Assembly: GCA_949295675.1 (NCBI GenBank) | Contig: CASFMA010000031.1 | Coordinates: 1-36,572 of the forward strand | Source: an uncultured Spirochaetales bacterium | GTDB lineage: Bacteria > Spirochaetota > Spirochaetia > Sphaerochaetales > Sphaerochaetaceae | DNA length: 36,572 bases | Reading direction: 5' to 3' | Shown: positions 1 through 36,572 of the stretch, piece after piece | How positions within the stretch are numbered: position 1 is the stretch's first letter | Layout: every line of letters starts with the position of its first letter | Made by a program: the position numbers and the translations under genes | Notes under the pieces: generated by a model | Databases searched by the model: none | Told to the model about the DNA's origin: nothing | What the model saw: only the letters and a program-made list of their open reading frames with translations

Positions 1-191
1 CCGATGCTGTTCATGTTCGACAATGCAATGCTAGGCCCATGATGACTTACATCAACATCATCGAATATATGTGAATAACGATACCCTGCCCCGATGGATA
101 ATGTATTGAAACCACTATGCTCAGCTACAGCTGAGGCAGTCCCTGAGAACAAGATAAAAAGAAAACAAATCACTATGGCCTTTCTCATCAT
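1..191 (-). CDS. Secreted protein, N-terminal part only (runs off the window)
   Basis: The visible 63 residues begin MMRKAIVICF and form a typical Sec signal peptide: basic start, hydrophobic core IVICFLFILF, and a likely cleavage after the TASA or SAVA stretch. The mature start (about residues 24-63) has alternating polar and hydrophobic residues and a GAGYRY segment, which resembles the first strands of an outer-membrane beta-barrel, but too little is present to name a family. The ATG shares its A with the TGA stop of the upstream lipoprotein gene (TGATG), so the two are probably co-transcribed and translationally coupled. A second ATG follows immediately and could be the true start. If the upstream gene is switched off by its G-tract, expression of this gene may fall as well. 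The barrel reading is inference; the signal peptide is visible. Confidence 0.7.
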   Translation of the reverse strand, partial: MMRKAIVICFLFILFSGTASAVAEHSGFNTLSIGAGYRYSHIFDDVDVSHHGPSIALSNMNSI

Positions 192-2260
192 CACACACCT
201 TCCCTGATAACAAATGGTTCATTGCTGCTGCCATTATTCTTCACATATTCATATGCAAATATCCCATTCCATTCAGCTATCGCTCCATTAAGACCTTCAA
301 GAATGGAATCATCCCATTCAGTGACTTCTGTTGCTGTTGCATTACCACCTGCAGAAGGCGCGCTTCCACTCTGCCAGTAACACCCATTGAAAATCGGCAG
401 CGGATAGTTGGGCCAGTTATGCACACATGTGCCGATTCCTCCCACATAGGAAGTCCCTGTTATGCTTCCTGTGTTATAACAGGATATAAAAAACTCATCC
501 CGGATAATGGACTCTTCAGCAATTCCTATTATCCCGCCAACATAGGAGCTGCCGCTGATAGCACCTGCATTGTAGCTGGCAATGATTCCTCTACCCGTCA
601 CAGATTTTTCAGCTATAAAAGCGCCAGCAACCCCTCCTACATTTGCATTCCCTGAAACATCGCCAGCATTTGAAGAGGCCTCGACGAGTATTTTAACAGA
701 TTTAATTCCTCCAGCGATGCCACCAACAAAAGAAGAAGATGGAGCCGAAACAGATTCTTCATTCCGGCAGTTGACGATCAGGATAATATCTCCTTCTGGA
801 GTCTTCCTCCCAGCAGCATTACCAACAAGACCGCCGATATACTGTCCAGCTGCTTCACTCGAAACAGTACCATAGTTTGAACAGCTATCAATATCTGTCG
901 CATTTGCATATCCGATAATCCCTCCGATTTCAGATATGCCGCTGATTGATCCATGATTAGTACAAGATACAATCTTGTCAGATGAACTGCCGCTGTTGCC
1001 AGCTATACCGCCAATCTTATCAGAACCGCTTATCGAGCCATAATTTGAAGATGATGTGACTTCAGCTCCCTCAAGAAAACCTGCAATACCGCCTGCTATT
1101 GAAGATGTTGAAACCTCTCCATCATTCCGGCATTCTTCAACTTTAGCACCTGATTCTACCCGGCCTGCAATACCTCCTGCATAGTTATTTGTACCCTTTA
1201 TGCTGCCAGATACGGAACACCCGTTGATCTTACCGCCATACAGAGCCCCTGCAATTCCGCCTACATAATCTCCACCAACTATGGAAACATCAGAAAGATG
1301 CAGATCATGAACAGAACCGTAGCAGTATGAAATGAATCCGACAGCATCTCCATCAGGGGCGTTTATGACCAGATTGGCTATCGAATGATCCCTTCCATCG
1401 AATTTGCCGTAAAGCTCAACAGGCACCCAGTTGCTCACCAGCGCTATATCCTTGCCAAGGATGCAGTTACCTCCCTGCATTGCCCAGGCGCTCAACCCTT
1501 CTTCGCTATAAACAATATAGGTCCCAGCCTCTTTCATCAGATAGTCAAGCTCTATGACATCTGATTCTGATTGGCCTGAAAAGCCTTTGGCTCTCAGGAT
1601 CTCATCACCTTCCGCATCCGAAAGATCTATGCTCCCCTCATATTTTTCAGAGGCCCTCGTCGGATCAGTGCCGTCAAGCGTATAGTAGATTTCAAGATTG
1701 CTTATCTCTTCTTCAGCTTCTATTGTTATAAGTTCCGGATTTCCGGCCGTGGTATCAAAGGAAAGGGTTATGGTCACAGGCGCCTCAGGAGGTTCAGGAG
1801 CTTCATCTTTCCTGATATTGATGCTGAGGATCCCGATAACAGCGCCATCACTCCTTACGATCACATCAACGTTCTGCTCTGTGCTTGGTATGTGGTTGAA
1901 TGTGTATGTATCACCATCCTTCGAAACATAAAATCCTGCAGACGCTTGGGCTCTCAGCAATTCCTCATCATTGCACATAAATGAGATATCAAAGCCAGCT
2001 GCCGATGTATTGTCATCTGTCCTCAGGATATCCAATGAATATGATTCGCCTGTATCAAGGTCAATATCAAACACCGAAGGCTCACAACCTTCATAAAGCA
2101 CGGCTGTATTATCCTTGCTATCTGTGATGGTTACACCACACAGTCTCCAGATCGGGGTGAAGTCATGCTGGGAGCAGCCTGCGATGAGTATACATATAAG
2201 AGCTACCCCCCCCCCCCTGTGCAAAATTCCAGCTATCTTTTTCCTTACCCTGATATACAT
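191..2260 (-). CDS. GLUG-repeat surface lipoprotein with a chitobiase-type C-terminal-like domain
   Basis: This 689-residue protein starts with a lipoprotein signal peptide whose lipobox is ILIAGC, with Cys29 as the lipidated residue. Residues of roughly 165-240 match the CHB_HEX_C_1 style (a YYTLDGTDPT core), a small beta-sandwich common in surface proteins. From about residue 250 on there are about ten GLUG-type repeats with the signature GGIAG, GGIIG or GGLVG, each followed by a Cys/Asn-rich 'SCxNxGxISG' strand. Such repeats form beta-helical adhesin-like stalks in secreted bacterial proteins. The C-terminal CYWQSG segment is also typical of GLUG proteins. A Shine-Dalgarno GGAGAG lies nine to ten bases before the ATG. 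The striking oddity is a run of twelve G encoding Arg-Gly-Gly-Gly-Val at residues 15-19, inside the signal peptide. Ligand and host role are unknown. Confidence 0.85.
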   Translation of the reverse strand: MYIRVRKKIAGILHRGGGVALICILIAGCSQHDFTPIWRLCGVTITDSKDNTAVLYEGCEPSVFDIDLDTGESYSLDILRTDDNTSAAGFDISFMCNDEELLRAQASAGFYVSKDGDTYTFNHIPSTEQNVDVIVRSDGAVIGILSINIRKDEAPEPPEAPVTITLSFDTTAGNPELITIEAEEEISNLEIYYTLDGTDPTRASEKYEGSIDLSDAEGDEILRAKGFSGQSESDVIELDYLMKEAGTYIVYSEEGLSAWAMQGGNCILGKDIALVSNWVPVELYGKFDGRDHSIANLVINAPDGDAVGFISYCYGSVHDLHLSDVSIVGGDYVGGIAGALYGGKINGCSVSGSIKGTNNYAGGIAGRVESGAKVEECRNDGEVSTSSIAGGIAGFLEGAEVTSSSNYGSISGSDKIGGIAGNSGSSSDKIVSCTNHGSISGISEIGGIIGYANATDIDSCSNYGTVSSEAAGQYIGGLVGNAAGRKTPEGDIILIVNCRNEESVSAPSSSFVGGIAGGIKSVKILVEASSNAGDVSGNANVGGVAGAFIAEKSVTGRGIIASYNAGAISGSSYVGGIIGIAEESIIRDEFFISCYNTGSITGTSYVGGIGTCVHNWPNYPLPIFNGCYWQSGSAPSAGGNATATEVTEWDDSILEGLNGAIAEWNGIFAYEYVKNNGSSNEPFVIREGV
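2206..2217 (-). repeat. Homopolymeric G12 tract inside a signal peptide (candidate phase-variation switch)
   Basis: Twelve consecutive C on the plus strand are twelve G on the coding strand of the GLUG lipoprotein, at codons 15-19. Reading the following bases in each frame shows a switch. With 12 G the frame continues to the lipobox. With 11 or 14 G the next codon is TAG, an immediate stop. With 13 G a TGA follows about fourteen codons past the tract. Tracts of this length slip readily during replication; poly-G contingency tracts are established in Treponema pallidum, Campylobacter and Helicobacter. The slippage here is inferred. Confidence 0.85.
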
Positions 2261-2285
2261 ATCTGCGCACTCTCTCCAGAGAGAT

Positions 2286-2313
2286 TCTATAGTATATGCA
2301 AATTACGGCACAA
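2286..2313 (-). promoter_or_regulatory. Possible sigma-70 promoter of the GLUG lipoprotein gene
   Basis: TTGTGC and TATAGA are separated by 16 bases, ending 25 bases before the ATG at 2260. The match is moderate. The gene could also be read from the SWIM/SNF2 operon 138 bases upstream, since I see no convincing terminator between them. Confidence 0.35.
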
Positions 2314-2398
2314 GCTTTTTTTCAGGTGATCTAGATATATACCCCCTCTGATCAGCAGGAACTTGCTATTGGCATGCAGATGAGCGTGAAGGGGAATC

Positions 2399-3406
2399 TC
2401 AGTCCGCAGCATCAAGATAGGCCTGCCTTGCCATTGTCTCCTCATATGAGACCCCGAATACAGTCCTCCATGGGGATATATCGGCAGAAGCTCCTCTGAT
2501 GAAGGCGGTCACGTCAGCAATCGAGTCAAATGACAAGGTCTCCCTCACAATAAACGCACGGCTTCCCTTCACTCCTGCCTCACACCGCATCGCCGCGATA
2601 TGAGGAGGGCAGCCGCGCTTCGTGACAGCAGAGACCTTCGCTCCCGATGCAAGCACAAAGCGCCCGTCACGGATGAACACCGCGCCAGAGAACAAGCCTT
2701 CGGAATATATGAAAGTCTGGCGATCAAGGCGGAGGGCCGAACCCTCAGGCAACTGGCGGCATCGTGGTGCAGCGACATCATCCATAAGATCAACACCGAA
2801 CAGCTTCGGAAGCTCAGAATCAGGTATTATCCTATGGCCAGCCGTCTTTCCGGCCTTGCTCCAGATGCTATCGGCCTCACCTGCTATTATCCGGGAAAGG
2901 AAGAGATCAAGATCTATGCCCCGCAGCGAGAATATGAGTCCTGGATCCTCATCAAGCCTGTTTCCTATGCCATACAGGACAGAGGCTATATGCTTGCAGA
3001 GCGATGCCCAGTCAGGACACGAGCATGAGTACCTGATATCAGAGCGTCTGGGAAACAGCGTTCTCTGGAAGATATCCTCAAGGCCTGCCGGAAACCGTCC
3101 CTCCATAAGCTCCGAGACATTCTCGAATCGCGCGGAGCAGCATGATGCCAGTGCAAGATATGGCTCAACATCAAGAGGAGCTATCTGGACAGTCACGCGG
3201 TAGGGAATCGGACGTGAGCCTGAAACGAGGGCCCTTACGCTGCCGTAATGGTCAAGATCAAGGTCAAGTATATTGCCTCCTCGGCAATAGGAACGTCCTC
3301 TGGAAAGCCTGTTCGACCAGTCAGCAAAGCTTTCGATATCATCGCACCACTTCCTGCCCCACCATGTCCTGGCGATGGCGCGGCCATGAATCTCAACGGG
3401 TTTCAT
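2399..3406 (-). CDS. SWIM zinc-finger protein, partner of the SNF2 helicase
   Basis: The 335-residue product contains one SWIM zinc finger, CxCxnCxH, at residues 128-139 (Cys128, Cys130, Cys137, His139 in the stretch YSCSCPDWASLCKH). SWIM domains bind zinc and mediate DNA or protein contacts, and in bacteria they are commonly encoded directly beside SWI2/SNF2 ATPases, as here. The N-terminal 60 residues (WWGRKWCDDIE, then GRSYCRGG) match the usual start of this bacterial SWIM family. The start codon overlaps the stop of the SNF2 gene by four bases (ATGA), so the pair is translationally coupled. The substrate of the complex is not known. A role in DNA repair or chromatin-like remodelling is only an inference from the family. 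Confidence 0.85.
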   Translation of the reverse strand: MKPVEIHGRAIARTWWGRKWCDDIESFADWSNRLSRGRSYCRGGNILDLDLDHYGSVRALVSGSRPIPYRVTVQIAPLDVEPYLALASCCSARFENVSELMEGRFPAGLEDIFQRTLFPRRSDIRYSCSCPDWASLCKHIASVLYGIGNRLDEDPGLIFSLRGIDLDLFLSRIIAGEADSIWSKAGKTAGHRIIPDSELPKLFGVDLMDDVAAPRCRQLPEGSALRLDRQTFIYSEGLFSGAVFIRDGRFVLASGAKVSAVTKRGCPPHIAAMRCEAGVKGSRAFIVRETLSFDSIADVTAFIRGASADISPWRTVFGVSYEETMARQAYLDAAD

Positions 3407-5952
3407 AGCATCTCTCCTGAGAAACGCATCGCGCTTATAAGCTCATCGGGAGAGAGCTTCGATATGATGCCCTCGCTGCTGTCCGATATGACGGAAGATG
3501 CAAGGATCCTCTTGTCATGGAGCATCTCATCTATCTTCTCTTCTATAGTGTCCGACGTCACGAACTTATAGACAGTGACGTTTTTCCTCTGCCCTATCCT
3601 GAAGGCCCTGTCAGTCGCCTGGTCCTCCACGGCAGGATTCCACCAGCGGTCGAAGTGGACAACTGTGGAGGCTGCTGTCAGATTGAGGCCAACGCCCGCA
3701 GCCTTCAGGGAAAGGACCATATAGGGTATCCCGCCTTGCTGGAAGGCCTCAACGTTCTCCGCCCTCATCCTGGCGCTGCTGCTGCCGCTTATCGTAAGCC
3801 CTCTCTTGCCGAATGCGGAGAAGAGAAGATCATCAAGCGCTCCGATGATCTGGGCAAACTGAGTGAAGACAAGCACCCGCTCCCTGTTCTCTGCAAGTGC
3901 CTCCGCGATAGACCGCAGCGCCTGGAACTTTCCGCTTCGCTTATCGCTGAAGTCATCATCTCCTGTGTACTGCGCTGGATGGTTGCAGATCTCCTTGAGC
4001 CGCAGCAGGGTGCGGAGTATCATGGCCTTGCCTTCAAACGCACCGGACGCTCCTGCGTATCCACGCTCAAGCCTGCCAACCTCATCCCTGTAGAGGACTA
4101 TCTGCTCCTTAGTCAGCGGCACCATGATATTGTTCTCAATCTTCTCGGGAAGGTCAGGGATTATCGATCTGTCTGTCTTGACCCTGCGGAGCATGAACGG
4201 GGCAATTGCCCTCCTAAGCTTCGCATATCTTCCGCTCTCATGGCTCTCTGCAAGCTTCCTGAATGAATCAGCTGTGCCCAGCAGGCCAGGATTGATGAAA
4301 TCAAAGAGCGAATACAGGTTCATGAGATTGTTCTCTATCGGAGTGCCTGTCATCGCTATTCCAAGCTTCTTGCCAAGAGCCTTTATATTCCTCGTCTGCC
4401 TGGTATTCATGTTCTTTATGGCCTGAGCCTCATCCAGTATGATGATATCCCAGAGCTTTGCGCGCACGCTTTCATTCCTGGCAGCCATCTGATAAGTAGC
4501 GAGAGTCAGGAAAGGGAAATCGGAACGGTCCTTGTCCTTGCCGTACAGCACAAGGTAATCAAGGGATGGGGCGAATCTCCTTATCTCATGCTCCCAGTTG
4601 GAAAGAAGGGAGAGAGGCACGATGAGAAGCACATTCCCTATCCCCTTCTCCTTCTCACGCAGCAGGAATGACAGCATCTCAACTGTCTTCCCCAGCCCCA
4701 TATCATCGGCAAGGCACGTGCCAAGGCCAATATCCGCCATGCTGCAAAGCCACTGGAACGCATCCTTCTGATACTCCCTCAGCACTCCTGCGAATCTCCC
4801 AGGCACGGAGTGTTCCTCTGAAAGGATGGATGAAAGCCAGGACGCAGATGGGAAGCGGAGCTCGGATCTTATCCCATCGATCTTCCTGATGCCGGCAGCT
4901 GCCTTGACAACATCGGACAGATCAGGCCTGCTTTCCTCCAGCCTCATGTAGTCCTCAAGCAGGGCTCTGAGCTTTTCATGGCTTATCTCTATCCAGTGGC
5001 CCCTGAAGAGGCACAGCCCTTCCCTTCGGGAAAGGAGGTTTTCCGCTTCCTCCCTTGTTATCCTGATTCCGTCATAGACCATATCAGGAACAATGCTCAG
5101 CACATCAGAGCGTGTGAAGTAGCTTTTCCTGCCTATGGAAACATAAAGCGCAGCTGGGCGCTCTTCACGCCACCAGGCAGGTACTCGGCATATCACGCCA
5201 TGGCGTTCATAGAGGCTGGTCTCCCTAAGGAAAACATATGCCTCCTCCTCTGTAAGCTTTATAGGATTGAAGATATCCCCGGAATCAACAAGAGACGATA
5301 TGAAGGAACTCTCTTCCGAGATAAGCTTGATGGACGAAACCAACGCTCCAAGCTTCTCCATGTCATTGTCATACTCGCGCCTTGCATATTTGAGTGGATA
5401 GTGCCTTACGCGCCCCTCCGCATCCATTGTCGTGTAAGTTGCCATGAAGGCAAAAGGAGCATCGTCCTCAGGATACTCGACCATATGGAAATACACCCGC
5501 GATGGAACTATCAGATCTTTCCTCAGCCTGCTGAAATAGAGATCTACAGTACCGTCAAATGACGATATCTCTCGTTCATACACCTCAAGCATGCGTGAGA
5601 ACTGCAGCCTCACCCACTCATCTGTGAGATATTCACGGCCGATCATATAGGGTGCGCTGTCTATAAGGCTTATGATATCAGAGTCATCATACACAACATC
5701 GACGCTCTCCCTCGCGATCTCCAGAGATGGTGTGCGGAGAAGAGCTGAGACAAACAGAGCAGAGAGCGAGGAAAGGAATGAAAGCGACGGGGTGTCCGCC
5801 TTATCCCCCTTCCTGAACGAGAGGCTGTAAAGGGCCTTGTACTTATCCTCTTCGAAGTCCTTCTTCATGGACAATGCAGCCTCTGTGAGGCAATCCTGAA
5901 GATAGTCCATGATGAAAGAATCCTCTGTAATGAGAAACGCAAGCCCTGCCAT
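3403..5952 (-). CDS. SNF2-family DEAD/DEAH helicase/translocase
   Basis: The 849-residue protein has all SNF2 ATPase motifs in order: motif I DDMGLGKT at 416-423, motif II DEAQ at 507-510, motif III TGTPIEN at 535-541, and in the helicase C lobe VFTQF near 695, then GVGLNLTAAS and the DQATDRAFRIGQ motif VI near 776-788. SNF2 proteins use ATP to translocate on double-stranded DNA or RNA-polymerase complexes. The first ~370 residues are the poorly conserved bacterial SNF2-associated region. It forms a two-gene operon with the SWIM protein through a 4-base overlap. No Shine-Dalgarno site precedes the ATG. Instead TAGACT stands exactly six bases before it, which would make the mRNA leaderless. 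A downstream ATG at codon 15 is possible but less likely. Confidence 0.93.
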   Translation of the reverse strand: MAGLAFLITEDSFIMDYLQDCLTEAALSMKKDFEEDKYKALYSLSFRKGDKADTPSLSFLSSLSALFVSALLRTPSLEIARESVDVVYDDSDIISLIDSAPYMIGREYLTDEWVRLQFSRMLEVYEREISSFDGTVDLYFSRLRKDLIVPSRVYFHMVEYPEDDAPFAFMATYTTMDAEGRVRHYPLKYARREYDNDMEKLGALVSSIKLISEESSFISSLVDSGDIFNPIKLTEEEAYVFLRETSLYERHGVICRVPAWWREERPAALYVSIGRKSYFTRSDVLSIVPDMVYDGIRITREEAENLLSRREGLCLFRGHWIEISHEKLRALLEDYMRLEESRPDLSDVVKAAAGIRKIDGIRSELRFPSASWLSSILSEEHSVPGRFAGVLREYQKDAFQWLCSMADIGLGTCLADDMGLGKTVEMLSFLLREKEKGIGNVLLIVPLSLLSNWEHEIRRFAPSLDYLVLYGKDKDRSDFPFLTLATYQMAARNESVRAKLWDIIILDEAQAIKNMNTRQTRNIKALGKKLGIAMTGTPIENNLMNLYSLFDFINPGLLGTADSFRKLAESHESGRYAKLRRAIAPFMLRRVKTDRSIIPDLPEKIENNIMVPLTKEQIVLYRDEVGRLERGYAGASGAFEGKAMILRTLLRLKEICNHPAQYTGDDDFSDKRSGKFQALRSIAEALAENRERVLVFTQFAQIIGALDDLLFSAFGKRGLTISGSSSARMRAENVEAFQQGGIPYMVLSLKAAGVGLNLTAASTVVHFDRWWNPAVEDQATDRAFRIGQRKNVTVYKFVTSDTIEEKIDEMLHDKRILASSVISDSSEGIISKLSPDELISAMRFSGEML

Positions 5953-5958
5953 ACCAAG

Positions 5959-5964
5959 AGTCTA
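5959..5964 (-). promoter_or_regulatory. -10 element (TAGACT) of the SNF2 operon, leaderless arrangement
   Basis: TAGACT, then CTTGGT, then the ATG at 5952. The six-base gap places the expected transcription start at the A of ATG. No purine-rich ribosome site is present. The -35 region is not recognisable. Confidence 0.45.
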
Positions 5965-6380
5965 CTACATGCAGCAGTCAGTATCATCATGTTTATTTGA
6001 AGCAAAATAATGAAATTCCGCATGAAAAGATTCAAATTCGATAGAGTTTTTTCAAATATCGGCACAAAAGAATTAAATTTCATGGAATTTATTGAAATAT
6101 TCAAAAAAAGAATCAAATTTACAATTGAAGTCTTTTTGAATCAAATAAATTATCAACATGAGAATCAATATGACTTCCACAGAATTGGTCAATCTTGTCT
6201 AAGAGAGAAAGGAACGCCTGCAAAGCTGTACGATACTCTCTCATGCTTCCCAAATCAGGATAAAGGCGGTACGGATAGATGAGAAGGAAAATCCGCTCAT
6301 CATGGCAGGGAGCATAAGGATGACTCGTCCGGACAAGCCAGGAAGCAGGTATCAGAAATACTATACCCCAAAGGAGTGAT
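5965..6380. other. AT-rich intergenic stretch without a recognisable gene
   Basis: About 415 bases separate the SNF2 start from the regulatory region of the first pspA. The first half is far more AT-rich than the rest of the window and holds three degenerate 40-base repeats (listed separately). An open frame of 90 codons (6010-6282, plus) begins in the repeat area, but it has no ribosome site, Phe/Lys/Ile-rich low-complexity content and no family I recognise. I do not call it. The second half (about 6180-6380) has normal composition and only tiny open frames. It may be a decayed gene or simple spacer. Confidence 0.5.
6025..6145. repeat. Three degenerate ~40-bp AT-rich direct repeats
   Basis: The 15-mer AAAAGAWTYAAATTY occurs at 6025, 6066 and 6106, i.e. 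at intervals of 41 and 40 bases. The sequence after each copy is partly conserved too (TTT..TTgAAATATy in the first two). An interval near four helical turns puts the A-tracts on the same face of the helix, which could bend the DNA. Function unknown. Confidence 0.55.
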
Positions 6381-6417
6381 TGGTATTTACCGCCATATTA
6401 TATGGTACATATTGCCA
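6381..6417 (+). promoter_or_regulatory. Tandem upstream activator sites for the PspF-like regulator (first pspA)
   Basis: Two 15-base imperfect inverted repeats, TGGTATTTACCGCCA (6381-6395) and TGGTACATATTGCCA (6403-6417), start 22 bases apart, about two helical turns. The first matches 11 of 15 bases of the element before the second pspA (8074-8088). They lie 33-69 bases upstream of the -24 box, a normal place for enhancer sites. Binding by the adjacent regulator is inferred. Confidence 0.5.
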
Positions 6418-6449
6418 ATATCACCTGAATGATATCCGTTTATGGCCTT

Positions 6450-6465
6450 TGGCATGGAAATTGCT
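6450..6465 (+). promoter_or_regulatory. Sigma-54 (-24/-12) promoter of the first pspA
   Basis: TGGCATGGAAATTGCT has the invariant GG and GC exactly ten bases apart and close to the TGGCAYR-N4-TTGCW consensus. The expected start is about 6476, giving a leader of only about twelve bases that begins with the CAGGAG ribosome site. Confidence 0.8.
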
Positions 6466-6487
6466 TCAAGGCAGTCAGGAGCAAACT

Positions 6488-7123
6488 ATGGGAATATTCA
6501 CGAAAATGAAGGATATCGTGGCATCTAACATAAACGCCGCGCTCGACAAGGCGGAAGATCCACGGAAGATGATTGACCTCTCGCTCAGGAAGCTCGAGAA
6601 GGCCTCCGCAGACATAAGGTCATCCATTGAGAGGAAAACAGCCGAGAAGAGAGACGCACAAGAGCGCATAGCTGAGGAGAAAGCCGCGCTTGAGCGCTGG
6701 ACAGAAAGGGCAAGGAAAGCCGCAGCATGCGGCAAGGATGAGCTTGCACGCGAAGCGATACGGGAAAAGAGGGAGATCGAAAGAAAGATAAAAGCTGACG
6801 AGTACACAGTCTCATCGCTGTCTTCGATAATACCGACGCTTGAAAGCACGCTGAGGAAGACAGAGGAGAAGCTTGAAGAACTTTCAGCAAAGGCCGAAGG
6901 ACTCAAGGCAAGGGCTGAGAGCGCGAGGATCAAGGAGAAGGCAGGGGAAAGCATGCGCGACTGGGAAAGGCGGATCGAGGAGATGGAAGCAAGGCTCGGC
7001 AGATGGGAGGACTCCTTAAGAAGCTCCCAGACCAGGGACCGTTTTGAGGATGAGGAAATAGAGAGCGAGCTTGAGAGACTCAGGAAGGAAGCCGGTCCCT
7101 CAGCTTCCGATAAAGACCTCTGA
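6488..7123 (+). CDS. pspA: PspA/IM30 family phage-shock protein (first copy)
   Basis: The 211-residue protein opens with the family hallmark MGIFTKMKDIV followed by NINAALDKAEDPRKMI, an amphipathic helix that binds stressed membranes, and continues as a long Lys/Glu-rich coiled coil (about residues 25-200). PspA/IM30/Vipp1 proteins are ESCRT-III-like and assemble into rods that protect or repair the inner membrane; enterobacterial PspA also inhibits the activator PspF. Length is close to E. coli PspA (222). I choose the ATG at 6488 because AGGAG stands seven bases upstream and the longer open frame adds an unrelated 36-residue head. A sigma-54 promoter lies immediately upstream. The 3' end overlaps the convergent regulator gene by 44 bases. 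Confidence 0.9.
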   Translation: MGIFTKMKDIVASNINAALDKAEDPRKMIDLSLRKLEKASADIRSSIERKTAEKRDAQERIAEEKAALERWTERARKAAACGKDELAREAIREKREIERKIKADEYTVSSLSSIIPTLESTLRKTEEKLEELSAKAEGLKARAESARIKEKAGESMRDWERRIEEMEARLGRWEDSLRSSQTRDRFEDEEIESELERLRKEAGPSASDKDL

Positions 7124-8054
7124 ACTGATCGTAAGTAAGGCTTAATAATTCAGCAGCCCTCCTTTGATTGCCTCCCGCATCATCGAGGGCCTTTTTCAGA
7201 TATTTCAAATCAATTTCTTCATGTATATAGGGATATCTTTCAAGATCAATCGTATTGGAAGGCTTTTCAGAGGGCTTTTCGAATGGATTCCTGAATGGCT
7301 CCGTCTCTATATCATCAATAAGGCCTCCCTCACATCTGTAGACAGCTCTCTCGACCGTATTCTTCAGCTCCCTTATATTCCCCGGCCATGAGTATGACAG
7401 CAGCTTCTTCTCCGCCCTGGGCGAAAAATACGGCACATCAGGATAGCCGCATTCCTCCGCCATGTTGGTTGCGAAATAGTTTGCAAGGAGCATTATATCA
7501 CCCGTACGGGCACGCAGCGGCGGAACGAATATGACCTCGAACGACAGCCTGTCCAGAAGATCCTCCTTGAACCTGCCCTCGCGCGCAAGCTCTGGCAGAT
7601 CCGCATTCGTCGCAGCGACTATCCTGACATCCGCATACCGCGTCTCAGACGATCCGATACGCTCGAATGTGCCATACTCAACCGTGCGCAGTATCTTCTC
7701 CTGCACCTCAAGCGGCACCAGCCCTATCTCATCAAGGAACAAAGTCCCTCCCTCAGCCTCTTCAAAGCGCCCCTTCCTCGCACTGACGGCACCTGTGAAC
7801 GCCCCCTTCTCATACCCGAACAGCTCAGCCTCGACCAATGTCGGAGGCAGCGATGCCAGGCTTACGGCGACAAGCGGGCCTTCCCATCTTCCTGAAAGGA
7901 AATGGAGGCGGCGAGCAGCAAGCTCCTTCCCCGTTCCCCTCTCCCCGACGAATATGACAGGACGGTCAACCTTGGCAGCCTGCGCCACGCGATGCTGGAA
8001 ATCAAGATAGATGCCGCACTCACCTATTCCTTCCCTGTAAAGTATCCTAGACAT
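7080..8054 (-). CDS. pspF: PspF-like sigma-54 enhancer-binding activator
   Basis: The 324-residue protein starts directly with the AAA+ sigma-54 activator domain: Walker A GERGTGKE at 37-44, the sigma-54-contacting GAFTGA loop at 84-89, Walker B LFLDEI at 105-110 and the SWPGNIRELKN motif. The C-terminus (about 285-324, GGNQRRAAELLSLTYDQFRGLY) is a Fis-type helix-turn-helix. There is no N-terminal sensory domain. That layout and length match E. coli PspF (325 residues), which is controlled by PspA binding rather than by phosphorylation. It sits between two pspA genes, each with a sigma-54 promoter, so they are its obvious targets. Its ATG is preceded by TGGTAAAAT and a six-base gap (leaderless), and one activator site overlaps the region upstream of that -10, which suggests autorepression. 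Confidence 0.88.
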   Translation of the reverse strand: MSRILYREGIGECGIYLDFQHRVAQAAKVDRPVIFVGERGTGKELAARRLHFLSGRWEGPLVAVSLASLPPTLVEAELFGYEKGAFTGAVSARKGRFEEAEGGTLFLDEIGLVPLEVQEKILRTVEYGTFERIGSSETRYADVRIVAATNADLPELAREGRFKEDLLDRLSFEVIFVPPLRARTGDIMLLANYFATNMAEECGYPDVPYFSPRAEKKLLSYSWPGNIRELKNTVERAVYRCEGGLIDDIETEPFRNPFEKPSEKPSNTIDLERYPYIHEEIDLKYLKKALDDAGGNQRRAAELLSLTYDQFRGLYRKLRDRLPS

Positions 8055-8060
8055 AGGCTT

Positions 8061-8069
8061 ATTTTACCA
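8061..8069 (-). promoter_or_regulatory. Extended -10 promoter of the PspF-like gene, leaderless arrangement
   Basis: TGGTAAAAT on the minus strand, then six bases (AAGCCT) and the ATG at 8054. It has the TGn extension but no clear -35. The same nine bases and the same gap precede the ROK gene at 33214. Confidence 0.5.
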
Positions 8070-8073
8070 TATC

Positions 8074-8088
8074 TGGCATTATTCGCCA
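8074..8088. promoter_or_regulatory. Activator site shared by the second pspA and the pspF-like gene
   Basis: TGGCATTATTCGCCA is an inverted repeat (TGGC/GCCA) matching 11 of 15 bases of the site at 6381. It lies 34 bases upstream of the -24 box of the second pspA and just upstream of the -10 of the pspF-like gene, so one protein could activate the first and repress the second. Confidence 0.5.
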
Positions 8089-8122
8089 TAATAGAATTCG
8101 AATATTCCACCCCATCGCCACT

Positions 8123-8138
8123 TGGCACTGTTCCTGCA
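8123..8138 (+). promoter_or_regulatory. Sigma-54 (-24/-12) promoter of the second pspA operon
   Basis: TGGCACTGTTCCTGCA keeps GG and GC ten bases apart; the -12 box is CTGCA instead of TTGCA. The predicted start, about 8149, falls on the first base of AAGGAG, giving a twelve-base leader. Confidence 0.75.
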
Positions 8139-8160
8139 TGTTATCGGTAAGGAGCTGATA

Positions 8161-8775
8161 ATGAATATATTTTCAAGATTCATTGATATAGTGAACGCGA
8201 ATATAAACGCGATGCTGGACAAGGCTGAGGATCCTGAGAAGATGCTTCGCCTGATGATCCAGGAGATGGAGGATACGGCAATAGAGCTGAAAAGCAGCTG
8301 TGCCTCTGACATGGCGGCCCAGCTGTCCTTCGAGAAAAGAGCTGAAGAGGCTGCTGCGGGCGAGAAGCGCTGGGAAGAGAGAGCCCGCCTTGCCGTGAGC
8401 AAGGGGAAGGATGATCTTGCCCGTGAGGCGATAGCCGAAAGAAGGGAGATGGAGAGGGAAAGGAAAAGATGCCTTGAAGCTGCGGAGAACCTCAAAGCAG
8501 AGATAGCGAAGGAAAAGGACGAGATCAGCAGGCTCGAGGAAAAGCTTGCAGACTCGAAGAAGAAGCTCAGGGCAATGGCAGAGAGAAACGAGAAGGCAAA
8601 AGCGGAAAGCAAGGCGAAGGAGAGCGAGAGAACGAGCAGGGAACGCCGCTTCGAGGAAATGGAGAGGAAGATAGAGAGAGCGGAAGGCTACCACTCTGCA
8701 GGAAGGGCTTTCGACGATGAGGAAATAGAGAGGGAGCTTGAGGCCCTGAAGAGAGAAGGCAATGGTCAGGACTAG
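8161..8775 (+). CDS. pspA: PspA/IM30 family phage-shock protein (second copy)
   Basis: The 204-residue protein starts MNIFSRFIDIVNANINAML and continues DKAEDPEKML, aligning with the N-terminal amphipathic helix of the first copy, then forms a Lys/Glu-rich coiled coil to the end. The two copies share the N-terminal helix and a C-terminal FDDEEIERELE-like tail (FEDEEIESELE in the first), so they are paralogues rather than fragments. The start at 8161 is chosen because AAGGAG stands six bases upstream and a sigma-54 promoter lies just before it. Its 3' end overlaps pspC by fourteen bases, so pspA2-pspC is one operon. Whether one copy inhibits the activator and the other serves the membrane cannot be told from sequence. 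Confidence 0.9.
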   Translation: MNIFSRFIDIVNANINAMLDKAEDPEKMLRLMIQEMEDTAIELKSSCASDMAAQLSFEKRAEEAAAGEKRWEERARLAVSKGKDDLAREAIAERREMERERKRCLEAAENLKAEIAKEKDEISRLEEKLADSKKKLRAMAERNEKAKAESKAKESERTSRERRFEEMERKIERAEGYHSAGRAFDDEEIERELEALKREGNGQD

Positions 8776-9091
8776 AAGATGGACACGCTCTCCCCGCGGA
8801 GAGATATTCGGGGTAGCTACAGGACTTGCGGAATGGAGGGACCTTCCTCCCGGGATGACACGCATAATGGTATTCCTGATCATACTGTTCACAGGAATAT
8901 TCCCCGGCGCTGCGATATACCTTGCGCTGGCGGCGATACTGCCGAAGCAGAGCGATGAGGATATAATAAGCGGAAGCGACAGCACGCAGAGGACAAGAAG
9001 GCCCTCAGATCCCGTAATGGACGCAAAGTTCCATGAGAAGGAAGGGACAGACAAGGAGAAGGACTGGGACGAACGTTTCAAAAGCGAGTAG
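8762..9091 (+). CDS. pspC: PspC-domain membrane protein
   Basis: The 109-residue protein has a PspC domain: GVATGLAEWRDLPPGMTRI followed by a hydrophobic segment (about residues 33-61, IMVFLIILFTGIFPGAAIYLAL) ending in AAILP. PspC is an inner-membrane component of the phage-shock response that recruits PspA and, in enterobacteria, relieves inhibition of PspF. The C-terminal 45 residues are charged and probably cytoplasmic. It overlaps the upstream pspA by fourteen bases in a different frame, so it must be read from the same sigma-54 transcript. No PspB is present in the window; it may be dispensable, as in many bacteria outside the enterobacteria. Confidence 0.85.
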   Translation: MVRTRRWTRSPRGEIFGVATGLAEWRDLPPGMTRIMVFLIILFTGIFPGAAIYLALAAILPKQSDEDIISGSDSTQRTRRPSDPVMDAKFHEKEGTDKEKDWDERFKSE

Positions 9092-9094
9092 AGA

Positions 9095-9136
9095 TTGTTG
9101 CATTTTTGTTGCATAGCCCTGAAGTCGTTGCAACAA
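9095..9136. promoter_or_regulatory. Operator-like TTGTTGCA repeats before carA
   Basis: TTGTTGCAT occurs twice as direct repeats at 9095 and 9106 (eleven bases apart) and once inverted as TGCAACAA at 9129-9136. The inverted copy covers the -35 box of the carA promoter. The two outer arms could also form an eight-base-pair RNA stem. This looks like a binding site for a repressor, with the regulator unknown. Confidence 0.45.
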
Positions 9137-9157
9137 ACAGCCTTTGGCAGTTATAAT
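9128..9157 (+). promoter_or_regulatory. Sigma-70 promoter of carAB
   Basis: TTGCAA and TATAAT are 18 bases apart. The start is expected near 9164, leaving a leader of about fourteen bases before the carA ATG at 9178. The only ribosome-site candidate is a weak GGCGGT. Confidence 0.65.
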
Positions 9158-9177
9158 CGCCGCAGTTTGGCGGTAAT

Positions 9178-10275
9178 ATGAGAAAGGCAATACTCAAGCT
9201 TAGAGACGGAAAGGAATTTACGGGAACCTCCTTCGGCGGCGAACTCTCGCTTCAGGCCGGGGAGGTTGTGTTCAACACTGGAATACCTGGTTATCAGGAA
9301 ATACTCACGGATCCATCATACAACGGACAGATAGTCACGCTCACAAGCCCGATGATCGGAAACTACGGCATCTCACGGGAAAGCAATGAAAGCGATGGGA
9401 TAAAGGCTACAGCTCTCATCGTGCGGAAGCTCTACAGGGGCCCCGTGATGCCGGGACGCATATCGCTGGACGAATTCATGAAGGCAAATGGAATACCGGG
9501 GATCGAGGATCTGGATACAAGAGCGTTGACACTGTACCTGCGCAATAATGGCTCTCAAAACGGAATATTATTCTATGAAGAAAATAGAAAAGAAGCGGAA
9601 GAGTGCCTTGCATCCTTCCCTCTCATAACAGAGCGTGACCTAATAGACGGAGTGAGCGTGAAATCAGTCATGCACGATCCGGATCTTGGAGAAGGCTCCG
9701 CAAAGGCCCCAGTGCATCCGGTGAAGCACATAGCGCTCATCGACTACGGCGTGAAGCGCTCTATAATATCCTGCCTGTACAGCCGTGGCGTATCGGTATC
9801 GCTTCTTCCTCATACAGCATCAGAAGAAGATGTATTCGCCCTATCGCCCGACGCGCTGTTCCTCTCAAACGGACCGGGAGACCCTGCCCTGCTTGAAGAT
9901 GCAGTCGCCCTTGCAAGAGCCTGCATAGGGAAAATACCAGTGCAGGGGATATGCCTTGGGCATCAGATCATAACGCTCGCGCTTGGAGGGCGTACGGTCA
10001 AGATGAAGTTCGGGCATCACGGCTCAAACCACCCTGTCAGGGACAACGATACTGGACGCACGTTCGTGACAGCTCAGAACCATGGTTTCATGGCAGACAG
10101 GTCATCCCTCCCTTCATCTGTGCGCATATGGCTTGAGAACGCGAATGACAACTCCGTGGAGGGAATCTACTCAACAGAAGAGAACGTAAGATGCGTGCAG
10201 TTCCATCCGGAGGCAGCACCTGGCCCGGAAGAGGCTGGCTCGATCTTCGACACATTCCTGGAGGCTCTCAAGTGA
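9178..10275 (+). CDS. carA: Carbamoyl-phosphate synthase small (glutaminase) subunit
   Basis: CarA hydrolyses glutamine and passes ammonia to CarB for carbamoyl phosphate, the precursor of pyrimidines and arginine. The 365-residue protein has the CPSase small-chain N-terminal domain (VFNTGIPGYQEILTDPSY near 31-48) and a class I glutamine amidotransferase domain with SNGPGDP at 230-236, the nucleophile Cys259 in GICLGHQ and the His343/Glu345 pair in FHPEA. All catalytic residues are present. The stop overlaps the GTG start of carB by four bases. The leader contains no obvious pyrimidine attenuator but does hold the repeated TTGTTGCA elements. Confidence 0.96.
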   Translation: MRKAILKLRDGKEFTGTSFGGELSLQAGEVVFNTGIPGYQEILTDPSYNGQIVTLTSPMIGNYGISRESNESDGIKATALIVRKLYRGPVMPGRISLDEFMKANGIPGIEDLDTRALTLYLRNNGSQNGILFYEENRKEAEECLASFPLITERDLIDGVSVKSVMHDPDLGEGSAKAPVHPVKHIALIDYGVKRSIISCLYSRGVSVSLLPHTASEEDVFALSPDALFLSNGPGDPALLEDAVALARACIGKIPVQGICLGHQIITLALGGRTVKMKFGHHGSNHPVRDNDTGRTFVTAQNHGFMADRSSLPSSVRIWLENANDNSVEGIYSTEENVRCVQFHPEAAPGPEEAGSIFDTFLEALK

Positions 10276-13200
10276 AAAGGACAGATATACATCACATACT
10301 CGTAATAGGCTCAGGTCCGATCGTCATCGGGCAGGCATGTGAATTCGACTACTCCGGCAACCAGGCAGTCAGGGCACTGAAGGAAGAAGGCTATGAGGTC
10401 TCTCTCATAAACCCTAACCCCGCCACAGTGATGACGACACCAGGGCTTGCCGACCATATCTTCCTTGAGCCGCTCAAGAAGGAGTATATCGAGAGAATCT
10501 TCGATCAGGTCGGCCCTGATGCGATACTCTCAACGATGGGAGGGCAGACAGCGCTCAACCTCACGATGGAGCTTGAGAAGGAAGGAATACTCGAGAAGTA
10601 CGGAGTCAAGGTCATCGGAGCATCAGCCGAGGCCATAGAGAAAGCTGAGGACAGGGGAAAGTTCAAGGAGATAATGACAGATCTTGGCTATGAGAGCGCA
10701 AGAAGCGGAATCGCCCACTCTGTCGAGGACGCACTGAGGATAAAGGAGTCAATACCGCTGCCCCTTATAATACGCCCTTCGTTCACGCTTGGAGGCATGG
10801 GCGGGTCTATCGCGGAAAGAGAAGAGGATTTCATACCGCTTGTGGAGAACGCGCTAAGCGTGAGTCCCGTCCATGAGGTCCTGATAGAAGAATCCCTCAT
10901 AGGATGGAGGGAGTTCGAGATGGAGGTGATGAGGGACAGGAAGGACAACGCCATCATAGTCTGCTCCATCGAGAACATCGACCCGATGGGAGTCCATACA
11001 GGAGACAGCATCACCATCGCTCCTATCCAGACGCTCAATGATGAAGAGTACCAGAGGATGAGGACGGCTTCCATCGAGATACTCAGGGCTGTAGGTGTTG
11101 ACTGCGGCGGCTCCAACGTTCAGTTCGCAATGTCACCTGACCACAGCCGCATGGTGGTCATCGAGATGAACCCAAGGGTATCGAGATCATCAGCGCTGGC
11201 AAGCAAGGCCACAGGCTTCCCGATCGCGAGGATCAGCGCGAAGCTTGCTGTCGGCTATACGCTGGACGAGGTCCAGAATGAGATAACAGGAGCCTCGGTA
11301 TCATGCTTTGAGCCAGCCCTTGACTATGTCGCGGTGAAGGTCCCCAGGTTCGAGCTTGAGAAATTCCCTCTTGAGGCAGCTGCGCTCGGCACGCAGATGA
11401 GATCTGTAGGAGAGGCCCTGGCACTTGGACGCACGGCGCTTGAGGCGCTGAACAAGGCATTCAGGTCATCAGAGCAGAAGATTGAGGGAATAACCTCGCT
11501 TGACAGGAGCAAGTACGATGTTGACCTGCTGCTGCGCTCTGCTCATCCGCTCAGGTACCTTGCAGCCTACACCGTGATCAAGGAAGGAGAGGCAGACCTG
11601 GATGAGCTTTCAAGGATCACAGGCTTCGATATCTACTTCCTGTCCCTTCTCGCAGAGCAGCGTGACCTGGAGAACGAGCTCGAGAGCGAGGAACTCACCA
11701 AGGAACTCTATCTCAAGGCAAAGAGGGCCGGGCTGTCCGACAGGCACATCAGGAAGCTCTCCGGATCAGATATCCCTCTCCAGGCTGTCCCTTCACGGCA
11801 TTACGTCGACACCTGCGCGGGAGAGTTCGAGGCCCTCACGCCATATTGCTATACATCATATGGCGAGGAGGATGAAGGAAAGGGGCTGGGTAAGGACGCG
11901 GTCATAATCATCGCATCCGGCCCGAACCGCATAGGACAGGGCCTTGAGTTCGATACCTGCTGCACGCTCTCGTCCAGGGCATTCCGAAAGCACGGCAGGA
12001 AGACTGTCATGGTCAACAGCAACCCGGAGACTGTATCAACCGACTACAACACATCAGACAGGCTCTACATAGAGCCGCTGACTGCTGAATCAGTCCTGCG
12101 GATAATGGAGAAGGAAGGAACGAAGGATGTCGTCGTGCAGCTTGGCGGGCAGACTCCGCTGAACATGGCCGCAGAGCTTGAGAAGCATGGCGCGCATATA
12201 ATAGGCACATCGCTTGAAAGCATCGACAGAACAGAGGACAGGGGTCTCTTCGCGAAGGTTGTCAAGGAGCTCGGACTCAGGCAGCCTGAGAACAGGAGCG
12301 CCGCGACAATTGCCGAGATAAAGGACAAGGCGCATGAAATCGGCTATCCGGTGCTTCTCAGGCCATCATTCGTGCTGGGTGGACGTGCCATGTTCATAGC
12401 ATACGACGACGATGGCCTTGAGGAATTCCTCAGGAAACCCGAGGTCACGATATCAAAGGAAGCGCCCGTCCTTGTCGACCAGTTCCTTGAGGATGCCTTC
12501 GAGTACGACCTTGACGCGGTATCGGATGGGAAGAACGTGTATATCGGTGGCATACTGCAGCATATCGAGGCGGCAGGCATACACTCTGGGGACAGCGCCG
12601 CGGTATTCCCTCCTTACAAAAGCAAGCCCGAGATACTCGATGAGATGCGTGCCTGGACGCTGAAGCTTGCAAGGCATCTGGATGTGCAGGGGCTGATGAA
12701 CATACAGTTCGCTGAGAAGGACGGCAAGCTGTACATCATAGAGGTGAACCCCAGGGGAAGCCGCACGGTTCCGTTCATATCAAAATCAAGCGGTGTCGAT
12801 CTGGTAGAGGCTGCCGTCAGGATCTGGCTTGGAGAGGATCTGGTCAAGCAGGGGCTTGTCAAGGATGGAGAGGGCCTTGGAGAAGGCAGGTGCATAATGG
12901 GATGGGCCATCAAGGAAGCGGTGTTCTCGTTTGACCGCTTCCAGCACGTCGACCCCGCACTCGGGCCAGAGATGAGAAGCACAGGAGAGGTCGTAGGATA
13001 CGGACGCACATTCGGAGAAGCCTATGCAAAGAGCCAGGCAGCAGCATCAAACAAGCTGCCTACATCAGGCCGTGTCATAATAAGCGTGAACAACAAGGAC
13101 AGGAAGACAATCGCTCCGATAGCGAAGGCCCTCCAGCAGTTGGGCTTCCATGTGCTTGCCACGAAGGGGACCGCAAGGGATCTCTACAGCGAGGGCATAC

Positions 13201-13460
13201 TCTGCGATGTGGTCCTCAAGACACAGGATGGGCACCCGAACATTGTCGATTACATCAGGGAGCATAAGGCTGACCTCGTGATCAACACACCGATGGGCTT
13301 CCATTCCAGAAAGAGCGATGATGATATCAGGACAGAGGCTGTAAGGGCTCACATACCGTACACGACCACGACAAGCGCTGCAAGGGCGGCTGTCGAGGCA
13401 ATACGCTATCTCCAGGAGAACAGGTTCATCGTCAGGGAGCTGCCACAGGGAAGAAGATAA
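10272..13460 (+). CDS. carB: Carbamoyl-phosphate synthase large subunit
   Basis: The 1062-residue protein has the two homologous ATP-grasp halves of CarB (first beginning IGSGPIVIGQACEFDYSG, second IIASGPNRIGQGLEFD near residue 550) and a C-terminal MGS-like allosteric domain from about residue 930 (VNNKDRKTIAPIAKAL onward). It makes carbamoyl phosphate from ammonia, bicarbonate and two ATP. I place the start at the GTG 10272, in GTGA overlap with the carA stop, because GGAGG lies seven bases upstream and the protein then begins VKRTDIHHILVIGSG like other CarB; the longer open frame would add 27 residues that are carA sequence in another frame. Length is close to E. coli CarB (1073). Confidence 0.96.
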   Translation: MKRTDIHHILVIGSGPIVIGQACEFDYSGNQAVRALKEEGYEVSLINPNPATVMTTPGLADHIFLEPLKKEYIERIFDQVGPDAILSTMGGQTALNLTMELEKEGILEKYGVKVIGASAEAIEKAEDRGKFKEIMTDLGYESARSGIAHSVEDALRIKESIPLPLIIRPSFTLGGMGGSIAEREEDFIPLVENALSVSPVHEVLIEESLIGWREFEMEVMRDRKDNAIIVCSIENIDPMGVHTGDSITIAPIQTLNDEEYQRMRTASIEILRAVGVDCGGSNVQFAMSPDHSRMVVIEMNPRVSRSSALASKATGFPIARISAKLAVGYTLDEVQNEITGASVSCFEPALDYVAVKVPRFELEKFPLEAAALGTQMRSVGEALALGRTALEALNKAFRSSEQKIEGITSLDRSKYDVDLLLRSAHPLRYLAAYTVIKEGEADLDELSRITGFDIYFLSLLAEQRDLENELESEELTKELYLKAKRAGLSDRHIRKLSGSDIPLQAVPSRHYVDTCAGEFEALTPYCYTSYGEEDEGKGLGKDAVIIIASGPNRIGQGLEFDTCCTLSSRAFRKHGRKTVMVNSNPETVSTDYNTSDRLYIEPLTAESVLRIMEKEGTKDVVVQLGGQTPLNMAAELEKHGAHIIGTSLESIDRTEDRGLFAKVVKELGLRQPENRSAATIAEIKDKAHEIGYPVLLRPSFVLGGRAMFIAYDDDGLEEFLRKPEVTISKEAPVLVDQFLEDAFEYDLDAVSDGKNVYIGGILQHIEAAGIHSGDSAAVFPPYKSKPEILDEMRAWTLKLARHLDVQGLMNIQFAEKDGKLYIIEVNPRGSRTVPFISKSSGVDLVEAAVRIWLGEDLVKQGLVKDGEGLGEGRCIMGWAIKEAVFSFDRFQHVDPALGPEMRSTGEVVGYGRTFGEAYAKSQAAASNKLPTSGRVIISVNNKDRKTIAPIAKALQQLGFHVLATKGTARDLYSEGILCDVVLKTQDGHPNIVDYIREHKADLVINTPMGFHSRKSDDDIRTEAVRAHIPYTTTTSAARAAVEAIRYLQENRFIVRELPQGRR

Positions 13461-13517
13461 GCCTCACCAGCGGGAAAACATCGCTGACAAGCAATAGCTT
13501 ATTTTCTTCCTCAGTGC

Positions 13518-13523
13518 TAGAAT
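13518..13523 (+). promoter_or_regulatory. Possible -10 box of aspS
   Basis: TAGAAT lies 18 bases before the aspS ATG, which would give a short leader carrying the GGAGG site. No good -35 is visible, so this is tentative. A weak five-base-pair hairpin (CAGCG/CGCTG) sits just after carB. Confidence 0.3.
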
Positions 13524-13541
13524 CCGAGGTGGAGGAATGCA

Positions 13542-15323
13542 ATGGAAGAAGCATTCATGCAGCGTACAGCAACCTGCGGCAGCCTCAGGGCGGCAGATGA
13601 AGGCAAGACGGTAGTACTCAACGGATGGGTACACAGAGACAGGAACCACGGGGCTCTGCATTTCATAAACCTGCGTGACCGTTACGGTATGACGCAGGTA
13701 GTCGTTGACGATGATGCCTCCCCTGAGCTCCAGAAGGCAGCTGGAGAGCTTAAGCTTGAATACTGCATAGCAGTCAAGGGAACGGTAAGACGCCGCCCTG
13801 ATGATATGATCAATCCAGAGATGGCGACCGGCGAGATCGAGGTGAAGGCCGAAAGGATTGATGTACTCTCCAAGTGCGATGTACTCCCATTCATGATCGA
13901 TGAGGAGAACAATGCAAGGGAAGACCTGAGGCTTAAATACAGATATCTCGATCTCAGATGCAACGGGATGCAGAAGCGCATAGCGCTGCGCCATGAGATC
14001 GTAAAGGCCATAAGGGAGTATTTCTACAAGACAGACTTCCTCGAGATCGAGACTCCGACGCTCATCAGAAGCACGCCTGAGGGCGCCAGGGACTTTCTTG
14101 TGCCTTCAAGGATATATCCGGGAAAATTCTTCGCGCTTCCTCAGTCACCGCAGCTCTACAAGCAGCTTTTGATGGTCTCCGGATTCGATAAATACTTCCA
14201 GATAGCAAGATGCTACAGGGACGAGGATCCGCGCGGCGACAGGCAGCTTGAGTTCACGCAGCTCGATATAGAGATGAGCTATGTGAAGCGCGATGATGTG
14301 CTCTCCCTCATGGAAGATCTCTTCGGCGATGTTTTCAGGAAGGTACTGAACGTGGAGCTTCCAGCCCATTTCAGAAGGCTCAGCTACCATGATGCGATGA
14401 ACACATATGGCTCGGACAAGCCGGATCTCAGGTTTGGCCTGGAGATGCACGATGCAGCGTCATTCGCGTCAAAGTCAACATTCAACGCATTTACTGAAAC
14501 GCTCGCAGCAGGCGGAGCGGTGAAGTACATAGTAGCGCCGAAGACAGAGGGCCATGACTATACGAGGAAATACCTTGGCGAGCTTGAGGCAGCGGCCAAG
14601 ATCTACGGCGCACATGGCATGGCATGGATGAAAGCCGATGGCGGCACAGTCACCGGAGGTGTCTCGAAGTTCTTCGCAGGAATGGAAAAGGAAGTGCTTG
14701 CGGAGACAGGTGCAAAGGATGGAGACGTCATCCTGCTTGTCGCGCATCAGGACTGGAAGAAGTGCTGCACATCAATGGGAGCGGTGCGATCACGCCTCGG
14801 TGCGGATCTCGGCCTGATAAAGCCAGGATATGAATTCTGCTGGATAATCGACTTTCCGCTCTTCGAGTACAATGAGGACGAAGGACACTGGGAAGCTGCC
14901 CATCATATGTTCTCGATGCCTCAGGCTGAGTATCTTGAGACGCTCGAGGAGAATCCAGGCGCGGTCAAGGGCGACCTTTATGACCTGGTGCTGAACGGCT
15001 ACGAGCTTGCATCAGGATCAATAAGAATCCATGACGTAGAGCTTCAGAAGAGGATATTCCGCATCTGCAACATACCAGATGAGGTATCGAAGGAGAGATT
15101 CGGATTCCTGCTTGACGCATTCCGCTTCTCACCACCACCGCACGGGGGCATCGCTCCTGGAATCGACAGGCTCTGCATGATCGTGGCAAACGAGCAGTCG
15201 ATAAAGGAAGTGATCGCATTCCCGAAGAATACGGCGGCGCTATCCCCGATGGACGACTCACCATCCCCTGTCGAGGAGAAGCAGCTTGAGGAACTGCATC
15301 TCTCAATAAAGAAGCCAGAGTGA
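13542..15323 (+). CDS. aspS: Aspartyl-tRNA synthetase
   Basis: The 593-residue class II synthetase is the bacterial type: an OB-fold anticodon-binding domain (GWVHRDRNHG near 28-37), then the catalytic core with motif 1 (FLEIETPTLIRSTPEGARDF), motif 2 (FQIARCYRDEDPRGDRQLEF), the bacterial GAD insertion, and motif 3 (GGIAPGIDRL near the end). It charges tRNA-Asp. Length agrees with E. coli AspRS (590). GGAGG lies six bases before the ATG, confirming the start. The stop overlaps the GTG start of the next gene by four bases. Whether it also charges tRNA-Asn cannot be decided without knowing if gatCAB or asnS is in the genome. Confidence 0.96.
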   Translation: MEEAFMQRTATCGSLRAADEGKTVVLNGWVHRDRNHGALHFINLRDRYGMTQVVVDDDASPELQKAAGELKLEYCIAVKGTVRRRPDDMINPEMATGEIEVKAERIDVLSKCDVLPFMIDEENNAREDLRLKYRYLDLRCNGMQKRIALRHEIVKAIREYFYKTDFLEIETPTLIRSTPEGARDFLVPSRIYPGKFFALPQSPQLYKQLLMVSGFDKYFQIARCYRDEDPRGDRQLEFTQLDIEMSYVKRDDVLSLMEDLFGDVFRKVLNVELPAHFRRLSYHDAMNTYGSDKPDLRFGLEMHDAASFASKSTFNAFTETLAAGGAVKYIVAPKTEGHDYTRKYLGELEAAAKIYGAHGMAWMKADGGTVTGGVSKFFAGMEKEVLAETGAKDGDVILLVAHQDWKKCCTSMGAVRSRLGADLGLIKPGYEFCWIIDFPLFEYNEDEGHWEAAHHMFSMPQAEYLETLEENPGAVKGDLYDLVLNGYELASGSIRIHDVELQKRIFRICNIPDEVSKERFGFLLDAFRFSPPPHGGIAPGIDRLCMIVANEQSIKEVIAFPKNTAALSPMDDSPSPVEEKQLEELHLSIKKPE

Positions 15324-16441
15324 TAGATACATTGGTAATAGGAGGCGGGGCAGCAGGGCTGTATCTCGCCTCCCTTCATCCGGGAATCACGATCCTTGAA
15401 AGAGGCGAAGAGTGCGGCAGGAAGCTGATCCTTACAGGAGGCGGGCGCTGCAACTACACGAACAAGGCTGAACCGGAAGAGATGGCAGCTATGTTCCATG
15501 GCAACAAGGCCTTCATAAAGCGCGTACTCTACGCCCACACATCGAAGGACATAATCAGGCATTTCAGGGAACTTGGCATAAAGCCATTGGAGGAAGACAG
15601 CGGAAGGATCTTCCCCTCACACGGCGATGCGAAGGACATAAGGGCCGCGCTTCTCTCACGCGGTGCGGACATAATGCACGGCAAGGCGGAAGCCATAGCA
15701 AGGAGAACTGACGGCACATTTGCAGTCAGGACAGAAAACAGAGAGCTGACGGCCAGACGTGTAGTTGTCGCGACAGGCGGAGACAGCTTCCCCGCAACAG
15801 GCTCAGACGGCAACGGCTACAGGCTGCTGCAGGAGCTAGGCCACAGCATAGCCACACCTCATCCGGCACTCGCCCCTATCTCGATGACGCCAGCGCTGCC
15901 GGAGGCTGAAGGAATCACGATAAAAGCCACGCTCAGGACAGGAAAGGCAGAGGAGCATGGGGATATCATAATAACGCGGCGCGGTATATCAGGGCCTGCT
16001 GCACTCAATATCTCAAGGCACCTCGCGGAAAACGATGAGATCGAGATCTGCTTCGCACGGATAGACAAGGAGAGCCTCAGGATGGGAAACGGAGCGAAAA
16101 CGGCAAGGAATGCGCTTCCTGTACCTCCGCATCTTGCAGAAGCGCTTCTCGGCCCGCTGGCAGACCGCAGATGCAGCAATCTGTCCAGGAAGGAGCTTTC
16201 AGAGATAGACTGCCAGCTCTCACGGTTCAGGGCAAAAGCAAAAGCCATGAAGGCAGGCGCGATGAACACCCGCGGTGGCGTGGCCACGGCAGAGATCAAC
16301 CCGATGACAATGGAATCAAGGATCGTCAGCAACCTGTTCATTGCAGGTGATCTGATAGACGTGGATGGACGATGCGGCGGATACAGCCTGTCATTTGCTT
16401 TCGCTACCGCGTACATAATACACAAGGCGCTGGACGCATAG
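15320..16441 (+). CDS. HI0933/BaiN-type FAD-dependent oxidoreductase
   Basis: The 373-residue flavoprotein begins with a Rossmann FAD-binding motif (VIGGGAAGLYLA, residues 6-17), followed by the family marker GRKLILTGGGRCNYTN and, near the C-terminus, GGVATAEINPMTMESRI with the FAD-contacting GDLIDVDGRCGGYSLSFA. These are the signatures of the HI0933 (YhiN/BaiN) family, whose members are NAD(P)/FAD enzymes of mostly unknown substrate; BaiN of gut clostridia acts on bile acids but that cannot be transferred here. Translation starts at a GTG that overlaps the aspS stop (GTGA), so it is coupled to aspS. Slightly shorter than the usual 390-410 residues. Confidence 0.9.
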   Translation: MIDTLVIGGGAAGLYLASLHPGITILERGEECGRKLILTGGGRCNYTNKAEPEEMAAMFHGNKAFIKRVLYAHTSKDIIRHFRELGIKPLEEDSGRIFPSHGDAKDIRAALLSRGADIMHGKAEAIARRTDGTFAVRTENRELTARRVVVATGGDSFPATGSDGNGYRLLQELGHSIATPHPALAPISMTPALPEAEGITIKATLRTGKAEEHGDIIITRRGISGPAALNISRHLAENDEIEICFARIDKESLRMGNGAKTARNALPVPPHLAEALLGPLADRRCSNLSRKELSEIDCQLSRFRAKAKAMKAGAMNTRGGVATAEINPMTMESRIVSNLFIAGDLIDVDGRCGGYSLSFAFATAYIIHKALDA

Positions 16442-16459
16442 TTTTGCGATATGATTTCA

Positions 16460-16468
16460 TGCTATAAT
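16460..16468 (+). promoter_or_regulatory. Extended -10 promoter of the OsmC-like gene, leaderless arrangement
   Basis: TGCTATAAT is a perfect extended -10; six bases later is the ATG at 16475. No ribosome site lies between. A weaker TAGTTT also stands six bases before the in-frame ATG at 16451, so that start cannot be fully excluded. Confidence 0.6.
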
Positions 16469-16474
16469 CAGGCT

Positions 16475-16858
16475 ATGGCAAAAGAACGCAAGATAACAGG
16501 GCATTTCTCATCATCCAGGAGATACTTCGAGAACACATTGGGAACAGAGTTCGACTTCACCCAGTCCACGGGGCCATATGAATATCTTCTGGGAGCGCTT
16601 TCAGGCTGCTTCTACAGCACGCTTGAGTCCTTCGAACGCTCATCTTCATGGAAGAGCATCGATATAGAGATAACAGGGAAGAAGAGAGAGGAAGTGCCGA
16701 CAACCCTCGAGCACACCACGCTGGACATCACTGTCAGAGGCGCAGAGGACGAAGAAGAGGTCAGGAAGCTGATAGACCGGGCAGCCAGCTCATGTTCGAT
16801 CTTTGCTACCATAAGCAAAGTCAGCAAGATGGAAATAAAGATAAAGTTCGAAGCATGA
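16475..16858 (+). CDS. OsmC/Ohr-like family protein
   Basis: The 127-residue protein has the OsmC-like fold markers: GPYEYLLGALSGC with Cys45 on the central helix and Cys107 in ASSCSIFATIS, the two positions that form the peroxidatic pair in OsmC/Ohr proteins. Members reduce organic or fatty-acid hydroperoxides, though many OsmC-like subfamilies (YhfA type) have no proven activity. I choose ATG 16475 because a TATAAT box sits six bases upstream, making the mRNA leaderless; an open frame start at 16451 would lie upstream of that promoter. Its stop overlaps the next ATG by four bases. Confidence 0.85.
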   Translation: MAKERKITGHFSSSRRYFENTLGTEFDFTQSTGPYEYLLGALSGCFYSTLESFERSSSWKSIDIEITGKKREEVPTTLEHTTLDITVRGAEDEEEVRKLIDRAASSCSIFATISKVSKMEIKIKFEA

Positions 16859-17361
16859 TCACACAGGAAGAGAGAATCGATATTTTCGAGGGCTTCAGGA
16901 AGGGTATGCACTACTTCCTCTCGGCGTATCAGCTGCCGCCAGGCCTCAAGCATAAGAAAGCCGCTATCGCGCACAGGCTCGCGCTATGTCTTTCGGCAGA
17001 GTTCCCGAGCTCCTTCGTGGATATAGACACAAACGGAGCCGACATAATCGTATGGGACGGCGATGAGGACATAAAGCTGGCGCTTTTCTGGGGAGAGCAG
17101 TACCTGACCGAGAAGGAAAGGAACAAGGCCATCGAGTTCCACAGGACGAAGAACCCGGGGCTCACCCTTGGCTTCACGATGCTCCCTGAGCGCCCATGGC
17201 TCCTTGTATACCGCTTTGAGCAGGAATACGTAGAATATCTTCACATAGACAAGGAAAGCTTTGCCGATGAGGTGCTGAGGCAGCGCTTCCTGGAAGATAA
17301 GGACGAAGGGCAGCTGAAGCTATCGCTAAGGAAGAAAAGGACAAGAAGGATCACTTCCTGA
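16855..17361 (+). CDS. Protein of unknown function coupled to the OsmC-like gene
   Basis: A 168-residue acidic/basic soluble protein beginning MITQEERIDIFEGFRKGMHY. I do not recognise the family. It has no signal peptide or membrane segment. The middle (about 55-105) alternates beta-like and charged stretches (FVDIDTNGADIIVWDGDEDIK), which is vaguely like a small nuclease fold with acidic residues, but no complete catalytic motif is seen. The ATG overlaps the stop of the osmC-like gene (ATGA), so the two are translationally coupled. The longer frame opening at 16648 lies mostly inside osmC in another frame and is rejected. The tail is very basic (LRKKRTRRITS). The 3' end overlaps the convergent DUF6062 gene by eleven bases. 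Confidence 0.75.
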   Translation: MITQEERIDIFEGFRKGMHYFLSAYQLPPGLKHKKAAIAHRLALCLSAEFPSSFVDIDTNGADIIVWDGDEDIKLALFWGEQYLTEKERNKAIEFHRTKNPGLTLGFTMLPERPWLLVYRFEQEYVEYLHIDKESFADEVLRQRFLEDKDEGQLKLSLRKKRTRRITS

Positions 17362-18085
17362 CAGGGTCTATCACGCGTCCCTCGCCTATAAGCTTGTAGA
17401 CTGCCCTTCTCTGGGCATCCTCGCAGCCATTCCAGGGCTTGTCCTTGTTCTCGCTCTTGTACTTCTGCGTCATCCACCAGTCATCATGCTGGACCCTGTC
17501 CAGATTCTTCTCAAGAAGGGAGAATAGAAGCTTGCCATATTCGACAAGGTCATCGCCCGAGAGCGCTTCCTTGGCCACTCTGTAGAGCTCTTCCGTATGG
17601 TGCATGCAGAAGCCTTTTGACTCCGCAAGGGCTTTCCTGAACTCAGGATCCTCCTTCCATAAAGCGGCGACTGTATAGCAGTAACGGACGAGGCGCTCCT
17701 CCATCCTGGAGCATATCAGGCAGCCCTTCTCCCTCTCATGCACGCTGTCAAAAAACGAGGAGACAGCCTTCTCGAGCCTGCGCGGGCTCGTTGCTTCGCG
17801 TATCCGCTCAAAACCCTTGCCGTATATCCCCTTGCTCTCGTCATAATACGTATCCATCACAAGAGCCAGCGGCTGAGGCTTTCCGCCTTCCGCAAGAAGC
17901 GAGAAGTGATGGGAGCAGAACCCGTCGCGATTTGTCTCAACCCTCACCTCTGGTGTCATCACAGCAGAGGAAAGATAGTACCTGACCCCATCTTCCTCAG
18001 CTTTCTTCATCAGGGAGCAGATAAAGCACTCGCTCCCCTCCTTTATCCCATCCCATACAGGTATTGTCTCAAGCTGTATCTTCAC
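17351..18085 (-). CDS. DUF6062 family protein with two Cys/His clusters
   Basis: The 244-residue soluble protein contains a duplicated metal-site-like pattern: CFIC (20-23) with FCSHH (56-60), then CLIC (122-125) with FCMHH (159-163). This CxxC...CxHH duplication, with the ETIPVWDG start, is what I know of as DUF6062, found mainly in Firmicutes and spirochaetes; function is not known. Zinc or Fe-S binding is a reasonable inference from the residues. Its ATG overlaps the stop of the transketolase C-terminal subunit gene by four bases, so it is the last gene of the sugar operon. Convergent overlap of eleven bases with the unknown gene on the other strand. Confidence 0.85.
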   Translation of the reverse strand: MKIQLETIPVWDGIKEGSECFICSLMKKAEEDGVRYYLSSAVMTPEVRVETNRDGFCSHHFSLLAEGGKPQPLALVMDTYYDESKGIYGKGFERIREATSPRRLEKAVSSFFDSVHEREKGCLICSRMEERLVRYCYTVAALWKEDPEFRKALAESKGFCMHHTEELYRVAKEALSGDDLVEYGKLLFSLLEKNLDRVQHDDWWMTQKYKSENKDKPWNGCEDAQRRAVYKLIGEGRVIDPVRK

Positions 18086-19026
18086 CTTGCAAGCCTCTCC
18101 GCTTTCTCTGCAGCGACTTCCGGAGTGAAGCCGAACGAAGACGAAAGGTAGCTGAGGTTCCCGACCTCGCCGAACCTCTCACCGACATTCATGAAGTCCA
18201 TCTTCACCGGATATGTACGCGAAAGGTGCATAGCGATCATCTCTCCCACGCCGCCAGGATAGCGTCCGTTCTCCATGACGAGGACCTTGCCGCAGCGTCT
18301 GGCAGCTTTCTCCACAAGCTCCGTATCGAGAGGCCTTACAGTATGGAGATCAATCACGGTGGCATCTATGCCCTTGCTGGCAAGCATCTCCTTAGCGGCA
18401 AGGGCCGCATCGACCATTATGACGCCTGTGGCTATCAGGGCCACATCCTTTCCAGTGGAAAGCTCAATTCCCTTCCCAAGGGCAATATCATCGTCAGCAG
18501 AGTATCTGAAGCAGATGCCTTTTCTCGGAGTCCTTATGTATGCTGAAGAGCCGCTGTCATAGACCTGCTGCGTAAGCGAATACAGAGACTGTGCGTCAGA
18601 TGGCTCGACGACAACCATGCCGGGTATCTGCCTCATCAGCGCGATATCCTCAAAAGGCATGTGCGTACCGCCGTTGTACTGGGCTGTTATCCCGGGATCG
18701 GAGCCGATCACGATGACCCTCTGATGGGTATATCCCACGGAGATGAAGAGCTGGTCATAGGCACGGCGAGAGGCGAAGCATCCGAACGAGTGGATGAAAG
18801 GCACGAAGCCCATCGAGGAAAGACCTGCAGCTATGCCAGCCATATTGGCCTCTGCTATGCCGCAGTTGAAGAATCTCTCAGGATATGCTTTCTGGAAAGC
18901 AGTCGATCCGATGCAGGAGGAGAGATCAGCGTCGAGGAAGACCACATCATCGTGCTCAGCCGCGAGATCCACGATGGAACCGATAACAGTATCCCTGTAA
19001 TGGGAATAGACATGGGCATCCTTCAT
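18082..19026 (-). CDS. Transketolase, C-terminal subunit
   Basis: The 314-residue protein corresponds to the pyrimidine-binding (PYR) and C-terminal domains of transketolase. It has the catalytic GIAEANM motif (Glu near residue 79, which activates the thiamine ring), SDPGITAQYNGGTH and the C-terminal transketolase domain with PVKMDFMNVGERFGEVG. It acts as a heterotetramer with the N-terminal subunit encoded just upstream (4-base overlap). Split transketolases transfer two-carbon ketol units. Besides the pentose-phosphate pathway they serve dedicated catabolic routes (for example apulose-4-phosphate and sulfofructose transketolases), and the neighbourhood here (transporter, aldolase) hints at such a role. 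Confidence 0.92.
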   Translation of the reverse strand: MKDAHVYSHYRDTVIGSIVDLAAEHDDVVFLDADLSSCIGSTAFQKAYPERFFNCGIAEANMAGIAAGLSSMGFVPFIHSFGCFASRRAYDQLFISVGYTHQRVIVIGSDPGITAQYNGGTHMPFEDIALMRQIPGMVVVEPSDAQSLYSLTQQVYDSGSSAYIRTPRKGICFRYSADDDIALGKGIELSTGKDVALIATGVIMVDAALAAKEMLASKGIDATVIDLHTVRPLDTELVEKAARRCGKVLVMENGRYPGGVGEMIAMHLSRTYPVKMDFMNVGERFGEVGNLSYLSSSFGFTPEVAAEKAERLAR

Positions 19027-19859
19027 ACTCTTCCCTCCCTTTCCATAAGTGCCTTTATGGCTTCCTCAGCCCCTTCCTTGGTGATGGACATCGAGTGGTT
19101 TAACTTAATGCCCTCTCCCGGGATGTATCCATAGCTCTTTATTGTATTCATGACTATCATGTGAGGCTTGCCCTTTGCAGCCTTGGCCTTCTCTATAGCC
19201 TCTTCGATCTGGACGTAGTCATGCCCGCTTATCTCATACACATCCCAGCCGAAGCTCTTCCAGCGCTCCACTGTGCTCACTGAAGGGATGATATCCGATG
19301 TATACCCATCAAGCTGCTGCCCGTTCTGGTCAAGGAACGCGTAGAGGTTATCAAGATGCCATGCGCCCGCAGCCTCCGCAGCTTCATAGATCTGGCCTTC
19401 TTGGGCCTCGCCGTCGCCGATTATCACGAAAGACCGCGCATCCTGCTTCTTCAGCCTCTGGCCCAGGGCAATTCCGATTGCCGCAGAGAGGCCCTGTCCG
19501 AGCGAGCCCCCTGTGAAATCTATGCCTGGCGTCTTTGTCATGTCGCAGTGCGAAGGAAGCCTTGTACCTCCCTGGTTGAGTGTCATGAGCCATTCTTCAG
19601 GGAAGAACCCCTTCAGGGAGAGAGCCGCATATACAGCTGGACCGGAGTGGCCCTTGGAGACAACAAGCCTGTCACGGTCATCCTTCTCCGGATGGGCAGG
19701 ATCAACATCCATCTCATGGAAATACAGATAGGAAAGCAGCTCGACGATCGACATGCTGCCACCGATATGCCCTGAGCCGAAGGAGGCTATCTCCCGGATA
19801 GTACGGCATCTGATCTCAAAAGCCGCATCCTTCAGGTTCTGCAGAAGCTCATTATTCAT
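19023..19859 (-). CDS. Transketolase, N-terminal (TPP-binding) subunit
   Basis: The 278-residue protein is the PP domain of transketolase: HIGGSMSIVELLSYLYFHEM near the start, SKGHSGPAVYAAL, GSLGQGLSAAIGIALGQ, and the thiamine-diphosphate motif GDGEAQEGQIYEAAEAAG ending in DQNGQQLDG. It binds the diphosphate and Mg2+ and works with the C-terminal subunit encoded next. Gene start and stop each overlap the neighbours by four bases, placing aldolase-tktN-tktC-DUF6062 in one tightly coupled string. Length is typical for split N-subunits (270-290). Confidence 0.92.
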   Translation of the reverse strand: MNNELLQNLKDAAFEIRCRTIREIASFGSGHIGGSMSIVELLSYLYFHEMDVDPAHPEKDDRDRLVVSKGHSGPAVYAALSLKGFFPEEWLMTLNQGGTRLPSHCDMTKTPGIDFTGGSLGQGLSAAIGIALGQRLKKQDARSFVIIGDGEAQEGQIYEAAEAAGAWHLDNLYAFLDQNGQQLDGYTSDIIPSVSTVERWKSFGWDVYEISGHDYVQIEEAIEKAKAAKGKPHMIVMNTIKSYGYIPGEGIKLNHSMSITKEGAEEAIKALMEREGRV

Positions 19860-20494
19860 ACACCACTCCTCATCTGGGCAATCCTTGCCCTTTCGAACTC
19901 ATTTATATCATCTATTCCGATTGTTCTCGACAGGAAAGTAAGCTTGGCAGACTGCTCAAGGCACTCAAGCCTGTCAAAGGCGCTGAGAAGATCATGGCCG
20001 AAGGCGATCGCCCCATGGTTTTCCAGAAGCAGCGCCAGGCTGCCTTTACCCGCGTATCCAGCGACACGCTCTGCAAGCTCCGCTGTGCCCATAAGCGCAT
20101 AAGGGACCTTCTGGACATCTCCCAGAAGATAGTAGCTTTCGGCTATTATCGCAGTATCGACAGGGGTTCTGGACGCAGAGAACAAGGAAGCGAAGACAGG
20201 ATGGGAATGCACGACAGCCCCCACATCAGGCCTGGCTATATATACGCCCCTGTGCATCTCAGTCTCGATGCTGAGCTTCTTCTCCGGCGTGAGGTTCTCA
20301 CCTGTATCGATTGACACAATGGCGATGTCATCAGCGGAAAGCGACGCCTTGTCCTTGCCAGACGGCGTGATCAGCATGACAGAGCCTGAACGCACGCTGA
20401 CGTTGCCGCCTGTCGCAGTTGTCAGGCCCCTGTCATATATCCTTTTCATGATCCGGGCAACCTCTGCCCTCTTCTCATCGTATCCCATCGCCAC
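19856..20494 (-). CDS. Class II aldolase/epimerase (FucA/AraD family)
   Basis: The product (212 residues from the GTG at 20494) has the zinc-dependent class II aldolase fold: GGNVSVR near residue 30, an ETEMH motif holding the catalytic Glu, the zinc ligands in VVHSHP and a third His in LLENHGA. Relatives are L-fuculose-1-phosphate aldolase, rhamnulose-1-phosphate aldolase and L-ribulose-5-phosphate 4-epimerase; sequence alone does not settle which. I choose the GTG at 20494 because TATGAT lies exactly six bases upstream; alternatives are the ATG at 20488 and a GTG at 20527 (frame head). The stop overlaps tktN by four bases. It lies 69 bases after the ABC ATPase gene, so it may be read both from its own promoter and from the transporter operon. 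Confidence 0.85.
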   Translation of the reverse strand: MAMGYDEKRAEVARIMKRIYDRGLTTATGGNVSVRSGSVMLITPSGKDKASLSADDIAIVSIDTGENLTPEKKLSIETEMHRGVYIARPDVGAVVHSHPVFASLFSASRTPVDTAIIAESYYLLGDVQKVPYALMGTAELAERVAGYAGKGSLALLLENHGAIAFGHDLLSAFDRLECLEQSAKLTFLSRTIGIDDINEFERARIAQMRSGV

Positions 20495-20500
20495 CAGTCT

Positions 20501-20509
20501 ATCATAACA
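20501..20509 (-). promoter_or_regulatory. Extended -10 promoter before the class II aldolase gene
   Basis: TGTTATGAT on the minus strand (TGn plus TATGAT), then six bases and the GTG at 20494. This would start a leaderless transcript for aldolase-tktN-tktC-DUF6062. No -35 is evident. Confidence 0.4.
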
Positions 20510-20563
20510 ACGGGAATTAGGCACCACACCAGAAAAGGCAGGGAGAAAGCCTCCCTCAGAGGA

Positions 20564-21670
20564 CTATGCCTGCTGGATCATCCCTTCGGCAATCATATCG
20601 CCGGACTTCCTGTCAAAAAGGAGGATGCCATCTCCTATGATATCAAAAGGCATATCAAGGCTATGTGAGTAATCGACGCTTCCGAATGCAACAGCCGTCA
20701 CCATATCATCGCCTACCTTGATCTTGACAGTTGTCTCCATGCCTGACGGGAGCGTGGTATATACAACACCGCTGAACGGGCCTTCATCAAGCTTTATGAA
20801 CTCAGGGCGTATGCCTATCACTGCATCATCTGAATCAGGGATCGCCTCCTTGCTGCTGAACACAAGCTCATGGCCAAGCATGGTGAACGCGACCGATGAC
20901 TGGCTGATCCTCCTCGGCGAAATACCCAGGAAGTTCATAGTGGGATTGCCCACGAAATCGGCGACAAAGAGATTCGCAGGCCTGTCATAGACCTCAAGAG
21001 GAGGCGCGTATTGCTGCAGTATGCCCTTGTTCATCAGGCATATCTTGGTAGCGAGGGCCATAGCCTCCATCTGGTCATGCGTCACGTAGACGAACGTCGA
21101 GTCTGTATCGACATGGAGGCGTTTCAGCTCGGATCTCATCTCAAGGCGGAGCTTCGCATCAAGGTTCGAAAGTGGCTCATCCATGAAAAGGACCTTCGGG
21201 CTCGGCGCAAGGGTGCGCGCGATGGCTACACGCTGCTGCTGCCCTCCTGAGAGCTCAGATGGATAACGCTTCTCGAACTGCTCTATCTTGAGCATCGCCA
21301 TCATCTCATGGACTCTCCTGTCTATATCGCCTTTTGACCATTTAAGGTTCTCAAGGCCGAATGCGATATTGTCATAGACAGTCATATGCGGCCAGAGCGC
21401 ATAGTTCTGGAACAGGAATCCGATATCTCTCTTTGCCGGGGATATATCTATCCCGCTCTCGCTGTCGAAGACAACGGTATCGCCTATCGTGATCTTCCCC
21501 TTGGTAGGAGTCTCAAGGCCTGCGATCATCCTCAGCGTCGTCGTCTTCCCGCAGCCTGATGGCCCTAGAAGCGTGATGAAGTCCCTGTCCTCGATAACGA
21601 GCGAAAGATCATCCACAGCCACGAATTTATCAAAGCATTTTGTAACATGTTCAAGTACGATTCTCGGCAT
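20564..21670 (-). CDS. ABC transporter ATP-binding protein, MalK/UgpC-like with TOBE domain
   Basis: The 368-residue ATPase has Walker A GPSGCGKTT (36-44), Q-loop Gln88, signature LSGGQQQR (140-147), Walker B LFMDEP (161-166) and the H-loop in YVTHDQ. The C-terminal ~130 residues form the TOBE/OB regulatory domain; the linker YDRPANLFVADFVGNPTMNFL-like segment is typical of sugar (CUT1) ATPases rather than iron ones. It energises the permease encoded directly upstream. I place the start at the ATG 21670, seven bases after GGAGG and two bases after the permease stop, instead of the TTG at 21676. Substrate unknown; see the binding protein. Confidence 0.92.
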   Translation of the reverse strand: MPRIVLEHVTKCFDKFVAVDDLSLVIEDRDFITLLGPSGCGKTTTLRMIAGLETPTKGKITIGDTVVFDSESGIDISPAKRDIGFLFQNYALWPHMTVYDNIAFGLENLKWSKGDIDRRVHEMMAMLKIEQFEKRYPSELSGGQQQRVAIARTLAPSPKVLFMDEPLSNLDAKLRLEMRSELKRLHVDTDSTFVYVTHDQMEAMALATKICLMNKGILQQYAPPLEVYDRPANLFVADFVGNPTMNFLGISPRRISQSSVAFTMLGHELVFSSKEAIPDSDDAVIGIRPEFIKLDEGPFSGVVYTTLPSGMETTVKIKVGDDMVTAVAFGSVDYSHSLDMPFDIIGDGILLFDRKSGDMIAEGMIQQA

Positions 21671-21672
21671 AA

Positions 21673-23493
21673 TCAACCTCCGATGCCTTTATCGATGCTG
21701 GCGCCTGTAAGCTTGTTCGTGATGAACTGCACCAGCAGGACTATCATGATGATAAGGAAGTTTATCCCATTGCTTATCTGGGTAAGGCCATTGACCTCGA
21801 AGTCCTGGAGGACGACGGTTATTATCGAGCCAGGAGCTGCAAGCAGGACAAAGAGCGAAAGCTCACGCATGCAGGAGATGAAAGGAAGCAGATACCCTGA
21901 TATGAAGCTTGCCTTCTGTATCGGGAAGAGTATCCTGACCATCCTCTTCCACCATGGCACGCCTATGACGAAAGCCGCTTCCTCGATCTCTCCTGACACC
22001 TGCATCATCGCATTGGCGCCGCTTTTTGATGCAAACGGCAGGAACTTTATGCCTCCGACAATGATCAGGAGGAAGACAGAACCTCTGAGGAACGAGAAGG
22101 ACGGAAGGAATGAGACGGAAAGATATACCGCGCCGAAGCTCATAGCCGGTATGAGATATGGGAAGAACGCCATGTTGGAGACCCATCTTGCGAGCCTTGA
22201 CCCACGTTTCCTTGCACAGGCATATCCTATGAGGATCCCGAATGTCCCTGATATCAGGGCAACCATCAGCGATACAAGAAGGCTCCGCCCGAGCGCCATC
22301 CAGATCGTCGGATTGCGAAGTATCCCCTGAGACGAGCCGAATACCCTGTTCTCAAGCGTGTCGGTAGTAAGCCAGTAGTACAGCGAGAGCGTGGAGTAAT
22401 CGCCAGGGACCTCAAGAAGGCTCTCAAGCGCAAACGAGACAAGAGGGACGATAGCGAAGAATATCGATATGACAAGGATGACCGCCGTGATGGGCTTCCT
22501 TGCCCGTCCGAGCTTGACGAGCGAGACCTGCCCGGACTTGCCGCTTATGGTAGTGAATGACTTGCGCTTTCCCGTCATCCTGTTGTTGATCGTAAGGATA
22601 AGCACAGAAAAGACGAGCAGCACGATAGCAACCACGAACCCCTGCCCCTGCATCGCAGCTGTGTTGAAAAGGGATCTCATGGTCGTCGATATGGTGGAGA
22701 ACGATCCGTTCTTGTTCAGGAACGCCGGGACTGTATAGCTCGATATGCTGCTTGAGAAGACAAGCAGGACTGTGGATATCAAGGCAGGAGTCACTATTGG
22801 AAGAGTTATCTTCCTCAGTATCTTGAAGCGGGATGCCTTAAGCACAGTGGCTGCCTCCTCAAGATTGGCATCCATGTTGCGCAATATCCCTCCGATCAGC
22901 AGATAAGCAAACGGAGCGTAGTGTATGCCAAGGCACATCGCGCATGGGAAGAAGCCATAAAGCACCCATTCCGGCACGCATATGCCCGTGAGGCTCTCAA
23001 GCATCCCCATCTGGTTGTAGCAGGCGACGATCCTGGTGTTCTTGAAGAAATTCTCCCAGAACATCGCTATGGACCAGCTGGGCATTATGTATGGGAATAC
23101 GAATATCGTAGAGAGGAATTTCTTCCCCTGGATGTCTGACCTTGTTATGAACCAGGCGACGGCACCGCCGAACCCGACAGCCACGATGCACGAGACAATG
23201 GCCATGGAGAACGAGTTGAGGAGCGGATGCCAGAACGTAAGGACTGAATAGTTGTAGAGATTGTCGAAAAGCAGTGTCTGCCAGTGGTAGAGGGTGAATG
23301 ACCCTACCGGCTTCCCGATATCCCTTATCTCGCCGAAATGGACAGTGAACGCATCCCTGACAAGCGAGATGAGAGGAAAGCATACTGTCGCGAGCAGAAT
23401 AATGAAGAACAATACAGTTATCACATTCGCAGGCTTGGCTGCATAGCTGTGGATATTGTTCAATATGCGGATTTTCTTCTTTGAATCACTCAT
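21673..23493 (-). CDS. ABC transporter permease, two permease domains fused
   Basis: The 606-residue membrane protein carries two BPD_transp_1 permease units in tandem, each with about six membrane helices and an EAA loop that contacts the ATPase: LEEAATVLKASRFKILRKITLP near 211-232 and EIEEAAFVIGVPWWKRMVRIL near 502-523. This fused arrangement is that of FbpB/AfuB-type importers, so the transporter needs only one permease polypeptide. AfuABC was first annotated as iron uptake but was shown to import hexose phosphates, so the family does not fix the substrate. Translation starts after a hairpin that separates it from the binding-protein gene; CTGGAG lies about nine bases before the ATG. Confidence 0.92.
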   Translation of the reverse strand: MSDSKKKIRILNNIHSYAAKPANVITVLFFIILLATVCFPLISLVRDAFTVHFGEIRDIGKPVGSFTLYHWQTLLFDNLYNYSVLTFWHPLLNSFSMAIVSCIVAVGFGGAVAWFITRSDIQGKKFLSTIFVFPYIMPSWSIAMFWENFFKNTRIVACYNQMGMLESLTGICVPEWVLYGFFPCAMCLGIHYAPFAYLLIGGILRNMDANLEEAATVLKASRFKILRKITLPIVTPALISTVLLVFSSSISSYTVPAFLNKNGSFSTISTTMRSLFNTAAMQGQGFVVAIVLLVFSVLILTINNRMTGKRKSFTTISGKSGQVSLVKLGRARKPITAVILVISIFFAIVPLVSFALESLLEVPGDYSTLSLYYWLTTDTLENRVFGSSQGILRNPTIWMALGRSLLVSLMVALISGTFGILIGYACARKRGSRLARWVSNMAFFPYLIPAMSFGAVYLSVSFLPSFSFLRGSVFLLIIVGGIKFLPFASKSGANAMMQVSGEIEEAAFVIGVPWWKRMVRILFPIQKASFISGYLLPFISCMRELSLFVLLAAPGSIITVVLQDFEVNGLTQISNGINFLIIMIVLLVQFITNKLTGASIDKGIGG

Positions 23494-23508
23494 GGGACAA
23501 CTCCAGGA

Positions 23509-23528
23509 AAGGGGGATCGCTCCCCCTT
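23509..23528 (-). terminator. Intercistronic hairpin between binding-protein and permease genes
   Basis: AAGGGGGA and TCCCCCTT form a perfect eight-base-pair stem with a four-base loop, followed in the minus-strand RNA by only three U. It sits 16 bases before the permease start. Such hairpins after the first gene of uptake operons (as after malE) usually protect the binding-protein mRNA and give partial termination, making the binding protein more abundant than the membrane parts. Confidence 0.75.
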
Positions 23529-23549
23529 ATCCAAGACTCGGTATTATCA

Positions 23550-24752
23550 TTACATCACAAGGCTTCTGATATAAGTGCTGGCTTCCCTGTAGACAGAGTT
23601 GATGTAATCAATATCCTCGACGATAGCGCCTTCAAGCCACTGTGAAAGCGTATGATCTCCCTCAAGGACAGGCACATCAGGGTTGACGGAATAGTATCCT
23701 TCATCGCTCCATCCGCTCCTGAAGCCTTCAGGCGAGCACATATACTCGACAAAGAGACATGCTGTATACGGCAGCCTTGCTGTCTTCGGGATCATGAGCC
23801 ACATCTTATAGAAATATGACGTGAATCCTTCCATCGGGACGTTCCATCCGGAGATCGCGAGATCGTTATGGTAGTCGTTTGTCTCAGGATAGTCCTTGAT
23901 CTTGTTGAGAGGAGCATAGACAACCTGGCCTGTGGTCATCGTCGTCATATTCTTGACAGCCGTGGTGTCGGAGCTGTGCCATGTCGTGACATTCTTCATA
24001 AGCTCAGTCACGAACTTGTAGCCGATGTTCTGATAGCCATCATTCCCCGCATAAGGCGTACCGAAGTATGACTCATATGCTGCCGCAAGCTTGCTGCAGG
24101 CATCCTCGCCAGTGAGCATGATGAGGAAGTTCATGTTTACGTTCTCAGTCGCAGGGGTCTGGAACGACAGCTGATGCACGCCCTTGAGCTCTGCGCCATC
24201 TGCGCCGGTGAGCTGCCATACATTCGTTATGTAGTCAGGGCCATACTCAGGATTGGTCTTGTTCCAGTAGAAGCACTTATTGACGTAAAGAACGGAAAGC
24301 GGATCGCTGTCAGACTCTGAAAGCTCTACGGAATTAGGGACATAGTTGAGCATGTATCCCGTATCAATGAGCATCGACTTGAGCGAGGAGCCATCCTGTA
24401 TGAGGACAGCGTCAGCGACATACTGGTTCTGCCCGATGGCTGTCGTAAGCTCCGTATAGAGCGCCTGGTCCTTGCTTGAGCTGAATTCCTCATAGTCGAA
24501 CCATGGGTACTTTGCCTTGAATCCCGCAAGCACGTTCTTGACACCTGACGTGGATCCCCTTGCCGCGAACTTGACGCCTGCGGCCTCGAACTCTGCCTTT
24601 GCCGCAGCCTCAAGCTCCTCCATCGTCATGTTCTCCGCTGCAGCTATAGCATCGGCAACGGACTGGCCGCCACTCTCCCCTGCGCCTCCCGCGAAGCAGA
24701 AACCGGAGATGATGGCAAGGACAAGAGCAAGCGCTATTGATTTCCTTAACAT
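23550..24752 (-). CDS. ABC transporter periplasmic solute-binding protein
   Basis: The 400-residue protein has a signal peptide MLRKSIALALVLAIISGFCFA with the mature end GGAGESGGQ, a form common in spirochaete binding proteins, then a two-lobed family 1/6-like extracellular solute-binding fold. Motifs AARGSTSGVKNVLAGFKAKYPW and the C-terminal YTACLFVEYMCSPEGFRSGW (the 'capture' helix of family 1/6 proteins) support the class. Ligand is not evident. With a fused FbpB/AfuB-type permease but a sugar-type ATPase, and with a class II aldolase and transketolase downstream, a phosphorylated or unusual sugar is more likely than iron. Ribosome site AAAGGAGG is unusually strong, five bases before the ATG, and its CAAAGGAGG is perfectly complementary to nine bases of the second predicted sRNA. 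Confidence 0.9.
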   Translation of the reverse strand: MLRKSIALALVLAIISGFCFAGGAGESGGQSVADAIAAAENMTMEELEAAAKAEFEAAGVKFAARGSTSGVKNVLAGFKAKYPWFDYEEFSSSKDQALYTELTTAIGQNQYVADAVLIQDGSSLKSMLIDTGYMLNYVPNSVELSESDSDPLSVLYVNKCFYWNKTNPEYGPDYITNVWQLTGADGAELKGVHQLSFQTPATENVNMNFLIMLTGEDACSKLAAAYESYFGTPYAGNDGYQNIGYKFVTELMKNVTTWHSSDTTAVKNMTTMTTGQVVYAPLNKIKDYPETNDYHNDLAISGWNVPMEGFTSYFYKMWLMIPKTARLPYTACLFVEYMCSPEGFRSGWSDEGYYSVNPDVPVLEGDHTLSQWLEGAIVEDIDYINSVYREASTYIRSLVM

Positions 24753-24779
24753 TGGTATCCTCCTTTGATGATTAACAGA

Positions 24780-24808
24780 ATCTTAACTCTAATTTTACAC
24801 ACTCTCAA
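24780..24808 (-). promoter_or_regulatory. Sigma-70 promoter of the ABC transporter operon
   Basis: TTGAGA and TAAGAT are 17 bases apart on the minus strand. The expected start lies about 21 bases before the ATG, leaving room for the AAAGGAGG ribosome site. It is divergent from the proS promoter, 66 bases away. Confidence 0.6.
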
Positions 24809-24873
24809 CAGGAACAGGCAGACATAAGACATCTATGCACCATCTTTAAGCACCCCTTGCAAAGGCATGTCGG

Positions 24874-24902
24874 TTGCCTATCGGCAGTGGTAACAATATA
24901 AT
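24874..24902 (+). promoter_or_regulatory. Sigma-70 promoter of proS
   Basis: TTGCCT and TATAAT are 17 bases apart; the start falls near 24909, followed by TTAGGAG and the ATG at 24930. Confidence 0.7.
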
Positions 24903-24929
24903 GAATCCTCGGTTAGGAGATTTAGCTTT

Positions 24930-26687
24930 ATGAGAATGTCCAGAATGTTTTCGAAAACTCTCAGGGAAGCGCCAAACGGTGCGGATACAAAAGGTTATGA
25001 ATACCTTCTGAGAGCCGGGTATATCAGGCAGATGGGTGCGGGAATCTTCTCCCTGCTTCCTCTCGGCTTCAGAGCTACAGAGAAGATCAAGGCAATCATT
25101 CGCTCAGAGATGGAAGCCATAGGGGCCGAAGAGATGGAAATGCCTGTCGTGAACCCCGCTGATATCTGGAAGGAAACAGGAAGATACTACTCAATCGACA
25201 AGGAGATGAGCCGCTTCAAGGACAGGAACAACAGGGACATGGTCCTTGCTATGACCCACGAGGAGGCTGTCACTGATATAGCAAGGGGTGAGGTCGACTC
25301 ATACAAGAGGCTGCCGCGTCTTGTCTATCAGATGCAGACGAAATGGAGGGATGATCCAAGGCCAAGGGCCGGCCTGATAAGGGTACGTGAGTTCACGATG
25401 CTCGACTCATATTCATTCGACAGGGACGCTGCTGGGCTCGACAAGGTTTACAGGGATCATTACAGGGCATATTTCAGGATATTCTCACGCTGCGGGCTCC
25501 CTTCGATCGCGGTAGGTGCGGACTCAGGCATGATGGGAGGCAAGATATCCCATGAGTACATGTACCTCTCCCCGATCGGCGAGGATACGATAATCTACTG
25601 CCCGGAGTGCGGCTATACAGCCAACAGGCAGATTGCGAAGTTCAGCAAGGAATACTTCCCGGAGGAGATGAAGGAGATCGAGAAGAGGGAGACTCCTGAG
25701 TCAAAGACAATCGAAGCGCTTGCCGAATACCTTGGCGTCGATCCGAAGAAGACAGCGAAGTGTGTCTTCATGGTCGGCTCTTTCATAAACGACAAGAACG
25801 GCGAGGAGGAAGACAAGCTCATCGTAGCGGTAGTGCGCGGTGATCTTGAGGTCGAGGAGTCAAAGCTTTCCAACGCAGCCAGGGCAAATGCGCTGCGCCC
25901 TGCACACGAGGAAGAGATAACCGCATGCGGAATGGTCCCGGGCTATGCCTCCCCTATCGGGGCAAAGGGAGACTTCATCTGCATCGTAGATGACTCGGTC
26001 GCGAAGTCAAACAACCTTGTAGCTGGCGCGAACGAGGCTGGATACCACCTTCTCAACACGAACTATGGACGTGACTACAGCGGAATGGTAGCGGATATAG
26101 CATCAGCGCGCGATGGCTTTGCATGCCCAGTCTGCGGTAAGCCGCTCAAGGCCTCGAAAGGCGTGGAGATCGGAAATATATTCCAGCTCGGCACAAGGTA
26201 CTCCGAGGCGATGAACTGCACTTACCAGGATGAGAACGGCAAGCAGGTTCCTGTCGTGATGGGCTCATACGGAATAGGTGTCGGCAGGCTTCTCGCATGC
26301 CTCGCGGAGGAATACAACGACGAGGGCGGCCTCAAGCTCCCTGTATCGGTGGCGCCTTATCAGGTGCACCTTGTATCGCTGGTGAAGGAGACTGAGATCG
26401 CTGACAAGATCTACGAAGATCTGGAAAAGGCGGGGATCGAGGTCCTGTATGATGACAGGAAGGAGACCGCAGGCGTCAAGTTCGCGGATGCAGACCTTAT
26501 CGGCATCCCTCTGAGGATCACCCTTGGAAACAGAAGCCTCAAGGAAGGAAAGGTGGAGGTCAAGATAAGGGAAAGCGGAGAGACAACCTCATTCCTCCTG
26601 GAGGATATAGCTGACGAGATCAAGGCTGAGATAATGAGAGAGCAGCAGGAGATCGACAGCAGGATAGTAAACAAGGAACTGGACTGA
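24930..26687 (+). CDS. proS: Prolyl-tRNA synthetase, bacterial type with editing insertion
   Basis: The 585-residue class II enzyme has the bacterial ProRS layout: catalytic core with LRAGYIRQMGAGIFSLLPLG near 28-47, MTHEEAVTD near 108-116, the motif 2 loop KWRDDPRPRAGLIRVREF, an INS (YbaK-like) insertion between about residues 225 and 400 that hydrolyses mischarged Ala-tRNA-Pro, motif 3 (GSYGIGVGRLLACLAEEY) and the C-terminal anticodon-binding domain. A Cys pair (CPECG near 224 and CPVCG near 395) brackets the insertion. AGGAG ten bases upstream supports the ATG. The gene ends at a strong terminator shared with no other plus-strand gene, so it is monocistronic. Confidence 0.96.
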   Translation: MRMSRMFSKTLREAPNGADTKGYEYLLRAGYIRQMGAGIFSLLPLGFRATEKIKAIIRSEMEAIGAEEMEMPVVNPADIWKETGRYYSIDKEMSRFKDRNNRDMVLAMTHEEAVTDIARGEVDSYKRLPRLVYQMQTKWRDDPRPRAGLIRVREFTMLDSYSFDRDAAGLDKVYRDHYRAYFRIFSRCGLPSIAVGADSGMMGGKISHEYMYLSPIGEDTIIYCPECGYTANRQIAKFSKEYFPEEMKEIEKRETPESKTIEALAEYLGVDPKKTAKCVFMVGSFINDKNGEEEDKLIVAVVRGDLEVEESKLSNAARANALRPAHEEEITACGMVPGYASPIGAKGDFICIVDDSVAKSNNLVAGANEAGYHLLNTNYGRDYSGMVADIASARDGFACPVCGKPLKASKGVEIGNIFQLGTRYSEAMNCTYQDENGKQVPVVMGSYGIGVGRLLACLAEEYNDEGGLKLPVSVAPYQVHLVSLVKETEIADKIYEDLEKAGIEVLYDDRKETAGVKFADADLIGIPLRITLGNRSLKEGKVEVKIRESGETTSFLLEDIADEIKAEIMREQQEIDSRIVNKELD

Positions 26688-26708
26688 AGCAGTCCATCGC
26701 GAAGAAAG

Positions 26709-26748
26709 GAAGCCCTTCAAGCACAGGCCTGAAGGGCTTCTTCATATT
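26709..26748 (+). terminator. Intrinsic terminator of proS
   Basis: GAAGCCCTTCA pairs perfectly with TGAAGGGCTTC (11 base pairs, ten-base loop) and is followed by the T-rich TTCATATT. It lies 21 bases after the proS stop. Confidence 0.8.
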
Positions 26749-26757
26749 ATCGCGGAA

Positions 26758-26794
26758 AAGAAAAGGAGGCAGCCTCACAGGAAACCGCCTCCTT
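26758..26794 (-). terminator. Intrinsic terminator of the ankyrin gene
   Basis: On the minus strand AAGGAGGC and GCCTCCTT form an eight-base-pair stem with a 16-base loop, followed by TTCTTTTCC. It starts 16 bases after the ankyrin stop. Confidence 0.75.
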
Positions 26795-26810
26795 CATTGC
26801 ACTGCCTGGA

Positions 26811-27323
26811 TTATACAGCGCCTTTCTCCTTGAGGACATTCACAAGATATGTCCTCTTAGCGGCTTTCGCATAGTCAAGGACAGAATGCCCCTGATAATC
26901 GCGTGCGTTGATATCTGCACCGCTTCTGATGAGCTGTGTGGAAATCTTTGTCTCGTCATTGCTGTTCACAGCCATGATGAGAGCAGTCTCGCCAAGATAG
27001 TTCCTTGCATCAATGTTAGCGCCAGCTGCAAGGAGTGCCTCGATTACCTTTGGGTTCTTTGAGCTATTTGCCGCAAGATGAAGGGCATTTGACCTGTACT
27101 TAGGCTCAGCCTCATGGATGTCAGCACCAGCGGCGATGAGTGCGTTGAGGACAGCAACAGAGTGATTGTACTGTGCAGCAAGCATCACAGGAGTCAGACC
27201 CCATTCATTATGAGCATTGATATCAGCACCCTTATCCAAGAGGTCCTTGATATCCCTGGCCTTCGTTGCGCTTATAGCAGCGGCAAGAAGCTTCTTATTA
27301 AGAGAATCAACAGATTTTGCCAT
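26811..27323 (-). CDS. Small ankyrin-repeat protein
   Basis: The 170-residue protein consists almost entirely of about four ankyrin repeats: ADINAHNEWGLTPVMLAAQYNH (34-55), ADIHEAEPKYRSNALHLAANS (68-88), ANIDARNYLGETALIMAVNS (102-121) and ADINARDYQGHSVLDYAKAA (136-155), plus a helical N-cap. Ankyrin proteins bind other proteins; no catalytic domain is attached and there is no signal peptide, so it is probably a cytoplasmic adaptor. I choose the ATG at 27323 because GGAGG lies eight bases upstream; the longer frame adds a Cys/Phe-rich head with no ribosome site. It is a single-gene unit with its own terminator. The 204 bases to add hold no further gene. Confidence 0.88.
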   Translation of the reverse strand: MAKSVDSLNKKLLAAAISATKARDIKDLLDKGADINAHNEWGLTPVMLAAQYNHSVAVLNALIAAGADIHEAEPKYRSNALHLAANSSKNPKVIEALLAAGANIDARNYLGETALIMAVNSNDETKISTQLIRSGADINARDYQGHSVLDYAKAAKRTYLVNVLKEKGAV

Positions 27324-27492
27324 ATTATTTTCCTCCATTTCCGATATTGTCCCTAAACAATGGGAATGTAAAGCGAAAAAGATGCAAAAACAGCATTTTG
27401 ATAGATATAAATGCAATAGCATAAAAAAGTTATAGGTGTCTTCTTATACAAACTGTGCAAGAATGCCTAATCCTGGCATGAAATGCTTGCTC

Positions 27493-27521
27493 TTGCCTTA
27501 TCATGAAAGAGAGGGCAGAAT
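27493..27521 (+). promoter_or_regulatory. Promoter of add, leaderless arrangement
   Basis: TTGCCT and CAGAAT are 17 bases apart, and CAGAAT ends six bases before the ATG at 27528. The -10 is weak in its first base but keeps the key second A and last T. No ribosome site at normal spacing. Confidence 0.45.
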
Positions 27522-27527
27522 CTATAC

Positions 27528-28607
27528 ATGCTTACAGTAAAAGAGATCCAGACACTTCCGAAAGTAGAGCTTCATGAGCATCTTGATGGCTCGCTCAGGC
27601 CATCAACAATCATCGACCTCGCGAAGGAAAGAGGGATAGGACTGCCGGAGACAGACGCGGAAAAGCTTGGCGCATGGTTCAGGAAAGGTTCTGAAAGGAA
27701 ATCCCTGACTCTCTATCTGGAGAGCTTCAGCATCACGACAGCCGTGATGCAGGACAGGCAGGCGCTGGAAAGGACAGCAAGGGAAGAGATGGAGGACCTT
27801 GCTGCAGATGGGGTCGTCTATGCCGAGATCCGCTTCGCCCCTTCCCTTCACACGGCAGGAGGCCTCTCGATGGACGAGGTTGTGAGGGCAGTGCTTGATG
27901 GACTGCAGGAAGGAAGGCGGAAGACAGGAACGGAATTCGGACTCATACTCTGCGCAATGCGCCATGAAAGCCCGGCTATATCCCTGAAAGTCGCGGAGCT
28001 TTGCGCGGCATATGCCGACAGGGGCGTCGTCGGATTCGATCTTGCAGGAGATGAAGCGGGCAACCCCGCCAAGAAGCATATAGAGGCCTTCGAATACATA
28101 AGGCGCAAGAACTTCAACATAACAATCCACGCGGGAGAGGCATTCGGGACAGAGTCGATATGGCAGGCCATACAGATATGCGGAGCGCACAGGATCGGGC
28201 ACGGCACTAGGCTGATTGACGATATGAAGATCGAGGATGGGAGGATAACCCGGATGGGAAGCCTGGCAAGCTTCGTGCTTGACAAAAGGATTCCCCTTGA
28301 GATGTGCCTCACATCAAATGTCGGCACAGGAGCTGTCGAGAGCTATGAGGCCCATCCATTCCCTCTGTTCTACCGGAGCAAGTTCAGGGTATTCCTCTGC
28401 ACGGACAACAGGCTGATGAGCGGGACATCGCTGTCGAATGAGCTCGCGATAGCATCACAGCGCTATGGCCTCGGCATCAATGATATCGAGAAGATCACGA
28501 TAAATGCGATGAAGAGCGCTTTCTGCCACCATGACAAGAAGCTTGACCTCATCTACAACGTGATAAAGAAAGGCTATGCAGAGAAAAGAGAGGCTTGGGG
28601 ATTATAG
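27528..28607 (+). CDS. add: Adenosine deaminase
   Basis: The 359-residue amidohydrolase converts adenosine to inosine in purine salvage. Zinc ligands and catalytic residues are visible: LHEHLDGSL (His16, His18), the HAGEAFG segment (His and the proton-donor Glu), RIGHGTRL, and the last ligand Asp in FLCTDNRLMSGTSLSNE. The TDNRLMS form (rather than TDDP) is that of the actinobacterial-type subfamily, so it is not a loss of function. The 3' end overlaps the convergent rhomboid gene by six bases, and a hairpin spanning both stops ends both transcripts. It has its own leaderless-type promoter and stands alone. Confidence 0.94.
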   Translation: MLTVKEIQTLPKVELHEHLDGSLRPSTIIDLAKERGIGLPETDAEKLGAWFRKGSERKSLTLYLESFSITTAVMQDRQALERTAREEMEDLAADGVVYAEIRFAPSLHTAGGLSMDEVVRAVLDGLQEGRRKTGTEFGLILCAMRHESPAISLKVAELCAAYADRGVVGFDLAGDEAGNPAKKHIEAFEYIRRKNFNITIHAGEAFGTESIWQAIQICGAHRIGHGTRLIDDMKIEDGRITRMGSLASFVLDKRIPLEMCLTSNVGTGAVESYEAHPFPLFYRSKFRVFLCTDNRLMSGTSLSNELAIASQRYGLGINDIEKITINAMKSAFCHHDKKLDLIYNVIKKGYAEKREAWGL

Positions 28608-28618
28608 GCCCCAGGCCT
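28591..28618. terminator. Bidirectional terminator inside the ends of add and the rhomboid gene
   Basis: AGGCTTGGGG and CCCCAGGCCT form a ten-base-pair stem (one G-U) around an eight-base loop that contains the add stop. In the minus direction it is followed by CTCTCTTTTCTC, a good U-rich tail; in the plus direction by TCCATGGCTTT, a poorer one. Because the arms are inverted repeats and lie in coding sequence, both proteins end in the residues AWGL. Confidence 0.6.
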
Positions 28619-29228
28619 TCCATGGCTTTATCCTCATGCGTATCATAACGTAGAGGAACGCGAAGAGAAGCCCGAACAGATGCGTCGCATGCCCGATCGA
28701 TCCGGACGAGAACACAGAGCCGAAGAACTCGATGAAGAAGTAAAGCAGGACAAGCATCGAGGCCCTCATCGGGATTATCCCGAAAAGCAGCACCCCTGCG
28801 GACGGGAAGAATACGGAGAAAAGCAGCATCACCCCATAGATCGCGCCCGATGCCCCAAGAAGCATTATGTTCTGGCCTGTGAAGTAGAAGAAGAAATAGC
28901 TTGCTATCCCTGAAAGCGTGCCGACAAGGAAGTAGAAAAGGACAAACTCCCTCGTCCCTATCCTGCGTTCAACAGGAGAGCCGAACATGAAGAGCGCAAG
29001 CATGTTGAAAAGCAGATGCCATATGCCGCCGTGCATGAACATATATGTGACGAACTGCCAGTACCAATGGCGATACAGCACCATTGACGGTATGAGGGAG
29101 AAGACATAAAGCAACCTCGGGAAGAGGAATGTGACGACCCCGAATGCTATGATGTTGATGACAGCGATGATCGCCGCAGCATTCGAATATGTATACCTGA
29201 ACTGTCTGTTTATGATGCTGTTCCGCAT
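28602..29228 (-). CDS. Rhomboid-family intramembrane serine protease
   Basis: The 208-residue protein has six hydrophobic helices with the rhomboid signatures: HLLFN (HxxxN, residues 71-75) in the second helix, the nucleophile Ser127 in GASGAIYG, and the partner His183 in THLFGLLFAF. Such proteases cut membrane-anchored substrates within or next to the bilayer. I choose the ATG at 29228, since TAATTT of a TTGACC-N17-TAATTT promoter stands seven bases upstream; an open frame start at 29267 would lie upstream of that promoter. No partner gene is linked, so the substrate is unknown. The C-terminus shares its DNA with the end of add. Confidence 0.9.
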   Translation of the reverse strand: MRNSIINRQFRYTYSNAAAIIAVINIIAFGVVTFLFPRLLYVFSLIPSMVLYRHWYWQFVTYMFMHGGIWHLLFNMLALFMFGSPVERRIGTREFVLFYFLVGTLSGIASYFFFYFTGQNIMLLGASGAIYGVMLLFSVFFPSAGVLLFGIIPMRASMLVLLYFFIEFFGSVFSSGSIGHATHLFGLLFAFLYVMIRMRIKPWKAWGL

Positions 29229-29235
29229 AACACAG

Positions 29236-29264
29236 AAATTAACGGCATCCATGCAGAGGGTCAA
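29236..29264 (-). promoter_or_regulatory. Sigma-70 promoter of the rhomboid gene, leaderless arrangement
   Basis: TTGACC and TAATTT are 17 bases apart and the -10 ends seven bases before the ATG at 29228. It is divergent from the sRNA units. Confidence 0.6.
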
Positions 29265-29354
29265 CATGAAAGAATTTGCACACTGTTACATTTTTTCACA
29301 GCTAAAATTACATGATAGTGACAAAACAGCGTCAAAACTGCGCAGAACAGGAGT

Positions 29355-29370
29355 TGGCACGCTTCTTGCT
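29355..29370 (+). promoter_or_regulatory. Sigma-54 (-24/-12) promoter of predicted sRNA 1
   Basis: TGGCACGCTTCTTGCT matches the TGGCACG-N4-TTGCW consensus at every fixed base, with GG and GC ten bases apart. The expected start is 29381. Upstream, CAAAACAGCG and CAAAACTGCG (29322 and 29333, eleven bases apart) and a CTGT/ACAG inverted repeat at 29282-29301 could bind the activator. They do not resemble the psp sites. Confidence 0.8.
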
Positions 29371-29380
29371 AATAGAGGAA

Positions 29381-29454
29381 TAGAGCAAACAGTTTTTTCA
29401 ACAAACCTCCTTTTTAGTGTATTCAAAGACAGCCACGTGCTGTCTTTGTTTTTT
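29381..29454 (+). ncRNA. Predicted sigma-54-dependent small RNA 1
   Basis: About 74 bases run from the predicted +1 to the end of a T-run. No ATG and no open frame of note lies inside. The 5' part AGAGCAAACAGTTTTTTCAA is followed by an unpaired ACAAACCTCCTTTTT, which contains the anti-Shine-Dalgarno CCUCC, and then a ten-base-pair terminator stem. A related RNA follows 130 bases downstream. The combination of -24/-12 promoter, short size, C/U-rich seed and intrinsic terminator is what trans-acting sRNAs look like. I do not recognise it as a known family, and expression is unproven. Confidence 0.6.
29424..29454 (+). terminator. Intrinsic terminator of sRNA 1
   Basis: CAAAGACAGC and GCTGTCTTTG form a perfect ten-base-pair stem with the loop CACGT, followed by six T. 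No protein gene precedes it on this strand, so it must end a non-coding transcript. Confidence 0.88.
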
Positions 29455-29484
29455 AATTGAAGTTCCTGTGAAGCATATTAACTT

Positions 29485-29500
29485 TGGCACGGACCTTGTA
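29485..29500 (+). promoter_or_regulatory. Sigma-54 (-24/-12) promoter of predicted sRNA 2
   Basis: TGGCACGGACCTTGTA has a perfect -24 box at correct spacing; the -12 box reads TTGTA, with T for the usual C. Expected start is 29511. It begins 31 bases after the sRNA 1 terminator. Confidence 0.6.
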
Positions 29501-29510
29501 GATATTAAGC

Positions 29511-29602
29511 AAAGAGCAACAGTTTTCACCTCCTTTGCGTGGAAAACATTCGCCGGACGGACTCTCCCACCCCATTTTTCATCCGTCCGGCGTCTTTCTT
29601 TC
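29511..29602 (+). ncRNA. Predicted sigma-54-dependent small RNA 2, paralogue of sRNA 1
   Basis: About 90 bases with no ATG. The 5' end AAAGAGCAACAGTTTTCACC aligns with that of sRNA 1 when both are numbered from their independently predicted starts (AGAGCAA at +2/+3, then CAGTTTT), and CCTCCTTT follows. Here GTTTTC pairs with GAAAAC (29522-29527 with 29542-29547), presenting CUCCUUUGC in a loop. A terminator hairpin with a C-rich loop CUCUCCCACCCC follows. Two C/U-rich unpaired segments suit pairing with ribosome sites, as UCCC-motif sRNAs of staphylococci do. Unproven. Confidence 0.58.
29551..29602 (+). terminator. Intrinsic terminator of sRNA 2
   Basis: CGCCGGACGGA and TCCGTCCGGCG form a perfect eleven-base-pair stem with a 20-base loop, followed by TCTTTCTTTC. 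It ends 28 bases before rlmE and overlaps the region of the rlmE -35. Confidence 0.85.
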
Positions 29603-29617
29603 AAAAGGGAAATAAAC

Positions 29618-29623
29618 TAGACT
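29618..29623 (+). promoter_or_regulatory. -10 element (TAGACT) of rlmE, leaderless arrangement
   Basis: TAGACT then six bases then ATG at 29630, the same hexamer and gap as at the SNF2 gene. A weak TTTCTT 17 bases upstream may be the -35. Confidence 0.45.
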
Positions 29624-29629
29624 TGCAGC

Positions 29630-30229
29630 ATGGCAGTTTCAAGAAGAGACAAAGCGGACTTCTTCACGAAGAAGGCGCACAGCGAGGGTTATCCTGCACG
29701 TTCGGTGTATAAGCTTGAGGAGATAAACAGCACTCACCGCATAATAAAGCCGGGCGACTGCGTGCTCGATGTCGGAGCAGCTCCAGGCTCATGGACGCTG
29801 TATACCCACCGTGAACTGATAAAAGGCAGAGGCAAGATAGTATCATGCGACCTCAATCCACTCTCGCTGGATCCTGTCCCGCCGACAGTAATAGAGTTCA
29901 CAGGCGATGCGTTCTCAAAGGAAATACGGGCCAGGCTTGTCGAGGAAGGCCCTTACGATGCGATAATATCAGATGCGGCACCGATGACGACAGGCAATAG
30001 AATCGTCGACACATCACGCTCGGAGTATCTTGCGGAGCAGGTCGTCATGCTGGCAGAGGAGCAGCTCAAGCCGCATGGCAACCTTGTCATAAAGATATTC
30101 CAGGGCGGAGGCGAGCAGGAAGTGCTGAAGAAGATGAGGACAATCTTCAAGAAGGCAAAGGCATTCAAGCCAAAGGCTTCCAGGGATGACTCTTTCGAGA
30201 TCTTCCTTATCGGGCTGGACAGGAACTGA
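29630..30229 (+). CDS. rlmE: 23S rRNA 2'-O-ribose methyltransferase RlmE (FtsJ)
   Basis: RlmE methylates a uridine of the 23S rRNA A-loop (U2552 in E. coli). The 199-residue protein begins SRRDKADFFTKKAHSEGYPARSVYKL in the family manner and has the SAM motif LDVGAAPGSWT (46-56). The K-D-K-E catalytic set is present: Lys28, Asp115 in SDAAP, Lys155 in VIKIF and Glu190 in DSFEIF. Length is close to the E. coli enzyme (209). No ribosome site precedes the ATG; a -10 box stands six bases before it. Its stop is six bases from the stop of the convergent mscS gene. Confidence 0.95.
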   Translation: MAVSRRDKADFFTKKAHSEGYPARSVYKLEEINSTHRIIKPGDCVLDVGAAPGSWTLYTHRELIKGRGKIVSCDLNPLSLDPVPPTVIEFTGDAFSKEIRARLVEEGPYDAIISDAAPMTTGNRIVDTSRSEYLAEQVVMLAEEQLKPHGNLVIKIFQGGGEQEVLKKMRTIFKKAKAFKPKASRDDSFEIFLIGLDRN

Positions 30230-30235
30230 TGGCGC

Positions 30236-31114
30236 TCAGCCTTCCTGGACTATATGGACATCAAGCTGGTTGAACGGCATGTCGAGGCCGTTCGCGCGAA
30301 GTGTCTTCAGCACGTCAGCGTTGAACTGCCAGTATGTCTTCCAGTAATCAGCAGGCTTCACCCAGGGCCTTACGATGATCGTTATGCCGCTGGCTCCATA
30401 TGAACCGACCTCCACGACAGGGGCAGGATCCTTCAGGACAGCAGGATATGATGAGATGAGGCCATAGAGAACCTCCTTGGCCTTCTCCGTATCCATGTCG
30501 TAGGAGATATCAATGGACATATCAATGCGTCGCTTCTCGATATATGAGTAATTGAGGATCGTATTGCTCCACACGTACTTGTTGTTGACAGTATATTTCT
30601 TGTTGTCCCCTGTCGAGAGCGTCACGCACATGAGGTCCATGGCCACGACAGTGCCGGCAACGCCGTCCTGCCCTATCTCAACCCAGTCCCCTACCCGGAA
30701 CGGATTGTTGAGAGCGATCATGAAGCCGCTGAAGAGCGAGCCTATCGACTCCTGAAGCGCAAAGCCAAGCACGACGCCTGTAACACCAAGGCCGGCGATG
30801 AGAGGCGTAAGATCTATCCCCCAGACAGCCAGGATGGAAAGGATCGCGATCATCCACACAAGCACCGAGCATATACGCCACACAAGCGATGCCATCAGCA
30901 CTGAGAACTTAGGATTCCTTGCAGAGAGTTTCTTGAAGAATCTCCTGACGATATATGAGATGATCTTCGCAGCCACGAATATGACAGCGGAGATGATGAT
31001 CGATATGACGAACTCCGGGATATTCGTACCTGTAGAGATTGAGCTGACCAGTGTCTCGATATCCGCGACTTCCTTGCTCTGTCCGGCCGCAGCCGTCGAT
31101 GCCAATGCTAGCAT
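30236..31114 (-). CDS. mscS: Small-conductance mechanosensitive channel (MscS family)
   Basis: The 292-residue membrane protein has three N-terminal membrane helices; the third, pore-lining one runs about 104-130 (IAGLGVTGVVLGFALQESIGSLFSG) with the Gly/Ala packing and FALQ of MscS, followed by NPFRVGDWVEI (137-147) and the beta and C-terminal domains ending in FNQLDVHI. It releases solutes on hypo-osmotic shock. I start at the ATG 31114 because AGGAG lies six bases upstream; the 14 residues of the longer frame come from the htpG terminator. It lies 64 bases after htpG on the same strand and may be read through it. Length matches E. coli MscS (286). Confidence 0.93.
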   Translation of the reverse strand: MLALASTAAAGQSKEVADIETLVSSISTGTNIPEFVISIIISAVIFVAAKIISYIVRRFFKKLSARNPKFSVLMASLVWRICSVLVWMIAILSILAVWGIDLTPLIAGLGVTGVVLGFALQESIGSLFSGFMIALNNPFRVGDWVEIGQDGVAGTVVAMDLMCVTLSTGDNKKYTVNNKYVWSNTILNYSYIEKRRIDMSIDISYDMDTEKAKEVLYGLISSYPAVLKDPAPVVEVGSYGASGITIIVRPWVKPADYWKTYWQFNADVLKTLRANGLDMPFNQLDVHIVQEG

Positions 31115-31119
31115 GGGCT

Positions 31120-31156
31120 TCTCCTGAAAAGAAAATGGACGGCACAGACCGTCCAT
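31120..31156 (-). terminator. Intrinsic terminator of htpG
   Basis: ATGGACGG and CCGTCCAT form a perfect eight-base-pair stem with a six-base loop, followed on the minus strand by TTTCTTTTC. The tail runs into the mscS ribosome site, so mscS either has weak read-through or its own promoter that I cannot place. Confidence 0.78.
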
Positions 31157-31177
31157 TCAACAATACCATCAATTTCC

Positions 31178-33061
31178 TCAAACTGAAAGGATTCTTGTCA
31201 GATTCCTAACGAAATCAGAGGAATCCGATGGCATCACGCCCTCAGCAAGAAGCGCCTGGTCAAGGATCACAGACGAAAGAGCCTTGACGAAGTCATCATC
31301 AGAGCTGCCTTCGATCTTCTTTATGACAGGAGAGTCAGGATTGATCTCGAGAAGAGGCTTGACCTCTGGCAGGTCCTCGCGTCCAAGCTGCTTCATCATC
31401 CTCTGCATCTGTATGGACATGTCATCATTGCTGAGTATCACGGCAGCAGGAGCATCGGAAAGGCGTGAGGAGACACGGACATCCTTCACCCTGTCACCAA
31501 GCGCGGCCTTTATCTTCTCGGCAACGCCCTTCATATCCTCTTCCTTCTTCTTGTCCTCATCGCTCTTGAGGTCATCGATGGACTCTTCCTTGTTGATGGC
31601 CTTCAGAGGCACATCCTGATAGCTTCCTATCATTCCGACGACAATCTCATCGATATCATCGCACATGAGCAGAACCTCGTAGCCCTTCTCCTTGTACGCA
31701 GCGACAAGCGGGGATGTCTTCAGGACATCTTCCTTTCCGCCAGTGATGTAGTAGATGGCTTTCTGCCCCTCCTTCATCCTCTCCTTGTACTCCTTCAGGG
31801 ACACGAATCCATCGCTCTCGCTTGACTTGTATCTGACAAGCTCAAGAAGTGTGTCCTTGTTGGCATAGTCGGAATAGAGGCCTTCCTTCATCGGGCGGCC
31901 ATACTGCGTGATGAACTTGGCATAAAGCTCCGGGTTGTTCTCTGAGATCTTCTTGAACTCACCGAGAAGCTTCTTCACTGACGCATTGCGTATGCTTCTC
32001 ATCACCTTGTTCTCCTGAAGTATCTCACGGGAGACATTGAGAGGCAGATCCTCGCTGTCAATGACACCGCGCACAAACCTCAGGTAAGATGGAAGGAGAT
32101 CCTTGTCGTCATCCGTGATATATACACGCTTCACGTAAAGCTTCACGCCTGGGCGGTAATCAGCATAGTACATGTCGAAAGGAGCGGTAGCCGGAATATA
32201 GAACAGCGTAGTATATTCCGTAGCGCCCTCTGCCTGGGTATGGATATAGAAAAGAGGATCCTCGCTGTCATAGAAAGCGTTCTTGTAGAACTCCTTGTAC
32301 TCCTCATCCTTTATGCTGCTCTTGCTTCTCTTCCAGAGCGCAGAGGCGCTGTTGACCTGCTCGGTCTTCCTCTCAACAGTCTTCAGAGGCTCGCCTTTAT
32401 CATCCTTCTTATCGTTGTCATAGTGTGTCTGGTCATAGGTAAGATAGATTGGATATGCGATATTATCTGAATACTTCTTGATGAGGTTGTCCAGGGTCCA
32501 GCGGTTCGCGAACTGCTCCCCTTCCTCGTTGAGGTCCAGGATGCTGGTAGTCCCCTGCCCATCTCTTTCAGCTTCCTCTATCGAATATGAGCTCTCACCA
32601 GTGCTTGTCCACTTGTAGGCTTTGTCAGTCCCCGCCTTCCTCGTTATCACCGTGATCCTGCCAGCGACCATGAAAGCCGAATAGAAACCGACACCGAACT
32701 GACCGATCAGGTTGGAGTCCTTCTTCTGGTCATCCGTAAGAGATGAAAGGAACTTCTTCGTACCGGAGCTTGCAATGGTCCCGAGGTTGTTGTTCAGGTC
32801 ATCCTCATCCATTCCGATGCCGTTGTCCGAGATAGTAAGCGTCCTGCCAGTCCCCTCCGTGAAAGAGATATCGATGCGGGGATCGAAGGCAAAACCCTTG
32901 AGTGACTCATCTGTAAGGGTAAGGTATCTGAGCTTGTCTATGGCATCTGATGCGTTGGATATAAGCTCGCGGAGGAATATCTCCTTGTTAGAGTAAAGCG
33001 AATGTATTATGAGGTGCAGAAGATCAGCGACCTCAGTCTTGAATTTCCTTGTTGTTGACAT
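31178..33061 (-). CDS. htpG: HSP90-family chaperone HtpG
   Basis: The 627-residue chaperone has the GHKL ATPase domain: ELISNASDAIDKLRY (32-46), DNGIGM (79-84), GTIASSGTKKF (95-104) and GQFGVGFYSAF; then the middle domain (KRVYITD, LRFVRGVIDSEDLPLNVSRE) and the C-terminal dimerisation domain. It is the bacterial Hsp90, assisting folding of clients with ATP. The start is the ATG at 33061 (MSTTRKFKTEV), with GGGAG seven bases upstream; the 41 extra residues of the longer frame are not part of HtpG. No CIRCE repeat is visible upstream, so it is unlikely to be under HrcA control. Confidence 0.97.
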   Translation of the reverse strand: MSTTRKFKTEVADLLHLIIHSLYSNKEIFLRELISNASDAIDKLRYLTLTDESLKGFAFDPRIDISFTEGTGRTLTISDNGIGMDEDDLNNNLGTIASSGTKKFLSSLTDDQKKDSNLIGQFGVGFYSAFMVAGRITVITRKAGTDKAYKWTSTGESSYSIEEAERDGQGTTSILDLNEEGEQFANRWTLDNLIKKYSDNIAYPIYLTYDQTHYDNDKKDDKGEPLKTVERKTEQVNSASALWKRSKSSIKDEEYKEFYKNAFYDSEDPLFYIHTQAEGATEYTTLFYIPATAPFDMYYADYRPGVKLYVKRVYITDDDKDLLPSYLRFVRGVIDSEDLPLNVSREILQENKVMRSIRNASVKKLLGEFKKISENNPELYAKFITQYGRPMKEGLYSDYANKDTLLELVRYKSSESDGFVSLKEYKERMKEGQKAIYYITGGKEDVLKTSPLVAAYKEKGYEVLLMCDDIDEIVVGMIGSYQDVPLKAINKEESIDDLKSDEDKKKEEDMKGVAEKIKAALGDRVKDVRVSSRLSDAPAAVILSNDDMSIQMQRMMKQLGREDLPEVKPLLEINPDSPVIKKIEGSSDDDFVKALSSVILDQALLAEGVMPSDSSDFVRNLTRILSV

Positions 33062-33079
33062 TTCTTTTCTCCCTTTCAA

Positions 33080-33108
33080 AACATACAAACGAGAAATGGA
33101 AACGGCAA
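33080..33108 (-). promoter_or_regulatory. Sigma-70 type promoter of htpG
   Basis: TTGCCG and TATGTT are 17 bases apart on the minus strand, 18 bases before the ATG; the GGGAG site fits between. It is divergent from the ROK promoter. Confidence 0.55.
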
Positions 33109-33198
33109 CAGGAATCATCAATTTGCATACATGCCATGCGCGATATGAGGGAAATGAGCCACGCCTTGCATGAATATTAGGCATGACCGCTGAAAATT

Positions 33199-33207
33199 TG
33201 GTAAAAT
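33199..33207 (+). promoter_or_regulatory. Extended -10 promoter of the ROK gene, leaderless arrangement
   Basis: TGGTAAAAT then six bases (GACCTT) then ATG at 33214. The nine bases and the gap are identical to those before the PspF-like gene. No -35 is clear. Confidence 0.5.
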
Positions 33208-33213
33208 GACCTT

Positions 33214-34272
33214 ATGGATTTCTCTAGACCCGACAATGCAAGGAAGATAAACAGGCTGAAAGTCCTTTCCGCCTTACGGCATGAGGAACTATCGAAAGCC
33301 GAGATATCAAGAAGGCTGAACATAAACAAAGTCTCAATCGGCGAGATCATAGATATCATGACGGGTGAAGGGCTTCTTGAAGAAGTCGGCAAGGCGGCAT
33401 ACTCATCAGGCCGTCCGGCAACCCTTCTTGCCATCAAGCCGAACTCAGGCAGGGTGCTGTCGATAGAGATGAAGAGAAAGGCAGTCTCCGTATCGGTCTC
33501 AGATGCTGTCGGCAGGATACTCAGGTTCGAGCGCTTTCCCCGTACGGATACGCTTCTCTCAGACCTCGAAAGGACAATCACGAAGATGAGAGGCGGAGAC
33601 GATGTCAGGATATATGGCATCGCCATCGTTAACGAGGATATCGACATATCATCGATAATAGACGCGCCGAAGGTAGTCATATCCCGCATCGATGCGGAAA
33701 GCGCAAGCGAGATCGCAAGGATGGAGGATGCAGAGAACACGCTCTTTGTCTCATGGTCAGACTCGATCGAAGCCGCTTTCTTCCATGACGGGATGATCAA
33801 GCTTCCGCATTTTGCCCATATAAGGGCGCAGAGGGATGGAGAGTGCAGCTGCGGCGGACATGGATGCCTTGAAGCTGCCGCATCAGGCTTGTCGCTGATA
33901 AGGAAAGCCGGAGCCAAAGGCTACAGGGACCTTGTCACATCACCTCAGGGGCTTCAGGCTGTGCGTGAAAGCATGAGACCGATGGCTGCCGCTCTTTCAA
34001 TGGCTGTCCAGGCGCTATCAGCGGACCGTGTAGTCATAACAGGAGAGCTTTCAGCACTCCCTGATGAGATGTTCGCACATCTGAACACACTCCTCTCATC
34101 AGCGCTTCCTCCTGGAAGGAACGTAACGGTATCAAAGGCGCTGTCTGGAGAGAAAGGAGCGAGGGAGGGAGCTGCGATCCTTGCCCTTGATGAGTTCTTC
34201 TACCATACTGTGCTGCTTGCAAAGCTATCTGCTATCGAACGCCTCGCCTCTGATTTTCAGAGCGGAATATGA
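33214..34272 (+). CDS. ROK-family transcriptional regulator (NagC/XylR-like)
   Basis: The 352-residue protein has an N-terminal winged helix-turn-helix (about 26-55, LSKAEISRRLNINKVSIGEIID) and a C-terminal ROK domain with the zinc motif CSCGGHGCLE (Cys211, Cys213, Cys218). ROK regulators repress sugar genes and are released by a sugar or sugar phosphate. The phosphate-binding DxGxT of ROK kinases is replaced by SIEMKRKAVSV, and the usual ExGH before the zinc motif is LPHFAH, so it should be a regulator without kinase activity, with an altered sugar pocket. No sugar gene adjoins it; targets could be elsewhere, including the sugar operon at 17-25 kb. The 3' end overlaps the convergent lipoprotein gene by 41 bases. 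Confidence 0.88.
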   Translation: MDFSRPDNARKINRLKVLSALRHEELSKAEISRRLNINKVSIGEIIDIMTGEGLLEEVGKAAYSSGRPATLLAIKPNSGRVLSIEMKRKAVSVSVSDAVGRILRFERFPRTDTLLSDLERTITKMRGGDDVRIYGIAIVNEDIDISSIIDAPKVVISRIDAESASEIARMEDAENTLFVSWSDSIEAAFFHDGMIKLPHFAHIRAQRDGECSCGGHGCLEAAASGLSLIRKAGAKGYRDLVTSPQGLQAVRESMRPMAAALSMAVQALSADRVVITGELSALPDEMFAHLNTLLSSALPPGRNVTVSKALSGEKGAREGAAILALDEFFYHTVLLAKLSAIERLASDFQSGI

Positions 34273-35005
34273 CATATGTGAGAAGCAGGACAAGGTATAT
34301 GCACCAGAAGACAGAGTTTCCTGCTATCACTGCCGTTATGATCCAGGGAACTGCAGTGAACACGATCGCCAGCGCAAGCGAAGCACCCCGTGAGAGTGCG
34401 CGCTTCATACCGCTCCTGACAGCTGTGGCTGCAGTGAAAAGTATGACAGAGACAATCGACACGATCATCAGGCGAAGCATCCATCCATCCACACTGTAGT
34501 GGATAAGCTCATCTTCCCTGTCAACGTAGATGACAGCTGGCTCAGCCGGGCTCTCTTCAGCAGCAGGCGTTGCAGGCACTTGCTCAAGAGCTGGTGCATC
34601 CGCTGTCGTCTCTTCAGCATCAGCAACAGGCTCAGCCACCTCTTCAGGTGTTCCTGTATTGACAACAGCCGGTATGAAGACAACATCAGGCGTCTGGTCG
34701 ACAACTTCCGGGACAGGCTCTTCCTCAGGAGCTGACTCTGGAACAGTCTCAGCCGGGACAGCAGGCGGAACGTTCTCATCCTGTACCACGCTATCTTCCA
34801 CAGCAATTTCATCTGCTGCAGCCTCGGGCACGGCAAGCACCTCTTCGATAGGACGCTCCTCTGTCCGTGTCCTTGCAGGACTTTCAGTAAGGGCGTCTAT
34901 TATCATAGAACCGCTGCTTTCAGCAGAAAAGACATTACCCCCTGTTATGCAGGAGGACAGCACAGCTGAAATGACGATGATGAGAACAATGAACGCCCTT
35001 CTCAT
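34232..35005 (-). CDS. Lipoprotein with acidic Pro/Ala/Glu-rich stalk and C-terminal membrane helices
   Basis: The 257-residue product begins MRRAFIVLIIVISAVLSSC, a lipoprotein signal with lipobox LSSC (Cys19). Residues of about 40-165 are a low-complexity stretch rich in Pro, Ala, Glu and Val with almost no basic residues. The remaining ~90 residues have three hydrophobic segments (LMIVSIVSVILFTAATAV, ALAIVFTAVPWIITAVIAG, VFWCIYLVLLLTYVIF) and a basic tail. A lipid anchor plus membrane helices with a disordered stalk is an odd combination; the protein would be tethered at both ends. Family not recognised. The start at ATG 35005 is favoured over a TTG at 35017. It overlaps the convergent ROK gene by 41 bases. 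Confidence 0.7.
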   Translation of the reverse strand: MRRAFIVLIIVISAVLSSCITGGNVFSAESSGSMIIDALTESPARTRTEERPIEEVLAVPEAAADEIAVEDSVVQDENVPPAVPAETVPESAPEEEPVPEVVDQTPDVVFIPAVVNTGTPEEVAEPVADAEETTADAPALEQVPATPAAEESPAEPAVIYVDREDELIHYSVDGWMLRLMIVSIVSVILFTAATAVRSGMKRALSRGASLALAIVFTAVPWIITAVIAGNSVFWCIYLVLLLTYVIFRSENQRRGVR

Positions 35006-35022
35006 AGCATATATCAAACAAC

Positions 35023-35050
35023 ATTATATAGAAATTGTTACAAAATGCAA
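35023..35050 (-). promoter_or_regulatory. Sigma-70 promoter of the stalk lipoprotein gene
   Basis: TTGCAT and TATAAT are 16 bases apart; the start lies about ten bases before the ATG, with no ribosome site. The rest of the 280 bases up to 35285 shows only short meaningless frames. Confidence 0.55.
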
Positions 35051-35251
35051 AAACGCTGATCCAGCCTTTGGGAATCTTGGCACATCGGTTTTCCTGATGC
35101 CTTTGCTTCCGCCTGTCTCCAGTGTCCATCGATACAGCTTTTGCATTCCAATTCCGCCCTTCCTATCATCAAAACCAAGCAAAAAGAAAGGCAGGCTGTG
35201 AACAATACACCACCTCCAGTTCTTAAGTTTATCTAAAAATTTGATGCAAAC

Positions 35252-35279
35252 TTTACAAATTCTGAAGTTTGAATAGAAT
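35252..35279 (+). promoter_or_regulatory. Promoter of the DUF4143 ATPase gene, leaderless arrangement
   Basis: TTTACA and TAGAAT are 16 bases apart and the -10 ends exactly six bases before the ATG at 35286. This is the best-formed of the leaderless-type promoters. Confidence 0.6.
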
Positions 35280-35285
35280 ATAAAC

Positions 35286-36482
35286 ATGAAAATAAATAGA
35301 CCCATCTATATGGATGAAATGCTCAAATTCCTGGATGTGCCTCTTGTAAAGATAATCAACGGGGTCAGACGATCCGGGAAATCCACATTATTGTCGCTCC
35401 TTGCAGATGAGCTGAAGAAACGTGGGATTCCTGAAGAAAGGGTCATATACAGAAGGTATACAGCGATAGGGACACCAATTGCCAGTGATTCCGTTTCCAT
35501 GTATCAGGAGCTGAAGGCTCAGGCAGGAGGGAAAGGACGGTGCTACCTGCTTCTGGATGAGGTGCAGGAGATCCCAGGATGGGAGAAGGTTGTCAATTCC
35601 CTTCTTGAGGATGATGGCCATTGTATCTTCATCACCGGTTCCAATTCCCGGCTCCTGGCAGGAGAACTCTCAACATATCTGTCCGGCAGGTATGTGGAGA
35701 TTCCTGTCTATCCGCTGTCCTTTGATGAATTCTGTATGTTTGGAAAGACCAAAGGGCACGAGGAAACGCTCGACAATTACATCGCATATGGCGGATTCCC
35801 TGTGATATCCACAGTGGATCTCGATAAGCAGGCCGCATACCAAATCATATATGGGATATACTCATCCATCATCATCAGGGATATACAGCGCAGGCACAAG
35901 ATTGCCAACTTAGACCTCTTTTCAAGAGTCGTGGACTTTATCCTGAATAACATGGGCAGGACATTCTCAGGAGCCTCCGTGGTACGTTTCCTCAAAGGAC
36001 AGGGACGCACTCAGAACATAGAGCAAGTCTATGACTATATCAGATGGCTGGAAGAGGCCTTTGTCATATACCGCTGTCAACGTTACGACCTGCGTGGAAA
36101 AGAGGTCTTGGCAACACAGGAGAAATATTATCTTTCAGACCATTCACTGCTGTATGGACTGAAGGGGTTTCGTGGGGAAGATGTGGCTGCAGTAGTGGAG
36201 AATATCGTATATCTTGAGCTCCGGAGACGCGGCTACAAGGTATATGTAGGGAAGCTGTATGATAAGGAAATCGACTTCGTCGCGGATAAGGCAAGAGGAA
36301 TGGACAGGCTTTATGTGCAGGTATGCCGAAGCATGCCAGCCTCTTCCGACAGGGAGATATCAAATCTCAGATCCATAAAGGATGACTATCCCAAGATGGT
36401 GATCACACTGGATAAATACAGCTCAGACAATCTGGACGGTATAAGGATAATCCCATTGGAACGATTCCTGCTGGAACAGTAA
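35286..36482 (+). CDS. AAA_14/DUF4143 family ATPase
   Basis: The 398-residue protein has an AAA_14 P-loop domain: INGVRRSGKST (Walker A, 24-34), YLLLDEVQEIPGWEKVVN (Walker B, near 87-104), the sensor ITGSNSRLL and the SGRYVEIPVYPLSFDEF motif, then a C-terminal DUF4143 domain ending in the nuclease-like fragment GKLYDKEIDFVADK with VQVCRSM (the ExxxDFV...VQV pattern of this family). These ATPases are very common in gut bacteria and archaea, often in many copies; their role is unknown. It stands alone with its own promoter, and no toxin or antitoxin neighbour is visible. The final 90 bases of the window after it hold nothing I can name. Confidence 0.9.
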   Translation: MKINRPIYMDEMLKFLDVPLVKIINGVRRSGKSTLLSLLADELKKRGIPEERVIYRRYTAIGTPIASDSVSMYQELKAQAGGKGRCYLLLDEVQEIPGWEKVVNSLLEDDGHCIFITGSNSRLLAGELSTYLSGRYVEIPVYPLSFDEFCMFGKTKGHEETLDNYIAYGGFPVISTVDLDKQAAYQIIYGIYSSIIIRDIQRRHKIANLDLFSRVVDFILNNMGRTFSGASVVRFLKGQGRTQNIEQVYDYIRWLEEAFVIYRCQRYDLRGKEVLATQEKYYLSDHSLLYGLKGFRGEDVAAVVENIVYLELRRRGYKVYVGKLYDKEIDFVADKARGMDRLYVQVCRSMPASSDREISNLRSIKDDYPKMVITLDKYSSDNLDGIRIIPLERFLLEQ

Positions 36483-36572
36483 GCATACAAAGGCGTTTCT
36501 CTCTCTGCCATCATCAATGGATGCAGCATCTATTGCAAATGAATTGCGGACACATGAGAAAGCTCAGCAAAG

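Follow-up and report, generated by a model that had tools for sequence, protein, structure and literature searches.

A tract of twelve G in the signal-peptide coding region of a spirochaete lipoprotein gene is read from its sequence as a contingency (phase-variation) switch, with a probability of about 0.88, and as one of a genus-level set of contingency loci. The phase-variable character suggested for this gene by the first-pass annotation is supported by tract lengths that differ among relatives and by the mixture of in-frame and out-of-frame states. The gene lies near one end of the window, the whole stretch of 36,572 nucleotides that was analysed, which is contig C31 of a genome of 1.77 Mb (130 contigs, 78% complete).

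The lipoprotein gene (positions 191–2260, minus strand) is an open reading frame encoding 689 residues. It had been described as a GLUG-repeat protein, and indeed six Glug stretches are found, with a PF07581 score of 30.8 bits vs a cut-off of 20.5. The Pfam families matched are PF07581, PF13290 and PF13287; besides the Glug stretches, they give a CHB_HEX_C_1/Fn3_assoc domain, and all matches are above the Pfam cut-offs. An AlphaFold2 model from the single sequence has a mean pLDDT of 41.6 and carries no claim of an adhesin. The reading frame starts with MYIRVRKKIAGILHRGGGVALICILIAGCS, and a putative ribosome-binding site, GGAGAGAG (2270–2277, minus strand), was read upstream of the ATG at 2260. 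A promoter scan of positions 1–2600 gave four matches vs 4.9 expected, none of them upstream of the lipoprotein gene. A putative lipoprotein signal peptide, split by the tract, was read from the translation (residues 1–28, 2177–2260, minus strand). It is followed by a putative lipidated Cys29 (2174–2176, minus strand) in a lipobox, IAGC, recognized by eye.

The tract is a G12 homopolymer at exactly 2206–2217 of the minus strand (C12 on the plus strand). As annotated, it separates the basic from the hydrophobic part of the signal peptide, which reads MYIRVRKKIAGILHR-GGG-VALICILIAGC. It forms a long simple repeat in the 5′ part of the coding sequence, starting at base 44, and comprises the last two bases of Arg15, Gly16–18, and the first base of Val19. 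The tract is in frame in the assembly. The effects of slippage announced by the first-pass annotation were confirmed from the sequence: loss of one G places TAG directly behind the tract, and gain of one G makes TGA the 14th codon after it. With the frames thus read, the product is cut short early by any length change other than a multiple of three. The layout of a tpr-type promoter, with a tract between the −35 and −10 elements, is not that of the window tract, which sits inside the coding sequence.

The position of the tract exactly at the basic/hydrophobic junction, in the window gene and in several relatives, would suit a graded switch, in which steps of three G shift this boundary and tune export next to the switching of the frame. 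This additional function is unlikely, as the tract is found behind or inside the lipobox in L061, L072 and L126, so that a location at the junction is not required.

The window contains 566, 121 and 10 G or C runs of length 3, 4 and 5, respectively, none of length 6 to 11, and one of length 12. With a first-order Markov model, a run of 12 was reached in none of 300 windows and a run of 11 in one of them. The source genome has 65 G runs that are exactly 6 long and seven of at least 9, and no run of exactly 8. A model of independent bases predicts, by simple arithmetic, around 13 runs of at least 9 in this genome. The raw count of tracts was therefore rejected as a proof of excess, and the argument is based on the intermediate lengths missing from the spectrum and on the placement of the tracts. 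In the genus, a run of at least 9 G is present in all 48 genomes searched, and a run of exactly 8 in 42 of them.

A fixed length in all strains, which would have spoken for a static tract, is not what is observed among relatives: tracts of 9 and of 10 G, which keep the frame in some genes and not in others, share near-identical flanks. Taking lengths from the assembly consensus of different species, where homopolymer assembly errors are possible, one pair of the MEKIRRSIL family has G9 out of frame (G035) and G10 in frame (G003), and a second pair has G10 out of frame (G024) and G9 in frame (G010), both pairs with near-identical flanks; orthologues of another GLUG lipoprotein gene of the source genome, on contig C52, have G9 out of frame in G066 and G9 in frame in G028. 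In a hand-picked list of 21 lipoprotein tracts in or beside the signal peptide, with hand-picked start codons (those of L048, L064, L116 and L256 have no SD-like match), 9 are in frame (L014, L028, L041, L061 (=L110), L072, L077, L107, L126 and L256) and 12 are out of frame (L048, L015, L018, L038, L035, L064, L071, L117, L228, L229, L116 and L238). L115, whose tract is in frame from one possible start and out of frame from another, was excluded from this count, and coding tracts outside lipoprotein signal peptides (e.g. L132, L130, L225, L226, L059, L092 and L114) were not counted. For the window protein itself, 29 loci were fetched, corresponding to 26 distinct relatives as three genes were present twice. 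A run of at least 7 G is found near the start in 10 of the 26, and (AG)n in one; the set fetched includes three loci without visible start (L020, L022 and L034) and three from outside the genus (L026, L036 and L039).

(AG)8 or longer repeats are found in seven of the 48 genomes of the genus. Six of these seven loci were fetched, and in all six the repeat lies within a lipoprotein signal peptide, after a start codon and ahead of the hydrophobic part, in frame in two cases. As (AG)n encodes Arg-Glu and not Gly, it is the repeat that is kept at this place, not the glycines. A glycine run encoded by mixed codons had been named as an observation that would contradict the switch; none was seen in the signal peptides of the relatives examined, some of which carry (AG)n instead. 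It is very improbable, then, that a Gly-Gly-Gly sequence is fixed in the signal peptide and that the G run is an accident of codon usage: such a stable coding feature agrees with the in-frame assembly of the window gene, but not with 12 out-of-frame tracts followed by an open lipoprotein frame, nor with the repeat and codon observations above. What is kept appears to be slip-prone DNA rather than a peptide, (AG)n being the strongest sign of it. The occurrence of poly-G and AG at a single place in lipoprotein signal peptides argues for selection for switching there.

Sixty of 68 listed tracts from four genomes (G061, G062, G065 and G018) were fetched, and the commonest class among them was the promoter spacer. 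The sequence TTGAC is present 4–13 nt upstream of 34 of the 60 tracts, vs 0.9% at random places, and 52 are followed by TA. A search with the promoter pattern TTGACA-N-G(n)-TAGNNT yielded 123 matches in 28 of the 48 genomes; the reversed pattern, used as a control, yielded none. Uninterrupted tracts account for 113 of the 123 matches (G8, G9, G10, G11 and G12 in 17, 65, 23, 5 and 3 cases, respectively), and the same flanks were found with differing numbers of G. A similar pattern was matched in five of 61 genomes drawn from the whole family, two of these being among the 55 from outside the genus. Many of the genes behind the promoter tracts encode lipoproteins, judging by their N termini.

All these genomes are assemblies, mostly in many contigs, which could suggest that the apparent length differences are homopolymer assembly or sequencing artefacts. 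There is little to recommend this explanation, as it accounts neither for the placement of G runs in signal peptides and behind TTGAC nor for (AG)n in the same place. Pseudogenes decaying by the accumulation of frameshifts in G runs, an idea compatible with the many out-of-frame tracts, are hardly credible, since the reading frames behind the curated tracts run on for hundreds of codons without a stop, and the window gene itself is intact.

Two features of the promoter tracts were observed in passing. The textbook optimum for a promoter spacer is 17 bp. The spacers here peak at 19 bp, with 17 bp in only 3 of 113 and no 7-G tract found, and perhaps most promoter copies are in a low state. The G tract is broken by one A or T in 6 of the 123 matches, an interruption that may lock the switch.

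The genome from which the window originates has further tracts. On contig C52, the GLUG lipoprotein gene has G10 between MKRLKLNSIAHNALYR and FATILLLLFACS, at the same signal-peptide position as the window tract; it is out of frame as assembled, with 496 open codons behind. A Pfam search identified three GLUG genes in this genome, on C31, C52 and C106; the start of the last is lost at a contig end and its signal peptide is not readable. On C30, TTGACA-18-TAGTAT, with G9 directly before TAGTAT, is followed by a lipoprotein gene (MKRTLLAALGIVLMLFSFASCS). On C41, G9-TAATAT is found ahead of a lipoprotein gene together with a divergent G11; the two tracts (G000:C41:311-365) are 35 bp apart, between the lipoprotein gene and a small gene, and are possibly two switchable promoters facing apart. 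TTGACA-19-TAGCCT is present near the end of C5, and a G9 without a clear gene behind it on C4.

Genes of other types were also found with G tracts. In G018, a ResIII/type ISP restriction gene (G018:C27, L132) contains an out-of-frame G10, and a G9 lies ahead of a type I Methylase_S domain (G018:C4, L130), so that restriction systems carry tracts too. Tandem genes for Gp10_C baseplate-type proteins (G064:C59, L225 and L226) have a G9 near each start; neither tract is in frame with the SD-bearing start that was identified.

The TGATG by which the first-pass annotation proposed a coupling of the lipoprotein gene to the next gene is present: the stop codon of the lipoprotein gene overlaps the next minus-strand start at 193–189 (189–193, minus strand). 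The next gene (1–191, minus strand) has lost its 3′ part at the contig end, and around 63 codons remain on the contig, with a signal-peptide-like N terminus. From this arrangement, it is plausible that the downstream gene would switch together with the lipoprotein gene. Upstream of the lipoprotein gene are SWIM-like and SNF2 helicase genes (2399–5952). The nearest named match of the SNF2 protein is in the uncultured Spirochaetaceae assembly E19__bin224 (71% identity), and the SWIM-like gene is present in 7 of the 48 genomes of the genus. G066 and G028, the nearest two species that have this flanking gene, lack the lipoprotein gene behind it. In both, the spot is occupied by other genes, one of them vsr-like (by eye), which indicates that the lipoprotein gene pair was gained or lost here; consequently the exact window gene has no orthologue for a comparison of length. 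Farther away (6380–8775), a sigma54-activator-like gene is flanked by a pair of coiled-coil genes on the opposite strand, which resemble each other and look PspA-like by eye.

It is presumed that, in the living population, the tract gains or loses Gs by slipped-strand mispairing during replication. The full lipoprotein would be made whenever the length preserves the frame, and the assembled state would be ON. With other lengths, translation is predicted to end inside the signal peptide or else 14 codons past the tract, so that nothing would be exported and the protein would be lost in the off state. When translation is lost, the overlapping downstream gene would probably be expressed less as well, through broken coupling or polarity. 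As MutS1 is present in all 48 genomes (over the cut-off in 46), the rates of slippage may be modest. With G tracts placed in signal peptides or in the spacers of sigma70-like promoters, and often beside genes for surface lipoproteins, a mixed surface repertoire could arise within one population, and the benefit would be surface variation under pressure from immunity, phages or competitors. A contingency system of two layers in the genus is rather probable: poly-G promoter cassettes, and signal-peptide switches formed independently by poly-G and (AG)n, would shuffle many surface lipoproteins, and restriction subunits and phage-type baseplate proteins have G tracts too.

In the Neisseria opa genes and in CT-repeat outer-membrane genes of Helicobacter pylori, a repeat in the signal-peptide coding region turns translation on or off by the reading frame. 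The window repeat is likewise inside the signal-peptide coding region, but the repeats are pentamers or dinucleotides in those systems and mainly poly-G here, with (AG)n in some relatives. The poly-G phasomes of Neisseria and Campylobacter consist of many poly-G loci per genome, including surface genes (PMC5953494, PMC6321876). The same is found here, although those bacteria are from other phyla and, of the tracts fetched here, the largest class is that in promoter spacers. In Treponema pallidum, a published study reports that the length of promoter poly-G sets the expression of putative outer-membrane proteins (tpr/TP0126), with tprL in Escherichia coli being active with G8 and near background with G10 (PMC7864442). 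T. pallidum is also a spirochaete, and the sibling promoter tracts found here share the poly-G layout described there; in contrast, the window tract is in a coding region, not in a promoter, and the genus is different. The type of switch is well known from other bacteria (Neisseria, T. pallidum, Campylobacter). Among the open-access papers listed for such switches in gut or uncultured spirochaetes, none was recognisable as dealing with this genus.

As assemblies record one state per gene, annotation will call many such surface genes broken. The loci named here have tract lengths that are readable directly in existing metagenomes. Simple-repeat phase variation, which has mostly been studied in a few pathogens, is extended here to a species-rich genus of uncultured spirochaetes, represented by 48 genomes.

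Follow-up and report, generated by a model that had tools for sequence, protein, structure and literature searches.

Tandem RNA genes with predicted sigma-54 promoters in an uncultured spirochaete, and a conserved arm complementary to the translation starts of exported-protein genes

What is encoded between the minus-strand rhomboid protease gene and rlmE of an uncultured member of the Sphaerochaetaceae, an intergenic region in which no plausible plus-strand gene was found? The window, by which we mean the whole stretch of 36,572 nucleotides that was analysed, is contig C31 of a metagenome-assembled genome of 1.77 Mb that is 78% complete. An initial annotation had proposed tandem small RNA (sRNA) genes here, promoted by sigma-54, intrinsically terminated and carrying anti-Shine-Dalgarno segments, and a base-by-base check together with conservation throughout the family bears this out at the sequence level. 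Two units in the same direction lie between the flanking genes, each made up of a -24/-12 promoter, an RNA gene (~75 nt for RNA1 and ~90 nt for RNA2) and an intrinsic terminator, and it is very likely that the region consists of sigma-54-driven sRNA genes. The predicted features are as follows.

29275 to 29301, plus strand: predicted activator (enhancer) site TTTGCACACTGTTACATTTTTTCACAG, recognised by its conservation across the family and located ~50 nt upstream of the -24 box
29354 to 29370, plus strand: sigma-54 promoter P1, TTGGCACGCTTCTTGCT, with consensus -24/-12 boxes, independently associated with the RNA arm
29381 to 29454, plus strand: RNA1 (type 1 sRNA), predicted start 29381 +/- 2, conserved in 29 aligned sequences, no Rfam match
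29383 to 29412, plus strand: recognition arm of RNA1, GAGCAAACAG-UUUUUUCA-ACAAA-CCUCCUU, nearly invariant, with predicted bipartite pairing to Shine-Dalgarno sequence, start codon and Lys codons
29424 to 29454, plus strand: terminator 1, a covarying stem (29424-29448) and a T-run
29484 to 29500, plus strand: sigma-54 promoter P2, TTGGCACGGACCTTGTA, in which GT replaces GC in the -12 box
29511 to 29602, plus strand: RNA2 (type 2 sRNA), predicted start 29511 +/- 2
29522 to 29547, plus strand: 5′ hairpin of RNA2 in the MFE fold, also seen in related type-2 RNAs, with the anti-Shine-Dalgarno segment CCUCCUUU (29529-29536) within or beside its loop
29551 to 29602, plus strand: terminator 2, a covarying stem with the invariant C-rich apical loop CUCUCCCACCCC at 29562-29573

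Both terminators were found where the initial annotation had placed them, downstream of the -24/-12 promoters. Terminator 2 (stem 29551-29561/29582-29592, a 20-nt loop, then TCTTTCTTTC) was missed by a simple terminator scanner because its loop is too long for that scanner. The alignment of the two 5′ ends was also reproduced (AGAGCAA(A)CAGTTTT ... CCTCCTTT); both RNAs open with (A)GAGCAA(A)CAGUUUU, have CCUCCUU further on and contain no ATG. For Sphaerochaeta, the predicted 5′ end lies near (A)CAGAGCAAC and the predicted length is 70-105 nt. The second -12 box does have GT for GC, previously named as the weak part of the claim; GT is also present in the closest relatives (L002 and L003) and, being common to two sister species, does not sink the proposal. 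Genome-wide, -24/-12 patterns with at most one mismatch occurred 29 times, compared with 4 for the reversed pattern.

The two RNAs represent two types. Type 1 has an unstructured arm, GAGCAAACAGUUUUUUCAACAAACCUCCUUUUUAGUGU, that is nearly invariant across 29 sequences, and type 2, which in most congeners has GAGCAACAGUUUUUCAUACCUCCUUU, forms a hairpin with the anti-Shine-Dalgarno segment at the loop. Compensatory changes were observed in 5 of the 9 stem pairs of the type 1 terminator and in 8 of the 17 predicted pairs of type 2, the latter all within the terminator stem; folding z-scores were -2.1 for RNA1 and -3.8 to -5.5 for the other RNAs. The apical loop CUCUCCCACCCC of the type 2 terminator is invariant within the genus, to a degree (29562-29573 and the type-2 relatives) that far exceeds the needs of a terminator loop, and a target search with it showed no enrichment over shuffles. 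No Rfam 15 family reached its gathering threshold with either RNA and E<=10 yielded chance matches only, in agreement with the earlier remark that the RNAs do not resemble Qrr.

How widely is this arrangement distributed, and is the promoter tied to the RNA? A DNA search recovered relatives of the locus in 97 of 139 family genomes, and an RNA-arm pattern that leaves out the promoter matched 108 of 139 Sphaerochaetaceae genomes (0 matches for the reversed control). The promoter-plus-arm pattern was present in 30 of 36 family genomes versus 0 of 357 other Spirochaetota genomes. The 87 elements extracted from family-genome loci form a set selected for having a promoter. For a promoter-independent test, public contigs were retrieved by the RNA arm alone, giving 83 distinct spirochaete matches. 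A strict TTGGCAY-N5-HTG[C/T] box lay <=40 nt upstream in 77 of these 83 and a near-consensus -24/-12 box in 5 more (82 elements in total), the chance rate of such a box being ~0.0018 per stretch scanned; the remaining match (L064) is not an element but the translation start of a gene in reverse orientation. Of the 16 non-spirochaete arm matches, none had a -24/-12 box.

Relatives named in a GTDB scan belong to the Sphaerochaetaceae and to other uncultured Spirochaetales, including Candidatus Ornithospirochaeta; the elements come from gut and environmental spirochaetes of a single family. There are usually two copies in the genus of origin, one in several other genera and four in tandem in one genome, G093. 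In the latter, the four copies (L033, ~1470-2680) are all of type 2, and each has a promoter, a terminator and an upstream CTGTTACTTTTTTTCACAG-like site. The initial annotation had pointed to relatives that keep the rhomboid-rlmE neighbourhood as the place to look for loss, and throughout most of the family these retain both promoters and terminators, a result that speaks strongly for the proposal. The RpoN gene is present in 136 of 139 family genomes, and because nearly all have it, its absence is useless as a test. These observations point to an undescribed and strongly conserved sRNA family that would be transcribed from RpoN-dependent promoters and switched by sigma-54; our literature search found no paper naming both Sphaerochaeta and sRNA.

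What might such RNAs recognize? The anti-Shine-Dalgarno segments of the initial annotation are real, yet they make up half of a bipartite arm, in which CCUCC complements the Shine-Dalgarno sequence and UUUUUUCA complements the start codon together with a Lys-Lys codon pair. Read as its reverse complement, the arm gives AAGGAGG, then a short spacer, then (A)UGAAAAAA and CUG, which corresponds to a ribosome-binding site with an initiation codon and a pair of codons for Lys. Among the non-spirochaete arm matches, 15 of 16 were gene starts on the opposite strand, with Shine-Dalgarno sequence and ATG at the matching position, and nearly all of these genes begin with MKK and a hydrophobic stretch.

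Predicted pairing was compared among 809 genes, of which 76 had a signal peptide, in ~0.8 Mb of sampled stretches (~47% of the source genome), using a crude home-made gene finder, a simple signal-peptide rule and pairing energies without an accessibility term. The mean for RNA1 was -19.6 kcal/mol at signal-peptide starts versus -14.9 kcal/mol at other genes (p 2.5e-14), and this difference of -4.8 kcal/mol compares with -0.8 +/- 0.5 for flank shuffles that keep CCUCCUU (z -7.6). For RNA2, the signal-peptide preference over shuffles had a z of -3.3; the linker of type 2 is shorter and its arm lies partly inside a hairpin, which weighs against our preferred explanation. The preference persisted with Shine-Dalgarno strength matched, was lost when UUUUUUCA and GAGCAAACAG were scrambled together or the order of the half-arms was swapped, and recurred in two further genera, with z -5.8 in G093 and, weakly, z -2.2 (p 0.018) in G076. 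Pairing of the U-run with A-rich Lys codons accounts for much of the preference. The predicted duplexes showed UUUUUUCA-UGAAAAAA and CCUCC-Shine-Dalgarno pairing in ~9 of 10 cases, with the linker opposite the spacer between the Shine-Dalgarno sequence and AUG. Signal-peptide genes accounted for 13 of the 30 top RNA1 matches (p 5e-7). Solute-binding proteins, whose mRNAs are targets by predicted pairing, were 9 of 10 annotated top targets as a raw count. Predicted targets include an SBP_bac_5 gene (L308:5506), a DctP gene (L291:18782) and an NMT1 gene (L288:4861). A search of 15 genomes for a long exact target of the arm returned the elements themselves and one MKK gene, and there was no perfect target among the MKK starts listed in two genomes.

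We propose the following sequence of events. A sensor kinase would phosphorylate its response regulator, which would bind the 27-bp site at 29275-29301 and open the sigma-54 promoters. In the resulting RNAs, CCUCC would pair with the Shine-Dalgarno sequence of a target mRNA and UUUUUUCA, aided by GAGCAAACAG, with its start codon and the Lys-Lys codons at the beginning of the signal peptide. Masking of the Shine-Dalgarno sequence and start codon would block ribosome binding on many exported-protein mRNAs at once, chiefly those of solute-binding proteins. Because the arm is complementary to the gene start signals of exported proteins, the sRNAs probably lower the output of secreted proteins, nutrient-binding ones included. 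We give a probability of about 0.6 to the reading that RNA1 and RNA2 are two siblings in a family-wide set of putative sigma-54-dependent, Hfq-independent, trans-acting sRNAs that would repress translation of exported proteins, and the same probability to their acting on exported-protein mRNAs in the way proposed.

A bolder form of this reading, that the arm is the complement of a generic signal-peptide-gene translation start and that a single sigma-54-switched RNA holds down a large part of the proteins exported by an Hfq-less host, is tentative and somewhat doubtful. The Hfq gene was not found in the source genome and occurs in 1 of 139 family genomes, and this near-absence fits C-rich, Shine-Dalgarno-directed pairing. 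The one Hfq-bearing genome (G112, L176) may reflect contamination or late acquisition. If class-level recognition were true, a single RNA would be enough for a bacterium without Hfq to lower an entire export class, and sigma-54 would again be linked to the cell exterior (compare PMC3162934). In sRNA biology, Hfq-less spirochaetes represent a gap, and a family-wide sRNA with a conserved sigma-54 promoter, enhancer and terminator is a readily testable regulator.

Alternatively, these could be genuine sigma-54-dependent sRNAs that act specifically on a single target or a few, for instance a regulator or one abundant surface protein; their match to the signal-peptide class would then be a by-product of any RNA with an anti-Shine-Dalgarno segment and a U-run. 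In favor of this possibility, the typical sRNA has few main targets, the arm is more invariant than a class-wide interaction requires, the type 2 C-rich loop is invariant despite its lack of signal-peptide preference, and the preference is weak in G076. However, shuffles that keep the anti-Shine-Dalgarno segment lose the preference, the swap of half-arms abolishes it even though the U-run is kept, and no single target stands out in the sampled stretches. We therefore regard few-target action as unlikely, though a serious contender. The RNAs could also titrate a protein, through the C-rich loop or the anti-Shine-Dalgarno arm, rather than pair with mRNAs. An invariant type 2 loop CUCUCCCACCCC without target enrichment and multicopy tandem arrays such as that of G093 would suit such a sponge, but what all members have in common is the 5′ arm and not the loop, type 1 has no such loop, and the arm is ordered and spaced like a gene start, making titration improbable.

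In most genomes the elements immediately precede rlmE. This suggests a leader or attenuator, in which the RNAs would be a regulatory 5′ segment that stops transcription before it reaches rlmE, and leaders too can have anti-Shine-Dalgarno segments and terminators. This possibility is very remote from what we observe: two complete terminated units stand in series, the folds show no antiterminator pairing, and single copies occur elsewhere. Genome context led us to reject it, since rlmE is convergent in L041 and L095, several genera have no rlmE nearby, and the elements of L038 are 5 kb apart. Last, a minus-strand gene for a small peptide, with the Shine-Dalgarno sequence AAAGGAGG followed by TTG/ATG AAA AAA, is almost certainly wrong even though a good ribosome-binding site and start can be read there, because the U-run varies in length with indels that shift the frame and the minus-strand frames span only 3-48 codons, and, further, the start codon is not conserved and promoter and terminator are both on the plus strand.

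Under our preferred reading of sigma-54-dependent sRNAs that act on exported-protein mRNAs, which protein would open the promoters? The direct repeat CAAAACWGCG at 29322 and 29333, offered earlier as an activator site, is present, but its proposed role did not survive comparison, as the repeat is absent from the closest relatives. The enhancer site listed above has the core TGTKAM-N5-TTCACA, which is conserved upstream of elements across the family; 29275-29301 is the sole perfect match to this core within the sampled stretches, and a joint search for site plus promoter matched 7 of 18 genomes, with every match confined to the sRNA locus. Matches to a second enhancer type, TRTCAAARTGACA, meant to assign the other activator, were too sparse.

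Three sigma-54 activators are encoded in the source genome, one of them a PspF-like protein in the window and the other two response regulators. The PspF-like protein was rejected as the sRNA regulator, as it is absent from three congeners that retain the sRNAs. The only activators found in G131 were the PspF-like one and an orthologue of the response regulator C67:55004. With the PspF class missing in three congeners and the G131 set so limited, the C67 class is the only one common to all ten genomes compared. Thus, by elimination, C67:55004 is most likely the enhancer-binding activator. It is encoded with a solute-binding protein and with a sensor kinase containing a membrane-like hydrophobic stretch, and the sRNAs are probably under two-component system control. 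The sequence-level hallmarks of a sigma-54-dependent sRNA are all found here, namely a promoter at the RNA start, a conserved upstream site, RpoN and an activator gene.

Known sRNA systems offer partial parallels. AbcR1 and AbcR2 of the Rhizobiales are sibling sRNAs, in tandem in some species, that down-regulate ABC-transporter solute-binding proteins (PMC3712013, PMC4211561, PMC5461406). Tandem siblings and short pairing motifs are likenesses to the present RNAs, for which pairing with solute-binding-protein mRNAs is predicted. In contrast, AbcR is alphaproteobacterial and Hfq-stabilised in S. meliloti, whereas the present genomes are essentially without Hfq. One account places AbcR under LysR-type control (LsrB; PMC8844928), which, as far as that account goes, differs from the sigma-54 control predicted here. 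No Rfam 15 model matched RNA1 or RNA2, AbcR (alpha-r15) being covered on the assumption that its model is included in that release. LhrC1-5 of Listeria monocytogenes are multicopy sRNAs with CU-rich motifs that are driven by the two-component system LisRK, do not need Hfq for stability or pairing, and block translation of a cell-wall-associated protein (PMC4132741). The present RNAs are likewise multicopy, CU-rich, putatively Hfq-independent and, given the candidate kinase/regulator pair, perhaps two-component-driven; LhrC differs in belonging to another phylum and in operating without sigma-54. To our knowledge, LhrC has no bipartite start-codon arm. The inducing signal of LhrC is cell-envelope stress. 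Sigma-54-dependent sibling sRNAs are known in Qrr of Vibrio (PMC4211561), which is switched by the response regulator LuxO, and in GlmY/GlmZ of E. coli (PMC3162934, PMC7073468). Their genes are distal to one another, unlike the tandem genes here, and their targets differ; GlmZ needs RapZ, and the present genomes lack Hfq. The Rfam models of Qrr, GlmY/GlmZ and LhrC gave no match to either RNA. By analogy, the RNAs may work like AbcR1/2 or LhrC and be driven like Qrr/GlmY, and they fit none of the sequence definitions of these families.

Other sigma-54 promoters were seen along the way. In the source genome (G000), -24/-12 promoters lie at three Hsp20 genes and at a gene for a sigma-70-family factor (L207, L214, L219 and L208; contigs C5, C26, C67 and C64), and these promoters share an upstream motif close to TGTCAAARTGACA that is different from the sRNA enhancer site; part of the source spirochaete's heat-shock response thus seems to be under sigma-54 control. 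The window also contains a Psp-like locus at 6380-8775, in which the gene for the PspF-type activator (7080-8054, minus strand) is flanked by a coiled-coil PspA-like ORF (6380, plus strand) and a PspA/IM30 gene (8122, plus strand; Pfam match), with near-consensus -24/-12 boxes at ~6449 and ~8122.
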